Shown here piece after piece: positions 1 through 64,000 of a DNA stretch of 64,000 bases. The notes beneath the pieces are model-generated. The model ran no database searches. It was not told where the DNA came from and saw nothing but the letters and a program-made list of their open reading frames with translations. Positions within the stretch are counted from its first letter, which is position 1; every line of letters begins with the position of its first letter. This DNA is from Acidisarcina sp. (GTDB lineage Bacteria; Acidobacteriota; Terriglobia; Terriglobales; Acidobacteriaceae), in contig DATLIY010000008.1 of NCBI GenBank assembly GCA_035539175.1, positions 248,001 through 312,000 on the forward strand, read 5' to 3'. A program made the position numbers and the translations under genes.

Positions 1-825
1 GAGCTCATCAATGTTGTCGATAAGAAGCGCACAGCGATGAACCCCCATCCGGGTAAAGGTGGGCCGGGCGATGAGTTTGCCCAGCGCGGAGCAAAGGAGA
101 GCGTGCAGTTTGCATTCCCCTTTGCTGTGCCGGAAGGCAAGATGCGCATGGACATTCCGCTCGGCATGATGCGGCCTGAGACTGACCAGCTTCCAGGATC
201 ATGCAAGAACTGGCTGACCGTCGGTCGGTGGATCGATATCGCTAACACAAACCAGGGAGTCACGTGGGTATCGCTCGACGCGCCTCTGGTTGAAGTCGGC
301 GGTATCACGGCAACCATGCTGGGCTCTCAAACGAACCCCACAATTTGGCGCGAGCATATCGAGCCTACTCAGAAGTTCTATTCATGGGTAATGAACAATC
401 ATTGGGGAACCAACTATCGCGCTTATCAGGAAGGCGTAGTAGAGTTCCGCTACGCGCTGCGTCCGCACAACGGATACAATCCCTCCGCGTCTAGCTGCCT
501 GGCCATTGGACTCACGCAACCACTCCTGGCTTCTCCAGCGAGTGAAAAGCCGCCAGCCCCCTCACTGCTGCGGATCGAACCTGCAGATGTCCTGGCCGTG
601 ACATTCAAGCCCAGCGATGATGGCAAAGCCTGGATCGTAAAGTTGTTTGGCGCCTCAGGCGAGGATCGGAAGGCAAAGTTGACCTGGTCCACAAATACAG
701 CTCCGGGTATGTGGATCAGCGATTCCAGTGAGCTGCCTCTGCATCCTGTTGAGCATGACAATGTCACGGTTGCTGCCTGGGACCTTGTGACTCTCCGCGC
801 AGATCGCACCGCCTCGGAAGGATGA
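1..825 (+). CDS. C-terminal part of a GH38-type alpha-mannosidase (5' truncated)
   Basis: The frame is open from the first base, so the gene starts upstream of the window; 274 codons remain. The visible part resembles the beta-sandwich C-terminal region of family GH38 alpha-mannosidases: an FAFPF stretch, a PLGMMRPE segment, GVTWVSLDAPLVEVGG, then NNHWGTNYRAYQEG and a final small beta domain. The catalytic N-terminal domain is outside the window, so activity cannot be judged. It ends 3 nt before the sugar symporter gene and is probably co-transcribed with the symporter, ROK kinase and mannose-6-phosphate isomerase, which fits release of mannose from oligosaccharides or glycans. A related family member could have another alpha-linked substrate. 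The assignment is from recognised sequence pattern only. Confidence 0.7.
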   Translation, partial: ELINVVDKKRTAMNPHPGKGGPGDEFAQRGAKESVQFAFPFAVPEGKMRMDIPLGMMRPETDQLPGSCKNWLTVGRWIDIANTNQGVTWVSLDAPLVEVGGITATMLGSQTNPTIWREHIEPTQKFYSWVMNNHWGTNYRAYQEGVVEFRYALRPHNGYNPSASSCLAIGLTQPLLASPASEKPPAPSLLRIEPADVLAVTFKPSDDGKAWIVKLFGASGEDRKAKLTWSTNTAPGMWISDSSELPLHPVEHDNVTVAAWDLVTLRADRTASEG

Positions 826-828
826 CCA

Positions 829-1848
829 GTGGACAGCACAGTATCGGGCTTCGCTCTGGTGACTCTCGCGGCCATTACCAACGCAACATTTACACTGCCA
901 ATGAAGTTCACAAAGCGGTGGGCATGGGAGAATACATGGCTTGCCTGGACCATTTTTGCCCTGCTCGTACTGCCTCTGGTCGTTACAGTGCCTACAGTGC
1001 CGCAGCTCGGGTCGGTATACCGAGAGGTTGACCATTCCACCCTGCTGTCCGTCGCTGGGTTCGGATTTGGTTGGGGCATTGCCCAGGTCTTCTTCGGTCT
1101 CGCCGTAGAGTCGATTGGTATCGCACTCACCTTTTCGCTTGTTCTCGGCACTTCCGCTGCTGTGGGTACGCTGCTTCCTCTGGTTCGTTTGCATCCCGAG
1201 CGCCTGAATACTCCTGCGGGACACGGCCTGCTCAGCGGGGTGGGATTTTTGCTGATAGGCGTTGCGATCTGCGCTATCGCAGGGCGATACCGTGAGACGG
1301 CCCTGAAGATAGGCATGCCCTCGCAGCATACAGGGCACACCAAGGGTCTTGTACTTGCTATAGCCTGCGGGTTTGGCGCGTCGTTCATAAACTTCGGGCT
1401 AGCGTTTGGCGGTCCGCTTTTGTTGGCCGCACAGCGTCGGGGGGCCAGCGTCACAGACTCCGCAAACGCAGTATGGCTTCCCTTGATGGTCGCCGGCTCC
1501 ATTCCAAATCTGATGTACTGCATGTATCGAATGCGAAAAAACAACACAGCCGACAAACTCGCCGATGGAAGATTTACTTATTGGCTGCTCGCGGCGACGA
1601 TGGCCCTGCTCTGGTTCGGAAGCACGTGGCTATATGGAGCTGCGACGTCGCATCTTGGGGCTCTCGGTCCAATCCTCGGCTGGCCGCTTTTTATGTCTCT
1701 TATTGTGATCACCGCGAGTCTGCTGGGAGTGCTTACGGGAGAGTGGAAGCATGCGGGTCGAAAACCTCTGCTCATTCAACTAAGTGGTGTTGCAGTCCTG
1801 GTTGTTGCGGTTTTTATTCTTGCTGCAACCAGCAACAGGGTGTCCTGA
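829..1848 (+). CDS. RhaT-family sugar:proton symporter
   Basis: A 339-residue polytopic inner-membrane protein, close to the length of E. coli RhaT, with about ten hydrophobic segments from the N-terminus (ITNATFTLPMKFTKRWAWEN) to the C-terminal helix. The N-terminal helix followed by a WAWEN(T)W segment is typical of L-rhamnose/proton symporters. The GTG start has GGAAGGA 6 nt upstream and follows the mannosidase stop by 3 nt, suggesting translational coupling. The family imports L-rhamnose, but here it sits between mannosidase and mannose-metabolism genes with no rhamnose isomerase, kinase or aldolase in view. The substrate may therefore be mannose or a manno-oligosaccharide; that is inference from context. 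Confidence 0.8.
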   Translation: MDSTVSGFALVTLAAITNATFTLPMKFTKRWAWENTWLAWTIFALLVLPLVVTVPTVPQLGSVYREVDHSTLLSVAGFGFGWGIAQVFFGLAVESIGIALTFSLVLGTSAAVGTLLPLVRLHPERLNTPAGHGLLSGVGFLLIGVAICAIAGRYRETALKIGMPSQHTGHTKGLVLAIACGFGASFINFGLAFGGPLLLAAQRRGASVTDSANAVWLPLMVAGSIPNLMYCMYRMRKNNTADKLADGRFTYWLLAATMALLWFGSTWLYGAATSHLGALGPILGWPLFMSLIVITASLLGVLTGEWKHAGRKPLLIQLSGVAVLVVAVFILAATSNRVS

Positions 1849-1868
1849 TGCTGTCCCTAAGTCATAAC

Positions 1869-1884
1869 TCCAATTGTTATTGGA
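1869..1884. promoter_or_regulatory. 16-bp palindrome upstream of the ROK kinase gene
   Basis: TCCAAT and ATTGGA form a perfect inverted repeat around a 4-nt centre in an AT-rich stretch 50 nt before the ROK kinase ATG. Size and placement fit a dimeric repressor operator, but no cognate regulator is identified and chance is not excluded. Confidence 0.3.
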
Positions 1885-1933
1885 AATCATTATTTCTATA
1901 CCGCATTTCTATTCTGCAGATTGAGAGAAACAG

Positions 1934-2881
1934 ATGAAAGCACTCTCCCTCGACATGGGCGGGACACACATAGGATGTGCCCTCGTCGAAGATCGCAGGT
2001 TACTAGGCTCATTCACAATTCCTGCTCAGAGGGCGCAGAGCCTGGCCTCCATGCTGCCCCGCATCACAGATACTCTCCACTCGCTATTGCGCGCTAACAC
2101 AACTCGCCCTGAAGACTGTGCCGGTATCGCGATCGGCTATCCCGGCATCGTTGACACGCGAACAGGCAAGATTTTTTCCACTCTTGAGAAGTATGAGGAC
2201 GCACCGAATCTGGATCTCGAGGGCTGGAGCCGCGACACCTTCGGCCTCCCTCTCCGCCTGGAAAACGACGCCCGCATGGCCTTGCTGGGTGAACACTACG
2301 CGGGAGCCGCACAAGATTCTGAAGAAATTGTCATGATGACTTTGGGCACGGGGATCGGAGGCTCCGCTATGATGCATGGCAAACTTCTCCGCGGAGCACA
2401 TCATCAGGCAGGATGCGTTGGAGGTCACATACCAGTCAGCTACAAAGGACGACGCTGTGCCTGTGGGAACATCGGCTGTGCCGAAGCAGAAGCTTCCGGG
2501 TGGTCGCTTCCTCTCGTAGCAAGGGATTGGCCGGGTTATGCCTCAAGCGTGCTCTCCCGCGCACCCGTGATCGACTTCCGCACTCTCTTTTCGGATGAGG
2601 TTAGAGACGACGCCGTTGTGCAGGAGATTCGTCAACATTGCATCGATGTCTGGTCTGCTAACGTGGTCGCAGGTATCCATGCCTATGACCCGGAGATTGT
2701 CGTGATTGGCGGAGGTGTTATGAAGAGCGCGCATCTTATTCTCCCGGCCATCCAGCAACACGTAAATCAACATGCATGGACCCCATGGGGTCATCCCCAA
2801 ATACGCGCTGCTGCTCTTACTGAATGCGCGGGTTTCCTGGGCTCTATACCGCTCTTGTCGGAGGAGTTTGTTGCCGCCTGA
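1934..2881 (+). CDS. ROK-family sugar kinase
   Basis: A 315-residue cytoplasmic ROK protein. The N-terminal phosphate-binding loop DMGGTHIG lies at residues 7-14, the ENDARMALLGE active-site region (catalytic Asp after Asn) near 110-120, MTLGTGIGG near 136-144, and the zinc-binding motif CACGNIGC after a GGH segment near 165-186. There is no N-terminal winged helix, so it is a kinase and not a NagC/Mlc-type repressor. Context (mannosidase, symporter, mannose-6-phosphate isomerase) suggests phosphorylation of mannose or fructose. GAGAGAAA precedes the ATG. Its last 11 nt overlap the TTG start of the next gene, so the two are probably translationally coupled. Confidence 0.85.
   Translation: MKALSLDMGGTHIGCALVEDRRLLGSFTIPAQRAQSLASMLPRITDTLHSLLRANTTRPEDCAGIAIGYPGIVDTRTGKIFSTLEKYEDAPNLDLEGWSRDTFGLPLRLENDARMALLGEHYAGAAQDSEEIVMMTLGTGIGGSAMMHGKLLRGAHHQAGCVGGHIPVSYKGRRCACGNIGCAEAEASGWSLPLVARDWPGYASSVLSRAPVIDFRTLFSDEVRDDAVVQEIRQHCIDVWSANVVAGIHAYDPEIVVIGGGVMKSAHLILPAIQQHVNQHAWTPWGHPQIRAAALTECAGFLGSIPLLSEEFVAA
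2860..2866 (+). promoter_or_regulatory. Ribosome binding site fixing a TTG start for the isomerase gene
   Basis: GGAGGAG lies inside the ROK kinase coding sequence, 4 nt before TTG at 2871. It is the strongest Shine-Dalgarno match in the area. The first upstream ATG in this frame (2772) would force a 110-nt overlap and a non-conserved leader, so TTG is preferred. Confidence 0.65.
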
Positions 2882-4622
2882 ATATCAGTCTTCCTACGAC
2901 AAACATCCTTTTATTCCAATCGGCCCTGCGGAGGATTGCGCGACCGGCTGGGATCAAGTCGCAGACGCAATCGCGGCCCATACCAATACCGGCATACTTT
3001 GTGTTGAGTGTTATCCAGGCGTGTCGCTCGATGAGATCGAACAGGCTTTGCAATCGCATCTTCGACCCAGGGCCATCATCCGGGCGAGTGACAGCTATAA
3101 GTCCGCTGCTCAACTCGATGCGATCCTGCATCCGGTCCTCGGAGATGATCGAGTTTTTGGCCGGATGAACAGCATCGAAATATCGGATTACTTCGATCCC
3201 GAATTGCTTGCTCAACAACAACGCGCCATTCGCCAGATAGAAGGCCTCGTCGTTGTCCTGGGCACCGGCGCATCGCTGATCGCTACAGAGCCTTATACGT
3301 TGGTGTATGCGGACCTCGCTCGATGGGAGATTCAACTGCGCTGGCGTGCAGGCGGCCTCGCAAATCTCGGCCTTGAAAACTATTCAGACACCATCGGCAA
3401 CAAGTACAAATGTGGCTATTTCGTGGAGTGGCGTGCTGCCGATCGACTCAAGCAATCGCTGCTCCATCGCATCGACTTCCTGCTTGACACCAACGTTGCC
3501 AACTCCCCAAAACTGATTGCGGGAGATGTCTTCCGCCGAGCCCTTCACATCGCCGCCCGCAGGCCGTTCCGGGTTGTCCCATATTTCGATCCCGGCCCAT
3601 GGGGCGGCCATTGGATGGAAAGAGTCTGCGATCTGCCTCAGGATGCGCCCAACCATGCCTGGTGCTTCGACTGTGTTCCAGAGGAGAACAGCCTGCTCCT
3701 TGGCTTCGGCCAACTTCGGGTTGAAATTCCAGCGATTGACGTGGTCTTCGCAGAGGCCCGGCCACTGTTGGGTGAACATGTTTATCGCCGTTTTGGCGCC
3801 GAATTCCCTATACGATTCGATTTTCTCGACACCATGGGCGGAGGCAACTTGTCCCTGCAGGTTCACCCTCTGACGGAATACATACGAGACCATTTCGGCA
3901 TGGCCTACACACAGGACGAAAGCTACTATGTTCTGGATGCAGACAAAGACGCTTGCGTCTATCTTGGCCTCAAAGAAGACGCCGACCCGGACTTGTTCCT
4001 GAGTGAGTTACGCGCCGCACAGAATGGCCAATCGTCGTTTTCCGCTGACTCATTCGTGAATGCATGGCCTGCACGCAAGCATGACCATTTTCTTATTCCC
4101 GCCGGCACCATTCATTGCTCCGGAAAAGATGTAATGGTTCTGGAGATCAGCGCAACACCGTATATCTTCACCTTCAAGCTTTGGGATTGGAACCGAACTG
4201 GTCTGGATGGACTTCCGCGTCCGATACATATCGATCGTGGAGCAGCTAACATCCAATGGAATCGCCGCACAAACTGGGTCAGAGAAAACTTGATTGACCG
4301 TGTTACGCCGTTATCCTCGGGCCCAGGATGGCGAGAAGAGTCGACTGGTCTGCACGAACGTGAGTTCATCGAAACCCGACGCCATTGGTTCAGCCAAACC
4401 GTATTGCATCACACAGAAGATAGCGTTAACGTACTCAATCTCGTTGACGGAGCAGAGGCAATCGTCGAAAGCCCGACCGGCGCCTTTTCGCCCTTCATCG
4501 TCCACTACGCGGAGACATTCATAGTTCCAGCATCGGTCGGCGCTTATACAATTCGCCCCTGCGGAAAATCGGAGGGGCAGGAATGCGTCACTATCAAAGC
4601 GTCTGTGCGTCAGTACTCCTGA
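2871..4622 (+). CDS. manA: Class I mannose-6-phosphate isomerase with N-terminal extension domain
   Basis: Predicted 583 residues. The C-terminal part (about 270-580) is a type I phosphomannose isomerase: FDPGPWGG, the zinc-ligand stretch LSLQVHP, a downstream QDESYYVLDAD segment, and HDHFLIPAGTIHCSG supplying the last histidine ligand. It interconverts mannose-6-phosphate and fructose-6-phosphate in the cytoplasm. The first 250 residues form an additional domain with an ECYPGV loop and DDRVFGRM. In some family members such a domain is annotated as uridine-kinase-like, but no intact P-loop is visible, so I leave its function open. The TTG start is chosen for the GGAGGAG site and gives the length expected of this long subfamily. 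It overlaps the ROK gene by 11 nt, linking sugar kinase and isomerase. Confidence 0.75.
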   Translation: MPPEYQSSYDKHPFIPIGPAEDCATGWDQVADAIAAHTNTGILCVECYPGVSLDEIEQALQSHLRPRAIIRASDSYKSAAQLDAILHPVLGDDRVFGRMNSIEISDYFDPELLAQQQRAIRQIEGLVVVLGTGASLIATEPYTLVYADLARWEIQLRWRAGGLANLGLENYSDTIGNKYKCGYFVEWRAADRLKQSLLHRIDFLLDTNVANSPKLIAGDVFRRALHIAARRPFRVVPYFDPGPWGGHWMERVCDLPQDAPNHAWCFDCVPEENSLLLGFGQLRVEIPAIDVVFAEARPLLGEHVYRRFGAEFPIRFDFLDTMGGGNLSLQVHPLTEYIRDHFGMAYTQDESYYVLDADKDACVYLGLKEDADPDLFLSELRAAQNGQSSFSADSFVNAWPARKHDHFLIPAGTIHCSGKDVMVLEISATPYIFTFKLWDWNRTGLDGLPRPIHIDRGAANIQWNRRTNWVRENLIDRVTPLSSGPGWREESTGLHEREFIETRRHWFSQTVLHHTEDSVNVLNLVDGAEAIVESPTGAFSPFIVHYAETFIVPASVGAYTIRPCGKSEGQECVTIKASVRQYS

Positions 4623-4637
4623 AAGGCAAGCGACCTG

Positions 4638-4666
4638 TATCGCATAACGCTATTCCCGGTGCGATA
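4638..4666. promoter_or_regulatory. Inverted repeat upstream of the HTH-TOBE regulator gene
   Basis: TATCGCA (4638-4644) and TGCGATA (4660-4666) are perfect 7-bp arms with centres 22 bp apart, between the isomerase stop and the regulator start. Arms two helical turns apart fit a dimer-binding operator, possibly for autoregulation by the adjacent HTH protein. This is inference; the sequence could also form a weak hairpin. Confidence 0.4.
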
Positions 4667-4691
4667 ATTGGCCGTCGGAGGAAAACGCGCC

Positions 4692-5105
4692 ATGGCTGAA
4701 AAGCAACCCCTGCTTACTCCTCGAGAAGCTGCTCGCATGCTGAGTGTGAGTTACCCAACCATCAAGCAATGGATTTTGACTGGAAAGCTTAAGACAACAA
4801 CAACCCCCGGAGGGCATCATCGCCTTTCCATGCGGTCGCTCAAGCCCTTTCTCAAGCATGAAAACGAAAAGCCCACAGCCAAGTCTAGAGACCGCTATCG
4901 CAAAGTGAGCGGTCGCAATCAGCTCTCTGGCAAGGTGCGGGACATAAAAGTGGATGGGCTGCTCGCGAAAGTCGTCCTTGATCTCGGAGAACATCAGATT
5001 ACCGCCATCATCACGTCGGACGCGGTCCGCGAGATGCAACTCAAAAAAGGCGACAATGCGGCTGCGTTGATCAAATCCACCGAGGTCATGATCGAGAGAG
5101 TCTAG
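4692..5105 (+). CDS. Excisionase/MerR-type HTH protein with C-terminal TOBE (Mop) domain
   Basis: A 137-residue cytoplasmic protein. Residues 7-52 (TPREAARMLSVSYPTIKQWI, then GGHHRLSMRSLKPFL) are a MerR/excisionase-type winged helix. Residues about 70-134 (LSGKVRDIKVDGLLAKVVLDL, then MQLKKGDNAAALIKSTEVMI) match a TOBE/Mop domain, the fold that binds molybdate or another small anion. This suggests a ligand-responsive DNA-binding protein, although no molybdate transport or cofactor genes are near. The ATG is chosen for GGAGGA 9 nt upstream; an upstream TTG at 4668 is less likely. It sits between the mannose genes and the TonB receptor, so control of this locus is plausible but unproven. Confidence 0.75.
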   Translation: MAEKQPLLTPREAARMLSVSYPTIKQWILTGKLKTTTTPGGHHRLSMRSLKPFLKHENEKPTAKSRDRYRKVSGRNQLSGKVRDIKVDGLLAKVVLDLGEHQITAIITSDAVREMQLKKGDNAAALIKSTEVMIERV

Positions 5106-5188
5106 CTGGGCCTGGGCCCTCTTCTCCCTTCATCACACTCCCGGCCCGTCCTTCGCGTCGACATCATGCCCCCTTTTCTGGCGCTTCG

Positions 5189-5217
5189 TTGACTATACGT
5201 TTTCAGTCGACTACATT
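5189..5217 (+). promoter_or_regulatory. Predicted sigma-70 promoter for the TonB receptor gene
   Basis: TTGACT (5189-5194), a 17-nt spacer, then TACATT (5212-5217) give a good -35/-10 pair about 100 nt before the GTG start. The -35 shares five of six bases with TTGACA and the -10 four of six with TATAAT. It is overlapped by symmetric repeats described separately. Confidence 0.5.
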
Positions 5218-5226
5218 CATATAGTC
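5191..5226. promoter_or_regulatory. Tandem pair of GACT-N10-AGTC elements (candidate operators)
   Basis: Two adjacent 18-bp elements, 5191-5208 and 5209-5226, each begin with GACT and end with AGTC. Together they make a symmetric array: GACTAT, 8 nt, AGTCGACT, 8 nt, ATAGTC, centred at 5208.5. The array covers almost the whole predicted promoter, so a bound protein would block polymerase. The binding protein is unknown; the neighbouring HTH-TOBE protein is one candidate. Confidence 0.5.
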
Positions 5227-5320
5227 TCAATTTGGGCCCCTCTTATTCGACAATAGATCTCTGTTGCTCGTGTGCAATCGAAGATCCGCCCCACTCCCCT
5301 TTCTTCCCCAAGGAGAGCCT

Positions 5321-8300
5321 GTGCAATCATCGTTGAAGACCGTCCTTCTACTCGTTGCAGCTTCCCTCTTCACCTCTGCGGCCGCGCACGGGCAAATCTC
5401 TGGCAGCCTCAAGGGCCGCATCACCGATAGCGCAAATGCGGTCATTGCAGGAGCACGCGTTACCGCCACGGAGGTAGACACGGGCCTATCGCGGACCGCT
5501 GTCAGTGCGCCCAATGGCGAGTATGTCTTTCCGCAACTGCACCCTGGCCTCTACCGCGTAACCGTGACGGCGAACAACTTCAGACAAATGATTCGCGAAG
5601 GCATCACGGTGCTGACCGGAGCTACGGATTCCGCAGATATGTCGCTTACTGTTGGATCGGCGCTCCAGAGCGTGACTGTGAGCTCAGATGTACCTCTCCT
5701 GCAATCTGAGACGAGCAACATTCAGACAACCATTCCCGGACACACGGTGACAGCGCTCCCGCTCAATGGACGCAACTTTGTGCAGCTTGCAACCCTGGCG
5801 CCCGGCGTCTCCCTGCCGCCAGGAACCGTCCTTCCACGCATCAACGGCGGCCGCCCGCGCACGAATGAATATCTCTTTGACGGGATATCCGCCTTACAGC
5901 CGGAACCAGGTCAGGTGGCATTCTTCCCTATCCTCGACGACATCCAGGAATTCACCGTGGAAGCCAACAACGTGCCCGCCGAGTTTGGCCGCTTTAACGG
6001 CGGAGTGGTCAACCTCTCCACCCGGTCTGGGTCGAACACGATCCACGCGAGCCTCTATGATTTCTTTCGCAACGAGGCTTTGAATGCGCGCAATTATTTT
6101 TCGCGCTACCCCGCGAGGAAACCGGAATACCGGCGCAACCAATATGGCGCCACTCTGGGAGCGCCAATACTGAGGAACCGGCTTTTCTTTTTCGGTGGCT
6201 ACGAGGGAGAGAAGTTTCTCGAAGGCGTCACTCGGCTATCCACTGTACCAACAATGGCTCAGCGTCAAGGGATCTTCACGGGAGCCCATATCTATGACCC
6301 GTCAACGACGTTCTTCAATGGCAGCAGATACGTGCGCAAGGAGTTCCCGAACGATGTCATTGATAAGCCGTTCGATCCCACAGCGGCGGCTTTGTTGCGC
6401 CGCTTCCCGCTGCCAACAAACCCAACCGCAACGGCGAATAACTACACCCGAACGGCAAACGATGCTGTACATCAGAATCAGCTGGACGCCAGGATAGATG
6501 GCGCGTTTCGTCAAAAGGATCGGGCCTTCCTTCGCTACTCCTATTTCCATGAGGTCGAGCAGCCAGTAACTCCTCTACCCGATGGCAGCGGCGCGATCGT
6601 GGGCACGCTGCTGGGCACTGGAAATGTAGCAGGGCTATCGAATGTGACTGGTCAGCAAGCAGTCTTTAATGAGACACACACAGTCGGCGATCGTATGCTC
6701 AATGACTTTCGATTCGGTTACACGCGTCGCGCGAACGCGATCCGCGGAACAATATTGGGTGGAAGCGCATCGCAGGTACTTAGCATTCCGGGAATTCCGG
6801 AGAACGCCGCCTTCAGCAATGCGCTTCCGTCGTTCTTGATCACCGGCATCCAGCAACTTGGGCCGTCTGCTGGAACCTTCTCGCAATACCAGACAGCGGT
6901 TACGCAACTGGTTGATACCTTCTCATTCAACCACAGCGCACACGCAGTAAAGTTTGGCGCAGACCTACGCTGGTACCAATTGAATGCGATTGCGCCGCCA
7001 AGCCCCAGTGGATCGTTTGCCTTTACGACTACGGGAACCAATCAGCAAGGGGTGAACGGAACCGGAAATGCAATCGCAAGTTTTCTTCTTGGCCAGGTTG
7101 ATAGTTTCCAGATCGATCTCCAGGGCAGCCGGATTCGCCCGCGTGACTTTATTGAAGAGTACTTTCTGCAGGATGACTGGAAGGCGCTCCCAAATCTCAC
7201 GGTAAACGTCGGTGCCAGGTGGACGCTGCACCACCCCTCCACCGAGCGGAACAATCAAGGTGCTGTATTCAATCTTGCGACACAGCAGTTGCAGTATCTC
7301 GGGCGCGACGGTGTGCCACGAAGCGCACGCGAACTGCATTGGAATAACGTGGCCCCACGCATCGGTCTCGCATATTTGCTCAATCCCAGAACGGTGATTC
7401 GCAGTGGCTACGGAATCGTCTTTATCGATCAATCCGGAATCACCACCCCATTCACCACGCCGCAATTTCCTTTTATTCAGAACGTGGCGCAAAAGACGCA
7501 AGACAGCGTCAACGCAGCCTTTGCACTCTCTGCTGGCCCTTCTGTAGCGCCGCTCGCATTGACGCCGGATGCGGGATTAGGACAGAGCGTCTACACGGTC
7601 AAGCAAAGCCAGGGCTCAGGGTATACGCAGCAATGGAACCTTGCCGTGCAGCGGGAGTTGACCTCTAACCTCAGCTTTGAGGTTGCTTACGTGGGATCGC
7701 ATATCATCCGGGTTGGAATTCCTGACAGCAACATCAACCAGCTCACGGCACAGCAGCTATCGCTCGGTGCCGCACTGCAGGCTCCGGTGGCGAATCCTTA
7801 CTACGGACAGATTCCAGCCTCCTCGTCGATCGGCGGAAAGACGATCTCCTATGCACAATCGATCAAGCCATATCCGCGATTCCTGAACGTCGCGTATTAC
7901 CGCAACAACACTGGGCAGACCAACTACAACGCCATCGAGGCGAAGGTAGAACAGAGGCTGTCTCAGGGACTCTCGATGCTCTTCAGCTATACCCATTCGA
8001 AGCTGATCGACGATGCGTCTGCCGTATTCTCATCGACCGTATTGTCTTCGCCGAATTCGAACAGCCTGGTTGCCGCCGATGCCTATCGGCCATACCTTGA
8101 GCGGGACTCCTCCACCGGAGACACGCCCAACGTCCTCGTTGCCAGCTCAACCTATCAACTGCCAACAGTTGCCACGCGCCATGCTGGCAGCTTTGGCCCT
8201 GGAAAAGCTCTGTTGCGAGGATGGGCCGTGAACGCAATTTTCACGATGCAGTCCGGCATGCCGGTGGCGATAACGCAAGCAACCAACACGCTCGCGTTCG

Positions 8301-8662
8301 CCGGTTTTGTGCTGCAAAGGCCCGACATCATCGGCAAGGTAAACCTGCCAGACGCGCGGCGAACTCCAGCCAGATTCTTTAACACCAGCGCATTTCAGGC
8401 GGCCAAGCCATTTGCGCTCGGAGATGCATCGCGCGATCCCGTAAGAGGGCCCGCATTTCGCGACCTTGACCTGGCGATGGTGAAGCACACCGCGCTCTCC
8501 GAAAAGACCGATCTCGAGTTTCGAGCTGAGGTATTTAACGTGACAAACACTCCAGCTTTCGGCCAGCCCAATGGCAGCTTTGGATCGCCTGCATTCGGAA
8601 GCATTGCAACGACAGTCTCCGATCCTCGCGTCGTGCAGTTTGCTATCCGGTGGAGCCGGTGA
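5321..8662 (+). CDS. Oar-like TonB-dependent outer-membrane receptor
   Basis: Predicted 1113 residues. The GTG start has AAGGAG 5 nt upstream and gives a clean signal peptide (hydrophobic run TVLLLVAASLFTSAAAHG). Residues about 27-110 are a CarboxypepD_reg-like beta-sandwich (GSLKGRITDSANAVIAGARV, ending PGLYRVTVTANNF). A plug-type domain follows (ALPLNGRNFVQLATLAPGV; EFTVEANNVPAEFGRFNGGV; NLSTRSGSN) and then a long beta-barrel ending in an aromatic-rich strand (VVQFAIRWSR). Such receptors are greatly expanded in Acidobacteriota and are thought to import plant polymer fragments. The position beside mannose genes suggests manno-oligosaccharide uptake, by inference only. A more upstream in-frame TTG at 5264 was rejected because it lacks a signal peptide at the N-terminus. 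Confidence 0.85.
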   Translation: MQSSLKTVLLLVAASLFTSAAAHGQISGSLKGRITDSANAVIAGARVTATEVDTGLSRTAVSAPNGEYVFPQLHPGLYRVTVTANNFRQMIREGITVLTGATDSADMSLTVGSALQSVTVSSDVPLLQSETSNIQTTIPGHTVTALPLNGRNFVQLATLAPGVSLPPGTVLPRINGGRPRTNEYLFDGISALQPEPGQVAFFPILDDIQEFTVEANNVPAEFGRFNGGVVNLSTRSGSNTIHASLYDFFRNEALNARNYFSRYPARKPEYRRNQYGATLGAPILRNRLFFFGGYEGEKFLEGVTRLSTVPTMAQRQGIFTGAHIYDPSTTFFNGSRYVRKEFPNDVIDKPFDPTAAALLRRFPLPTNPTATANNYTRTANDAVHQNQLDARIDGAFRQKDRAFLRYSYFHEVEQPVTPLPDGSGAIVGTLLGTGNVAGLSNVTGQQAVFNETHTVGDRMLNDFRFGYTRRANAIRGTILGGSASQVLSIPGIPENAAFSNALPSFLITGIQQLGPSAGTFSQYQTAVTQLVDTFSFNHSAHAVKFGADLRWYQLNAIAPPSPSGSFAFTTTGTNQQGVNGTGNAIASFLLGQVDSFQIDLQGSRIRPRDFIEEYFLQDDWKALPNLTVNVGARWTLHHPSTERNNQGAVFNLATQQLQYLGRDGVPRSARELHWNNVAPRIGLAYLLNPRTVIRSGYGIVFIDQSGITTPFTTPQFPFIQNVAQKTQDSVNAAFALSAGPSVAPLALTPDAGLGQSVYTVKQSQGSGYTQQWNLAVQRELTSNLSFEVAYVGSHIIRVGIPDSNINQLTAQQLSLGAALQAPVANPYYGQIPASSSIGGKTISYAQSIKPYPRFLNVAYYRNNTGQTNYNAIEAKVEQRLSQGLSMLFSYTHSKLIDDASAVFSSTVLSSPNSNSLVAADAYRPYLERDSSTGDTPNVLVASSTYQLPTVATRHAGSFGPGKALLRGWAVNAIFTMQSGMPVAITQATNTLAFAGFVLQRPDIIGKVNLPDARRTPARFFNTSAFQAAKPFALGDASRDPVRGPAFRDLDLAMVKHTALSEKTDLEFRAEVFNVTNTPAFGQPNGSFGSPAFGSIATTVSDPRVVQFAIRWSR

Positions 8663-8690
8663 TCCTTTGCCGGGTCCACGCGCGAATGAC

Positions 8691-9848
8691 TTATCGCTGC
8701 GGCTGATCCTCAACAGTGCGCAACAGCTCCACAATTTTCGGTGCGGCAATGTGCTGGTAGTCGGACGACAGCAGACCATATCCTTCTGCCGAATCATACT
8801 TGCGGCCTTCACCGCTCGATTGCGTCCCGTTCAGCGGCCAATAACTCCACGACAGGTTGTTCTCCTTGATGTAGCGGATATACAGACGGAACCAATCTGA
8901 GTTGGCGCCGCAATCGAGAGTTTGGCAGGTGCCAAACTCGCCTACCCATAGCGGCACGCCGGGCTCTGTATGCAAGAGAAATCCGGCGCGCGCATCGTAG
9001 AGTTGCTTGAGTTCTTCGTAACTGGCGAAGGGATGTTGCGCGATGTTATAGGCATGCGGAGAGTAGACGAGTCTATTGGCTACTTTGAGATGAACTGGAA
9101 GCTTGTCAAAACCGATGAAGTTGGTCGAGTACTCCGGGCCTTCCACCATAATCAGGAGCCGAGGATTGGCGGCCAGAACGGCGTTGCCTCCTCGCTCAGC
9201 TGCTGCGTGCCAATCCCGCGTGGGGTCCGTGCCTCCCCAGACCGCGCCGCTTCTGAGTTCATTGCGCAGATCCGCACCAATGACCCATGGCTCGTTCTTG
9301 TAGCGGCGCACGATGGTCTGCCAATCCGCCAGCCACTTCGTTTCGGGATATGCGCTGCTGTACCACAGGCCGTTTCCATCCTTCTCACTGCAGCACCAGT
9401 CGGCCCGGCTAACGTGATTGTCGAGAATCACCATAATGCGATCTTTGGCCAACGCGTGGATCACAGCATCCATAACATCCATTGCATGCTTGCCCTTGAG
9501 TTGCGGATTGGCCTGAACAGCATAGTCAGCCACCAATGGGTTCCGCTCCAACGTCTCATTCGCCCATGGCAGCCGTACAGAATTCACTCCGAGCGCATGA
9601 ATTTCTTTCACGATCGCAGCCAGCGGCGCATGATCGAGTCCACCGGCGACATACTCCTTTTCGTCGAATCCATACCAGTTCACCGAATTGAGACGCACCG
9701 GGTTTCCCTTTGCATCCAGAATCTGATGGCCGCTGGTATGCAGCGGAAGCGCAATCTGCGCGTGAGAAACAAGAGAGCCCAGGCTGACACAAACAATTGT
9801 CAGCAGAACGACGCGGAGGATCAAAGAACGGATCATGCAGGAAATCAT
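8691..9848 (-). CDS. Secreted GH5-family glycoside hydrolase
   Basis: 385 residues with an N-terminal signal peptide ending near SHAQ. The body is a GH5 (beta/alpha)8 barrel: GVNSVRLPW on beta-2, VILDNHVSRADWC, the acid/base Glu in DLRNEL, YSPHAYN, and the nucleophile Glu in VGEFGT. It cleaves beta-linked polysaccharide outside the cytoplasm. GH5 includes endoglucanases and endo-mannanases; the adjacent mannose locus makes a mannanase attractive, but the sequence alone does not settle it. It is convergent with the TonB receptor (28-nt gap) and downstream of the alpha/beta hydrolase gene. An ATG at 9836 is an alternative start, since the GAGGG is too close to the first ATG. Confidence 0.85.
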   Translation of the reverse strand: MISCMIRSLILRVVLLTIVCVSLGSLVSHAQIALPLHTSGHQILDAKGNPVRLNSVNWYGFDEKEYVAGGLDHAPLAAIVKEIHALGVNSVRLPWANETLERNPLVADYAVQANPQLKGKHAMDVMDAVIHALAKDRIMVILDNHVSRADWCCSEKDGNGLWYSSAYPETKWLADWQTIVRRYKNEPWVIGADLRNELRSGAVWGGTDPTRDWHAAAERGGNAVLAANPRLLIMVEGPEYSTNFIGFDKLPVHLKVANRLVYSPHAYNIAQHPFASYEELKQLYDARAGFLLHTEPGVPLWVGEFGTCQTLDCGANSDWFRLYIRYIKENNLSWSYWPLNGTQSSGEGRKYDSAEGYGLLSSDYQHIAAPKIVELLRTVEDQPQR

Positions 9849-9966
9849 ACCCTCAGGACGTTACAGAAATTCCGCGGTACGTGCGAGTCGCAGAGCGAAA
9901 TTCCGCTCTTCGCGAAAGCTCGCCCGCATCACGCTGAGTGGCTAAACATAAAGGACTGAAAAACCT

Positions 9967-11982
9967 CTATTTTGTGGCTTCGGTCCATTCCTCTTCGGCT
10001 CGTTGCAGATAGGCGAAGCGGTCTTCCTCGAGAATCCAGCGCTCTTTCACCAATTCATCCACCGCGTGCTGATAGCGAGCGAGATAGGCGTCGCGGTCGG
10101 GGTAACGGGCAGCAATCGACCTCCGCGGATCATGTGTTTTGCGGCGTTCCTCCTCTGTCCGGGGAAACCTTAGATAGGAGCCCTCGAACGAAACACGCTC
10201 CTGCGGTGCGCCAATAGAGGGGTCGCGCAGATTCCAACTCGCATAAGTTGCCAGCGGAACCGTAATCTCCGGCAGGCGTATACCGGCAAGTTCGTTTCCA
10301 TCGACATCGACCTGAGGAACAAGTACCGGGTATGGCTTGCCGACCTTGGGAGGCTGAGCGCTGAAGACGCCTTTGGGCCAGTCCGGGCCATAGTCCAGCC
10401 GATAGGCCCGGTTCGCCTCGTGCGGCCGATTTACTCCAGGAATCGCAGGAAAAGCGTACGCCGTAAGTGGAACCAGGGTTCGCTTCGCTATCGTGGGATA
10501 GTTGCTTCCTGGCGGATCCGCGTGATTGCGAACCCATGCGTCCATGCTCGCAATCATGGCGCGCCAGAAATACCGGATGGGCAATGGCGATTCGGGTTGT
10601 TGCCCAAGCAGATCTCCCCGACCGCGAGCAGGCGGGAATGGACCAGGAAAATGTTGTAACCCGGTGAAGAGATAGATACGGACATTCGGTGAGAGAGGCA
10701 TGTCACGCCCGCCGTCCGCAGTTGTATGAATCAACGAAGCTACACGACCCCAATATTCATAGGATGTATTGGAGAAGAATATCTTCGGCACGACGTTCTC
10801 TTTTGTAGCGCGATCGAGCAATCCCATCGCAGCGCCAGTTAGTGGATCCTTCTCCGGCATATCCGTAAAAGGAAAGATGTCGGTCGGATAGAAGACAGAG
10901 GAGGTTGGCTGTGCATCGCGCGAAGGCTGGGCAAAGCGATAGTTAAAGCTGCCACGGCCAGCACCCGCAACATGAGCCAACACACCGTCGAGCGCGATCC
11001 TTCCCTCCTCATCCGCGTTAAAGCCTTGATAGAGATAGTCGCGCAGGAATCGCCCATTCTGCGAGATTCCTTGGCCATATACCCGCGCAGCAGGAACTAC
11101 GGCAGCGGAAGAATGTTTTGCGTAGGAAGCAAAGTCGCGCACCGCGGCAAAGCCAAGACCAGCAACCACAGGGTCGCGAACCACGTATACATATTCGTAG
11201 ATTCTGCCCGGCTGGAAGCCGCCCTTCAGATGAATGAAGCGATCACTGGGCGTTAGCCTGCCGTCGACTGTATGTGCAAACTCCCACTGCGAGCGCGGGA
11301 TCACAGTGCGCTTCGCCTCTCGTGAGTCACGAACCGTCAGAGTATTCCGCGAATCTCCAGCGTCGGCGACCGGGTATTCCTTGCCTCCAAGACTCCCCAG
11401 GATCAAGTGCCCCAGCGACATCTCGTCCGTCACTTTCGAGGGCATCCAATCGCCGCGCAACAAGCCTGTAATGGTGTTGCCCTGCTGCTTTGCGATCGGG
11501 GCATAGAGCCGCAGCGCATCGTCTCCGACCGCATCCCACTGCCAGCCTAACGCGACAATGCTGTATCCATGCCGCAACAGCCAGCCGTCGCCCGCATCCT
11601 GCTTAAGATCCCAATTGCCACCATCAACGACAGAGAGCAGCCGTCCGTGTCCGCGATTGGGAACCTCAAGCAACATGGTGCCGTTGCTCCTGCTCGCATC
11701 CCGAGGGCGAATCGCCACGAAATCCGAGGAGAACTCCACCTCGCCATTTCTAAGATTTACAGCATTCTCCAGATCGACGATGCCACGGTTGTGGGGATTG
11801 GCAATCGGGACCGCAAAGATCACGCGACCCGTGATGCGCTCATACGCTCCTGCATCCCCGAAGCTCTGGCCGCGCAGAACATCGCCGCGGTATGTAATCT
11901 CAACTCGAAGCACGCGAGCATGAAGCAGCGAAACGGTGTAGGCGAAAAATAGTAGCAGGCTAAAGCAGCGGCGAAGAGGCAT
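9967..11982 (-). CDS. Secreted alpha/beta-hydrolase-domain protein
   Basis: Predicted 671 residues starting at an ATG that gives a signal peptide (MPLRRCFSLLLFFAYTVSLL). The rest resembles a large extracytoplasmic protein family annotated as alpha/beta hydrolase domain: LLEVPNRGHGRLL near the N-terminus, RVYGQGISQNGRFLRDYLYQ as probable nucleophile-elbow region (a GQGISQNGR context instead of canonical GxSxG), LDGVLAHVAGAGRGSFN, and DIFPFTDMPEKDPLTG. The reaction is unknown. The open frame reaches 12117, but that would run into the divergent VOC gene; a TTG at 12006 with AAGGAAAG upstream is a second possible start. It may be transcribed with the GH5 gene 118 nt downstream. Confidence 0.7.
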   Translation of the reverse strand: MPLRRCFSLLLFFAYTVSLLHARVLRVEITYRGDVLRGQSFGDAGAYERITGRVIFAVPIANPHNRGIVDLENAVNLRNGEVEFSSDFVAIRPRDASRSNGTMLLEVPNRGHGRLLSVVDGGNWDLKQDAGDGWLLRHGYSIVALGWQWDAVGDDALRLYAPIAKQQGNTITGLLRGDWMPSKVTDEMSLGHLILGSLGGKEYPVADAGDSRNTLTVRDSREAKRTVIPRSQWEFAHTVDGRLTPSDRFIHLKGGFQPGRIYEYVYVVRDPVVAGLGFAAVRDFASYAKHSSAAVVPAARVYGQGISQNGRFLRDYLYQGFNADEEGRIALDGVLAHVAGAGRGSFNYRFAQPSRDAQPTSSVFYPTDIFPFTDMPEKDPLTGAAMGLLDRATKENVVPKIFFSNTSYEYWGRVASLIHTTADGGRDMPLSPNVRIYLFTGLQHFPGPFPPARGRGDLLGQQPESPLPIRYFWRAMIASMDAWVRNHADPPGSNYPTIAKRTLVPLTAYAFPAIPGVNRPHEANRAYRLDYGPDWPKGVFSAQPPKVGKPYPVLVPQVDVDGNELAGIRLPEITVPLATYASWNLRDPSIGAPQERVSFEGSYLRFPRTEEERRKTHDPRRSIAARYPDRDAYLARYQHAVDELVKERWILEEDRFAYLQRAEEEWTEATK

Positions 11983-12102
11983 GCGCGGAAGAATAGCATA
12001 AAGCAAACTCTTTCCTTGAGGAGTTACTCGCGCTTCCAACCTTGTGACGCCATTGCTATAGTTGCTGGCGGCTAATAATTGCTGAGAATCAGGAGTTTTA
12101 CG

Positions 12103-13035
12103 ATGACGCCTACACACATGCAGAGTTTTGGATTTGCTCTTTGGCTGGTTCTGTCGTTAGCCAGCGGAGTCTGTCAACAGAAGGATCGACCGCGCATTAC
12201 CGGCATCTCCCACATGTGCGTCTACTCCAGCAACCTTGCGGCCAGCGACCTTTTCTATGCGAACATACTAGGTAACCAAAAGGCCGCGGATCCCGAGGAC
12301 AGCCGTGGCGCACGCTACTACTTCAGCAGCACACAATTTGTAGAAGTGCTGCCGTTGCCCGCCGGTGAATCCATCAACAGAATGGCGCACGTCGCATACA
12401 ACACGGAGGACGCCGGCGCACTGCGCGACTACCTGCTCGCACATGGAGTGCACGATGTGACGGAATTGCGCGGCAGCAACAATATCCGCTGGTTCGAAAC
12501 GAAGGATCCCGAGGGGAATACGGTTCAATTTGTTCAACCGGAAATCGCCTCCGCGGTCACGAACAGTTCGCACGCGATCAGCAGCCGCGTGATTCATATC
12601 GGATACCTAGTGCATAGTCGCGCCGCTGAAGATGGCTTTTACAAAACGCTGCTCGGTTTTCGTCCATACTGGTATGGCGCCATGCAGCCGGATAAGGTGG
12701 ATTGGATCTCGCAGCAGGTTCCCGACGGGCATGACTGGGTGGAATATATGATGGTTGGGGATGGCTCGACGACGCCCCTGACTCGGATCGACCAGCGCCA
12801 ACTTGGCGTTCTCAATCATTTTTCTCTGGGCGTAGCCAACATGGAGCAGGCTGTCACCACTCTGATTCGAGAAGATCGCTTAAGCCCGCGCCATGATGGC
12901 CCGCAGATGGGCAGGGATGGGAAATGGCAGGCAAATCTCTACGATCCCGATGGCACGCGCGTGGAGCTGATGGAGTTTCAGCCCGTAACCAGGCCATGCT
13001 GTTCTAGCTTTACCGCGGCGAGTCCGGAGAATTAA
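12103..13035 (+). CDS. Secreted VOC/glyoxalase-fold protein
   Basis: 310 residues. CAGGAG lies 7 nt before the ATG. A signal peptide (FGFALWLVLSLASGVC) precedes two vicinal-oxygen-chelate modules: residues about 30-150 (ITGISHMCVYSSNLAASDLF to TKDPEGNTVQFVQP) and 165-295 (SRVIHIGYLVHSRAAEDGFY to LYDPDGTRVELMEF). Metal-ligand-type His and Glu residues are present (ISHMCV, VIHIGY, RVELMEF). Reactions in this superfamily range from isomerisation to ring cleavage, so no substrate is assigned. A cysteine near the end of the leader (SGVCQQ) would also fit a lipoprotein anchor. It is divergent from the alpha/beta hydrolase gene, with a 120-nt shared upstream region. Confidence 0.75.
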   Translation: MTPTHMQSFGFALWLVLSLASGVCQQKDRPRITGISHMCVYSSNLAASDLFYANILGNQKAADPEDSRGARYYFSSTQFVEVLPLPAGESINRMAHVAYNTEDAGALRDYLLAHGVHDVTELRGSNNIRWFETKDPEGNTVQFVQPEIASAVTNSSHAISSRVIHIGYLVHSRAAEDGFYKTLLGFRPYWYGAMQPDKVDWISQQVPDGHDWVEYMMVGDGSTTPLTRIDQRQLGVLNHFSLGVANMEQAVTTLIREDRLSPRHDGPQMGRDGKWQANLYDPDGTRVELMEFQPVTRPCCSSFTAASPEN

Positions 13036-13132
13036 ACAGCCCTCTTGAACGAAACGAGAATCTCCGTAACCTCTCAGCCACCGTCATCTAGATTAGAAAA
13101 GTTTTGACGCTGCAATAGCAGAAAGGAGTCCA

Positions 13133-14023
13133 ATGGGTATGGCTACTAAAACGATCAATGCGGCAGCAAGTGGAACCTTTACTATCGGCGGTGATCTCAC
13201 AGTAAATCGCATGGGCTACGGCGCGATGCGAATCACCGGCGACGGCATCTGGGGAGAACCAAAAAATCCCGAAGAAGCAAAGCGTGTCCTGCGGCGGGCA
13301 GTGGAGCTGGGCGTCAACTTTATTGATACCGCCGATGCGTATGGGCCAGAGGTGAGCGAGCGCCTGATCGCAGAGGCACTCTATCCCTATCCGGCGGATC
13401 TGGTGATTGCCACCAAGGGCGGTCTAACGCGGCAAGGACCCAATAAATGGCTCCCTGTAGGACGCCCCGAATATCTTCGTCAATGTGTGGAGATGAGCTT
13501 GCGACGGCTGAAACTGGAGCGCATCGATCTCTATCAGCTTCATCGCATCGATCCGAAGGTTCCAGTAGAGGAGAGCCTCGGGGAACTGAAGAAGATGCAG
13601 GACGAGGGGAAGATTCGCCACCTCGGCCTTTCAGAAGTGAAGCCGGACGAGATCGAAAATGCGCGCAAGACAGCCGATGTAGTTAGCGTGCAGAACCGAT
13701 ACAACATCGTCGAACATTCCTACGAGTCCAGCCTGGAATATTGCATCGCGCACAGTCTTGCATTCATTCCCTGGTTCCCGATGATTGCAGGCAAGCTCCT
13801 TGCACCGGGAGGCGTGCTCGACAAGGTGGCGAAGGAGAACAACGCAACTGTTGCGCAAATTGCGTTGGCATGGCTGTTGCACCGGTCACCAGTGATGCTG
13901 CCCATCCCTGGAACCTCATCCGTCGCCCACCTGGAAGAGAATGTCGCAGCGGCCGGATTGAAGCTGAGCGATGCAGAGTGGAAGACAATCGAAGACGCCG
14001 CAAAGGCGTATGTTGCAAGTTGA
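13133..14023 (+). CDS. Aldo/keto reductase
   Basis: 296 residues, the usual size for a soluble NAD(P)H-dependent aldo/keto reductase. It shows the N-terminal MGYGAMRITG segment, the catalytic Asp and Tyr in FIDTADAYG, the Lys in VIATKGG, the His in LYQLHRID, a DEGKIRHLGLSE strand, and the C-terminal cofactor-binding region LPIPGTSSVAHLEENV. AAAGGAG precedes the ATG. It reduces carbonyl groups of aldehydes, ketones or sugars; the natural substrate is unknown. It stands alone and is followed by a strong bidirectional terminator shared with rpoD. Confidence 0.9.
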   Translation: MGMATKTINAAASGTFTIGGDLTVNRMGYGAMRITGDGIWGEPKNPEEAKRVLRRAVELGVNFIDTADAYGPEVSERLIAEALYPYPADLVIATKGGLTRQGPNKWLPVGRPEYLRQCVEMSLRRLKLERIDLYQLHRIDPKVPVEESLGELKKMQDEGKIRHLGLSEVKPDEIENARKTADVVSVQNRYNIVEHSYESSLEYCIAHSLAFIPWFPMIAGKLLAPGGVLDKVAKENNATVAQIALAWLLHRSPVMLPIPGTSSVAHLEENVAAAGLKLSDAEWKTIEDAAKAYVAS

Positions 14024-14044
14024 CCGGAAGAACCCACCAAAAGA

Positions 14045-14079
14045 AAAAGGCCGCGAACTGTTCAGGTTCGCGGCCTTTT
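14045..14079. terminator. Bidirectional rho-independent terminator between the aldo/keto reductase and rpoD
   Basis: A perfect 14-bp stem (14045-14058 with 14066-14079) closes a 7-nt loop; its GC-rich core is flanked by A and T runs on either side, so it can terminate both convergent transcripts. Confidence 0.85.
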
Positions 14080-14098
14080 CTTTCAGTTGTGACTGATT

Positions 14099-15787
14099 CT
14101 ACTCTCGCACGCCGTCGACAAACGCTTTGAGCTTGCGCGAACGTGAAGGATGGCGCAGCTTGCGCAGTGCCTTCGCTTCGATCTGGCGAATGCGCTCGCG
14201 TGTCACCTGGAAGCTCTGTCCCACCTCTTCCAAAGTGTGCTCCGACCCATCTTCGAGGCCGAACCGCATCTTGATCACGCGCTCTTCGCGAGGCGTCAGA
14301 GTACGCAGAACCTGCGAGGTGTACTCCTTGAGATTCACGCTGATGACCGCATCCGAAGGAGAGACGGCCTGGCGATCTTCAATAAAGTCGCCAAGGTGCG
14401 AATCTTCTTCTTCGCCAATCGGTGTTTCGAGCGAGATGGGCTCCTGCGCGATCTTGAGCACCTTGCGAACCTTCGCCACGGGAATATCCATGCGGCGGGC
14501 AATCTCTTCGGAGGTAGGTTCGCGCCCCAGCTCCTGCACCAGCTGGCGCGAGGTACGGATGAGCTTGTTGATCGTCTCAATCATGTGCACGGGGATACGA
14601 ATCGTGCGTGCCTGGTCCGCAATGGCGCGGGTAATGGCCTGCCGAATCCACCATGTCGCATAGGTCGAGAATTTGTAACCGCGACGGTACTCAAACTTGT
14701 CCACCGCCTTCATCAGGCCGATGTTGCCTTCCTGAATCAGATCGAGGAATTGCAGGCCGCGATTCGTGTACTTCTTGGCGATCGATACCACCAGGCGGAG
14801 GTTCGCTTCGATCAATTCCCTCTTGGCCTGCTCGGCATCCATATCGCCCTGGATCATCTCGCGCTGCGTGCGCTTGAGCTCGGCGATGGAAACACCCGCC
14901 TCGAATTCCAGCTTCTCGAGATCGGTGCGGCAATTCTTCTGCTGACGACGATATTCCTTGCGCAGCTCTTCGCTCTTGGAGGCTTCGAACTTCACCTCAA
15001 GCGACTTGATCTGGCGCTCCAGAGTGCGCATCGCATCGACGGTCTTGTTGACCTTATCGAGAAGACGCTTGCGCTCCTGGTTTGTGTACTTCAACTCTCG
15101 AACAATGCGGGAGATGTATACGCGTTCGCGGGCGAGGGCCCAACGCGTCTTGCGCTGTTCCTTGGCCTTCGTCTTGATGGCAAGCGAGGGCAGCTTCTCC
15201 AGGAGCAGCGCGGCCTTCTTCTGATGCTTGATCAGAATATCGATGCGGGAAACTGTCTGCCGCACGCGCGCCTGCAGGATGTCTTCGGTGAGCTCCTCTT
15301 CGTCGAAGACCACGACTTCTTTTACGTTGCGAACGCCGCGCTTCAGATCCTCGCCAAGGCCCGTGATTTCACGAATGACGATCGGGGAACGCGAGATTGC
15401 CTTCAGCACGCGGAGCTGGCCGCGCTCAATGCGCTTGGCAATCTCAACTTCGCCTTCGCGCGTCAGCAGCGGAACGGTGCCCATCTCGCGGAGGTACATG
15501 CGGACAGGGTCGTTGGTTTTTTCCAGTGTGCCCGGCGTAAGGTCGAGCTCAACATCTTCGCTCTCTTCGCCCTCGCCCTCGAATTTCTCTCCCCCGAATT
15601 TGGGGCCGCCTTCGAGTATGTCGATCCCCTGTGTCCCGATCGTGGTGATCAGGTCATCGAGATCGTCGGGTGAGTGCAGGTCGCCAGGAATGAGGTCGTT
15701 GACCTCGTTATAGGTCAAGTAGCCTTTTTCCTTGCCCGCCTCAATCAACTTCTGAATATCTTCTTCGTACTTGTCTTCGATAGCCAA
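14099..15787 (-). CDS. rpoD: Primary RNA polymerase sigma factor (sigma-70)
   Basis: 562 residues. Region 1.1 is at the N-terminus ([20 protein letters not shown]), region 1.2 near 95-125 ([20 protein letters not shown]), then a charged non-conserved region, region 2 ([54 protein letters not shown]), region 3 ([12 protein letters not shown]), and region 4 with the -35-binding helix-turn-helix ([20 protein letters not shown]). It directs core polymerase to housekeeping promoters. The only reasonable start is TTG at 15787, with GGGAG about 10 nt upstream; the nearby ATG is out of frame and the next in-frame Met is in region 1.2. It lies 307 nt downstream of dnaG, the classical dnaG-rpoD arrangement, without rpsU. 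Confidence 0.95.
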
Positions 15788-16094
15788 GCGGCATTATCTC
15801 CCGCGAAATGTGTTCGGACCGGATCCGTGCTCGGATGAGGACAAGGTGCGAGGCAGGCCACTTAAGGCTTCATCCCTTGGCGCTCGATTAGGCGCAGGGC
15901 AGGTAGACGCACGTCCTTCAAAGACTTACAGGATAACATGACCCGCAGAAGAACCCTACGGCAGATACTGCCACGATCGTATTGCAGGGATACCTCATTT
16001 GTGCCACAATCCGCCATTCAATTAGACGCAAATAGAGCGGGATTCGCTTCGATTTATCGTGAAGCAGGGTCAAACCTGCGATTAGAGGCGAAAA
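15788..16094. other. Intergenic region between dnaG and rpoD, no gene seen
   Basis: 307 nt downstream of dnaG and upstream of rpoD. No open frame with a plausible start was found on either strand. A TATCCT hexamer reading toward rpoD could be a -10 element, but no matching -35 is visible. It may carry an rpoD promoter of a non-standard type. Confidence 0.4.
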
Positions 16095-17858
16095 TCACTC
16101 CGCGCCAACCGCCCTCAATTCCCGGTCGACGGAGAGCTTTTCAGCGGTAAGGGAGGCCAGCAGGCCCCAGTCGCCCTTCTTTTCCGCCTCGGAAATAGCG
16201 GCGCGCAGCTCTCTTTGGCGGCCTTCGAGAAACTGGGCCCGTAAATTTTCGAGGACAAACTGAGCCTCCTGCTCGGAAACTGGTTCGCTCTCCTCGAGGA
16301 GCACCTGCGCCAGCAGGGAGCGCGTGCGACCTTCGGGAACCGCCTCCAGCGGCTGCACAGAGCCGCGATTCCGCAGCCCCTCCAGCGCGGCGCGCACCGT
16401 AAGTCCTTCAAAATAAGCTGGATCTTTGTCCATCGCGGATACAAAGATTGCCAGTACGGGGTCACCGGGCTCGCCGCAGAAAGCGCGCAGCAGAATCCTT
16501 TCCACCGGACTGACCCCGGCGGTATGGGAGACGATCTGGTCCCGGCGGCGGGCTGCAGCCTCTTTCAGCTCATCCCGCAGCACGGCGGAGTCGATCCCCA
16601 GCTTCTGCGCCGCATCGGCGGCAAATTCGTCCCGATTCAGGCGATTGGGCATGCGCCGGATGTGCGGCAGCAGAAAGTTCAGCGCCTTTACCTTGGACTC
16701 GGAGTTCCGGCCGGGAAAGAGCTGGCGGGCACGGTCGATGAGGTAGTCCTGTTGGCGCCTGGCACCACGCAGCGCGGCGATATATGCCTGGGCCCCGCGC
16801 TCCCGGATGTAGCGATCCGGGTCCAGCCCATCTTCCAGCGTGACCACCTTGATCTCAAATCCCTCCTCCGTGAGCAGGGAGATGGACTTTTCGGCAGCAT
16901 TTGCCCCGGCGTTGTCAGGATCGAAGTTGACGACGACCTTGCCAGTGAAGCGCTTGAGCAGATTGACATGGTGCTCCGTGAAGGCTGTGCCGCTGGTGGC
17001 CAGCACATTCTGGATCCCGGCAAGATAGACGGAGATGCAGTCCATCTGCCCCTCCACCAGGATGGCGAAGTCATGCTGACGCATGGTCTGTTTCGCCTTG
17101 TCGAGATTGAAAAGTACCTGCCCCTTGGAGTAGAGCGGCGTCTCCGGCGAGTTCAGGTACTTCGGCCCGGCTTTGTCGCCGGAGTCGAGCGCCCGCGCGG
17201 TAAAGGCAATAATGCGCCCCGATTCATTCGCAATGGGGAAGGTGATGCGCTTGCGGAAGCGCGAATACAGCGGGCCGGAGGAGCCATCCTCCTGCTGTTT
17301 GAACGAGAACAGGCCGGAGAGACGCAGCAACTCCACGTCGGCGGAGCCTTGCAGGCGCTCGCGCAGCGCGTTGAAGTTATCCGGTGCGTAACCAATGCGG
17401 AACTTGGCGATAGCCTCCGGCGTCAGGCCGCGGCCAGTAAGATATTCGCGCGCGCTGGCCCCCTCGGGCGAGCGCAATTGCTCCTCAAACCACACTGTTG
17501 CCTGCTCGTGGAGTTCGAGAAGCTTCCCGCGTTGACGGCTCTCCCGCGCCTCTTCGGGGGAGTTGTATTCGCGCTTGGGAAGAGCGATTCCGCACTTCTG
17601 CGCGACGATGCGGACAGCCTCCGGGAAGCCTACGTTTTCGATCTTGCCCACAAACGAAAAAACGTCGCCGGAAACTCCGCAGCCGAAGCAGTGGTAGAAC
17701 TGCCGCACCGCATGGACAGAGAAAGACGGCGATTTCTCCTTGTGGAAGGGGCATAACCCGGAATAATTCTGCGCCCCAGCCTTCTTCAGGCGCACGTATT
17801 CCCCGATGACGCGGACGATATCCGCCTGCTGCTTTACGGATTGGGCGAACTCTGACAT
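16095..17858 (-). CDS. dnaG: DNA primase
   Basis: 587 residues. The N-terminal CHC2 zinc-binding domain has Cys36, His39 and the CFGCG pair (LCPFHKEKSPSFSV; FYHCFGCG). The catalytic core follows (ITFPIANESGRIIAFTARAL), then a TOPRIM domain with LVEGQMD and the acidic motif FDPDNAG. The C-terminal 130 residues are the helicase-interacting region. It synthesises RNA primers at the replication fork together with DnaB. The length is typical of the family. It starts at ATG without a clear Shine-Dalgarno site, 56 nt after the gluQ stop, and rpoD follows downstream; gluQ-dnaG-rpoD all read leftward and may be co-transcribed. Confidence 0.95.
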   Translation of the reverse strand: MSEFAQSVKQQADIVRVIGEYVRLKKAGAQNYSGLCPFHKEKSPSFSVHAVRQFYHCFGCGVSGDVFSFVGKIENVGFPEAVRIVAQKCGIALPKREYNSPEEARESRQRGKLLELHEQATVWFEEQLRSPEGASAREYLTGRGLTPEAIAKFRIGYAPDNFNALRERLQGSADVELLRLSGLFSFKQQEDGSSGPLYSRFRKRITFPIANESGRIIAFTARALDSGDKAGPKYLNSPETPLYSKGQVLFNLDKAKQTMRQHDFAILVEGQMDCISVYLAGIQNVLATSGTAFTEHHVNLLKRFTGKVVVNFDPDNAGANAAEKSISLLTEEGFEIKVVTLEDGLDPDRYIRERGAQAYIAALRGARRQQDYLIDRARQLFPGRNSESKVKALNFLLPHIRRMPNRLNRDEFAADAAQKLGIDSAVLRDELKEAAARRRDQIVSHTAGVSPVERILLRAFCGEPGDPVLAIFVSAMDKDPAYFEGLTVRAALEGLRNRGSVQPLEAVPEGRTRSLLAQVLLEESEPVSEQEAQFVLENLRAQFLEGRQRELRAAISEAEKKGDWGLLASLTAEKLSVDRELRAVGAE

Positions 17859-17914
17859 GAGGGGCTACGCTTCCGAGCATACTGCAAAGGCACACGAAGA
17901 TTCAGGGGCAAGTT

Positions 17915-18847
17915 TCAGGGAGCGATTTCAGGAGCAATCGAAAATCCCGCCGCCACGATCTCCCCGGCAGTGACCCCGCGCTCGCGCAGAGTGCGCAGCG
18001 CCAGAGCATCATGGCGCTTCGCCAGGCGGTGGCCCAGAGCATCCGTCACCAGTGGGCAGTGGTACCAGAGCGGCTGCGGCAAGCCTAGAGCACGATAGAG
18101 CAGAATCTGGCGTGCCGTTGATTTGATAAGGTCCGCGCCACGAACGACCTCAGTGATCCGCATCGCGGCATCGTCCACCACAACGGCCAGTTGGTAGGCC
18201 GGTACGTCGTCCCGCCGCCACACCAGAAAGTCGCCGAAATCGCGCCCTGCAACGAAGCGCTGTGGGCCAAAGTACCCGTCCTCGAACTCGACCGCCTCTC
18301 CATCGGGCACACGAAAACGCCAGTTCACTCCCGCGGGAGAGAGGTCCGCACCCTGCTCTGGCAGAGCGATGGAGTGGTCCGGCTGTCGGCCATCTGGCCT
18401 GCACGTTCCGGGATACACAGGCTCGTCATCAGGCTCCGGGTTCGCCGCCTCATGCGGAGCCTGCGTTGACCGCTCCAGGTCCTTACGCGAGCACTGGCAG
18501 GGATAGATTGCGCCCTTTTGCAGCAGGCTCCGCCACGCGGCATGATAGAGCGGCAGACGCTGGCTCTGGGCATAGGGTCCAAACGGACCACCGATGTCAG
18601 GCCCCTCCTGCCAGCGAATGCCCAGCCAGTGCAGGTCCTCAAACATCGCCTGCTCATATTCGGGTCGCGAGCGATAGGGATCCAGATTCTCATTGCGAAA
18701 GACAAGCACGCCGCCGGCATCGCGGCTGCGCTGGTATGCGGTCCAGAAGGTGCGGGCATGGCCGGCATGGAGCAAGCCGGTAGGCGAAGGCGCCAGTCTT
18801 CCGCGATATTCCGAAGGCGCCAGTCTTCCCCAAGATTCCTGGTTCAC
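17915..18847 (-). CDS. gluQ: Glutamyl-Q tRNA(Asp) synthetase
   Basis: 310 residues, a GluRS-like catalytic domain without an anticodon-binding domain. It shows the N-terminal YRGRLAPSPTG, the HIGH-like HAGH, a zinc site (CQC, then YPGTC), DFLVWRRDDVPAYQLAVVVD, and a KMSKS-like RLAKR. The enzyme activates glutamate and attaches it to queuosine at position 34 of tRNA(Asp). It starts at GTG with AGGA 3 nt upstream. The N-terminus carries an in-frame duplication: an 18-nt sequence is repeated with a 27-nt period (18785-18802 and 18812-18829), giving GRLAPSEYR before GRLAPSPTG. The first copy may be a non-essential extension. Confidence 0.9.
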   Translation of the reverse strand: MNQESWGRLAPSEYRGRLAPSPTGLLHAGHARTFWTAYQRSRDAGGVLVFRNENLDPYRSRPEYEQAMFEDLHWLGIRWQEGPDIGGPFGPYAQSQRLPLYHAAWRSLLQKGAIYPCQCSRKDLERSTQAPHEAANPEPDDEPVYPGTCRPDGRQPDHSIALPEQGADLSPAGVNWRFRVPDGEAVEFEDGYFGPQRFVAGRDFGDFLVWRRDDVPAYQLAVVVDDAAMRITEVVRGADLIKSTARQILLYRALGLPQPLWYHCPLVTDALGHRLAKRHDALALRTLRERGVTAGEIVAAGFSIAPEIAP

Positions 18848-18904
18848 GAGTCCTAGTGTAACGAGTCCCGCTTCACGAGTCTCAGCCTAACGAGTCCTGG
18901 CTGC
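18846..18904 (-). repeat. Four tandem copies of a 14-15 bp motif spanning the gluQ start
   Basis: ACGAGTC(C/T) occurs at 18846, 18861, 18875 and 18890, spaced 15, 14 and 15 bp. Read on the minus strand each copy is GGACTCGT-like, and the last one supplies the AGGA and GTG of the gluQ initiation region. The copies are too few and too short for a CRISPR. Confidence 0.6.
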
Positions 18905-18917
18905 TCCACGTGCACGC

Positions 18918-18980
18918 CCCGTTTACCAGAAACACCGCGAAAGCGGAATGGCGCAAACGGGCAGAGGCATCCAGGATGCC
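18918..18980. other. Nested hairpin structure in a divergent intergenic region
   Basis: CCCGTTT (18918-18924) pairs with AAACGGG (18955-18961), enclosing CCGC-GAAA-GCGG (18935-18946), a stem with a GNRA-type tetraloop. A second hairpin GGCATCC/GGATGCC follows (18966-18980). It lies between divergent genes, so it is not a terminator of either; a structured leader of the beta-barrel mRNA or a small RNA are possible. Confidence 0.35.
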
Positions 18981-19051
18981 ACGTCTCTACTTCCTATCTA
19001 ACGTTGAGCGGCAAACGCAGATAAGCTCTTAGAAATGAGGTATCTCCCCCA

Positions 19052-19555
19052 ATGAAATCCACTCGTCTTCTTCTGCTCCTGATGGTATGTTTCTGCTCGC
19101 TTGCGGCCAGTGCTCAGACAGGTATTTACGCGGCGTTTACCGGCGCCAAGATCAACTCCAGCACCGACTGGATCTACGGTCCAACCGTTGGCGTCTACTT
19201 TGATAGATGGCACTTTGGCGTCGCGAGCGCCGGGGTTGATTTCCGCGGCCAGTTTCTCGGCGGAGGAGGGTCCACCCAATACAATAACGGGCTGGGTGGA
19301 TTAAGGGTTGCCGTTACGCCCCATGTTCTGCCAGTCAAGCCCTATGTCGAGGCAGCGATCGGTGTCGGCTACGCCAAGTTCAACCAGTCTTCATCGACCA
19401 ATTTCGCCTACAACTTCCTTGCGGGAGTGGATTACACATTTTTCCCGCGGCTGGATTGGCGCGTGGTGGAGTTCAGCTACGGTGGACTCTCCGCCTTCGA
19501 CAATACCTTCCACCCCAAGACGGTCAGCACGGGAGTTGTCCTTCGGCTGCCCTGA
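19052..19555 (+). CDS. Small outer-membrane beta-barrel protein
   Basis: 167 residues with a signal peptide (TRLLLLLMVCFCSLAASAQ). The mature part is made of alternating amphipathic strands rich in Gly and aromatic residues (GPTVGVYFDRWHFGVASAGVD; KPYVEAAIGVGYAKF; YNFLAGVDYTFFPRLDWRVV), ending in a terminal strand (STGVVLRLP). This fits an 8-stranded OmpA/OmpW-like porin fold in the outer membrane. No specific function can be given. It is monocistronic, divergent from gluQ, with an unusual structured region upstream. Confidence 0.7.
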   Translation: MKSTRLLLLLMVCFCSLAASAQTGIYAAFTGAKINSSTDWIYGPTVGVYFDRWHFGVASAGVDFRGQFLGGGGSTQYNNGLGGLRVAVTPHVLPVKPYVEAAIGVGYAKFNQSSSTNFAYNFLAGVDYTFFPRLDWRVVEFSYGGLSAFDNTFHPKTVSTGVVLRLP

Positions 19556-19561
19556 AGAGCT

Positions 19562-20878
19562 CTAGAAGAGATCGGGAATGCTGGTGAAGGCGATGCGGGT
19601 TGGTGCCGCCGCTTTCGCCAGCAGCATGCTCGCGGCGCACAGCGTATCGGTGCCATATTTGCGATTCACCGAATCCATAACGCCCGAGAGCCGCGTGCGG
19701 CGTGACTCCGCGTCAAGAGACGCAAACAGACTCAAGGTATGCAGATGGTCCGGCACCAGACCGCCCAGCCCGACGCCAACATAAAACGGCTTTTCGAAGT
19801 TTGCGCCAGTGGGCCTGGCTGCCCAGAGCTTCTTGAGAGCCTCTACCAGCGTCTGATTATCCTGGCACTCGATCACCGCCAGTCCCTGCGACCAGGCCGA
19901 CTGCGGAATTCCGGAGTTGTGCTGCGATGCGGCAGTGGCCCTGGGCACGGCATAGCGGATGGCGAGCGACACATGCGTCGTCCAGAGCCGTGCCGTGCGC
20001 AGCCGCATCGCCGCCTTATGAAGAAGCTTATGCGCCACCGCGTAGCAGCCCTCCGGCGTGCGCAGCTCCGGCGGCAGCACATGGGAGTGGCCGACGGATT
20101 TCTGATGCTCCAACTCGGCATCGTTGAAGTCCTCCCCGCGCAGCCAATACCACAGCTTCTCCCCCGGAGCACCGCCCCAGGCAGCGTGCATCTGCTCCCG
20201 GTCGAGGGACAAAAGCTGCTTCATCGTGTGAATCCCTGCCTTCTGCAGGCGCTTCTCCATGCGCGCTCCTATGCTGGGAAGATCGCGCGGCGTGAGCTGC
20301 AGGAGGGCAGCTTCCTGAATGTCGGATGTCAGAGCGACCAGGCCATCGGGCTTCTCCATGTCCGAGGCAACCTTGGCGAGATACCGGTTGGTCGCGAGGC
20401 CCACCGAGCAGCGGAGAGTCGCTCCGGCGTGCTCCCGGATGCTGGCCTTGACCTGGCGCGCCAGTTCCAGCGCCGCCAGCAGTGGCCGCTCCCGGCCAAT
20501 CAGGCGGCATGCCATCTCATCAATGGACATGACAGCGGATACCGGGATGCAGCGTTCGACCGCCTCTATGATGCGGTGGTGGTACTGCACATACTCCTCG
20601 TGCCGCGCCTCCACCAGCCGCAGGCCGGGACACATCCGCTTCGCCTCGCCCACCTGCGTCCCCGTCCGAACGCCAAAGGCCTTTGCCTCATAACTTGCGG
20701 CGATACAACAAGTTGTGTCGGCCATCAGGGGAACGACGGCCACCGGCTTTCCGCGCAATTCGGGGCGCAGCTCCTGCTCTACGGAAGCAAAGTAGGAATT
20801 CAGATCGAGGAAGAGCCAGTTGAGCTGGGGCTGACCCAGCGGCTGATTCTGGCCTGCGGGATTAGGAAAGGCCGCCAC
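19562..20878 (-). CDS. Y-family (DinB/ImpB-like) translesion DNA polymerase
   Basis: 438 residues. The palm carries the catalytic acidic motifs FLDLNSYFASVEQ (the usual DMDAFYASVE) and MSIDEMA. Fingers and thumb segments follow (SYEAKAFGVRTGTQVGEAKR; CSVGLATNRYLAKVASDMEKP; helix-hairpin-helix DLPSIGARMEKRLQKAGI), then a little-finger-like domain. The C-terminus IPDLF could be a sliding-clamp-binding peptide (inference). It copies past lesions with low fidelity. The LNSYF variation separates it from classical Pol IV. It starts at GTG, and its stop is 7 nt from the stop of the convergent beta-barrel gene. Confidence 0.85.
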   Translation of the reverse strand: MAAFPNPAGQNQPLGQPQLNWLFLDLNSYFASVEQELRPELRGKPVAVVPLMADTTCCIAASYEAKAFGVRTGTQVGEAKRMCPGLRLVEARHEEYVQYHHRIIEAVERCIPVSAVMSIDEMACRLIGRERPLLAALELARQVKASIREHAGATLRCSVGLATNRYLAKVASDMEKPDGLVALTSDIQEAALLQLTPRDLPSIGARMEKRLQKAGIHTMKQLLSLDREQMHAAWGGAPGEKLWYWLRGEDFNDAELEHQKSVGHSHVLPPELRTPEGCYAVAHKLLHKAAMRLRTARLWTTHVSLAIRYAVPRATAASQHNSGIPQSAWSQGLAVIECQDNQTLVEALKKLWAARPTGANFEKPFYVGVGLGGLVPDHLHTLSLFASLDAESRRTRLSGVMDSVNRKYGTDTLCAASMLLAKAAAPTRIAFTSIPDLF

Positions 20879-20950
20879 GCCTTATATTCGCCTTTTGTTC
20901 GCGCTTATTCAACCCAAAATATTCGTGGGACCACACGCGATAACTTTTCA

Positions 20951-20978
20951 TTGCACAAAGATTCTTTTTTTTGCACAA
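20951..20978. promoter_or_regulatory. Direct repeat TTGCACAA, copies 20 bp apart
   Basis: Two identical 8-mers at 20951-20958 and 20971-20978 flank a T-rich stretch in the region upstream of the polymerase gene. Spacing of two helical turns fits a cooperative regulator-binding site. It does not match known LexA boxes. Confidence 0.3.
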
Positions 20979-21027
20979 TGGTAACCCAAACGCCACTTGA
21001 ATCCTTCTAAGCTGAATGGGGTTGAGT

Positions 21028-21198
21028 ATGTGGTATCCAAATCTTGACGGTATATCGGAGTGGTTTTTTCAGCACGCGGCCTTGACCCTTGCGGTTTTGG
21101 TGACAGCGAGTGCAGCGCTGTTGCTAGGCTGCGCTCTGAGCGCTGTCTGCTCGCCATGCAAAGAGAAAGATAAGCTGTTCCACCGCGAGACGTTCTAA
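21028..21198 (+). CDS. Possible small single-span membrane protein
   Basis: 56 codons from the ATG at 21028 (60 from the ATG at 21016). One strong hydrophobic segment (AALTLAVLVTASAALLLGCALSAVC) is followed by a charged tail with SPCKEKDK. The ribosome-binding site is weak (GGGG upstream). This 428-nt gap between the polymerase and carboxylase genes has no other candidate. It could be a real small membrane protein; it is not recognisable as a known family. Confidence 0.35.
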   Translation: MWYPNLDGISEWFFQHAALTLAVLVTASAALLLGCALSAVCSPCKEKDKLFHRETF

Positions 21199-21292
21199 CC
21201 CGCCGCAGAGCAGGCCGTTCGCACATTCGATCCTGTAAACCCGGAATCGAATGACTCCTGCAGTGAATTCCTCGTTTCTCTTCTTCCCCATC

Positions 21293-21298
21293 TATAAT
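21293..21298 (+). promoter_or_regulatory. TATAAT -10 element just upstream of the carboxylase start
   Basis: A perfect TATAAT ends 8 nt before the ATG of the carboxylase gene, and no Shine-Dalgarno sequence is visible. If used, transcription would start at or next to the ATG, giving a leaderless mRNA. No clear -35 is seen. Confidence 0.35.
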
Positions 21299-21306
21299 CC
21301 GCAGGC

Positions 21307-22920
21307 ATGAGCGACGAGATCCTTCGGACAGACCACCTGAAAGAACTGGAGCGCAGAGACCGCCTTGCTGAAGAAGGCGGCGGTGCCGAGCGGCGTGTGC
21401 GCCAGCACGCCGAAGGGAAGCTCCTGGCGCGAGAGCGGATCGCTCTGCTGCTGGACGAAGGAACCTTTGAGGAGCTGGATAAGCTGGTGGTGCATCGCTC
21501 CACCGACTTCGGCATGCAGGAGAAACGCATTCCCGGCGATGGATTCGTGACCGGGATTGGTCGCATCGATGGGCGCACGGTATTCGTATTCGCGCAGGAT
21601 TTTACCGTCTTTGGAGGCTCCCTCTCCGAAACAAACGCGGCCAAGATTGTAAAGCTGATGGATATGGCCATGCGCGTGGGCGCGCCGGTGGTCGGCCTGA
21701 ACGACTCCGGCGGAGCACGCATCCAGGAAGGCGTCGTATCGCTTGCCGGATACGCGGACATCTTCCTGCGGAACACGCTGGCCAGCGGCGTGATTCCGCA
21801 AATCTCGGCCATCCTTGGGCCATGCGCCGGGGGAGCCGTGTATTCCCCGGCCATTACCGATTTCACCCTGATGGTCGATAAGACAAGCTACATGTTTGTG
21901 ACTGGACCGGATGTCATCCGCACCGTGACCCATGAGATCGTCTCAAAGGAAGAACTGGGCGGCGCAACCACACACAGCGAGGTCTCCGGCGTTGCACACT
22001 TCATAGCGCAGGACGACGCCGAGTGCCTGGCGATGGTTCGCGAACTGCTCAGTTTTCTGCCGGCGAACAATCTGGAAGATCCACCGCGCAAGGCGTCGAG
22101 TGACCCAGCCGATCGCGCCGACGCAAGCCTCGATACCCTGATCCCTTCAGAATCCAACCAGCCCTACGACATCAAGGATGTGATCACGCGAATTGTCGAT
22201 GAGGGTTATTTCTTTGAGGTCCACGAGCACTTCGCGCGAAACATCGTCGTTGGCTTCGCCCGCATGAACGGGCGGCCCGTCGGGCTTGTGGCAAATCAGC
22301 CCGCCTTCCTCGCCGGAGTGTTGGATATCGATGCCAGCGTGAAAGCCGCGCGATTCGTCCGCTTCTGTGACGCCTTCAATATTCCCCTGATCACCCTGGA
22401 AGATGTGCCCGGATTCCTGCCAGGAACCGAGCAGGAGTACGGAGGCATTATCCGGCAGGGAGCCAAGCTGCTCTACGCGTATGCGGAGGCGACCGTGCCC
22501 AAGCTCACCGTAATCACGCGCAAAGCCTATGGAGGAGCCTACTGCGTGATGAGCTCCAAACATATTCGCACCGACTTCAACTTTGCGTGGCCGACGGCGG
22601 AGATCGCAGTCATGGGTCCGGAGGGCGCGGTGAATATCGTCTATGGGCGCGAGCTGGCGGGAGTCGTCAAGGAGGCCGAGGATCGCGAAGGACCATTGAG
22701 CGAGGACGAACGAGCACAGGTGCTGGCGGGGGCACGCTCACAAAAGGTCGAAGAGTTCCGCGAGCAATTCGCGAATCCCTACATCGCCGCCGAGCACGGA
22801 TTTGTCGATGCCGTGATCGCTCCGCGGGACACGCGGCGAAGGCTCATCTCCGCATTAGAGATGCTGGATAGCAAACGCGACAAGAATCCGCCGAAGAAGC
22901 ACGGCAACATCCCGCTGTAG
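21307..22920 (+). CDS. pccB: Acyl-CoA carboxylase carboxyltransferase beta subunit (propionyl-CoA type)
   Basis: 537 residues with two crotonase-fold carboxyltransferase domains. The N-terminal half has [47 protein letters not shown] and [12 protein letters not shown]. The C-terminal half has [52 protein letters not shown] and [19 protein letters not shown]. It transfers carboxyl from carboxybiotin to propionyl- or acetyl-CoA, feeding methylmalonyl-CoA or fatty-acid metabolism. No biotin carboxylase or biotin carrier gene is in view, so its partner is encoded elsewhere. A methylmalonyl-CoA decarboxylase alpha subunit is a possible alternative. Confidence 0.9.
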
Positions 22921-22930
22921 GCCGCCAACA

Positions 22931-23812
22931 TCAAGGCGTGCGCAACTGCGGCTTGCCCCTCTCATTCAACTCGACGTAGCCCATTGGCCTGTGGTGGTCA
23001 TGGGTGAACAGCACGAGCCACTTCTCTGGAATCGCACGGGAGTAAAAGCGCTTTCGCTGCGCAATGCATGTGACCGGGTCCAGATCGTAGCCCATCACCC
23101 AGGTGATATCCAGGTGTGCGCTGGTGGGGATAAGGTCGGAGATGTAGCAGGCCCGCTCTCCCGCGGAGTCGATAGAGATGCCCATCAGCTGCGCAGTGTG
23201 TCCGGGATACATATCGACCGAGATGCCGGGCACGATCTCGCAGGGACCATCCAGCAGCGTCATCTGGCCGCTTGCAATCAGAGGATCGTAATTCTCCGAA
23301 ATATAGCTGACCCCATCCCGCTCCAATTGAAGATGCCCATGCTCCACCTCGCCGCGATGCGCAAAGTAGCGGGCGTTAGGGAAGGTCGGCACGATGCGGC
23401 CGTCCGCGGTCTTCGTCGTATTCCATCCCGAGTGGTCGAAATGAAGGTGTGAATTGATGACGATATCCACCTCCTCGGGCCGGATTCCCGCGGCACGAAA
23501 GGACTCCGGCAGCAGTTGTTTCGCGCCGAAGATCTCCCGCATGCGGCTCGACAGCTTATTGCCAAGTCCGGTTTCAATCGCCACCGTATGCTTGCCCGTG
23601 CGGACCACAACAGTATTGGTCCCAAGCAGGATTCGATTCTCTTCATCCGCCGGTGCGCGCTTCTCCCACATCGGCTTGGGCACAACGCCAAACATTGCGC
23701 CGCCGTCGAGGAAGAAGAAGCCATCGGTCAATACCGTCAGATCGAAGTCGCCCACCCGCGAGCGGGCGCGTATCAGGTTGTGCGAATCCGGCTGCTCCGC
23801 GGGGTGCGTCAT
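22931..23812 (-). CDS. MBL-fold metallo-hydrolase
   Basis: 293 residues with the metallo-beta-lactamase fold: the dinuclear zinc motif NSHLHFDHSG, a later His in MYPGHTAQL, an Asp in CYISDLIP, and a final His in LFTHDHH. N-terminal FDLTVLTDGFFFLDGG and IETGLGNK resemble lactonase-like members, but no substrate is assigned. There is no signal peptide, so it is probably cytoplasmic. It overlaps the end of the upstream peptidase gene by 4 nt (ATGA), showing translational coupling. Confidence 0.85.
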   Translation of the reverse strand: MTHPAEQPDSHNLIRARSRVGDFDLTVLTDGFFFLDGGAMFGVVPKPMWEKRAPADEENRILLGTNTVVVRTGKHTVAIETGLGNKLSSRMREIFGAKQLLPESFRAAGIRPEEVDIVINSHLHFDHSGWNTTKTADGRIVPTFPNARYFAHRGEVEHGHLQLERDGVSYISENYDPLIASGQMTLLDGPCEIVPGISVDMYPGHTAQLMGISIDSAGERACYISDLIPTSAHLDITWVMGYDLDPVTCIAQRKRFYSRAIPEKWLVLFTHDHHRPMGYVELNERGKPQLRTP

Positions 23813-26070
23813 TCGGCCTCTCCTGAATTTGTACCTGCCGTGGTTGCATTTTGGTGCGCATTCATCAAATACCGGTCGAAGTGGGCAAGGATTCGCTCAA
23901 AGAGATGGGTGCGCGATTCTTCGCCCGCAATGGAGTGCGTCTTGCGGGGATACAACTGCAAATCGTAAGGGATATCAGCATCGATCAAGTGCTGAAGGAA
24001 CTGGATGGAGTTCCCCACGTGCACATTGTCGTCGCCCGTGCCATGCACCAGGAGCAGCCGTCCCTTAAGATTCTGCGCTTCGTTGACCACGGAGAAATCA
24101 TGGTAGCTATCGGGGTTGCTCGCCGGCGTTCCCAGGTAGCGCTCGGTATAGGTGGAGTCGTAGTTGTGCCAGTCGGTCACCGGAGCAACCGCAACCCCTG
24201 CCACAACTCTTGACGAATGCGTCATGGCGTAGAGCGTAAACGTGCCGCCCCAGCTCCATCCCCACCATCCAACGCGATTCCGGTCGAGCTGGGGATAACG
24301 CGCCAGAGCATCGTCCAGCGCACGGAACTGATCCTCAAGCTGCACCGGCCCGAAGTTGTGATAGGCAGCCTGCTCGAAGCTGCGTCCTCGGCTTCCCATT
24401 CCGCGGTTGTCCACGTGGAGAACTGCGTATCCGTGCTGCACCAGTAGCTGATCGAAAAGAAATCCCTTGGACCACGCGTCGCGCACCGTCTGCGCGTGCG
24501 GCCCCCCGTATGGATTGATAATCAGAGGCACACTCGCTGTCGCTGTCCTGCCGGGTGGCAGCAGTAGTGATCCGTAAAGCGTCGTCCCATCCGAGGCCTT
24601 CGTCTCCAGATTTTCCGGCGCAGTAAGCGAATATCCGGAGAGCGATTTGGATTGCCAGAAGGGCTTGCACGCGCCCTTACTGGTGCACAGGCTCACGGTC
24701 GTCGGCGTCATCTGGCTGGAGTAGGTATCGGCATAGAAAGCCGCCTCGGGAGCCAGTTCCGGATCGTGAAAGCCTGCGGTCTGCGAAACCTTTCGCTTAT
24801 CGCTGCCATCCATCTGCACTGCCCACACCTGCTGTTGGCGCGCATCGCCTTCATTGGAGGCAAAGTAGACCGTGTGATGACTCTCGTCCAGCCCAGCAAT
24901 CGAGCTGACCTCGAAATCTCCCTTGGTCAGTTGAGCCTCGAGTTTCGCTGTGGTGGGGTTCGCCGCGTCGAAGGAGTAGAGATAAATATGCGAGTGACCA
25001 TCCTGCCAACTGGTCAAGGCAATGTGGATTCCGCTGAAGGTGATGTCATAGGACTCGTCAAAATACTTGTCGTCCTTCAGCGCCAGCGCGAGAGTGGTAT
25101 TTCCGGTGGCAGCGTCGGCAAAGTAGAGGTTGCGGTGCGTATGATCGCGGCTGATGGTTTCAATCCATAGCGTTTTGCGGGTGGCCCACCCGAAGCGGGG
25201 TATGTAGTCCTGACCCTCGTGGAACGGCAGCTTCATCCAGACCGTCTTGCCGCCACCGCCGCCCACCACTCCCACGCGAACCGCAGGATTGTTATCCCCC
25301 GGTTGCGGATATCGTTGCAGATCGACCTGGGCATGGGTGGGAATCCAGTCCACCAACGGATACTCCGGCACGGCTCCTTCATTCATCTCCAAATAAGCCA
25401 CCTGGCGCGAATCCGGAGACCAGAAGTAGTTGCTCCGTACGCCCAGTTCTTCCAGGTACAGCCAATCCACCTGGCCGTTGAACACGTTAGGATCCCGGTT
25501 ATTGCTCACCGACGCGGTGGGTGTCCCGGCCTTGCGCAACTGACAGATGTACAGATTGTGATCGCGAACGAAGCTGAGCATCGAGCCGTCAGGCGAAAAC
25601 TTGGGATCGTCGCCGCTGGCGATGCCGGAAAATGCCACTTGAACGCCCGTGCCGATGTGCAAATCGTAGAGCCAGAGCTGGCCGTTGGAGTCAAACAGTA
25701 AATGGCGCGAATCCGGGGCCCATATGTACCCAGGCATGTTGTAGCGCGAGCGATGATCCTTGTCCTTCTCCGGAGCATTGGCGCTGATGAGGCTCGCCAG
25801 CTTGTTGCGTCCCACCAGCACGGAAACCCTGCCCGTTGCCGCCTCCACCTGCATTAAATCGCCCTCTTCCGAGACATAGGTAAGCCGAGCGCCATCCGGC
25901 GACCACAGTTGGCCTTCCGGAGCCTTCCCCGTCAAGCCGCTTTCGCTATAGATTTCGGCAACGGTGAAGGGCCGGGCGGGAGGCGCGGTCTGCGCAAAGG
26001 AGTCAAGGGCGAGGAAGCCAAGGAAAAGAACCGGGACGGAAAGGAAGAAAAATGACAGGAACCTATTCAA
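23809..26070 (-). CDS. Dipeptidyl-peptidase IV-like S9 serine peptidase, secreted
   Basis: 753 residues with a signal peptide (FLSFFFLSVPVLFLGFLALDSFAQ). An N-terminal beta-propeller contains WLYLEELG, which fits the Glu-rich motif that anchors the substrate N-terminus in DPP-IV. The C-terminal alpha/beta-hydrolase domain has the nucleophile Ser in GWSWGG (near residue 623), Asp in VHGTGDDNVH and His in RKTHSIAG. It should remove dipeptides from peptides in the periplasm. It starts at TTG with AGGGG about 10 nt upstream; the next in-frame ATG would destroy the signal peptide. It overlaps the MBL gene by 4 nt. Confidence 0.9.
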   Translation of the reverse strand: MNRFLSFFFLSVPVLFLGFLALDSFAQTAPPARPFTVAEIYSESGLTGKAPEGQLWSPDGARLTYVSEEGDLMQVEAATGRVSVLVGRNKLASLISANAPEKDKDHRSRYNMPGYIWAPDSRHLLFDSNGQLWLYDLHIGTGVQVAFSGIASGDDPKFSPDGSMLSFVRDHNLYICQLRKAGTPTASVSNNRDPNVFNGQVDWLYLEELGVRSNYFWSPDSRQVAYLEMNEGAVPEYPLVDWIPTHAQVDLQRYPQPGDNNPAVRVGVVGGGGGKTVWMKLPFHEGQDYIPRFGWATRKTLWIETISRDHTHRNLYFADAATGNTTLALALKDDKYFDESYDITFSGIHIALTSWQDGHSHIYLYSFDAANPTTAKLEAQLTKGDFEVSSIAGLDESHHTVYFASNEGDARQQQVWAVQMDGSDKRKVSQTAGFHDPELAPEAAFYADTYSSQMTPTTVSLCTSKGACKPFWQSKSLSGYSLTAPENLETKASDGTTLYGSLLLPPGRTATASVPLIINPYGGPHAQTVRDAWSKGFLFDQLLVQHGYAVLHVDNRGMGSRGRSFEQAAYHNFGPVQLEDQFRALDDALARYPQLDRNRVGWWGWSWGGTFTLYAMTHSSRVVAGVAVAPVTDWHNYDSTYTERYLGTPASNPDSYHDFSVVNEAQNLKGRLLLVHGTGDDNVHVGNSIQFLQHLIDADIPYDLQLYPRKTHSIAGEESRTHLFERILAHFDRYLMNAHQNATTAGTNSGEAE

Positions 26071-26291
26071 AGGAAAGACCCCTACGAAGCTTTATTAAGG
26101 ATGCAGTGTATTACACGCCGCCATACAGCCGCAGAATCTTCCTTGTGGGAGCCTGCCCCATCAACATTTTGGCCTCAATATTTGCATGCGTTTCCGCCTC
26201 TGCGGCAGGAAGGAGAGGTCATCTTATGCGGAGCGGGAGATAGAGAGATTGGGTCGGTAAAAACGGCGGGTGTTAAACTATTAAGTATCGC

Positions 26292-27101
26292 ATGAATCCA
26301 TTAGCCGAACGTCTTATCCTCCTTCAGGCAGCCGACGAGCAAATCGCTCATCTTCAGGAAGCCATAGCTGCGCTGCCCGGGCACCTTGCCGCCCTCGAAC
26401 AGAAACTTGCAAGCCAGAAACTCTCCGTCGCCGGACATGAAAAGGCCGTCAAGGCCGAAGAGGCGAAAAAACGCGCTTTGGAGAGCGATATCAAGGATCA
26501 GCAGCAGAAGATCGCGAAGTATAAGGATCAGCTGACCGGGGTCAAGAACAACGACCAATACGCAGCGCTGCAGCACGAAATCACCTTTGCTGAGGGCGAA
26601 ATTCGCAAGCTGGAAGAGCAGGAACTGCAATGCATGGATCGCACCGAAAAGCTGGTGGCCGAGCGCGCCGCAGCACAGACGGAGCTGGCTGCCCAGACGG
26701 CCCATGTAGAAGCGGAGAAGGAGCTGGCACGCTCTTCTGCTGCCGCGCAGGAAGCCGAACTGGCAGATCTGAAGGCGAAGCGGGACTCCTGCCGCGCCGG
26801 TGTCGAGTCCACGGTACTGGCAAATTACGATCGCATCTCCTCCGGCAAAAAGAAGGCCCTGGCCCTCGCACAAGGGCAGCAATGTACCGGATGCCAGATG
26901 TTTTTGCGCCCCCAGTTATGGAACATGGTTCGCGAGGCAGGTGCACTGCTGACATGTGAGAGCTGTGGACGGCTGATGTACTACGACGCCTCGAAAGAGC
27001 CGGTACGTGAGCCCCAGCCAGCGGCATCCAAGACCAGAAAGCGCACCAAGAAAGCTCCAGCAGAAGGCGCGGCACAAGCCACGGAAAAAGCAGAAGCCTG
27101 A
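26292..27101 (+). CDS. Coiled-coil protein with C4 zinc ribbon
   Basis: 269 residues. About 180 residues of heptad-rich helix ([20 protein letters not shown] to [14 protein letters not shown]) form a long antiparallel coiled coil. A zinc ribbon follows (CTGCQMF, 20 residues, [10 protein letters not shown]) and then a basic Lys/Arg/Ala-rich tail. [16 protein letters not shown] segment is typical of the DUF164/zf-RING_7 family, which is related to ribosome- or nucleic-acid-associated factors of uncertain function. Cytoplasmic. The start has no clear Shine-Dalgarno site. Confidence 0.8.
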
Positions 27102-27196
27102 AGCGCATCCGGTCCTAACCTGCTCGATTTACAGCTGTTCCTCTCCAGTTGAGGAGCAGCCGACCGCATACTATTCCTAGAGGAGAGCTCCACGAA

Positions 27197-27769
27197 GTGG
27201 CCCAGAGGGGGAAGAAGCGCATTGCCGTCGACATGGACGAAGTCCTTGCCGATACGCTCAGCGAACACATCGCGCGCTATAACCAGGAGCATGGGGAGTC
27301 GGTCACCAAGGCGGATCTGGCCGGCAAGTGGATGTGGGACATCGTCTCCACCGACCGGCACGAGAGGCTGAATGCGTACCTGCAGGCAGAAGATTTCTTT
27401 GAGGATCTGCCGGTCGTGCCGGACAGCCAGAAGGTATTGGCTGATCTATGTGAGACATACGACGTCTATATCGCCACGGCAGCCATGGAGTTCCCCAACT
27501 CCTTCGGTCCCAAATACCGGTGGCTGCAGCGGCACTTCCCTTTCATCTCCCCGGTAAACTACGTCTTCTGCGGTGACAAAGGCATCTTGCGCGCCCACTA
27601 CCTGATTGACGATCTACCGCGAAACTTCCGGCGATTTGTCGGCCAGGGAATCCTGTATTCCGCTCCGCACAATCTCGGCGTCTCCGGCTACCATCGCGTG
27701 GATAACTGGCGTCAGATCGCCGAATTTTTCCGCAATTTGACCGAAAATAACCCGTCCGAAGAGCTCTAG
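27197..27769 (+). CDS. 5'(3')-deoxyribonucleotidase-like HAD phosphatase
   Basis: Predicted 190 residues. The HAD nucleophile motif is AVDMDEVLADT at the N-terminus (Asp nucleophile plus Asp+2). The conserved EDFFEDLPVVPDSQ segment follows, then IATAAMEFP (motif II) and DDLPRNFRRF (acidic motif). This is the NT5C family, which dephosphorylates deoxynucleoside monophosphates; some members act on other small phosphates. The GTG start is chosen for AGGAGAG about 10 nt upstream; an upstream TTG at 27151 would add 15 non-conserved residues. Cytoplasmic, apparently monocistronic. Confidence 0.75.
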   Translation: MAQRGKKRIAVDMDEVLADTLSEHIARYNQEHGESVTKADLAGKWMWDIVSTDRHERLNAYLQAEDFFEDLPVVPDSQKVLADLCETYDVYIATAAMEFPNSFGPKYRWLQRHFPFISPVNYVFCGDKGILRAHYLIDDLPRNFRRFVGQGILYSAPHNLGVSGYHRVDNWRQIAEFFRNLTENNPSEEL

Positions 27770-27792
27770 CACCACCATCGACAGCCAATTTT

Positions 27793-28587
27793 CTAGGGCT
27801 TGCCGTTGTCCTGTTCCAATCCAACCGGCCGGACGGGCGGCATCGAGCCGCGCATCATGGCTGGCGATTTCGAAGACAGCACAGCAGCCAATGGTTTGGC
27901 GCCCAGCGCTGTTCCCATGGGTCGCAGATTCATCGCCGGCTGCGTAGTGGCCTGCTGGTGCATGGTCACAATAATCGCAGTAGCCGGAGTTTTGCCAAGG
28001 CAGCGGTACGCATGCGGCGTGCTGGCATCAAAATAGACCCCATCTCCTGGTTCGAGAACATGAACCTTGTCGGAGTGGCGGATCTCAAGTTCGCCTTCGA
28101 GCAAGTACAGGAACTCGTAGCCCGGATGCACGTGCGGGCGCACTTCCGCCATCTTCTTCAGCGGAATGAACTCCGCATAGTAGGGATCGAGCTGGCGGTC
28201 GGGAACCATGTAGCCGAGGCTCTCAAAGTAGTAGGTGGGGTCGTCCACCCCGGTCTGTGGCAGGCGAACACGCTCCTTCTTCTTATGGACCCGAAAAAGG
28301 GTATGCGGCTCCGTCTCGAAAAAGTAGGAAAGATCCTTGCTGAAGACCATGGCGATGCGCGCCAGGTTCCTGAGGGTAGGGACCACACGGCCGGTCTCAA
28401 GCTGCGACAGGAAACTGGCCGAAAGGCCGGTGTGCTTCCCCAACTCCACAAGCCCCATGGATTTCTTCAATCGAAGACGCTTAATTCGCTCCCCGATATG
28501 TTTTTCCGCGATAAAATTCTCGGCGCTGCTAGGATCGATCGCCGCAGGAGTGGTCCCTTCGTCTTTCATCTCGGGCTTGGTGTTCAT
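27793..28587 (-). CDS. XRE-family transcriptional regulator with C-terminal cupin domain
   Basis: 264 residues. Residues about 30-90 are an XRE helix-turn-helix (GERIKRLRLKKSMGLVELGK; GLSASFLSQLETGRVVPTLR). Residues about 135-205 are a cupin (PHVHPGYEFLYLLEGELEIR; VLEPGDGVYFDASTPHAYRC) likely to bind a small effector. The Ala/Pro-rich tail is non-conserved. The combination is typical of regulators such as PuuR-like proteins. The ATG at 28587 has AAAGGA 6 nt upstream; an earlier in-frame start at 28608 is less likely. It is divergent from the epimerase gene, with which it shares a 138-nt upstream region. Confidence 0.85.
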   Translation of the reverse strand: MNTKPEMKDEGTTPAAIDPSSAENFIAEKHIGERIKRLRLKKSMGLVELGKHTGLSASFLSQLETGRVVPTLRNLARIAMVFSKDLSYFFETEPHTLFRVHKKKERVRLPQTGVDDPTYYFESLGYMVPDRQLDPYYAEFIPLKKMAEVRPHVHPGYEFLYLLEGELEIRHSDKVHVLEPGDGVYFDASTPHAYRCLGKTPATAIIVTMHQQATTQPAMNLRPMGTALGAKPLAAVLSSKSPAMMRGSMPPVRPVGLEQDNGKP

Positions 28588-28725
28588 AGCAGATCCTTTT
28601 GACCACACTTAATAGATGCGTCAGCGGAGCAAAATGTTACCAGTACTGCAATACCTTCCATTATGGTGAAACCAGCTCCCGCGGCAATCGCATCGGAACC
28701 AGACCGCGAGGAAAGGAGCATCAAG

Positions 28726-29637
28726 ATGCCGGTACTTCTGAGTGGCGCCTCGGGCATGATCGGAAACGCCCTCCGGGCTTCCTTTGCACGGGAATCGATT
28801 CCGACGTTTCGCCTGGTCCGGTCAGCCGCGACCCAGGCGGGAGAGATCCACTGGAATCCTGAAGCATCCTCTCCGGAGGAACGATTCCCTGAAATTCCGG
28901 CTTCCGTTCCCTTAGACGCGGCGATTCACCTATCAGGAGCAAACATTGCGGGGCACCTCTGGACTCCGGCCTATCGGGAGCAGCTCCGGCAGAGCCGCGT
29001 CGCCTCTACGCAGGCGCTCTGCGAACTGCTGATTCGTCTGCCGCGTCCTCCTCGCGTGCTGGTATGCGCATCTGCCATAGGAATCTATGGCGACCGGGGC
29101 AGCGACATCCTGGACGAAACCTCGCCCCCCGGCACCGGATTCCTCGCCGATCTCTGCCGGGAGTGGGAGGCCGCGGCGCAACCCGCCGAGAGCTTCGGCA
29201 TTCGCGTGCTCCACCTGCGCTTTGGCGTAGTGCTGGCAGCCGAGGGCGGCATGCTGGCGAAGCTGCTGCCGGTCTTCCGGCTGGGCGCGGGTGGCAAGCT
29301 CGGCAGCGGCCAGCAGTGGATGAGTTGGGTGGCTTTGCCCGATGTAGTGCGCATCATTCGCTTCGCCCTGGAAAGAGAAGATCTGCGGGGCGCTATCAAC
29401 GTGGTCACGCCGCACCCGGTTACCAATCTGGAGTTCACCCGTGCCATGGGTCGAGTGTTGCATCGGCCCGCGTTCTTCGCCGTTCCGGCAGCGGCGTTGC
29501 GGCTGATCTTTGGCGAGATGGCCAACAGCACCATGCTGGCCAGCACGCGCGTGCTTCCGCGGCGCATCCTGGAAGCGGGATTCCGCCTGGAGCACGAGGA
29601 GCTCGAGCCCGCATTGCGCTCTCTGCTACGGAAGTAA
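28726..29637 (+). CDS. TIGR01777-family epimerase (YfcH/SulA-like SDR)
   Basis: 303 residues. The N-terminal Rossmann motif is LLSGASGMIGNAL. It also has AIHLSGANIAG, a VLVCASAIGIYGDRG segment with the Tyr of the SDR active site, GTGFLADLCREWEAAA, LRFGVVLAAEGGMLAKLLP and the C-terminal ASTRVLPRRILEAGF. It is an atypical NAD(P)-binding nucleoside-diphosphate-sugar epimerase-like protein whose substrate is unknown. The ATG is preferred because GGAAAGGAG lies about 8 nt upstream; the in-frame ATG at 28663 would add 21 poorly conserved residues. The lipoprotein gene begins 29 nt downstream. Confidence 0.85.
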   Translation: MPVLLSGASGMIGNALRASFARESIPTFRLVRSAATQAGEIHWNPEASSPEERFPEIPASVPLDAAIHLSGANIAGHLWTPAYREQLRQSRVASTQALCELLIRLPRPPRVLVCASAIGIYGDRGSDILDETSPPGTGFLADLCREWEAAAQPAESFGIRVLHLRFGVVLAAEGGMLAKLLPVFRLGAGGKLGSGQQWMSWVALPDVVRIIRFALEREDLRGAINVVTPHPVTNLEFTRAMGRVLHRPAFFAVPAAALRLIFGEMANSTMLASTRVLPRRILEAGFRLEHEELEPALRSLLRK

Positions 29638-29666
29638 CAGAATTCCTCTGCTAGGCTGAAGAGGAG

Positions 29667-30806
29667 ATGATTCGCAAGCCAGGAAGAGACAACGAGAAAG
29701 CGTTTCGCATCTGTCGCGCCACGGCATTGCTGGTTTTTCTGGCAGCCGGAGTGTTCGCGGGTTGTGGAATGCCCGCAGCACCGCAGGCACCCACGCTGAA
29801 GCTGCCGGAGCCGCCGAAAGATCTAAGCGCAACCCGCAGCGAAGATACCGTCCAACTGAAGTGGACCATGCCTCGCCGATCCACCGACAACATTCCGCTC
29901 CAGGGCAAGACGAGCGTGTATGTGTGGCGAACGAACGGCAGCGGAAGAGGCGACCTTGTCGGAGATCTGGCCCTGCTCCCTGGCGCCTCCGGTACATTTG
30001 CGGACAAGCTACCGCCACAGTTACAAACCGGGCCTCCGGCGATCCTCACGTATACCGTGGAGTTGCAAAACCACCTGGGGCACTCCGCTGGCCGATCGAA
30101 TCAGGCATACTCGGCTGCTGGCGCATCTCCCTCGTCCGTGCGGGAACTCTCCGGGGAGATGACAAAGGACGGAGTTCACCTGCGCTGGAAGCAGGACGTG
30201 ACCTCAGCAGAGGACGCAGGGTCCAACGTGTTTCGCGGGCCCAATGTGTTTCGCATCCACAGGAAGCTGCTGGATTCTGCACCGGAGAAGAAGTCTTCCG
30301 AAGGCAGCGCTCCTGAACCCGTCACGCTCAGCTTGCTGGTGAAACCCGCATCCGGCGAAGACCGCGACGAAGCGCTGGACCGAAGCGCCCTGTTTGGCCG
30401 CCACTATGAGTATTGGGTGGAGCGAGTGGCCCCGGTCAGCCTCAACGGTCATTCCATCGAGGTTCTGAGCGGCCCCAGCAACACCGTCCAGATAGAAACC
30501 AAGGACGTCTTTCCTCCAAACCCGCCGCAGCAACTGGCAGCTATCGCAGCGGAGGGCCAGCATGGAATCGATCTATCCTGGTCACCGAATACCGAAACGG
30601 ATCTGGCCGGATATGTGGTCTATCGCAGGGAAGATGGTAGTCAGCCAGAGCGCGTGTCGCCAGCCGGCATCCTGCTGGTAGCTCCCTCCTTCCGTGACAC
30701 CTCCGCGCTTCCCGGACATCGCTATCGCTATTCCGTCAGCGCATTGGACACCAGTGGAAATGAGAGTGCACGCTCCGCCGAGGCAGAAGAATCCCTGCCG
30801 CAATAA
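29667..30806 (+). CDS. Fibronectin type III-domain lipoprotein
   Basis: 379 residues. A hydrophobic leader ends in a lipobox (VFAGC, Cys33), so the protein is probably attached to a membrane facing the periplasm or outside. Fibronectin type III-like modules cover residues about 48-130 (PKDLSATRSEDTVQLKWTMP), 150-260 (VRELSGEMTKDGVHLRWKQD) and 282-375 (PPQQLAAIAAEGQHGIDLSW; DLAGYVVYRRED; YRYSVSALDTSGNES). FnIII folds mediate binding; no catalytic motif is visible. The Shine-Dalgarno match GAGGAG directly abuts the ATG, which is unusually close. The FAH gene follows 25 nt downstream. Confidence 0.75.
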   Translation: MIRKPGRDNEKAFRICRATALLVFLAAGVFAGCGMPAAPQAPTLKLPEPPKDLSATRSEDTVQLKWTMPRRSTDNIPLQGKTSVYVWRTNGSGRGDLVGDLALLPGASGTFADKLPPQLQTGPPAILTYTVELQNHLGHSAGRSNQAYSAAGASPSSVRELSGEMTKDGVHLRWKQDVTSAEDAGSNVFRGPNVFRIHRKLLDSAPEKKSSEGSAPEPVTLSLLVKPASGEDRDEALDRSALFGRHYEYWVERVAPVSLNGHSIEVLSGPSNTVQIETKDVFPPNPPQQLAAIAAEGQHGIDLSWSPNTETDLAGYVVYRREDGSQPERVSPAGILLVAPSFRDTSALPGHRYRYSVSALDTSGNESARSAEAEESLPQ

Positions 30807-30831
30807 ACCTGCAATAAGGAGAGAGGAATCC

Positions 30832-31617
30832 ATGAAGTATTGCCGCTTCCAGACGCAAGAGGGACCACAGTACGGCGAGGTTGTCGACCGCAATGGCGAG
30901 CTATGGATTGAGCGGCGGCTTCCTCCGCCACAGGAGGACCACGTCACCCGCCTATCCCAGGCGAAGTTTGAGCCGATCCTCTTCGCGACGGCAACCTTGC
31001 TCGCTCCGGTCATGCCTTCGAAGATCGTGTGTATCGGAAGGAATTACAGTGACCACGTCAAGGAACTGGGCAACGACTTCACCGCCGAGCCGCTGCTCTT
31101 TCTCAAGGCCCCTTCTTCCCTGCTCGCGCCCGGCGGCACGATTCGGATTCCCGCTGTTTCCGAACGGGTGGACTTTGAAGGAGAACTGGCCGTCGTGATC
31201 GGCCGCCGTGCCAGCCGCATCGGCCCTGAAGAGGACGTGAAACCATACATCCGCGGCTACACCATCGTGAATGACGTGACCGCGCGCGACCTGCAGAAGA
31301 AAGATGGCCAATGGTCCCGGGCAAAGGGCTTCGATACCTTCTGCCCGGTGGGGCCGCTGGTATCGGACGAGATCGACCCGGTGAAGGGCGTCACGGTAGA
31401 GACGCGGCTCAACGGCGAACTCCGCCAGCATGGCACAACACTGGACTTGATCTTTCCGGTATCCACGCTGCTGCGCTACATCACTGCTGCCATCACGCTG
31501 GAGCCGGGAGACTTGATTCCTACCGGAACCCCGTCAGGTGTAGGGCCGATGCGTCCCGGGAATCAGGTCTCGGTAACGATCGAAGGGCTCGGCACACTGA
31601 CAAATATGGTGGCGTAA
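30832..31617 (+). CDS. Fumarylacetoacetate hydrolase-family protein
   Basis: 261 residues with the FAH C-terminal fold: KIVCIGRNYSDHVKELG, LFLKAPSSLLAPGGTI, the metal-binding acidic motif VDFEGELAVVIG, GYTIVNDVTARDLQ and DLIPTGTPSGVGPM. Members catalyse hydrolysis, decarboxylation or isomerisation of oxo-acids such as acylpyruvates and 2-hydroxyhepta-2,4-diene-1,7-dioate. The exact substrate is unknown, and oxaloacetate decarboxylase/acylpyruvase activity is possible. AAGGAGAGAGGA precedes the ATG, so a longer upstream frame that overlaps the lipoprotein gene was not used. Confidence 0.85.
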   Translation: MKYCRFQTQEGPQYGEVVDRNGELWIERRLPPPQEDHVTRLSQAKFEPILFATATLLAPVMPSKIVCIGRNYSDHVKELGNDFTAEPLLFLKAPSSLLAPGGTIRIPAVSERVDFEGELAVVIGRRASRIGPEEDVKPYIRGYTIVNDVTARDLQKKDGQWSRAKGFDTFCPVGPLVSDEIDPVKGVTVETRLNGELRQHGTTLDLIFPVSTLLRYITAAITLEPGDLIPTGTPSGVGPMRPGNQVSVTIEGLGTLTNMVA

Positions 31618-31634
31618 GAGGTTCCAGAACCTCT
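31617..31634 (+). terminator. Possible hairpin at the end of the FAH gene
   Basis: AGAGGTTC and GAACCTCT form a near-perfect hairpin that starts within the stop codon. No T run follows, so it is a weak candidate terminator or an mRNA 3'-end stabiliser. Confidence 0.3.
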
Positions 31635-31793
31635 ACCTTGTCAGCAAGGTCGCCAATCGATTAGGTTGCAACACCCGACAAGGAGTGGTTAATGCCTGCG
31701 TTAACAACTGCTTAGCCACTTCCTCTGCGTGTTTCAAACCTGCTAGCCTCCCAGTCGCAATCCAAACAGCTTTCTATCTGAACTGAGGAGACC

Positions 31794-32279
31794 ATGAAAG
31801 AAACAGGTCTGATGAAGTGCGTGCTCGCTCTGATCCTCTGCCTTACCATCCCCATCGTAGCCTTCGCCGCTGACAACAGTTATAAGGTGACTTACGATGG
31901 AGGCTCATTCACAGGTGTGAAATCCGGCTCTGCTCTCAAGATGTACATTGAGGCGGACACCATACGATTTGTACGAGATGGAAAAGATGTAATGCTCGTA
32001 CCTGCTTCGTCCGTGACGGAGATCAGCTACGGACAAGATGTCCACCGGCGCGTGGGATCCGCTATTGCAATTGGCGTTTTCACCCTGGGCGCTGGAGCCT
32101 TGATGGCTCTGAGTAAATCCAAGAAGCATTTCGTTGGTTTGACGTGGGCCAGTACTGACAAAAAGGGCGGCTTGGCGATGCAGTGTGACAAGAACGAGTA
32201 TCGCGGTATCCTTGCGGGACTCGAAGGCATAACTGGGAAAAAGTCCGTCAACTCCGACACGATGACAGTAAAGAACTAG
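31794..32279 (+). CDS. Secreted small protein of unknown function
   Basis: 161 residues with a signal peptide (MKCVLALILCLTIPIVAFA). The mature part has a short beta-rich stretch (YKVTYDGGSFTGVKSGSALK; MYIEADTIRFVRDGKDVMLV; SSVTEISYGQ), then a Gly/Ala-rich hydrophobic segment (VGSAIAIGVFTLGAGALMAL) followed by KSKKHFVGL. The pattern suggests a periplasmic domain with a hydrophobic hairpin; I do not recognise the family. GAGGAGACC precedes the ATG. It is followed by a bidirectional terminator, so it is probably a single-gene unit. Confidence 0.65.
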   Translation: MKETGLMKCVLALILCLTIPIVAFAADNSYKVTYDGGSFTGVKSGSALKMYIEADTIRFVRDGKDVMLVPASSVTEISYGQDVHRRVGSAIAIGVFTLGAGALMALSKSKKHFVGLTWASTDKKGGLAMQCDKNEYRGILAGLEGITGKKSVNSDTMTVKN

Positions 32280-32306
32280 CTGCGATACATCGCGGCAGAT
32301 AAATTA

Positions 32307-32334
32307 CGTCTGCCATAGATACCTATGGCAGGCG
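32307..32334. terminator. Bidirectional terminator
   Basis: A 12-bp stem (32307-32318 with 32323-32334, one T-G pair) has a 4-nt loop. A T-rich tail follows on the plus strand and an A/T-rich one on the minus strand. It lies between two convergent genes. Confidence 0.7.
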
Positions 32335-32339
32335 ATTTC

Positions 32340-32903
32340 TTATTCCGTGCCGTGATGCAGCGTGTCTTTCCACTGGTGACCGCAGGACTCGCAGAACCAT
32401 TCATTGACGGGATCGGCGGACTCGAGGAGCGGATCCGGGGTGCCGCAGCGCGGGCATTCCGGAGACTGAAAATCTCCGGTCTCCCTTGCTGCCTCATACT
32501 GCTCCATGGCTTCGTCGGAGATGGGCTGGGCAAGCACCTGCTGCGCGCGTTCTACATCTTCGGGGGCAAGTTGCAGGCGGGGTGTCTGCGGAGTGACCAC
32601 TTTGCTTGCGATCCCGGCTATCTCCAGAGCCCAGTAGGCAATCGTTGCCTCCTCCACGGTGCGAAAGTTGCCGACCAAGGCATTTCCATCCGCGGCCATA
32701 TCGACTTCCAGGGGAACGGCCGCTGGCACTTCGCCGGATGGCTCCTGGCGACGCTGCGGCAAGTCCATCTTTCTCCGCTGTAACTCCTCCCGCAAAGCCT
32801 GCTGGGCGACCTCCGTCAGATCGTCATATTGCGCGGCCAGAGTTTGCAGTTCTTCGTCATACATGCTGCTGTAGTGCCTGACCAATTGCTGGTAGTCGAC
32901 CAA
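32340..32903 (-). CDS. DUF2007-like protein with C-terminal zinc ribbon
   Basis: Predicted 187 residues, cytoplasmic. The N-terminal 60 residues are helical (LVRHYSSMYDEELQTLAAQY; QQALREELQRRKMDLP). The middle (VGNFRTVEEATIAYWALEIA, then APEDVERAQQVLAQP) matches the small DUF2007 'signal-transducing' fold. The C-terminus has a four-Cys zinc ribbon (CPRCG, about 20 residues, CESCG). The TTG at 32903 is chosen because AGGAG and GGAG lie just upstream; the frame stays open to 33002. Function unknown. Confidence 0.6.
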   Translation of the reverse strand: MVDYQQLVRHYSSMYDEELQTLAAQYDDLTEVAQQALREELQRRKMDLPQRRQEPSGEVPAAVPLEVDMAADGNALVGNFRTVEEATIAYWALEIAGIASKVVTPQTPRLQLAPEDVERAQQVLAQPISDEAMEQYEAARETGDFQSPECPRCGTPDPLLESADPVNEWFCESCGHQWKDTLHHGTE

Positions 32904-33065
32904 TTTCTCCGTCTCCTTGCAAAGATTCCCTGAGAGCGAAGTATAGAGCATTTTCCATGCTCCGCCAGGCCATAAGCCTAAGCCGCAAAAGAAGAAGGGC
33001 ACCGATGTCTCGATGCCCTTGCTTGAAATGTCACTGCTACTGTGGCGTATTTGCCGCGGAACCCT

Positions 33066-35687
33066 CTATTGCAGGAGAGTCCCGTTTTCCGGTTCATTTT
33101 TTGCCTCTTCCGGCGGGATAACGACAGCAGCGGCAACCTTATCGTCTTCCTCCAGATGCAGCAGGCGTACGCCCTGCGTCGAGCGGCCCGCCGCGCGGAT
33201 GGTCTTGGTATCGATGCGGATGATCTTGCCATACTGGCTGATGACCATCAGCTCCGACGTTTCGTCCACCAGCTGAATGGTGTTGACCTTACCGTTGCGT
33301 GCGGTGGTCTTGATATTGATGACGCCCTTGCCGCCACGTGTCTGCAATCGGTATTCGTCCACATCGGTGCGTTTGCCATAGCCGTTGGCGGTGACGCTGA
33401 GAATCAGGCGGGGGCTTTCGGCCCCGTTATCTTCCTTCACCCGCTCCAGCGGCGTAACCGCAATGCCCACGACGTAATCCTGCTTCTGCAGATCGATGCC
33501 GCGAACGCCGTGCGCCGGGCGCCCCATGGAGCGAACATCGTTCTCGTTGAAGCGGATGGCCATGCCGTCATGCGTCGCCAGGAAGATGACCTGCTTGCCA
33601 TCGGTGATGCTGACGCCAATCAATTCGTCATCTTCGTCAATGCCGATCGCGATAATTCCACGAGCCATCACATTGGAGAAGTCCTTCAAGGGCGTCTTCT
33701 TCACTGTTCCCTTACGGGTGGCGAAGAAGATGAACTTGCCTTCCTCCTCCAGGTTGCGCACCGGCAGGATGTTACGCACCGTTTCCCCAGGCTGCAGGCT
33801 GAGCAGTGAGGCGATCGACTTGCCCTTACCCGCCGCTCCTACATCGGGAATCTCGTACACCTTTAGCCAGTAAACTCGCCCGGTGTTGGTGAAGCAGAGC
33901 AGGTAGGCGTGCGTGGAATCGATGATCAGCTGCGAGACAAAATCTTCCTCGCGCGTCTTCATACCAAGTCGTCCCTGCCCCCCACGCCTCTGCTGGCGAT
34001 AGGTGGAGATGGGCGTGCGCTTGAGATAACCGGAGTGCGAAACCGTGACCGCAACCTGCTCATCGGCGATCAGATCTTCCAGTTGCAGCTCGGCGGTCTC
34101 ATCCAGAATCTGGGTGCGGCGTTCATCGCCATACTGCTTGCGAATCTCTTCCAGCTCAGCGACGATGACGCGACGCAGCTTCTTCTCCGAGGCAAGAATC
34201 GATTCGTACTCGGCGATGCGTGCGCGGACGTCGGCCAACTCCTTCAAAATTTCATCGATGGAGAGTTGCGTCAGACGATAGAGCTGCAATTCGAGAACAG
34301 CGTCGATCTGTTTGTAGCTCAGGCCCACTTCCTGCGTAAGGTTGGTGGTGTCCTTATCGAGCTTGATGACGATGTCTTTGCTCTTGCCGAAGCGGAAGAG
34401 ATTCTCGCGGGCATCGGCACGGCTGCTCGAACCACGGATGATCCGGATCACCTGGTCGAGATTGTCGAGGGCAATTTTGTAGCCTTCGAGGATGTGCTCG
34501 CGTTCGCGCGCCTTGCGCAACAGGAAAGCGGTGCGGCGGCGAACCACGTCTACGCGATGATCGATGAAGTGACGGATAGCCTCGGCAAGTCCCACCTCCC
34601 TGGGCTGGTTATTCACCACCGCCAGGAAGATCATGGAAAAGCTTTCCTGCATCTGCGTGTGCTTGTAGAGCTGATTCAGTACAATCTGCGCTTCCGCGGT
34701 ACGCTTCAGCTCGATGACGATGCGCATACCGTCGCGGTCGCTCTCATCGCGGATATCGGAGATGTCGTCGATGATCTTTTCATTGACGAGATCGGCGATA
34801 CGCTCGATGAGCTTGGACTTGTTGACCTGGTAGGGGATCTCGGTAACGATGATCGCCTGCTTGTCCTTGGTCATGTTTTCGACGGCCGCACGGGCGCGCA
34901 TCAGGAAGCGTCCACGCCCGGTCTTGTATGCCTGCGCAATGCCGCCACGGCCATAGATAAAGCCGCCCGTCGGGAAATCGGGCCCCTGAACGTGCTTCAA
35001 AACCTCCGCCAGTCCTGCATGCGGATCGTTCACCAACTCGATGGTGGCGTTGATCACCTCGGTGAGGTTATGCGGCGGAATGTTTGTAGCCATGCCGACC
35101 GCAATGCCGTTCGAACCATTCACAATCAGGTTAGGGATGCGAGTCGGCAGGACAGTAGGCTCAAGCGTTGACTCGTCATAGTTCGGCGCAAAGTCCACCG
35201 TCTCCATGTCGATGTCGGCGAGCAACTCCCCGGCAGCACGCATCATGCGGCACTCGGTGTAACGCATGGCTGCTGGCGGGTCGCCATCCACCGAACCGAA
35301 GTTCCCCTGGCCGTCAATCATGGGATAACGCATGCTGAAGGGCTGGGACAAGCGCACCAGGGTGTCATAAATCGCCGAGTCGCCGTGGGGATGGAAGACA
35401 CCCATGACGTAGCCGACTACCTTGGCGCACTTGGTGTACTTCTTGTTGTACTGCAATCCCATGTCGTTCATGCCGTAAAGAATGCGGCGATGCACAGGCT
35501 TCAAACCGTCGCGAATATCGGGAAGCGCTCGACCGATGATGACGGACATGGAATAGTCGAGATACGAACGGCGCATCTCGTCTTCAATGTTGATCGGGAT
35601 AATGCTGGCGGCACCGGTAGCGTCCGGTCGAAGACCGTCCTTGCCATCTCCGCCGAGGGGTAACTGGGGATTCTGATCGTCTGCCAT
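33066..35687 (-). CDS. gyrA: DNA gyrase subunit A
   Basis: 873 residues. The winged-helix and tower region includes [12 protein letters not shown], the catalytic Tyr in AMRYTECR, and the quinolone-determining stretch [14 protein letters not shown], where the positions equivalent to E. coli Ser83 and Asp87 hold Ser and Asp. The GyrA box QRRGGQG, which separates gyrase from topoisomerase IV, precedes a six-bladed C-terminal beta-propeller. With GyrB it introduces negative supercoils using ATP. gyrB is not in the window. The reading frame is intact, and a good promoter is visible upstream. Confidence 0.97.
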
Positions 35688-35771
35688 AAGAGTGGGGGTG
35701 GTTCAGGTGGCCGGAAGAGAAGAAGCAGGGACCCGCACAGGAAATTCCGACTCTGAAACTAACCTAACTCT

Positions 35772-35800
35772 ATGATACGCAAATAGTTACCCGTAAGCAA
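35772..35800 (-). promoter_or_regulatory. Predicted gyrA promoter
   Basis: On the minus strand TTGCTT (35795-35800), a 17-nt spacer and TATCAT (35772-35777) form a sigma-70-type promoter about 85 nt before the gyrA ATG. Confidence 0.5.
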
Positions 35801-35845
35801 GCGCGTAGCGCCCCAGTAACTCCAATGATGCGAGTCACTTGCAAT

Positions 35846-37009
35846 TTATCGCCAGAGGAGGGGCAAACCCGCCACGCAAAGCGCCGCCTGAGCCAGCAAA
35901 ACGCTGACCGTGGCGAAGAGAAATACCCGTCGATGCCGACTCTCCAGAACATCGGCGAAGACCCCGGAAACGAAGGTCAGGAGGAAAGGAATCGCCCAGA
36001 TCCAGGGTTGCGCCTGCACCCCGGTCGTTACCAGAAAAAAGAGTGGCAGCGCGACCAGCAGCGGCGTGGTATTGCCGAAATATCGTGCATGCTTGAGCAC
36101 CAGGTACAGCGCGAGAGCTGCTGCCGCCGCGAGCGTTATCCCCGCATTCAGCACATTGGAAAAGTAGAGCTGCGCAGGCAACGACGAGAAGCTGATTCGC
36201 GCCACGCCACTGCGAAAGACATAGCTGAAAGCGTCAGGCCGAAACGCATACGAGGCAAAGAGCAGCAGCAGCGTGCCCAGGCCAGTGACCATCAGAATCG
36301 GAATGATGTACGCGCGGCGGCCTTCAGCAAGGTACGCGAGAAATAGGAAGGCAAGCACAAACGCGAGCAGCGCGGCCGAGACATGCGCCGCGGCGGTGAA
36401 CCCGAAGGCTGCGGTCAGGAGGATGAGTCGCGGCCTCCACTTGTGCTGTGGCCCCTGCATGGCGTGCGCCACTCCGATCGCCGTATACACGGCGGCATAG
36501 AGACCAAAGGCGGCGAGGATCTCGTTATTGGCAGAGGTGCAGGCGCGAACGATATCCGGCGAGAAGCAGTAGAGGGAAAGCGCCACAAATCCCCCCTCAT
36601 TGCCATAGAGCCTGCGCGTAACCCACCACAGCGCACCGCCCAGGCCTATGCCGGCCAGCACAAAGGCAAGCCGCATCAGCAACACCACAGAACCGAGCTG
36701 ATGGCGGCCCTCCCAGGTGGAGGTCTCCGTGGATTGCCCGGCGAAGACACGCTCTACCGTGAGCGGGAGGCCCGCAGCGCGATAGCCAAGCGTACCGTCA
36801 TGGATATTGCCGCAACTGGTAAAGTATCCGGCGAGCGGCGAAGGCCGCTCCCACATCTCGCGGCCACAACGGGCAAATTGGTAGTCGCGGTCGGTAAGAG
36901 TCTGGTGGCGGATGACCCACAGACACTGCACCAGCAGCAGGAGCAGGAGCAGCGCGGCAAACTGCTGGGGCCGCTCGAAACGAAATTTCCGTATCCGGGA
37001 AAAAGTCAT
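35846..37009 (-). CDS. Polytopic membrane protein, possible GT-C-type glycosyltransferase
   Basis: 387 residues with roughly ten hydrophobic helices. The first is FAALLLLLLLVQCLWVI, followed by a periplasmic-type loop with HQTLTDRDYQFARCGREMWE. The acidic pair TDRD after the first helix and a later SPDIVRACTSANNEILAAFG resemble GT-C enzymes (PMT/ArnT-like) that use lipid-linked sugars, but no strict motif is proven. It would sit in the inner membrane. It is followed by gyrA on the same strand but separated by the gyrA promoter, so it is an independent unit. Confidence 0.6.
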   Translation of the reverse strand: MTFSRIRKFRFERPQQFAALLLLLLLVQCLWVIRHQTLTDRDYQFARCGREMWERPSPLAGYFTSCGNIHDGTLGYRAAGLPLTVERVFAGQSTETSTWEGRHQLGSVVLLMRLAFVLAGIGLGGALWWVTRRLYGNEGGFVALSLYCFSPDIVRACTSANNEILAAFGLYAAVYTAIGVAHAMQGPQHKWRPRLILLTAAFGFTAAAHVSAALLAFVLAFLFLAYLAEGRRAYIIPILMVTGLGTLLLLFASYAFRPDAFSYVFRSGVARISFSSLPAQLYFSNVLNAGITLAAAAALALYLVLKHARYFGNTTPLLVALPLFFLVTTGVQAQPWIWAIPFLLTFVSGVFADVLESRHRRVFLFATVSVLLAQAALCVAGLPLLWR

Positions 37010-37175
37010 TGCGTGATGAACTTACATGACAGTGTAAACGGAAGAGTTGGCGAAGGAGTCCAGCATGATCGAATCAGGACTCTTCTATTACTGATCGACC
37101 AGAAGGGGAACTTGTGGGTTATTTTATCTGAGAGGCAACCGAAGACAGCTTCTGTGCCGTACGATCGGTGGATAG

Positions 37176-38132
37176 ATGAAACTAACAGCTTTGGAACTAT
37201 GTGCCGGTGCAGGTGGTCAAGCGTTGGGCTTGGAGCGCGCCGGCTTTCACCATAAGGCGCTACTTGAACTCGATCGGCACGCATGTATGACCCTGCGCAT
37301 CAATAGACCTGAATGGAACGTGATTCAAGGCGACTTGCGCGATTTTGATGCCGCTGCATTTGCGGGTGTTGACCTCGTGTGCGGAGGTTTACCGTGTCCG
37401 CCGTTCTCCGTCGCCGGCAAACAGTTGGGCAAAGATGATGAGAGAAATCTTTTCCCCTCGGCGATACGAGTCATTGAGCAAGTCAAGCCGCGTGCTGTGA
37501 TGATCGAGAATGTTCGCGGTATCCTCGATGCCGTTTTCAGTGATTACCGGCAATACATAGTGGAAGAATTAAAGGCCCTTGGCTATAGGGCGCAATGGAA
37601 ACTCCTCAATGCTTCTGATTTCGGCGTGAGTCAGCTTCGGCCCCGCGTTGTCTTTGTTGCCGTCGCTCACCATAACAGACAAGATTTTGAATGGCCGGAG
37701 TGCAATCCGGAGCGCCCTCAAACCGTAGGTGAAACGCTTTATGACCTGATGGCAAGCCGGGGGTGGAAGGGAGCCGATCTCTGGCGGAGCCGTGCCGATG
37801 AAATAGCTCCGACCCTAGTTGGTGGCAGCCTCAAGCATGGAGGACCCGACCTTGGCCCAACTCGTTCCAAGAGAGCTTGGGCAACACTCTCTGTCGATGG
37901 GCACGGACTAGCAAATGAGGCTCCTCCAGCTGACTTTGTCGGCATGCCTAGGCTCACAGTGAGGATGGCGGCACGACTTCAGGGCTTTCCTGATGAATGG
38001 CAATTTGCCGGTGCAAAGACCGCAGCATACCGACAGGTTGGAAATGCCTTTCCTCCCCCGGTGGCTGAGGCGGTTGGCCGGCAGATATACCGCTCTCTCA
38101 ACGCTGGTCTCCGCTTGGTGAGAGCAAGATGA
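37176..38132 (+). CDS. C5-cytosine DNA methyltransferase
   Basis: 318 residues, typical of m5C methyltransferases. Motif I is ELCAGAGGQALG (AdoMet binding), motif IV is GGLPCPPFS with the catalytic Cys74, motif VI has ENV, motif VIII is QLRPR, and motifs IX/X are RLTVRMAARLQGFPD and QVGNAFPPPVAEAVG. The target recognition domain lies between about 190 and 245; the sequence it recognises cannot be read from this. It overlaps the HNH nuclease gene by 4 nt, and a Vsr gene follows, so it is very likely the modification part of a type II restriction system. Confidence 0.92.
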   Translation: MKLTALELCAGAGGQALGLERAGFHHKALLELDRHACMTLRINRPEWNVIQGDLRDFDAAAFAGVDLVCGGLPCPPFSVAGKQLGKDDERNLFPSAIRVIEQVKPRAVMIENVRGILDAVFSDYRQYIVEELKALGYRAQWKLLNASDFGVSQLRPRVVFVAVAHHNRQDFEWPECNPERPQTVGETLYDLMASRGWKGADLWRSRADEIAPTLVGGSLKHGGPDLGPTRSKRAWATLSVDGHGLANEAPPADFVGMPRLTVRMAARLQGFPDEWQFAGAKTAAYRQVGNAFPPPVAEAVGRQIYRSLNAGLRLVRAR

Positions 38133-38698
38133 CTGAAAAGAAATCCAATGGTGCCCGCGCAAAACTACGGGCTCATTTCCTCAGGAATATTGGCAAGGTG
38201 ATGAACTCCGAAGAACTGCGCAAGGTTGCGGGGGATATTACAGAGTGGGCTCGGCGCGTCCGGGAATTGCGAACAGAAGAGGGCTTCCAAATTCTGACGA
38301 ACAATGATCGAAGCGATCTTAAGCCCGGTCAATATCTCTTGAATGATCCAAAGCCGATGCCAGCCTTTGAACGGGCAATATCAAAGGAATTACGTGCATA
38401 TGTCCTGGATCGAAATGGGTTTACCTGCCAAATGTGCGGGGCCGTTGCCGGCGAAGACCACCCATACGATCCTGGAAGGAAGACAAGACTGCATATCGGC
38501 CACATCGTCGATAAATCCATGGGTGGAAAAGACGAAGCGGGGAATTTAAGGGCAATTTGTTCGATTTGCAATGAGGGAGCGCGAAACTTAACCTTGGATC
38601 GCCCCTCTTTACAGAAACTCCTCATTCAGGTTCGCAGGGCAACGGCCGATGATCAGAAAAAAGTGCTTGAATGGCTACTGCGAAAGTTTCCGCTGTAG
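38129..38698 (+). CDS. HNH endonuclease, probable type II restriction enzyme
   Basis: 189 residues. Residues 10-75 look like a winged-helix DNA-binding domain (LRKVAGDITEWARRVRELRT; DRSDLKPGQYLL) of the kind found in HNH restriction enzymes. Residues 88-150 are an HNH nuclease with a structural zinc site: Cys100/Cys103 (CQMC), HIGHI with His122/His125, Asn139, and CSIC (Cys144/Cys147). It starts in the ATGA overlap with the methyltransferase stop, so production of the two is coupled. The most likely role is cleavage of DNA unmethylated at the site shared with the methyltransferase. It could instead act on modified DNA. Confidence 0.8.
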   Translation: MTEKKSNGARAKLRAHFLRNIGKVMNSEELRKVAGDITEWARRVRELRTEEGFQILTNNDRSDLKPGQYLLNDPKPMPAFERAISKELRAYVLDRNGFTCQMCGAVAGEDHPYDPGRKTRLHIGHIVDKSMGGKDEAGNLRAICSICNEGARNLTLDRPSLQKLLIQVRRATADDQKKVLEWLLRKFPL

Positions 38699-38707
38699 CC
38701 TTTTCGT

Positions 38708-39115
38708 ATGGATAAACTTCCATCCGCGGCGCGAAGCGAAAATATGCGGCGAATTCAAAGCCGCAATACTCGCCCGGAAATCGCAGTTCGCTCCATAATC
38801 CATCGGCTCGGCTATCGCTTTCGCCTTCATCGTGCAGATCTTCCCGGGAGACCGGACATTGTGCTTCCGCGCCTCAGGAAAGTGGTTCTCGTCCATGGAT
38901 GTTTTTGGCATCAGCACAAGCATTGCGTAGATGGCCGCATTCCACAGACCAGAATCGAATACTGGCTTCCAAAGCTCACGAAAAACCAAGAGCGCGACAG
39001 GACGAACCGTAAGAAACTCCTGGCGCTCAGCTGGAAGGTTTTGGTGATTTGGGAATGTGAACTCCGCGATACAGCTAGAACCTCCTTGAAGCTGCAAAAG
39101 TATCTTGCATCCTGA
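38708..39115 (+). CDS. vsr: Very short patch repair endonuclease
   Basis: 135 residues, the full Vsr length. It has NMRRIQSRNTRPEIAVRSII at the N-terminus, the catalytic Asp50 in GRPDIVLP, and the His/Cys zinc and active-site cluster HGCFWHQHKHC (His63 to Cys73). Vsr nicks next to T:G mismatches that arise by deamination of 5-methylcytosine, limiting the mutational cost of the adjacent methyltransferase. It starts 9 nt after the HNH stop, so the three genes form one unit. Confidence 0.9.
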   Translation: MDKLPSAARSENMRRIQSRNTRPEIAVRSIIHRLGYRFRLHRADLPGRPDIVLPRLRKVVLVHGCFWHQHKHCVDGRIPQTRIEYWLPKLTKNQERDRTNRKKLLALSWKVLVIWECELRDTARTSLKLQKYLAS

Positions 39116-39194
39116 TGTACAGATCGTTTAAATCGCAGCCACCCCGTGAACGGCCCGGAAAAATAGTTGAACGAATGGCACACGAGGGCGGTCT

Positions 39195-39770
39195 TTGCTT
39201 GTGAGACGCTATGACGGACAGAGCGGAGGTTGGCGGTTGGGGAGAAACGACGAGCTGCGCGAAGACTTGTTTCGAGAGCTTGTCCATCGTCAATCCCGCT
39301 TCGTCTTCCGGGTTGCGTATGCCGTGCTGAGAAACGTCCACGATGCGGAGGATGCAGTGCAGGACACATTCCTGAAGCTTTATCGATCCGGCGCGTGGCA
39401 GGAGATGCAGGACGAGAGGGCCTTCCTGGCGCGATCGGCATGGCGCATCGCCGTGGACAAGCTGCCGAAGCGAGCGCAGAACACTTCGCAGGACGACGCG
39501 GATCTCCTGGAACCAGTTTCGAGCAAGCCAACTCCAGAGCAGGCGGCCATGGCAGCCGACTCCCGCAGACTGGTGCACCAGTTGATCGATTCCCTGCCGG
39601 AAGAGCTGCGGCAACCTCTGGCCCTCTCCACGGTCGAGGAGTTGAGTTCGGTTGAGATTGCAGCCGTCATGAGCATTCCAGAAGGAACCGTGCGGACGCG
39701 GCTGATGCGTGCACGCGGAATCCTGAAAGAGAAGTTAGCCGCAATGATGGATGGACGCTATGCCAGGTAA
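39195..39770 (+). CDS. ECF-type sigma-70 factor
   Basis: 191 residues. Region 2 is at about 25-90 (RFVFRVAYAVLRNVHDAEDA; VQDTFLKLYRSGAW) and region 4 at 120-185 (SLPEELRQPLALSTVEELSS; EIAAVMSIPEGTVRTRLMRA). Regions 1 and 3 are missing, as in ECF factors. The start is uncertain: TTG at 39195 (GAGGG 7 nt upstream) is used here, with GTG at 39201 as an alternative. The stop lies 11-20 nt inside the next gene, a membrane protein likely to be its anti-sigma factor, so the pair is translationally coupled. Confidence 0.85.
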   Translation: MLVRRYDGQSGGWRLGRNDELREDLFRELVHRQSRFVFRVAYAVLRNVHDAEDAVQDTFLKLYRSGAWQEMQDERAFLARSAWRIAVDKLPKRAQNTSQDDADLLEPVSSKPTPEQAAMAADSRRLVHQLIDSLPEELRQPLALSTVEELSSVEIAAVMSIPEGTVRTRLMRARGILKEKLAAMMDGRYAR

Positions 39771-40359
39771 CAAGCAGGACGAGTTGGATGACCTTCTGAA
39801 GGCGGGCCTCGCCAGCTATGCGGACGCCGAACCTCGGCTGGGCATGGAGGAACGCGTGCTGCGCCGAGCGAGGGAGCCGCGCGTCGCACCACGATTTCGT
39901 GTGTGGCAATGGGCAGCAGCCTGTGCGTGCGTGGCGATTCTGGCAGTCCTCGCAGCTCTCTTTGCAACGCGGCCCGGCAAAACAGATGCTGCCCACCCGG
40001 GAGTCGCTTCCCTGCAGCCAAACGTGGCACAACGCACCTCAGCCGAGCCGGCTGGCAGGCCAGAGGGCGTCGCGGCCCCAGAGCTTTCGGAGACGTCAGA
40101 GTTGCCGGAGCCGCTGCGAAGGCACATCGCTCCCGTTCGCAGCCACAGAACTGGACCAGCCGCTCCCGCCGTTACGGAGTCCAGCCCGGCGCGAAGCAAG
40201 TTCTTTCCTGTACTGCAGCCTTTGACGGCGGAAGAACGCAGGATTATCGCTGCAATCCAGCAGCATCCGGCGGAAGTAACGCAGGCCCTAACCGAGGCTC
40301 AGGCCGAGAGTGCTGAGCCAATTCATATCGCAGCAATTCAGATAGAGCCGTTGCAGTAA
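39751..40359 (+). CDS. Probable anti-sigma factor, single-pass membrane protein
   Basis: 202 residues. The N-terminal 45 residues are charged and cytoplasmic, followed by one transmembrane helix (WAAACACVAILAVLAALFA, about 53-71). A Pro/Ala-rich linker then leads to a periplasmic C-terminal segment (PLTAEERRIIAAIQQHPAEV). No zinc-finger (ZAS) motif is visible, so the role is inferred from overlap with the ECF sigma gene and from the topology. A second in-frame ATG at 39760 is equally possible as start. Confidence 0.6.
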   Translation: MDAMPGNKQDELDDLLKAGLASYADAEPRLGMEERVLRRAREPRVAPRFRVWQWAAACACVAILAVLAALFATRPGKTDAAHPGVASLQPNVAQRTSAEPAGRPEGVAAPELSETSELPEPLRRHIAPVRSHRTGPAAPAVTESSPARSKFFPVLQPLTAEERRIIAAIQQHPAEVTQALTEAQAESAEPIHIAAIQIEPLQ

Positions 40360-40383
40360 ACCATGAGCATTCGGAGGAGAAAG

Positions 40384-41028
40384 ATGCACAAGACAACCAG
40401 GCTGTGGATGGTTCTGGGGGCTGCCGCAGCAATGGCGGTCTGCGGAAGCGCGGTGGCGCAGAACAAGGACAACGATGCGGGAGCAAAGCCTGCAACCAAT
40501 GCAATGCGAGCTCTACCATCCGGCGATGAAGCGAAGAGCGCGGATGCACGTTATTTCCATCTGGAGTTCGTGGTCAAGGAGGTAGAGCTCGGCAAGGTGC
40601 TCAACAGCCGATCCTTCATCACCTCCGCCTCCGACCAACGCGGCAGCAGTTGCTCCATACGTGCGGGGGCGCGGATTCCGGTATTGCAAGGGGGAGACCA
40701 TTCACAATTCCAGTACCTGGATGCGGGAGTGAACATTGACTGCAACCGCCTGAGCATGAGAGGCAACGAGCTTGCCATGTACATCAAGGGCGAGGTCAGC
40801 ACGTTTGCCACGGACATGCCACAGGAAAGCAGCGCGCACGCAACCAGCGGAGCCGAAACCAAATCCCGGTCAAGCGACAGCGGGGGTCTGCCACCTGTTA
40901 TTCGTCAAAACCGGTGGGAAGCCATGACGGTTGTGCCGCTGGGCAAGACCACAACCATCTTCTCCTCCGACGACATAAGCTCCAGGCAGAAGATGCAGGT
41001 AGAGCTGACGGTGACGGAGATTCACTGA
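40384..41028 (+). CDS. Exported protein of unknown function in the ECF sigma operon
   Basis: 214 residues with a signal peptide (LWMVLGAAAAMAVCGSAVAQ). The mature part has a beta-rich stretch (YFHLEFVVKEVELGKVLNSR; NIDCNRLSMRGNELAMYI; QNRWEAMTVVPLGKTTTIFS; QMQVELTVTEIH-like end). The strand pattern is repetitive and soluble, probably periplasmic; the family is unknown. GGAGGAG is 3 nt before the ATG, whereas an ATG at 40363 lacks a site. Its location 24 nt after the anti-sigma gene suggests it belongs to the same response system. Confidence 0.65.
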   Translation: MHKTTRLWMVLGAAAAMAVCGSAVAQNKDNDAGAKPATNAMRALPSGDEAKSADARYFHLEFVVKEVELGKVLNSRSFITSASDQRGSSCSIRAGARIPVLQGGDHSQFQYLDAGVNIDCNRLSMRGNELAMYIKGEVSTFATDMPQESSAHATSGAETKSRSSDSGGLPPVIRQNRWEAMTVVPLGKTTTIFSSDDISSRQKMQVELTVTEIH

Positions 41029-41069
41029 AGCAACCCACAAGCCCAACCTGAGAGACACAACCCGGGAAA

Positions 41070-41102
41070 CCCCGCCCGAAGAGCCCCGTTTGAGGCGGGG
41101 CT
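41070..41102 (+). terminator. Hairpin after the ECF sigma operon
   Basis: Two mutually exclusive GC-rich stems are possible: CCCCGCC (41070-41076) with GGCGGGG (41094-41100), or AGCCCCG (41082-41088) with CGGGGCT (41096-41102). No long T run follows, so termination would be weak. Confidence 0.45.
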
Positions 41103-41188
41103 TCTCAGGCGCTCCTTTGGGCGCTCCGGCGTCCGCCCCGGCGGCGAGATTGCTTTGGGCTGCCCTGAGCCGTTAGACTCCGAAACAA

Positions 41189-42220
41189 ATGGTTAAGGCG
41201 GATGACAACCCAGAGCGGCTAATCTCAGCCGCCCGTGCGGAGGAAGAAGACTCCTTCGAACTGAAGCTGCGGCCGCGGCGTCTGGCGGAGTTCATCGGGC
41301 AGGAGAAGGCGAAGGAGCAACTCGCCATTGCGCTCGAAGCCGCGAAGACCCGCGGCGAAGCGCTGGACCACGTGCTGCTCTTCGGTCCTCCGGGCCTGGG
41401 CAAGACGACGCTTGCGACGATCATCGCCAACGAACTCAACGTCGGCTTTCAGCAGACCTCCGGCCCGGCTTTACAGATCCAGGGCGACCTGACGGCGATT
41501 CTCACGAACCTCCGCGACCGCCAGGTGCTATTTCTGGATGAGGTTCACCGCCTGCAGCCGGTTCTCGAAGAGAAGCTCTACACGGCGCTCGAAGACTACA
41601 AGCTGGACATCATCATCGGCCAGGGCCCGGCGGCACGAACCCATGTGATGGACATCAAGCCCTTCACCTTTGTTGCAGCAACGACACGGCCCGGCCTGCT
41701 TTCGTCGCCGCTTCGCTCCCGCTTCGGAATCCTGCTGCGGCTGCAGTTCTACACCGAAGACGAACTGCGGTTTGTGGTCGAGCGCTCGGCGGAAGTCCTG
41801 CAGGTTCCCATTGATCGCGATGGCGCTGCGGAGATAGCCTTGCGCTCTCGGGGTACGCCGCGCATTGCCAACCGGCTGCTGCGGCGCGTGCGGGATTACG
41901 CACAGGTAAAAGGCACAGGCGTGATCGACCGGCCAACGGCACAGGCTGCCCTGAAGTTGCTGGAAGTGGATGCCCACGGCTTTGACGAACTGGATCGCAA
42001 GCTGCTGCTCACCATCATTGAGAAATACGATGGAGGCCCAGTGGGGCTGAATACGCTCGCGGCAACGCTGGCGGAAGAAGAGGACGCGCTCGAAGAAGTC
42101 TACGAGCCGTTTCTCATCCAAATCGGGTTCCTGGATCGTACGCCGAGAGGCCGCGTAGCAACCCGGCTTGCCTATGAGCACTTTGGCCTGCCGCTACCGC
42201 GCAAGCAACTACTGTTCTAG
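41189..42220 (+). CDS. ruvB: Holliday junction branch-migration helicase RuvB
   Basis: 343 residues. It has [20 protein letters not shown], Walker [10 protein letters not shown], sensor/Walker [10 protein letters not shown], the arginine-finger region [12 protein letters not shown], and the C-terminal winged helix ([32 protein letters not shown]). With RuvA it forms a hexameric ring motor that moves Holliday junctions during recombination; ruvA and ruvC are not in view. It starts at ATG with no clear ribosome-binding site. Confidence 0.96.
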
Positions 42221-42283
42221 ACGGGTTAAAGGGCGGCAAGCCTGCCAGAAGGCCCAGGTCGTCTAATGCGAGGAGGATACGCC

Positions 42284-42838
42284 ATGGCACGAACCGAATC
42301 CGTAATGCTTCCACTGCAAACGCCCGCGCCGGACTTTGCACTCCCCGACGTGACCACGGGCGCCATCGTCACGCTCGCGGACTTTGCCGATCGCGATGCT
42401 CTGCTGGTGATCTTTATCTGCCGCCACTGCCCCTTTGTGAAGCACATAGAGGCAGGGCTGGCTCAACTCGCCAGGGACTATGCGCAAAAGCCACTCGGCA
42501 TTGCAGCTATCAGCAGCAACGACATCGCCAGTTACCCCGAAGATGCACCCGAAGGCATGCGCGAACAGGCGGCGGCAACAGGGTTTATCTTCCCGTATCT
42601 CTTCGATGAAACGCAGGAGGTGGCGCGGAGCTATGGCGCTGCCTGCACTCCTGACCCTTTTCTCTTCGACCGCGAGCGCAAGCTCGCCTATCGAGGCCAG
42701 CTCGATGGCAGCCGCCCGGGAAATGATATTCCTGTGACCTGCAAAGACATGCGAGACGCGATCGACGCAGTGCTGGCAGGCAAGGCTGTGAGCGCAGAGC
42801 AGAGGCCCAGCCTGGGTTGCAACATCAAGTGGAAGTGA
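42284..42838 (+). CDS. Thioredoxin-fold (AhpC/TSA-like) protein
   Basis: 184 residues with a thioredoxin fold: APDFALPDVTTGAIVTLADF, the redox motif CRHCPFVKH in place of WCxxC, GIAAISSNDIASYPEDAPEG, FPYLFDETQEVARSYGAACT, DPFLFDRERKLAYRGQLDGS, and a C-terminal SLGCNIKWK. Members of this subfamily are cytoplasmic and predicted to reduce peroxides or disulfides; the partner is unknown. GAGGAGG lies about 6 nt before the ATG. A bidirectional terminator separates it from the convergent mannosidase. Confidence 0.85.
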   Translation: MARTESVMLPLQTPAPDFALPDVTTGAIVTLADFADRDALLVIFICRHCPFVKHIEAGLAQLARDYAQKPLGIAAISSNDIASYPEDAPEGMREQAAATGFIFPYLFDETQEVARSYGAACTPDPFLFDRERKLAYRGQLDGSRPGNDIPVTCKDMRDAIDAVLAGKAVSAEQRPSLGCNIKWK

Positions 42839-42881
42839 GCTGCGCGGGATCGGCCTCGCTGGATCAATTCACGAAATAAGA

Positions 42882-42913
42882 GGCCCGCGCCACCGGTTTC
42901 CGTGGCGCGGGCC
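42882..42913. terminator. Bidirectional terminator
   Basis: A perfect 12-bp GC-rich stem (42882-42893 with 42902-42913) has an 8-nt loop, with T-rich sequence following on both strands. It serves the convergent thioredoxin-fold gene and GH38 mannosidase. Confidence 0.75.
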
Positions 42914-42935
42914 CCTTGTTTACTGGATTGGTCCT

Positions 42936-45900
42936 CTACTTTGCGGCGACTGCTGGAGCCGGAGCACCATATTCGATCCGAATCGTCTGGATCTCATAGG
43001 GGTGAATGGCGAAGGTTAACGTTTTGCTGGACAAGCTGACGTCCCCTGCAATCGGGTTCTCCATCATGTCCGCTACCGAAGCAGACTTTGCGCCTTCGGG
43101 AATTGTAGCTGTCACGGTTGCAGAATTCCCTGCCCACTCATAGACGCGCAGCAGCAGGGCGTTTCCGTCTTCCGACTTCTTGAGCGCGGTCAATACGACG
43201 TTTTCCGGCGTAACGTTCACGAAGGAACGCTCCGCAGGCCACTCACCGGCGTGATTGGATACCTGCACCGCAGTCAGCGGATAGTTCGTCTCATAGCCGT
43301 GCCGCATGCTCAGCGCCGTCTTCCAATCACCCGCGTGCGGGTAGAGCCAGAAGGCAAAGCGCTGATGGCCACGATCCGCGTCAGGATCCGGCCATACGGG
43401 CGAACGCAGCAGCGTGAGGCGCAGAACGTTGTCCTTGGCATCGTAGCCATACTTGGATTCATTGATCAGCGTGAAGCCGTGTTGCGCATCTCCCAGGTCG
43501 GCCCAGCGCATTGCGGGAACCTCAAACTGCGCCGATTCAAAGCTGTTGTTGCGCGTAGTGGGACGCTGAATCGTGCCATAAGGAATCTCGTAAGTGGCCT
43601 TGGCGCTCGATGCGGCGAGTGGGAACGCTGCCTTCAGCAAGACATGCGTCTCATGCCAGTCGATGTTGTTGGTCACCTTCACCATCGGCGATCCTGCCTC
43701 AAGTGAGATGTCCTGGACGAACTTCGAGTTCTGCCAGGTCCGCGTGACGCGGATGCTGCCGCGCATGGGCCCCGTCTCGACCAATTGAACGGAATCGACT
43801 TTATCGATTGGCGTAGCGGAGTCGAGCGTGCCGGGATCGATATTCCAAGCATCGTAGTCCTTCGGCAGATCCTTGAATGTCTGCAACTGATTGCCGCATC
43901 CACCCTTGGCGATGCTATCGAAGCCACTCTTCTTATCGATCAGACTGGTGATGCAGCCGGTGTGCGGATCGACGACAACCCGCAGCAGAGAGTTCTCCAG
44001 AGTCTGGTCTGTCGCCTTCAGGTCCGACGTTTCTGCCTTGCCAGAAGCCGCAGGACGGGCATACAGCACCCGATAGCCCAGGGCTGGGACATCGGTCATA
44101 ACCTGCACATGGAAGCTATTCGTCGCTGGGTTCACAAGCTTCACGTCGGCAAAGAGCACCTTGCCTGCCGCATCCGCGATCTGGATGGAGGGCGTGGACT
44201 CCGGCATCTGCACAGTGAACGCCACAGAGTCCGAGCGCTGCCAGCCAAGCGGATTGAAGACTGCTACGGGAACCCCCTTGCCGCTGGTGTTGATGTAACT
44301 GGTCAAGGTCTGCAGCGCGGCAGCTTGTGCTGTTTCGGTCTCCAGCCGCACAACCTTCGTATCGTTGTCTGCGTCGCGATAGATGACGGCGATGCCGGAC
44401 CCGGCGGCTGTGTCATGAAACTGGTTGAAGAGAATTTTCTTCCAGCCATCGGTAAACTTCGCCTGCGGATACGCCAGCCCCTGCAACCACGCGAGCGAGG
44501 AGAACTTCTCAGCGTTGAGCAGCATCTCTTCGCCCTCGCGCATATTGCGTTTATGCTTTGCCTGCGTGGTCATTACGCCGCGGTGATACTCGAAGTAAAG
44601 CTCATCGTCCCATACGGGGAGGCTCACCTCGCCCGCAGGCGGCGTGGGCAACGCCGCCGACTTGGCGGCGAGAGTGCTGTAGTTCCAAACAGGAGCATGC
44701 TTCGTGTCGAGATGCGTTTCAACGTCGGAGAAGAAGCTCTGCGCAGTTCCGAACTTCGCCTTGGGATAGACGACATCGGGACCGGTCCACTTCATGCCGG
44801 AGTCAAGCATGGCGCGGGTTGGGCCGCCGCCGTGGTCGCCGATTCCGTAGAGGTGCATCATCTCCGTCGTTCCTGGATTGAGTTTGCGAGCCGCGGCAAA
44901 ATCCTCGGCCATGCGTACGGGCTCGACCTGGTTGACGTAATCATGCGGGAAGTAAGTGAGGACGCGGCTGCCATCGGGCGACTGCCACCAGAAGAGCTTC
45001 AAGGGAAGCTGATTGGTATCGTTCCAGCCCATCTTCTGCGTCACAAAATAATCAATACCGGATTTTTTATAGATCTGCGGCAGTTGCCAGGTGTAGCCGA
45101 AGGAGTCTGGATTCCAGCCGATGCGCACGTCTCCGCCGAAGGTCTCCTTGAAGCTGCGTTTGCCGATCAGGATCTGGCGCACAAGCGATTCGCCATCCGG
45201 CATATTCAGATCGGGCTCCACCCACATGCCGCCCACAATCTCCCAGCGGCCTTCCTTGTAGGATTCCTTCATCTGCTTGCACATGTCGGGATACTTATCG
45301 CACATCCAGTCGCTAAAGGCAGCGGCGGACTGGGTGAAGGTATATTGCGGATACTCGCGCTGAAGTTGCAGAGCCGTGGACCATGTCTTGCGGACCGCCT
45401 CCACCGTCTCCGTCCAGGGCCAGAGCCACGCCGCGTCGATATGCGAGTTGCCAACCAGCCGGATGTTTGCCGTCTGCAGAGTCGGCTTCAGCGATTGGAG
45501 CGAACTTTGCGCCGTACGAAGCGAGGCGTCGAAGGCTGTCTGATCGGCGTGATCCAGCGCGCTTAGATCCACCTGAGCGAGCGCTGCTTCCAGTTGCTTC
45601 ATATCGCCTGCGGCACCAAGTGCGGGTAGCAGGGCGCGGGCGGAGCGTGCCTCGGCAACCAGAACTTCGGGGTTGGGGCGCGACTCTGCGAAATCAATTC
45701 GGGCTGAGGCCGAATGAAATTCTTTTTTGTCGACTGTGGCAAGCAGCTTGACGGCAACCAGGACTTTCTCACCTGGCTTCGCCGGTTCGAACAGCACAAT
45801 CGGCTCCAGGTCCTCTCCCAACGCCACGCGACGGCCATTGAAGTAGATGATCTGCGGAATGGGCCCATTGGCTCCCGCGCGGAACTGGAACCAGATGCGC

Positions 45901-46259
45901 GCACCGGTCAGGTCATAGCCGTTCAGCGTTTTGGGAACCTCAATCCATCTGCGGAACCACATCGCGCCAGTTGGAAACTCTGCGCGCTTCTCCACCTTGG
46001 ACCAGCCGGAATCGTCCAGCGTTGGCGACTCCCCATGAGCGATATCACCCTCGTGATACGCCCAGCCGTTTACCGGCAATTCCCGCAGAGAATCGAGGCG
46101 CTGGATCACACCTAGGCTTTTCTCGCTAAGCACAGGAGCGGCCTGAGGCGATTGCGCCTGAACTGCCGCAGATGCGAACAGACAACCAGAAAACACAAGA
46201 AGCGAAACACTCGACACGAGAGCGTGCCAAAGCGGAGCGCGGAAGGCGAGACGAGGCAT
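42936..46259 (-). CDS. Secreted GH38-type alpha-mannosidase
   Basis: Predicted 1107 residues. An ATG with GGAGA about 8 nt upstream gives a signal peptide (HALVSSVSLLVFSGCLFASA). The catalytic domain has IDAAWLWPWTETVEAVRKTW and the nucleophile Asp in GWNPDSFGYTWQLPQI, with SFSDWM-like and EVSLPVWDDELYFEYHRGVM segments. A middle domain (RNMREGEEMLLNAEKFSS) is followed by the large beta-sandwich domains of GH38. It hydrolyses alpha-mannosidic bonds outside the cytoplasm. It is a second mannosidase, separate from the locus at the left edge, and is transcribed alone; the neighbouring galU has its own terminator. Confidence 0.92.
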   Translation of the reverse strand: MPRLAFRAPLWHALVSSVSLLVFSGCLFASAAVQAQSPQAAPVLSEKSLGVIQRLDSLRELPVNGWAYHEGDIAHGESPTLDDSGWSKVEKRAEFPTGAMWFRRWIEVPKTLNGYDLTGARIWFQFRAGANGPIPQIIYFNGRRVALGEDLEPIVLFEPAKPGEKVLVAVKLLATVDKKEFHSASARIDFAESRPNPEVLVAEARSARALLPALGAAGDMKQLEAALAQVDLSALDHADQTAFDASLRTAQSSLQSLKPTLQTANIRLVGNSHIDAAWLWPWTETVEAVRKTWSTALQLQREYPQYTFTQSAAAFSDWMCDKYPDMCKQMKESYKEGRWEIVGGMWVEPDLNMPDGESLVRQILIGKRSFKETFGGDVRIGWNPDSFGYTWQLPQIYKKSGIDYFVTQKMGWNDTNQLPLKLFWWQSPDGSRVLTYFPHDYVNQVEPVRMAEDFAAARKLNPGTTEMMHLYGIGDHGGGPTRAMLDSGMKWTGPDVVYPKAKFGTAQSFFSDVETHLDTKHAPVWNYSTLAAKSAALPTPPAGEVSLPVWDDELYFEYHRGVMTTQAKHKRNMREGEEMLLNAEKFSSLAWLQGLAYPQAKFTDGWKKILFNQFHDTAAGSGIAVIYRDADNDTKVVRLETETAQAAALQTLTSYINTSGKGVPVAVFNPLGWQRSDSVAFTVQMPESTPSIQIADAAGKVLFADVKLVNPATNSFHVQVMTDVPALGYRVLYARPAASGKAETSDLKATDQTLENSLLRVVVDPHTGCITSLIDKKSGFDSIAKGGCGNQLQTFKDLPKDYDAWNIDPGTLDSATPIDKVDSVQLVETGPMRGSIRVTRTWQNSKFVQDISLEAGSPMVKVTNNIDWHETHVLLKAAFPLAASSAKATYEIPYGTIQRPTTRNNSFESAQFEVPAMRWADLGDAQHGFTLINESKYGYDAKDNVLRLTLLRSPVWPDPDADRGHQRFAFWLYPHAGDWKTALSMRHGYETNYPLTAVQVSNHAGEWPAERSFVNVTPENVVLTALKKSEDGNALLLRVYEWAGNSATVTATIPEGAKSASVADMMENPIAGDVSLSSKTLTFAIHPYEIQTIRIEYGAPAPAVAAK

Positions 46260-46352
46260 GAAATCTTCTCCAAAAGATACCGCGAAGCAGCGGTCAAATG
46301 AGGGAACGGAGAAGTATATAGGCTGGGAAGCCAAAATGGAAAGGTTACCAAT

Positions 46353-46386
46353 AACCCGGAGACCATCTGAAGGAGGCCTCCGGGTT
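46353..46386 (-). terminator. Terminator downstream of galU
   Basis: AACCCGGAG (46353-46361) pairs with CTCCGGGTT (46378-46386), 9 bp with a 16-nt loop, starting 5 nt after the galU stop. The U tract is weak on both strands. Confidence 0.5.
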
Positions 46387-46391
46387 TGGCT

Positions 46392-47267
46392 TTAGAGGGA
46401 CAGCCCTTTGAGGTACTCGCGAAAGGCCGGTCCGAGATCCTCGCGCTTCAGCGCAAACTCGACGGTCGCTTTCAGCATGCCAAACTTGTCCCCCGCGTCG
46501 TGCCGCTTGCCGGCAAATTTATAGCCGTAGACTCTCTCATACTTCAGCAGTCCCTTGATGCCGTCGGTCAGCTGCACTTCGCCTCCAGCACCAGGCTTTG
46601 TCTGCTCCAGGAGATCAAAGATTCTGGGCGAGAGAATATACCGGCCGATGATGGCGTTCTTTGAAGGTGCGTCTTCCATCTTCGGCTTCTCAATCAGATC
46701 CTTCACTTCCAGAACGCTGGGGTTTCCCCGAAGAGGGGTGCAGTCCAGAACTCCATAGGACGAGATGCTCGGCCCTTCCACCTCCTGCGTAGCAAGTACG
46801 GAAGCCTGCACGTCGTCGTATACATCGATCATCTGCTTGAGGCATGGAACCTCCGCATCGATGACGTCGTCGGGAAGAATCACAGCAAAAGGCTCGTCGC
46901 CAATCAGGTCTCGAGCGACAAGAATGGCATGACCAAGCCCCAGGGACTCCTTCTGCCGAACCGAGATGATGCGCGCCATACTGGAAACCTGGCGCGTCAT
47001 GGCGAGCAGGTCGCTCTTGCCGCGCTTCTCCAGCAGCGTCTCCAACTCATAGCTCTTGTCAAAGTGGTCTTCAATGCAGTCCTTGCCGCGGCCCGTAATG
47101 ACGATGATGTCCTCACACCCTGCAGCGATTGCCTCTTCCACGCCGTATTGAATAATCGGCTTATCCACCAGCGCCAGCATCTCTTTCGGAATGGACTTGG
47201 TGGCCGGCAGGAAGCGTGTACCCAGGCCTGCTGCGGGAAAGACGGCTTTGCGCACCTTCGTTCTCAT
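46392..47267 (-). CDS. galU: UTP-glucose-1-phosphate uridylyltransferase
   Basis: 291 residues. The N-terminal nucleotide-binding motif is AAGLGTRFLPATKSIPKEML. VDKPIIQYGVEEAIAAG, SLGLGHAILVARDLIGDEPF and AVILPDDVID are typical of bacterial GalU, as are GRYILSPRIFDLLEQTKPGA and GEVQLTDGIKGLL. It makes UDP-glucose for envelope polysaccharide and trehalose/glycogen pathways. The ATG is chosen for GAGGAG about 9 nt upstream; a longer in-frame start at 47357 adds a non-conserved leader. Cytoplasmic, single gene. Confidence 0.95.
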   Translation of the reverse strand: MRTKVRKAVFPAAGLGTRFLPATKSIPKEMLALVDKPIIQYGVEEAIAAGCEDIIVITGRGKDCIEDHFDKSYELETLLEKRGKSDLLAMTRQVSSMARIISVRQKESLGLGHAILVARDLIGDEPFAVILPDDVIDAEVPCLKQMIDVYDDVQASVLATQEVEGPSISSYGVLDCTPLRGNPSVLEVKDLIEKPKMEDAPSKNAIIGRYILSPRIFDLLEQTKPGAGGEVQLTDGIKGLLKYERVYGYKFAGKRHDAGDKFGMLKATVEFALKREDLGPAFREYLKGLSL

Positions 47268-47385
47268 CAAATGGTTCTCCTCAATCCTCACTTGGTTGGA
47301 TCCGCAGACGGCCGATGATACGCACGGCGAAGTATTCCGCTTGTCCCATGGTGGCAATCATCCAGCAGTACGCGTCGAAAATCAT

Positions 47386-47428
47386 ACACTTCAGGAATTA
47401 AGATGCACGCTACACGACGCTGAAGTGT
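47386..47428 (-). terminator. Long-loop inverted repeat after the DUF885 gene
   Basis: ACACTTCAG (47386-47394) and CTGAAGTGT (47420-47428) are perfect 9-bp arms around 25 nt. Read leftward it starts just after the DUF885 stop and is followed by ATGATTTTCG, so it may end the mfd-DUF885 transcript; it may also be a regulator site for galU. Confidence 0.4.
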
Positions 47429-47438
47429 TGAAAACTTG

Positions 47439-49244
47439 CTACAGCGTTGGAGAAGAGTCTCCCAGCATTGCCTTGCGAACGATTGCGATGGGAGGAAATC
47501 CCTGCCTCATAAAGTTGTCGTGGAATTGCTGCAGAGAAAAATTCGCTCCCTGCTTCTTCTGGAGGTCGGCGCGAAGCTTGAGGATCTCCAATTTACCCAG
47601 CGTGTAGTAGAGGTAGGTGGGATCCGACGTGCCCCTCTTCGTCTCCACCAATGCGCTTGCCGGCGATTGGTAGCCTTCCTTGACAAAGAAATCGACTCCC
47701 TGATCGAAGGTCATATCTCCCGTATGCATCCGAATGCCGACGATAAAACGCGCATCGCGCAGCAATGCATCCTGCAATTGGCCGAGGCGCAGCAGCTTCG
47801 CTTCGCGCGCGTCCTTTGCCCCGGCGCCGGGCTGTCCGTAACCAGCATCGAGCATCATCTGCTCGCAATAGTGCGCCCAGCCCTCCACGTTTGTGTTGGC
47901 GCCGAGAAGCTTGCGCACCTTGCTGGGCGCCTGGGGTACCCACAAAAATTGAATGTAGTGGCCCGGATACGCCTCATGCACCGAGGTGCTGAGAATGGTT
48001 CCAATATTGAAGCTGGCCATGTATTCGGAGACGTGCTCCGCGGTCCAGTCTCTCTCCGGCAGTGTGACGTTGAAATAGGCTTCGTGGGCCACCTTCTCGA
48101 AGGGGCCAGGCGTATCCATGGAAGCGAACGTGACGGCGCGCATGAACGGTGGCGTCTCCTCCAGAATTGGCCGGACATCCGAGGGAATCGTGATGATCTG
48201 CTTCTGCTGGATGAACTGAATCAGGCCGTCGAATGTGTTGCGGAAGCTCTGCAGTAGTTGATCGGGAGCCGGGTGGTCCGCGCCAAGCTCTTCAAGCACC
48301 TGCCGCGAGGTCTTGTCTGCTTCCACCTCCCTGGCAATGCGGTTGAACTCAGCCTGGTTCTTGTGAAGATCCGCGAAACCAATCTCCAGAAGCTTGTCCA
48401 GCGGTGTATCCACCATTTCGTCATAGTGGAGCTTCTGCTGAAACGCCTTCGCGCCGATACGGTAATCGCCATTGGAGCGCGGGAGCAGGTCCGTCTTCAG
48501 CCAGCTCTCATAACTCTGGAGCGCGGCAATCACCGCAACATTGGACTTCTCAAACTCGGCCTTTGTCGTCGCATCGGTTGCATCCTTGAATGCCAGCGGC
48601 ACATCCTTCTGGAAGAAGCTGATGATCCCCGGCAGTTGCGCGATGGCTATCTCGGTATAGATACGTGGCGGATTCTTCAGATTCTGGCGCGCAGCGGCGA
48701 AAACCGCGGGCATCTGCTTTTCCCGGGCTACAAGCGATTTCAGCCGCTCATCCTGCGAGGCAAACTTGCGTTCCATTAAGGAGAAAGCGCTGTTGGTGAT
48801 TCCGCCTGAATAGTTGTCGGGATTCTTTTCCCATTGACGGATCACCTCCAGCATCAGCAACGTCGACTGAACGTTATTGCGCAGCAACGTCAGGTCATCC
48901 TGCGATACTGCATCCAACTGCCCGGACGGCACACTCGCGAACTTCTTCTCGTAGGCGTGCAGCGCGGCTATCTGGCCGTCAACAGCGGCGCGAGAGTAAT
49001 CTTCAAGATCCTTGTCGTATTGATGAAAGCCAGCCAGAGTGCCCGTCGTGGGCGCGTACTTGAAGTAGACCTGATCAAAATACTGATCGGCGAGAGTACG
49101 AAACGCGGCGACGGCCTGCGGAGAAGAGGCTTGCGCCGTCTGCTGTGCGATTCCGTTTCGGGGTGCGCTCATGATGCCTCCAAATACCAGTAGAACGACA
49201 AGCAGATTACGAATCACGCGATAGCCCTCTCTATTTGCAACCAT
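47439..49244 (-). CDS. DUF885-family secreted metallopeptidase-like protein
   Basis: 601 residues with a signal peptide (NLLVVLLVFGGIMSAPRNG). It is mostly alpha-helical. The HEAYPGH motif (STSVHEAYPGHYIQFLW) matches the conserved HExxxGH-like zinc site of DUF885, and NVEGWAHYCEQMM carries the glutamate that usually completes it. A peptidase role in the periplasm is likely but not shown. The gene starts 9 nt after the mfd stop without a clear ribosome-binding site, so it is translated from the mfd mRNA by coupling. Confidence 0.85.
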   Translation of the reverse strand: MVANREGYRVIRNLLVVLLVFGGIMSAPRNGIAQQTAQASSPQAVAAFRTLADQYFDQVYFKYAPTTGTLAGFHQYDKDLEDYSRAAVDGQIAALHAYEKKFASVPSGQLDAVSQDDLTLLRNNVQSTLLMLEVIRQWEKNPDNYSGGITNSAFSLMERKFASQDERLKSLVAREKQMPAVFAAARQNLKNPPRIYTEIAIAQLPGIISFFQKDVPLAFKDATDATTKAEFEKSNVAVIAALQSYESWLKTDLLPRSNGDYRIGAKAFQQKLHYDEMVDTPLDKLLEIGFADLHKNQAEFNRIAREVEADKTSRQVLEELGADHPAPDQLLQSFRNTFDGLIQFIQQKQIITIPSDVRPILEETPPFMRAVTFASMDTPGPFEKVAHEAYFNVTLPERDWTAEHVSEYMASFNIGTILSTSVHEAYPGHYIQFLWVPQAPSKVRKLLGANTNVEGWAHYCEQMMLDAGYGQPGAGAKDAREAKLLRLGQLQDALLRDARFIVGIRMHTGDMTFDQGVDFFVKEGYQSPASALVETKRGTSDPTYLYYTLGKLEILKLRADLQKKQGANFSLQQFHDNFMRQGFPPIAIVRKAMLGDSSPTL

Positions 49245-49253
49245 AACTGATAC

Positions 49254-52200
49254 TTATGAGGCAATTTCCACCAGTTCAAGGGACTCGAGCAGCGAACGGA
49301 CTTCGGCAAAGATCTCTTCCGGCTTCGTCGCAGTCAGCGGGAAGCGGAGAACGCCCTGTGGGGTGAACTGCGCACCGCGCTTCGCGTTCCGGGCAACCAG
49401 TTGCATCAGGCGGCCAGGATCGACGTTCGCCTTCTCAGTGAAGCGAATGTGCAGCTGATCCCGCTTGCGGTCTACCTGCGAAACGCCGATGCGTTCGCAC
49501 TCAAGACGCAGATTCGCAGCTTCGAGCAGATGAATGGCCGACTCCGGCAGCTCGCCGAAGCGGTCCTGCAGCTCGGCGCGAACGTCCTCGATGACAGCCT
49601 CGCTCTGCGCGCCGGCAATCTTCTTGTAGATACGCAGCCGCTGGTTCTCCTCTGCGATGTAGGACTCATCCACGCGCAGGCTGATGCCTAGATTCAACTG
49701 CGTTGTCGGATGCTCTTCGCGCTCTTCGCCCTTCAGCTTGCTCACTGCCTCTTCCAGCATGCTGGTATAGAGCTCGAAGCCGACAGCTTCAATATGTCCA
49801 CTCTGCTCGCCGCCCAGCATGTTCCCTGCGCCGCGCAACTCCAGGTCGAGAGCAGCAATTTTGAAGCCCGCACCAAGATCGGAGAACTCCTTGAGCGCGG
49901 CAAGACGCCGGCGCGCGATCTCTGTAAGCTCCTGCTCCGGCGGAATGAGCAGATAGGCATACGCGCGGCGGTTGGAGCGGCCCACGCGCCCTCGCAACTG
50001 GTATAGCTCGGAGAGTCCATGGCGGTCTGCGCGATTGATCACGATGGTATTTGCCAGTGGGATATCGAGGCCATTCTCGATGATGGTTGTCGCCACCAGC
50101 ACGTCGTACTCGTGATGCATGAAGGCCAGCATGGCGCGCTCGAGTTCCGCTTCGCTCATCTGTCCGTGGCCGACGATTACACGGGCCGCAGGCACCAGTT
50201 CGTGGATCTTCGCGGCCAGCTCATAAATGGTCTCCACGCGATTGTGGACGAAATAGACCTGGCCGCCGCGTTCAAGCTCCACTTCAATCGCGGAGCGAAT
50301 CAGCTTCTCGTCAAACTTGGCAACCACCGTCTGGATGGCCATGCGATCTTTTGGCGGAGTCTCGATCACGCTCATATCGCGCAGGCCCACCAGCGACATG
50401 TGCAGGGTGCGAGGAATCGGCGTAGCCGACATTGCCAGCACATCGATTTCCTGCCGGATCTGCTTCAGGCGCTCCTTGTGGCGCACACCGAAGCGCTGCT
50501 CCTCATCGACGATAAGCAAGCCGAGCGAGTGAAATTTGAGGTCCTTCGAAAGCAGCCGATGCGTGCCGATCAGGATATCGACTTTGCCTGCCTCCACGCG
50601 CTCCAGAATCACCTTCTGCTCTTTCGGAGTGCGGAAGCGGGAGATCATCTCGATATTGATCGGGAACTGCTTGAAGCGTTCGCGAAATGTCTCGTAATGC
50701 TGGAAGCTCAGCACAGTCGTCGGGGTAAGGACCGCTACCTGGCGGCCATCCTGCACGGCCTTGAAGGCGGCGCGCATCGCGACTTCCGTCTTGCCGTAAC
50801 CGACATCGCCGCAGAGCAACCGATCCATGGGCAGCGTCGACTCCATGTCCCGCTTGATGTCGGCGATGGCAGCAAGCTGGTCATCCGTTTCGTTGTAATC
50901 GAAGGCGTCTTCAAACTCGCGCTGAAACTGATTATCCGGAGGAAAGGCATGGCCCTGTGCGGCCTTGCGCTGCGCATAGAGCTTGAGTAGTTCGTCGGCC
51001 ATGTCCTGCATGGCCTTCTTGACGCGAGCCTTCGTCTTGGCCCACTGCTGCGAGCCCAGCCGATTCAGCACCGGCGCGGGGCCTGCGTCGGTCGAGCGGT
51101 ACTTCTGGATCAGATCGAGGCGGGTCAGCGGAACATAGAGCCGCGCATTGTCCGCGAACTCCAGAATCATGAACTCGACGGTCAATCCATCCTGTTCAAT
51201 CTCCTTGAGGCCGAGGTAGCGCGCGATGCCATGCTCTACGTGCACCACGTAGTCGCCAACCGTGAGGTCCCGGAAGTCCGAGACGAAGGCAGCGGTTTTC
51301 GACTTGGGACGAGCCTGTACCGGACGCGCCGTGACATCGGCTTCATCGGAGAGATCGTTCGCTCCGAACAGGAACAGGTTGTGATCGGGCAGATTGACGC
51401 CGTTGGCGACGGGGCTGCGCAGGATGATGGGCGTGCGGTAGTCACCTGCGAGGTAGCTGGATTCGTCGTAGATCGTTTCGCTGCCCGTGTGCTGCATACG
51501 GCTGCCCAGCCGATACGGCAGGCCATACTCGCGCAGCAGGGTGACCAGCCGCTCCACTTCGCCCTGGTTGGGTACGGCCAGCAGGATGCGCTGCTCCTGC
51601 TGCATCAGCGAGCGCACCTGCTCAAGGAATGCCGGGATCGATCCATGAAAGCGCAGCGTTGGCCGGGTGGCGAAGGCGATCTCGCCGAGGGTCGTATCCT
51701 CATCCAGCACATCCACGGCGCCGAGCTGGTCGAGGTCGAGACCAGGGAGCGAGGAGAGGTGCGCCAGCAGCAGATCGGGTTCGAGGTAGATATCCTGCGG
51801 CGTGATCAACGAGCCAATGCCGCTGCGCTCGTGGCGCTGCTGCACCTTGTTCCACCAGCGCTCCACCTGGTTCTTGATCATCGCCGGCTCTTCTACAAAA
51901 AGGCGTGAGCGGGGAAAGAGATCGACCAGCGATCCCTGCGCGCCGGAGACAGGGGCAAAAAACTCCCATCCGGGAAAGACGCTGACGCCTCCGGCGGCGA
52001 TGGATTGTGCAACCAGGTCATCGTCCGACGACTCAAGCCGCTCGCCCGAGAGCCGCGTATGCACAGCCGCCAGCAGGCGCTCATTGATCGGCGTCTCCGT
52101 GAGCGGGAGCAGCTCCGCCTCATCCAGCGGCGTGGAAGAGCGTTGCGTCTCAGGATCGAACTTTCGGATGGACTCGATTTCGTCGCCGAAGAACTCCACG

Positions 52201-52811
52201 CGCACCGGGCGATCCGCCTCCGGCGAATAGACGTCAAGGATGCCGCCGCGACGGGTGAACTGGCCGGGCATTTCGACCACATCCAGGGCCGTATACCCAA
52301 CGCTGGCGAGGTGGACGACCAGCGCTTCGAGGTCAACCTCTTCGCCGCGACGCAGGGTGCGCGCAAGATTGGCGTAATAGTCGGCAGAGAAGAGGCGCAT
52401 GGCCGCGGCTTCCACCGGCGCAATCACAATTGAGGCCGCCCCGGTTGCGATCTTCCACAGAGCCGCGGCACGCTGCTCCTGCACATCGGGGTGTGGCGAG
52501 AGGTTTTCAAAGGGAAGAACATCGTGGGCAGGCAGAGTGACGACGGCATCGGGAGAGCAGGCTCCTGTGAGGTCGCATCCGGCGCGGACAGCAGTCTGCA
52601 GGGTTTCCGCCGCCTTGTTGTCGGCCACAATCACGATCACCGGCGCATCGGCGGCCTTGGCAAAGAGTGGCAGATACAGGGCGCGGGCGGTGGAAGTCAG
52701 CCCCGAGACACGACGACGCCCTCTGCCGAGAGCAAGATGCCGCCGGACACGCTCAAACGACTCCGAATGCTCCAAATCCGCCAGTAGCTCGCGGACAAAC
52801 GGGAGGATCAT
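49254..52811 (-). CDS. mfd: Transcription-repair coupling factor
   Basis: 1185 residues, full length. The N-terminal UvrB-homology modules (LPAHDVLPFENLSPHPDVQE; TRRGGILDVYSPE) are followed by the RNA-polymerase interaction domain (VHVEHGIARYLGLKEIE). The RecG-like SF2 helicase has Walker A GDVGYGKTEVAMRAAFKAV, DEEQRFG and SATPIPRTLHMSL, and in the second half QLRGRVGRSNRRAYAYLL. The C-terminal TRCF domain follows. It removes RNA polymerase stalled at lesions and recruits UvrA. It leads a two-gene unit with the DUF885 gene. Confidence 0.96.
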   Translation of the reverse strand: MILPFVRELLADLEHSESFERVRRHLALGRGRRRVSGLTSTARALYLPLFAKAADAPVIVIVADNKAAETLQTAVRAGCDLTGACSPDAVVTLPAHDVLPFENLSPHPDVQEQRAAALWKIATGAASIVIAPVEAAAMRLFSADYYANLARTLRRGEEVDLEALVVHLASVGYTALDVVEMPGQFTRRGGILDVYSPEADRPVRVEFFGDEIESIRKFDPETQRSSTPLDEAELLPLTETPINERLLAAVHTRLSGERLESSDDDLVAQSIAAGGVSVFPGWEFFAPVSGAQGSLVDLFPRSRLFVEEPAMIKNQVERWWNKVQQRHERSGIGSLITPQDIYLEPDLLLAHLSSLPGLDLDQLGAVDVLDEDTTLGEIAFATRPTLRFHGSIPAFLEQVRSLMQQEQRILLAVPNQGEVERLVTLLREYGLPYRLGSRMQHTGSETIYDESSYLAGDYRTPIILRSPVANGVNLPDHNLFLFGANDLSDEADVTARPVQARPKSKTAAFVSDFRDLTVGDYVVHVEHGIARYLGLKEIEQDGLTVEFMILEFADNARLYVPLTRLDLIQKYRSTDAGPAPVLNRLGSQQWAKTKARVKKAMQDMADELLKLYAQRKAAQGHAFPPDNQFQREFEDAFDYNETDDQLAAIADIKRDMESTLPMDRLLCGDVGYGKTEVAMRAAFKAVQDGRQVAVLTPTTVLSFQHYETFRERFKQFPINIEMISRFRTPKEQKVILERVEAGKVDILIGTHRLLSKDLKFHSLGLLIVDEEQRFGVRHKERLKQIRQEIDVLAMSATPIPRTLHMSLVGLRDMSVIETPPKDRMAIQTVVAKFDEKLIRSAIEVELERGGQVYFVHNRVETIYELAAKIHELVPAARVIVGHGQMSEAELERAMLAFMHHEYDVLVATTIIENGLDIPLANTIVINRADRHGLSELYQLRGRVGRSNRRAYAYLLIPPEQELTEIARRRLAALKEFSDLGAGFKIAALDLELRGAGNMLGGEQSGHIEAVGFELYTSMLEEAVSKLKGEEREEHPTTQLNLGISLRVDESYIAEENQRLRIYKKIAGAQSEAVIEDVRAELQDRFGELPESAIHLLEAANLRLECERIGVSQVDRKRDQLHIRFTEKANVDPGRLMQLVARNAKRGAQFTPQGVLRFPLTATKPEEIFAEVRSLLESLELVEIAS

Positions 52812-53138
52812 GCCAGTACCCAGTTTAACAGGGGTCAGGCGAGGTGGGGGATGGTGCGTCCGTTGTGAGAGTTCTGCGAAGGAGGCAGGTTTGACCGAAA
52901 GCCGCGTTCCCGTTCGAGTAAGCGAGGTCCTGAATGCACTCCACGCCGTTGTGACCGAATTACCGCTTCGGAACTAACTCAAGGATCGATCACAATTGCT
53001 CTCCGAGTGCCGACCAAACGCCCGGAACCTTTGGGGCAGACTGAGAAACTTTCTCTCCCCCGAGCGCTAAGACCTGTTGGCAACAACCGAGGCCAGGATC
53101 GGTCAACAGGAGCCGACATATGAGGACTAACGCGGTCG
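52812..53138. other. Intergenic region upstream of mfd, mostly empty
   Basis: 327 nt between mfd and the PD-(D/E)XK gene. The only candidate is a 28-codon frame (52891-52977, plus) starting at TTG with AAGGAGG 5 nt upstream, encoding a Val-rich peptide that ends ELPLRN. It has a good ribosome-binding site but no recognisable function. No RNA gene or repeat was seen. Confidence 0.35.
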
Positions 53139-53774
53139 TCAACGGGCTTGCGACGCTAGTCGTTTACTCACATCACAAGCTTTGAATATCGTTAGACAAT
53201 TTGAACCTAGGCGCCCATCGCCATAATCGCCATCAGCCTCAGGTCTAGCGATATTCCAAATAGCGACTCTCGGTCCCTTCTCAAGTATCTGAGCGATTGA
53301 TGCTTTGACGTCATCGCTAGCTCGCGAAAAAACGCAATTGAAGTCAGCATTCACAATCAGCATGATCCCGATTGCAAATCCAAGACCCTGCTCCGGATCT
53401 GTGAACATCTCGAGCTTCTTCAAATCCGCCAACAGGTCCGTAGGAGCCAAATCCGGCGAACTCTTGATCTCAACAGCAACCAGGTTATTTTCTATTGTTG
53501 CTGGCTGATGAATGACTAGATCCGGGATCACCCAATCTCTTCTATTGACGCGCGGAACCAAACTCAGACCCTTGCGAAACTCGCCATTTACATACCAATA
53601 CTCTGTGAACTGCAATCTCACTTGATGATAAAGCTCATAGGCAAAAACTCGTTCCTGGCAAGCTTGGCTACCGTCGGGCAACTCTACACAAAAGTATTCG
53701 GGAGCAACGAGCAATAGCGCATTTTTGAACCGAGTTATCGCTTGCTCTTTGTTGCAGGTAAATGGATCGGTCAT
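53139..53774 (-). CDS. PD-(D/E)XK-superfamily protein, putative nuclease
   Basis: 211 residues. The core motif of restriction-type nucleases is visible: Pro84-Asp85 in VIPDLVIH, then Glu102-x-Lys104 in VAVEIKSS, with an acidic helix upstream (ERVFAYELYHQVR, Glu41/Glu47). The following helix (PTDLLADLKKLEMF) is also typical. This suggests a metal-dependent nuclease or an inactive relative. It sits in a small region of different codon use between mfd and the M20 peptidase, divergent from a DUF4238 gene. The target is unknown; it could be a stand-alone restriction-like protein. Confidence 0.6.
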   Translation of the reverse strand: MTDPFTCNKEQAITRFKNALLLVAPEYFCVELPDGSQACQERVFAYELYHQVRLQFTEYWYVNGEFRKGLSLVPRVNRRDWVIPDLVIHQPATIENNLVAVEIKSSPDLAPTDLLADLKKLEMFTDPEQGLGFAIGIMLIVNADFNCVFSRASDDVKASIAQILEKGPRVAIWNIARPEADGDYGDGRLGSNCLTIFKACDVSKRLASQAR

Positions 53775-53930
53775 AGTGCTCTAAGGGTAAACCATTAGCC
53801 ATCCCGGTTATTCCATATAGACGCCGCAGTGTCCGATTTTCCTGCCCCGAGCCGATTATGTGATTCCGGTACACTGGCCGACTTATCATTATCAATTCCT
53901 GATCTCGCGGAGAAACGAAAGGTATGGCGA

Positions 53931-54791
53931 ATGTCCTCAATCGAAAAGAACTTCAAACTGACGGGAAGAAAAGACCATTGGCTCCCGCAGTGTTACATGC
54001 AAGGGTTCATCGGCCCGTCACGCAAGGAGGAGCCTAGACCTCTTTTCTGTTTTGAGAAAGAGACTCAGGAATGGAGGCCGGTCAGCACTAAGGAAATCGG
54101 ACAGGGCGAAGGGTTTTATGACTACGCCGAGGGAACCGACTACGATGCCGTTACACATCCCGACTCTGTATTCGGACGCCTCGAGAAGCAATGGCGGTCG
54201 CAGCTTGAGTTAATGGAGCGTGACAAGTTCGCGTCGTGGGCGAAGCACAGGGATTTTCTGATTGAGTTCATGCACATGCTCAGAGCAAGGTCTCCAATGG
54301 CGATGGAACAGCAACGAACAGTTGCTGGCTCATACAAGGTGGTGCAGGTAACGGACATCTTCCCCCATCCCACGAACCCGAGCCTAACCGGAATTAAAGT
54401 CGATACTATGACGCCGTATCCGATGTCCGCCCCCGCAGTTAGGAATGCTGTCATTGGGCAGATGTTAGCTGACGTGCAATCCGGGTCTTCATGGGCTAAG
54501 GACATGCACTGGTGCTTGCGATACATCGACGAAGAGAACAACCCATACACCGCTACTGACCAAGCGGTGTATGTGCGAGGCACACTGGTAGCTCCAGCAG
54601 TCACCCCGGAAGTCCTTGCTCACCCGGACACGATCGTCATCTTCCCGCTGTGCTGGAAAGCGTGCTTGTTCGGGAGCCCACTCAAGGTCGACGTGCCGTA
54701 TGACCGGGCGCACTCGCAACAACCCTTGAGCATCCGCGAGGTGCAAAAACAGGGGTGCTACAGGTTTGTGATTTCCCCGATCAAGTTTTGA
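53931..54791 (+). CDS. DUF4238-family protein
   Basis: 286 residues. The N-terminal HWLPQCYMQGF matches the family hallmark (HxxPxxYLxxF). A LFCFEKETQEWRPVSTKEI strand and a GQGEGFYDYAE segment follow, then a helical middle (WAKHRDFLIEFMHMLRARSP) and the C-terminal TIVIFPLCWKACLFGSP. No catalytic motif is proven. The ATG is chosen for AAAGG about 8 nt upstream; an open frame extends to 53829 without a better start. It is divergent from the PD-(D/E)XK gene with a 156-nt shared upstream region. Cytoplasmic, function unknown. Confidence 0.7.
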   Translation: MSSIEKNFKLTGRKDHWLPQCYMQGFIGPSRKEEPRPLFCFEKETQEWRPVSTKEIGQGEGFYDYAEGTDYDAVTHPDSVFGRLEKQWRSQLELMERDKFASWAKHRDFLIEFMHMLRARSPMAMEQQRTVAGSYKVVQVTDIFPHPTNPSLTGIKVDTMTPYPMSAPAVRNAVIGQMLADVQSGSSWAKDMHWCLRYIDEENNPYTATDQAVYVRGTLVAPAVTPEVLAHPDTIVIFPLCWKACLFGSPLKVDVPYDRAHSQQPLSIREVQKQGCYRFVISPIKF

Positions 54792-55028
54792 GCTTTGCCC
54801 ATTTGGGAAGAAGCCGAACCAACGCGGCGATGTGCTGCTGGGTAGGTCCCGATAAACGCTCTCTTCGTACGTTGGAGCATCATCGCCTTAGCACTCAGCT
54901 GGAAATGCCAGGGTAGGGTTTCGACGCCAAACCTTGCGATTGCGGGTGAATACGGTCTATCCGAAGACAGTCCGCACTGCTTTTTAATCCGCCCTCGCCG
55001 GGTATCATTTGGCAGAAGGACCGCCTTC

Positions 55029-56471
55029 TTACTTCCCTCCGCTGATCGCCTTTAGATATCTGTAATAGAACTCTACGGCCTGGTAGTAGGAGTTGACGGG
55101 GATGCGCTCGTCCTTGCCGTGGGCGCGCATATCGCCGCTCTCCAGCGCCACGGCGGAGAAGCCATAGCTGGGGATTCCGGCGTCGGCGATGTAGATGCTG
55201 TCCGAGGCGCCGGTTTCCATGATGGGCACAACCGGAGCGCCGGGCCAGAATTCGGCGGCGATGCGCTCCAGCGGGTCGAAGACCTCGGGAAGCGGCGGCG
55301 GCGGCGCGATCACGGTCCTTTCCGGAGCGGTATCGAAGGCTTCGCCGGCATCGCTCACATATTTCACCGTCACCTTGTCGTCCGCAAAGACGCCGATCAA
55401 CTGCTTGCGGATCTGCTCCGGCGAATGGCCCGGAAAGATGCGGCAATTGACGTTGGCCTGCGCTGTCTGCGGAAGCGCATTGTTGGCGTGGCCCGCGTTG
55501 AGGCGCGTGGCGACGCAGGTGGTCCGCATAGTGGAGTTGTACAGCGGATCCCGCGAGAGGCGCTGGATGGCTTCCGGATCGGGCAACGGCTTCAGGATCG
55601 CCTGCATGTCGGCGGCGGTCTGGCCGCTGGTGCGCGAGGACAGGCGGGCGAAATAGGTCCGGGTGACCGGGTTCAGCTCGAACGGGAAGGAATACTGCTG
55701 CAGGCGCACGAGCGCATCGGCAAGATGATAAATGGCGTTGTCCGGCCGCGGCAGCGAGCTGTGGCCTCCGGGATTCGTAACCATCAACTGGTAATCGGCG
55801 TAGACCTTCTCGGTCGCCTCTACCGCGACGAGCAGAGGTTTGCCATGGCTGAGGTCGATGCCTCCCGAGTCGGGGTTGATGACGAACGCCGCATCGATCA
55901 GGTTGCGGTGATTCTTCAGCAGCCAGGCGACGCCATTGGATTTGCCACCCTCCTCGTCGGCGGTAAGCGCAAGGATGATATCGCGATCGGGCTTGTAACC
56001 CTCCTTCCACAGGCGGATGAAGTTGGCGACGAACAGGGCGTCGTCCTCCTTCATATCCTGCGTGCCGCGGCCATAGTAGAAGCCATCCTTCTCGACAAAC
56101 TTGAAGGGATCGGTAGTCCAGTCTTCGCGCCGCGCCTCGACCACATCCAAATGGCCGATGATGAGGACCGGCTTTTTGGCGCCGGTGCCGCGATAACGGA
56201 CCACCAGGTTTCCTTTGCGGTCATTCGGGCCGAGCAACTGCATATCGGCAGCGGGAAAGCCAGCATCCAGCAGCCGTTGCTGCATGGCCCGGGCAGCGGT
56301 CGTGGTGCTGCCGACAGAATCCGTGGTGTTGATCTCGATCAACTGCGCGAAAATGTCGTGCGCCAGCGCGCGGTTTGCCGGGTCAGGCTGCTGCGCGGGC
56401 AACCCGGTGGCAGAAAAGGTTGCAGCGGCAAAAACCAGGGCAGCGCAGGCTTTCAGAAAAGCAATTCTCAT
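55029..56471 (-). CDS. M20-family zinc peptidase, secreted
   Basis: 480 residues with a signal peptide (ACAALVFAAATFSATGLPAQ). The di-zinc site is spread over LIIGHLDVVE (His), YGRGTQDMKEDDALF (Asp), ADEEGG (Glu-Glu), FVINPDSGG (Asp) and, near the C-terminus, RAHGKDERIPV (His). The dimerisation lid domain lies at about 215-340 (NPGGHSSLPRPDNAIYHLAD). It cleaves short peptides or N-acyl amino acids in the periplasm. It is transcribed alone, divergent from gatB. Confidence 0.9.
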   Translation of the reverse strand: MRIAFLKACAALVFAAATFSATGLPAQQPDPANRALAHDIFAQLIEINTTDSVGSTTTAARAMQQRLLDAGFPAADMQLLGPNDRKGNLVVRYRGTGAKKPVLIIGHLDVVEARREDWTTDPFKFVEKDGFYYGRGTQDMKEDDALFVANFIRLWKEGYKPDRDIILALTADEEGGKSNGVAWLLKNHRNLIDAAFVINPDSGGIDLSHGKPLLVAVEATEKVYADYQLMVTNPGGHSSLPRPDNAIYHLADALVRLQQYSFPFELNPVTRTYFARLSSRTSGQTAADMQAILKPLPDPEAIQRLSRDPLYNSTMRTTCVATRLNAGHANNALPQTAQANVNCRIFPGHSPEQIRKQLIGVFADDKVTVKYVSDAGEAFDTAPERTVIAPPPPLPEVFDPLERIAAEFWPGAPVVPIMETGASDSIYIADAGIPSYGFSAVALESGDMRAHGKDERIPVNSYYQAVEFYYRYLKAISGGK

Positions 56472-56669
56472 TGAGGCTCCGAAGAATCGTCTCGGCGGAA
56501 TTCCGATGAGCGATTGTAGCGTCTCTATGAAAGCAGGGTGAATAAACCAGATCCGGGAGCCCCGGCGGTATGCGCCCCGGCCTCGGGGGAGAGCCGCGAG
56601 AGAGAGCGGCAGGAGAGAGCGGATTGTGGCTTCCAGCGGCGATCCACACTGCTAGAATCAAAGGCAGTC

Positions 56670-58145
<1,476 letters not shown>

Positions 58146-58147
58146 GG

Positions 58148-58189
58148 CTGCCAGTCTCTTCCTCTGCGAACTGGCAGGGGAAGAGACTG
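58148..58189 (+). terminator. Two alternative hairpins just after gatB
   Basis: CTGCCAG (58148-58154) can pair with CTGGCAG (58171-58177), or CAGTCTCTTCC (58152-58162) with GGAAGAGACTG (58179-58189). The two overlap at 58152-58154 and exclude each other. There is no T run, so it is an unusual 3' end. Confidence 0.45.
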
Positions 58190-58259
58190 CGCTCGCACGT
58201 CCCCTCTGAGACTTCGGAATCCTGGGCCAAATCTCAGGCCACATCCCTAAACATATCTT

Positions 58260-58757
58260 TTAGACCATTGCGGTGCTGTCGAGGAAGTCGGCTCCCCAAC
58301 CCGGGTGATAGCCATTCTGCCGCAGCAGCGTGCTGATCTGCGCCCAGTGCCGGATGCCGTGGATCATGATGTGGACAAACAACTTGCGGCGGCTGACCGA
58401 AACCTGGCGCCCACTGCGGAGTGTGAAGTGGATAATCTCCCCGGCGTGGGCTTCGTTGGTGTGCTGGAGAAAGCGGCGCAGATTGCTACGGCCCTCGTCT
58501 GCCAGCGAGAAGAGAACCTCGGGAGCGGTCACCGGATCGTTATCGAAGCCATGCACCGGCTCTCCCAGGAGCCGCTGCGAAAGGCGCAGTTGCACAATGA
58601 AGATGTGATGGACCAGCTCCCCTATAGTCTTCGAACCGGCTACATCGCAAAGCACCTCCAGTGCCTGTGGATGCGCCTCGAACCAGTTCTGCCACTTCAC
58701 AGCGTTCGCTTCGTTGTCCGCCAGCAATTCCTTGAACGTAATGCCCGGAGTCCGCAT
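58260..58757 (-). CDS. DinB-fold (YfiT-like) protein
   Basis: 165 residues. It forms a four-helix bundle of the DinB superfamily with His residues in the expected metal positions: ELVHHIFIVQLRLSQ, and HIMIHGIRHWAQISTLL near the C-terminus. Family members are thiol-dependent transferases or have unknown function; this is not the DinB polymerase. The ATG at 58757 is chosen for GGGAGAGG 8 nt upstream; the open frame continues to 58877, overlapping purD. It is 37 nt downstream of purD on the same strand. Confidence 0.8.
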   Translation of the reverse strand: MRTPGITFKELLADNEANAVKWQNWFEAHPQALEVLCDVAGSKTIGELVHHIFIVQLRLSQRLLGEPVHGFDNDPVTAPEVLFSLADEGRSNLRRFLQHTNEAHAGEIIHFTLRSGRQVSVSRRKLFVHIMIHGIRHWAQISTLLRQNGYHPGWGADFLDSTAMV

Positions 58758-58794
58758 GGGTTCAGCCTCTCCCTGCTTCCGATTCGTCTTGAAG

Positions 58795-60066
58795 TCAGCG
58801 TCTGGGCTTGAGCGCCCGGTGTCCAATGTCACGACGATAGTACATTCCGTCGAAGTGGATCTTGGCAAGAGCGTCATAGACGAGCCCCAGGGCGGATTCC
58901 AGATTCCCCGCCGCGGCCGTCACGCCGAGCACGCGCCCTCCGCTGGTCAGGTACTCGCCATCGATCAGCGCCGTTCCCGAGTGGAAGACCTGAACCCCGG
59001 GATATGTCTGGTTCAGGCCGGTGATCACTTTGCCCGTGGCGTAGCTGCCGGGATATCCCTCCGAGCTGGCAATGACGCAGGCGGAAGCGCCCGGCCGCCA
59101 GCGGAATTCCGTCTCGCTCAACCGGCCTTCGACGCATGCCTCCAGCCCCTCCACCAGGTCGCTCTCCAGGCGCATGAGGATGGCCTGCGTTTCAGGATCC
59201 CCAAAGCGTGCGTTGAACTCCAGCACCATGGGTCCACGCGCGGTCATCATCAGGCCCACGTAGAGGACGCCAACAAAGGGGGTATCCTCGGCGGCCATAC
59301 CATCAATGGTTGGCTGCGCCACGTGGTTAATCAGCCAGTCGCGCATTTTGACGTCAAGAATGTCATCGGTCGAATAGGCGCCCATTCCGCCGGTATTCGG
59401 CCCGGTGTCTCCTTCACCGATACGCTTGTGGTCCTGGGCCGGAACCAGCGGCACAACGTGCTTGCCATCGCTCAGCAGCAGAAAGGAGACCTCTTCTCCC
59501 TCAAGAAACTCTTCAATCAGGACGGTGCGCTCCACCGAACCCAGCAGCTTGCCCGAAAAGAGACCCGATACCGCATCGAGCGCCTCGCGCTTCGACTGGC
59601 AGATGAGTACACCCTTTCCGGCAGCCAGGCCATCGGCCTTGACCACTAACGGCGTGTGAAAGAGGTCGATGGAGGCACGTGCCTCCTGCTCGCTGGTACA
59701 GACGGCATAGGCCGCGGTTGGAATATTGTGCCGCTGCAGAAAGCGCTTGGCGAAGGCCTTGCTCGTCTCCAGCATGGCAGCGGCGCGCGTCGGGCCAAAG
59801 ACCGGGATGCTGCGGCGGCGCAGCTCGTCCACAAACCCGAGCGAGAGCGGGAGCTCCGGCCCCACAACCGTCAGGTCGGGCTTCTCGGCGGCCACTACCC
59901 GGAGCAGGTCGCCCAGGTCCTTCTGGCTGGCAGGTATGCAGCGCGCCACAGAGGCGATGCCGCCGTTACCGGGAGCGCAAACCACCTCGTCCACTCGGTT
60001 AGAGTTGCGGATGGCCCAGGCGAGAGCATGCTCGCGGCCTCCTGATCCGATGACGAGAACTTTCAT
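58795..60066 (-). CDS. purD: Phosphoribosylamine-glycine ligase
   Basis: 423 residues. The N-terminal IGSGGREHALAWAI and PGNGGIA are typical of PurD. The ATP-grasp domain shows VVKADGLAAGKGV, EEFLEGEEVSFL, QDHKRIGEGDTGPNTGGMGA, and the Mg-binding EFNARFGDPETQ. The C-terminal region has GSYATGKVI and GGRVLGVTAAA. It makes glycinamide ribonucleotide, the second step of purine synthesis. It is divergent from the Nramp gene and followed by the DinB-fold gene. Confidence 0.96.
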   Translation of the reverse strand: MKVLVIGSGGREHALAWAIRNSNRVDEVVCAPGNGGIASVARCIPASQKDLGDLLRVVAAEKPDLTVVGPELPLSLGFVDELRRRSIPVFGPTRAAAMLETSKAFAKRFLQRHNIPTAAYAVCTSEQEARASIDLFHTPLVVKADGLAAGKGVLICQSKREALDAVSGLFSGKLLGSVERTVLIEEFLEGEEVSFLLLSDGKHVVPLVPAQDHKRIGEGDTGPNTGGMGAYSTDDILDVKMRDWLINHVAQPTIDGMAAEDTPFVGVLYVGLMMTARGPMVLEFNARFGDPETQAILMRLESDLVEGLEACVEGRLSETEFRWRPGASACVIASSEGYPGSYATGKVITGLNQTYPGVQVFHSGTALIDGEYLTSGGRVLGVTAAAGNLESALGLVYDALAKIHFDGMYYRRDIGHRALKPRR

Positions 60067-60227
60067 AATATGTTCACTCCTCTTCCCACTGTACCCGAAT
60101 GGTTATCTCAGCAAACAGCATCCGCAAAGTCAAACCGGCTGGCTTCCACCGGGACGATTCTGCGGACTCCTGCTGACGCATCTATACTGAGGGGGCAGCA
60201 GCAGTACCGGTTCCCGCCATCGCTGGA

Positions 60228-61592
60228 ATGCTCTATCGATCCACGTCGAATCCTATGGCCCCCGTTACCCCATCTGCGACGCAGTCCCCCGGCAAATCGC
60301 GATGGCGGTCCAGCCTTCGGCTGCCCAAACTGCGGACGGCGGAGCTTTGGTATTACTTCGGGCCTGCCTTCGTCGCCAGTATCGCGTACATCGACCCGGG
60401 AAACTTCGCCACCAACTTCGATGGCGGCACTCAGTTTGGGTACAAGCTGCTGTGGGTACTGCTGTGGTCGAACGCGATGGCGATCCTGATCCAGTACCTC
60501 TCGGCCAAGCTGGGCATCGCCACCGGCCATACGCTGCCGCAGAACTGCCGCAGGCACTTCTCCCGTCGCACAACCATTGGCCTGTGGATCGCGGCGGAGC
60601 TCTCGGCACTGGCTACGGATCTGGCGGAGTTTCTTGGCGCGGCGCTGGGCTTCTACCTGCTGTTCGGGCCATGGCTCGCACGATATGGTTTTGCCAAGCC
60701 CACCATCCTGCTGCTGGCAGCGCTTGCTTCGGCGGTCTGCGTCTTCCTGATTCTCGCCTTCGAGCTATGGGGATTCCGCAGCCTGGAGGTCGCCATCATG
60801 GCCTTCGTCTTCGTGATCGGCGCCTGCTATATGGTGGAGCTCTTTTTCGTGCACATTGACTGGAGACAGATCGCCTTCCACACCGTCGTGCCGATGATTG
60901 ACAAAAAGAGCATCTATATTGCCGTCGGCATGCTGGGGGCAACCGTCATGCCGCACGTTGTCTACCTGCACTCCGCGCTGGTGCAGCCCCGCGTGCGTGC
61001 GGAAAGCCACACCTCCCCCAAGGGCATCTATCTGAACCGCCTGCGGCATCTGCGCTTTGAGGCTATCGACGTCTTCGCGGCGATGAACGGTGCATGGCTG
61101 GTGAACTCCGCGATGATCGTGGTGGCCGCCGCGGCATTCGCCGGAACGGGACGAACCGGCATGTCGATCGAGGAGGCGCACCAGACTCTCGGGCCGCTCC
61201 TTGGCCCCATCTCGGCGACCGTGTTCGCAGTGGCGCTGCTGTGCTCCGGCCTGTCGTCGTCGACGGTCGGCACCATGGCCGGGCAGATCATCCTGGAAGG
61301 ATTTCTCCAGGTCCACTTCAGCATCTTTCTGCGGCGGCTGCTCACGCTGGTACCGGCGATCGTTGTTATCGCCATCGGACTGGACCCGCTGAAGATCCTG
61401 ATCCTGTCGCAGGTAGCGCTCAGCTTCACGCTACCCTTCGCGCTGATTCCACTTCTGATTCTCACCAACGACTCCGCGGTAATGGGACGGTTCGTCAACG
61501 GCAGGATCACCCGCGTCCTCGGCTGGATCACCGCGTCCGTCATCCTGGGACTCAATGCCCTGCTCCTCTGGATGACCGCCACAGGGAACTGA
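60228..61592 (+). CDS. mntH: Nramp-family divalent metal transporter
   Basis: 454 residues with about eleven membrane helices. The hallmark metal-binding motifs are DPGN in YIDPGNFATN (helix 1) and MPH in GATVMPHVVYLH (helix 6). It is a proton-coupled importer of Mn2+ or Fe2+ in the inner membrane. The start is uncertain: ATG at 60228 or the ATG at 60255; neither has a strong ribosome-binding site. No Fur/MntR box or Mn riboswitch was recognised in the 161-nt region shared with purD. The product is full length. Confidence 0.92.
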   Translation: MLYRSTSNPMAPVTPSATQSPGKSRWRSSLRLPKLRTAELWYYFGPAFVASIAYIDPGNFATNFDGGTQFGYKLLWVLLWSNAMAILIQYLSAKLGIATGHTLPQNCRRHFSRRTTIGLWIAAELSALATDLAEFLGAALGFYLLFGPWLARYGFAKPTILLLAALASAVCVFLILAFELWGFRSLEVAIMAFVFVIGACYMVELFFVHIDWRQIAFHTVVPMIDKKSIYIAVGMLGATVMPHVVYLHSALVQPRVRAESHTSPKGIYLNRLRHLRFEAIDVFAAMNGAWLVNSAMIVVAAAAFAGTGRTGMSIEEAHQTLGPLLGPISATVFAVALLCSGLSSSTVGTMAGQIILEGFLQVHFSIFLRRLLTLVPAIVVIAIGLDPLKILILSQVALSFTLPFALIPLLILTNDSAVMGRFVNGRITRVLGWITASVILGLNALLLWMTATGN

Positions 61593-61872
61593 GCTGGCCC
61601 TTCCTTGCTGCCGCTGCTTCCGCGACGGTAGCTGAAGAGAACGCGATCACGTTAAAATGAGACCCGAAGAGCGATGAATCCCGGCACATGCAATCCGTTT
61701 CGAGTCGTATCCCTGCGACGTTTTCGCCGTGGCCGTCCCGACCGTGGACGAATTGCCCTCTCCTGACTAAGCTTCTAATCCTGAGGAATTCCCGCAGCGC
61801 GTATTAGCCCCGCGCCGAATACCTTGCGCCATCTCGACGAAGACCGTCACACATCGAAAGGGAAGGTTGGGC

Positions 61873-64000
61873 ATGAAGACCATTGGTAACAGTTTTGGCA
61901 GCCAGTCCGAGCTGAAGTCTGGTAATCGCACCTATGAAATATTCCGTCTGAGCGCGCTGGAGCAGAAGGGCATTCCGCTGGCGCGGCTCCCCTACAGCCT
62001 GCGTATCCTGCTGGAAAACCTGCTGCGGCACGAGGATGGCAAGTCCGTTACCTCCGCGGATATTGAATTTCTGGCCAAGTGGGATCCGAAGGCCGAGCCC
62101 TCGCGCGAGATCGCGTACATGCCGGCACGAGTACTGATGCAGGATTTCACCGGAGTCCCCGCAGTGGTTGATCTGGCGGCCATGCGCGACGCCATGAAGA
62201 CGCTCGGCGGCGACCCGGAGAAGATCAATCCGCTGCAGCCCGCCGAGCTGGTGATCGACCATTCGGTGCAGGTGGACGAGTACGGCACAGCTAACTCCTA
62301 CAATGCCAATGCCATGCTGGAGTTTCAGCGGAATCGCGAGCGGTATGCCTTTCTGAAATGGGGCCAGTCGGCCTTCCGCAACTTCTCCGCCGTGCCGCCT
62401 GGCATGGGAATCTGCCACCAGGTCAACCTCGAATATCTGGCGCGGGTAGTCTTCACCACCGAAGCCGACGGCAAGCTGCGCGCCTATCCCGACACGCTGG
62501 TGGGTACGGATTCGCACACCACCATGATCAATGGCCTGGGCGTGCTGGGCTGGGGAGTCGGCGGGATTGAAGCCGAAGCGGCCATGCTGGGGCAGCCTGT
62601 GTCCATGCTGGTTCCGCAGGTCGTGGGATTCAAACTTACCGGCAAGCTGAAGGAGGGTGCGACCGCGACCGACCTGGTGCTGACCGTAACCCAGATGCTG
62701 CGCAAGCTCGGAGTGGTGGGCAAGTTCGTCGAGTTCTACGGTCCCGGCATCAGCGAGCTTCCGCTGGCCGACCGCGCCACCATCAGCAACATGGCGCCCG
62801 AATACGGCGCCACCTGCGGCATCTTCCCGGTGGACGCGGCGACGCTCCAATACCTGCAACTGACCGGACGCAGCGAGGAGCAGATCGCGCTGGTTGAGGC
62901 GTACTACAAGGAGCAGGGCCTCTTCCACACCGCCCAGTCGCCGGAGGCGGAGTACTCGGCAACGATTGCGCTGGATCTCTCCACCGTGGAGCCGAGCGTC
63001 GCCGGACCCAAGCGCCCCCAGGATCGAGTTCTGCTGCGTGATGCGGGTGCAAGCTTCAAGGAACAGCTCCCCGACCTGCTCGGGCCCAATGCGGCTCCGA
63101 ATGGCGTGCGGAACGTAGAGCGCTGGGAGGGCGAGGGCGGACATGCTTCGCTCGGCGGAGCAACCAACTCAGCTGCCGGCGTGCCGGAGCAGGGCCATGC
63201 CGCCAGCGTCAAGGAGCGCTTCGGCGTGGACGTGGATCGATATATGGATCACGGCTCCATCGTGATCGCAGCCATCACGAGTTGCACCAATACGTCGAAT
63301 CCCTCGGTAATGGTAGCTGCCGGGCTGTTGGCAAAGAAAGCTGTCGAAAAGGGCCTCTCCGTGCCGCCGTGGGTCAAGACTTCCCTCGCGCCAGGCTCGC
63401 GGGTGGTTACGGACTACTACCAGAACGCGGGTTTGCTTCCATACCTGGATAAGCTGCGGTTCAACGTAGTGGGCTACGGATGTACGACCTGCATTGGCAA
63501 CTCCGGTCCGCTGCCCACCGATGTATCGCAGTCGATCGAAGATCACGGCCTCGTCGCGGTCTCCGTGCTCAGCGGAAACCGCAACTTCGAGGGTCGCATC
63601 AACTCCGAAGTGCGCGCCAACTACCTTATGTCTCCTCCGCTGGTGGTGGCCTACGCGCTGGCAGGGCGCATCGACCACGACTTCCAGGCAGAGCCGCTCG
63701 GAAAGGGCAAGGACGGCTCGCCGGTATATCTCAAGGACATCTGGCCGTCGCAGAAGGAGGTCTCCGAGACAGTTGCCTCCGCGATCAATACCGGCATCTT
63801 CCTCAAGGAGTACTCCACCGTGACGGATGGCGATGCCAACTGGCAGAACCTGAAGTTTCCCGTCGGCGGCACCTACCAGTGGGAGCCGGATTCGACCTAT
63901 ATCCGCAAGGCTCCCTACTTCGACGGCATGCCGGCGAACCCCGCAGCAGTCGAGGATATCCGCGGAGCGAGAGTGCTTGCAGTGCTGGGAGACAGCGTGA
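61873..64000 (+). CDS. acnA: Aconitate hydratase A (3' truncated by the window)
   Basis: The first 709 codons of an aconitase of the AcnA/IRP type; the frame is open at the right edge and ends in LGDSV, just before the usual TTDHISPAG. GGAAGG is about 6 nt before the ATG. Visible motifs: [49 protein letters not shown], and the iron-sulfur cluster cysteines in [13 protein letters not shown] (first) and [15 protein letters not shown] (second pair). It interconverts citrate and isocitrate in the TCA cycle. Confidence 0.96.

Follow-up and report, generated by a model that had tools for sequence, protein, structure and literature searches.

A promoter/operator element of an Oar-type outer-membrane receptor gene in Acidobacteriota, probably bound by a molybdenum-sensing HTH-TOBE repressor

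The symmetric 36-bp GACT array that a first-pass annotation had singled out in front of a TonB receptor gene, in a 64,000-nucleotide stretch of an Acidisarcina sp. genome (hereafter, the window), is a peculiarity of one genome that sits atop a control site common to many soil Acidobacteria. Its most likely role is to allow a repressor that senses molybdenum to turn the receptor on when the metal is short. We consider it probable that the element comprises the promoter and operator of an Oar-type receptor gene, that it is bound by the product of the adjacent HTH-TOBE gene, and that it mediates molybdenum/tungsten (Mo/W)-responsive repression of a receptor that imports Mo/W.

In the window, the HTH-TOBE gene (positions 4692-5105, forward strand, 137 aa) is separated by a 215-bp intergenic region from the gene of the Oar-type outer-membrane receptor (5321-8662, forward strand, 1113 aa), whose GTG start codon at 5321 is preceded by AAGGAG at 5310-5315. 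Pfam, NCBIfam and PDB matches led us to propose that the former encodes a molybdate/tungstate-responsive repressor, while Pfam matches, orthologs and gene neighbors suggest that the latter encodes a TonB-dependent transporter of molybdate, tungstate or a chelate. A scan of positions 4800-5600 recovered the promoter that the array had been said to overlap, TTGACT-N17-TACATT, with 9 of 12 matches and as the sole match on both strands (shuffle mean, 0.2). Its -35 hexamer TTGACT occupies 5189-5194 (forward strand; TTGAC is exact in 17 of 26 aligned ortholog promoters) and its -10 hexamer TACATT occupies 5212-5217 (forward strand), overlapping the right arm of the operator. The window version of the operator core, TATACGTTTTCAGTCGACTA (5194-5213, forward strand), corresponds to the family consensus TATACGATT-YR-AATCGTATA and includes, at 5198-5199, a CG that is present in 26 of 26 promoters. 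A third half-site position (5215-5220, forward strand) keeps the register at a distance of 10 bp from the operator's right arm and reads ATTCAT in the window where ATTCGT is typical of relatives. With 5 of 10 pairs complementary and the third CG lost, the window copy is thus among the more degenerate operators. A ROK-family gene upstream of HTH-TOBE (PF00480, 1934-2881) is not a conserved neighbor of the HTH-TOBE/receptor pair.

The array itself is exactly as it had been described: two back-to-back GACT-N10-AGTC elements at 5191-5226 (forward strand), made up of GACTATACGTTTTCAGTC at 5191-5208 and GACTACATTCATATAGTC at 5209-5226, with 13 of 18 pairs complementary over the whole 36-mer. The accompanying claim that such phasing is unlikely by chance holds for the tandem symmetry, which is unusual within a single sequence: the window contains one case of two inverted repeats in tandem that have identical 4-bp arms and a 10-bp gap, 60 shuffles contain none, and the same class with any gap of 4-14 bp has a shuffle mean of 0.07. 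It does not extend to the single motif, for which the two matches in the window (0.63 expected from shuffles) were equaled or exceeded in 14 of 100 shuffles, so that its chance level within one window alone is not decisive. The genome-wide search that had been suggested returned 24 GACT-N10-AGTC matches in the 3.9-Mb genome vs 67 for a control pattern, that is, no enrichment, and on this count the pattern was rejected as a genome-wide motif; the best-looking other match (contig C9, position 274654) apparently lies, by reading, within coding sequence. Among the 26 aligned ortholog promoters, GACT at offset 0 is found in 9, AGTC at offset 14 in 3, GACT at offset 18 in 6 and AGTC at offset 32 in 1, and the only promoter with all four arms is that of the window. 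Absence from close relatives that keep the gene had been named in the first-pass annotation as evidence against the array, and its absence from 25 of the 26 promoters means that it fails this test. The GACT arms are instead pieces of other elements, namely the -35 box (TTGACT) and the operator's right arm (TCGACTA). The changes that complete them are rare in, or absent from, the remaining promoters of the set, and the symmetry over the conserved promoter/operator is coincidental. A repressor that binds as two dimers with GACT-N10-AGTC as its operator is hardly credible in view of the restriction of the full array and the fourth arm to one promoter each and the lack of genome-wide enrichment, in spite of the exact tandem symmetry in the window; nor is the pair-of-dimers geometry supported. 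The conserved half-site is ACGATT/AATCGT, not GACT/AGTC.

What is conserved at this place became apparent from the promoters of receptor orthologs, which were drawn from 17 genome-contig loci, 61 relatives, 200 family genomes (22 with a receptor match at E<=1e-150) and 396 phylum genomes (31 receptor matches; G291, with 36% identity and no locus, was excluded). The 37 promoter rows were reduced to 26 by removal of 4 duplicates and of 7 rows without a confident site (L005, L006, L007, L008, L045, L118, in which the gene start falls outside the contig, and L119); L009, L042 and L044 were left out of promoter scoring. The 26 distinct promoters, which span genera of the family, align without gaps and share the block TTGAC-n-ATACGAtT-YR-AaTCGtaTA-aATTCGT, in which the promoter spacer holds a palindrome; the best copy of this palindrome (TATACGATT-CA-AATCGTATA, 9 of 10 pairs) is found in L113. 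Mean conservation is 1.17 bits per column in the block vs 0.23 in the flanks, with 27 of 32 block columns at 0.68 bits or more and the 20 flanking columns at 0.04-0.51 bits. Because each site was chosen as the best match to a consensus, 200 letter-shuffled consensus strings were run as a control, and these yielded a mean of 0.32 and a maximum of 0.59 bits, with a mean match to consensus of 16.6/32 vs 25.9/32 for the real one. Columns 9-10 read CG in 26 of 26 promoters, and CG recurs 10 bp farther on in 16 and 20 bp farther on in 19, all three being present in 13.

The conserved -35 and -10 boxes and their 17-bp spacing might by themselves reflect a strong sigma-70 promoter without any specific operator. 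Yet ATACGATT-YR-AATCG in the spacer, although dispensable to a promoter, is conserved to the same degree as the hexamers, the palindrome is kept in L113, L114 and L115 although the -35 match is lost, and the half-sites are found again at HTH-TOBE promoters of other genomes, so a promoter-only explanation seems to us improbable. With half-sites placed both in the spacer between the hexamers and over the hexamers themselves, a bound protein should repress transcription; the earlier idea of a repressor operator over the receptor promoter thus stands insofar as a conserved regulatory element is found there, in a position from which its binder would obstruct RNA polymerase, but not with GACT-N10-AGTC as its motif. 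The element is also present at receptors that are remote from the regulator gene (L004, L105 and L108, and in weaker form L116). Some promoters depart from the common pattern: by eye, those of L005, L006 and L008 carry divergent CG-containing repeats, and among distant orthologs, L214 is rich in CGATAT/ATATCG and L008 has the exact palindrome AATCGTATATATACGATT, suggesting that half-site order and spacing can shuffle.

The protein encoded next door, HTH-TOBE, is the likely binder of this putative operator. It combines a BldC/HTH_17-type DNA-binding domain (residues ~3-54) with a Mop/TOBE oxyanion-binding domain (71-134). Pfam reported TOBE (3.6e-14), HTH_17 (2.1e-8) and also MerR, with no match to the N-terminal HTH of ModE at E<=0.001 and no PBP_like domain (PF12727) in the 137 residues. 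The NCBIfam model Mop (TIGR00638) matched at 66.7 bits (cut-off 55), HTH_BldC at 35 bits, below its curated cut-off of 77, and PDB sequence matches included ModG/MopII and BldC (6ama, 4.8e-6). A nine-sequence AlphaFold model (mean pLDDT 75.6, pTM 0.42) gave tungbindin, MopII and ModG as the best Foldseek matches (E from 4e-5; 1fr3 matched), followed by whole E. coli ModE chains (E 1.5e-3, rmsd ~15 Å), which came ahead of BldC, and by BldC-DNA complexes (6ama/6amk; E 3.5e-3 and weaker, rmsd ~2 Å over ~50 residues; for 6amk, TMt 0.73-0.76 and E 5e-3). Thirteen aligned sequences, that of the window among them, all have S73, R75, N76 and K128; in Mop proteins, the oxyanion is contacted by the SxRN stretch.

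The HTH-TOBE gene is present in 136 of 200 family genomes and in all 22 of the 200 that bear the receptor (P ~1e-4, both draws taken as the same 200). Where the receptor ortholog is missing, the half-site recurs at the regulator gene itself: in 16 loci from such genomes, the 350 bp upstream of HTH-TOBE contain 15 copies of WACGAWT (shuffle mean 2.5, maximum 8 in 500 shuffles), spread over 11 loci, at a density of 2.68/kb vs 0.20/kb elsewhere in these loci. WACGAWT ranks first of 1260 letter permutations for the upstream count; it was taken from the receptor promoters, and the HTH-TOBE upstream sequences were already known when it was counted. Of the two candidate binders named in the first-pass annotation, HTH-TOBE is strongly indicated. 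The second, an XRE-cupin protein (27793-28608), or a regulator encoded outside the window might bind the element instead, a very improbable alternative given the clustering of half-sites at HTH-TOBE promoters and the fact that four non-training operator matches, described next, adjoin HTH-TOBE genes.

These matches came from R1, a model built from the sequences of 23 of the 26 promoter rows (L040, L043 and L117 were omitted). In the 3.9-Mb genome of the window R1 has one match at E<=1, and on this ground the idea that all Oar-type receptors share one operator was rejected. In the 200 family genomes, scanned with stricter filters and 29 candidates scored per genome, R1 has 15 matches at E<=1e-3, of which 13 are receptor-ortholog promoters from the training set; the other two lie between divergent HTH-TOBE and CarboxypepD_reg-Plug receptor genes in G192 (L145) and between HTH-TOBE and an Oar-type receptor gene in G079. 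Five of 20 weaker matches (E 1e-3 to 0.05) fall within the system: one between divergent HTH-TOBE and another CarboxypepD_reg-Plug receptor gene (G175), one in front of HTH-TOBE-modA-modB (G029), one at the G222 receptor and two opposite-strand readings (G162 and G228). Nine of the remainder belong to genus g63 and six lie away from the system (G022, G015, G027, G230 and two in G029). With an operator located between HTH-TOBE and a CarboxypepD_reg-Plug receptor gene, control by the regulator may extend beyond a single type of receptor.

The window receptor matches OMP_b-brl_4 (PF25183, 2.1e-217) and CarboxypepD_reg (PF13620, 7.3e-19) but not Plug at E<=0.001 in Pfam, whereas the alternative receptors beside HTH-TOBE in L145, L222 and L172 possess a Plug domain. 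At L145 (1693-3038) and L222 (1677-3028), the CarboxypepD_reg-Plug receptor gene diverges from HTH-TOBE with the operator between the two. Identity to the window receptor is ~48-71% for its orthologs and mostly <=36% for the rest of the Oar-type receptors. An AlphaFold model of the window receptor was poor (mean pLDDT 43).

From gene context, we infer that the cargo of the receptor is molybdate, tungstate or a chelate of either. HTH-TOBE, modA/modB or MoaE/XdhC genes are located within 1.5 kb of the receptor gene at 41 of 56 distinct ortholog loci (HTH-TOBE at 36, modA/modB at 3 and MoaE/XdhC at 2) vs 0 of 23 loci whose Oar-type receptors are not orthologs (Fisher 3e-10), although, because the genomes are related, such counts overstate independence and the P values given here are optimistic. 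The other 15 ortholog loci, some of them cut by contig ends, have no tested neighbor within this distance. Over longer stretches, the arrangements include receptor-modA-modB-modC (L211), HTH-TOBE divergent from modA-modB-modC-receptor (L209 and L203, the latter being the L045 locus), receptor genes adjoining that of an Oxidored_molyb protein (L208 and L216) and, elsewhere, HTH-TOBE at the head of modA-modB (L092 and L093).

A receptor controlled by HTH-TOBE through this operator could nevertheless carry something other than Mo/W, for example a molybdoenzyme substrate such as purines for xanthine dehydrogenase, with Mo status serving as the signal. Oar-type receptors form a large family with presumably many cargoes (67 first-look candidates, of which 12 were scored, in the genome of the window alone), and XdhC is encoded next to the receptor in L206 (receptor-XdhC) and, together with a MoCo-binding oxidoreductase, ahead of MoaA-TauE-MoaE-receptor in L044. 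However, the neighbors common across lineages are genes of Mo uptake and sensing, including modABC in L209, L203 and L211, rather than one particular enzyme, and one protein family, encoded next to HTH-TOBE in relatives that lack the receptor, is found at the head of modABC in two genomes. We therefore regard a cargo other than Mo/W as unlikely and Mo/W import as the preferred reading.

This family, here called P300, consists of ~300-aa proteins with the motif ..ARYQARVTATQxEQPHWITPLVTVTPRLEQExRTDF.. that are exported, judging by eye from the N-terminus. In 11 of the 16 loci from genomes without the receptor ortholog (L161-L163, L165, L167, L168, L170, L171, L173, L175 and L176), it is encoded divergently beside HTH-TOBE, and the two genomes in which it heads modABC, with HTH-TOBE divergent from P300-modABC, are those of L229 (P300 at 8817-9737) and L235 (1135-2001). 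P300 lies beside HTH-TOBE in 26 genomes but in 0 of the 22 receptor genomes, where 4.2 were expected (P 0.006, coordinates compared by eye), and 7 of these 22 have homologs elsewhere in the genome. Three of the proteins were compared with Pfam up to E 0.1 and two with NCBIfam up to 0.01, in each case with no match; P300 is a candidate for an outer-membrane Mo/W channel or helper. Taken to its full extent, the proposal would be that Acidobacteriota import Mo/W actively through the outer membrane by a dedicated TonB-dependent Oar-type receptor under an undescribed BldC-HTH-Mop sensor-repressor acting on phased ACGATT half-sites, and that in relatives its regulatory slot is taken by Plug-bearing receptors or by a ~300-aa exported protein able to head modABC; we give this broader statement an even chance of being correct.

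According to our model, molybdate (or tungstate) would bind to the Mop/TOBE domain of HTH-TOBE, and the oxyanion-loaded protein would oligomerize on the phased half-sites via its BldC-like HTH, cover the spacer and the -10 box and thereby block transcription. When Mo/W is scarce, the repressor would leave and the receptor would be made, and would then supply ModABC by moving molybdate, tungstate or a chelate through the outer membrane. The analogy with ModE points to the oxyanion-loaded form as the likely repressor, and the precedent of BldC (PMC5859096) suggests cooperative binding on the phased half-sites.

HTH-TOBE would share with ModE a Mop/TOBE domain and molybdate as the expected co-repressor, as well as inverted half-sites containing CG and TAT, and E. 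coli ModE was among the fold-search matches of the HTH-TOBE model. The two differ in that the DNA-binding domain of HTH-TOBE is by sequence of the BldC/HTH_17 type and accompanied by one TOBE domain, whereas the N-terminal HTH of ModE is HTH_9 (PMC11980592). They differ also in the operator, which is TATACGATT-N2-AATCGTATA and, compared by eye, not the ATCGNTATATA-N6-TATATANCGAT consensus given for the E. coli type of ModE regulon (PMC545781), and in the main target, here an outer-membrane receptor. In the genome of the window, modB is on a different contig from the receptor, and no half-site was found in the 3.6 kb around it (L058); this genome gives no support for a plain Mo regulon that takes in modABC. 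Since, moreover, only one of 18 modB loci (L052) has a close half-site pair, this is not a simple ModE-like regulon.

BldC-family proteins are MerR-like single-domain regulators that bind direct repeats as head-to-tail cooperative multimers (PMC5859096). The HTH of HTH-TOBE matches BldC in sequence and fold, and its several half-sites lie about one helical turn apart, the 10-bp steps being compatible with head-to-tail oligomers; in contrast, HTH-TOBE has an additional Mop/TOBE domain, its two best half-sites are inverted while the second and third are direct, and the half-site is ACGATT rather than the AATTXXXXC of BldC. TaoR and TaoR-like regulators, which join HTH_17 to a PBP-like domain with or without TOBE (PMC11980592), likewise combine HTH_17 with a Mo/W-sensing module and regulate in response to W/Mo, but HTH-TOBE has no PBP-like domain. 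Separate genes for PBP_like (PF12727), which serves as sensor domain in TaoR-type regulators, lie near the receptor in two distant relatives (L206, 4228-4662; L208, 5529-6524).

The Fur-controlled siderophore receptors are metal-regulated TonB-dependent receptors, and the present system would resemble them in placing a metal-responsive repressor over an outer-membrane receptor promoter, although here the predicted metal is Mo/W, the receptor is Oar-type and the regulator is not of the Fur/DtxR/NikR kind. Molybdate is thought to pass the outer membrane by passive diffusion. Among the literature matches listed, titles and abstract openings mention no TonB-dependent molybdate receptor. The nearest case in this literature is that of Pseudomonas, in which ModA is reported to be secreted and to pass molybdate on by way of IcmP, a protein of the outer membrane (PMC11734730). 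Oar of Myxococcus xanthus, also an Oar-type TonB-dependent protein, is reported to be needed for secretion of the protease PopC (PMC6434023), whereas the receptor here is tied by context to Mo uptake. ModE, BldC, TaoR-type regulators and metal-regulated TonB receptors are known kinds, and their combination was not found among the literature matches listed, which were the top part of all matches and came from a search outside which most subscription papers lie. If correct, a dedicated receptor governed by a Mo sensor would suggest that Mo in soil can be limiting enough to justify energized uptake, and would provide a substrate for one of the many uncharacterized Oar-type receptors of Acidobacteriota; both ideas can be tested directly in the Edaphobacter or Granulicella strains that have the regulator-receptor pair (L037-L040).

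The nine R1 matches of genus g63 (G138 and G167; E<=0.05) fall at seven places, none of them on an HTH-TOBE-bearing contig, and no Mo link of these repeats was visible. In the five places that were read (L219, L220, L226, L227 and L228), they belong to a dispersed, non-coding repeat of >100 bp that has the same palindrome (ATACGATTNNAATCGTAT) and a conserved tail, TGATCCAAA, with HTH-TOBE not nearby. This repeat may possibly be mobile, either titrating the regulator or having borrowed its operator.
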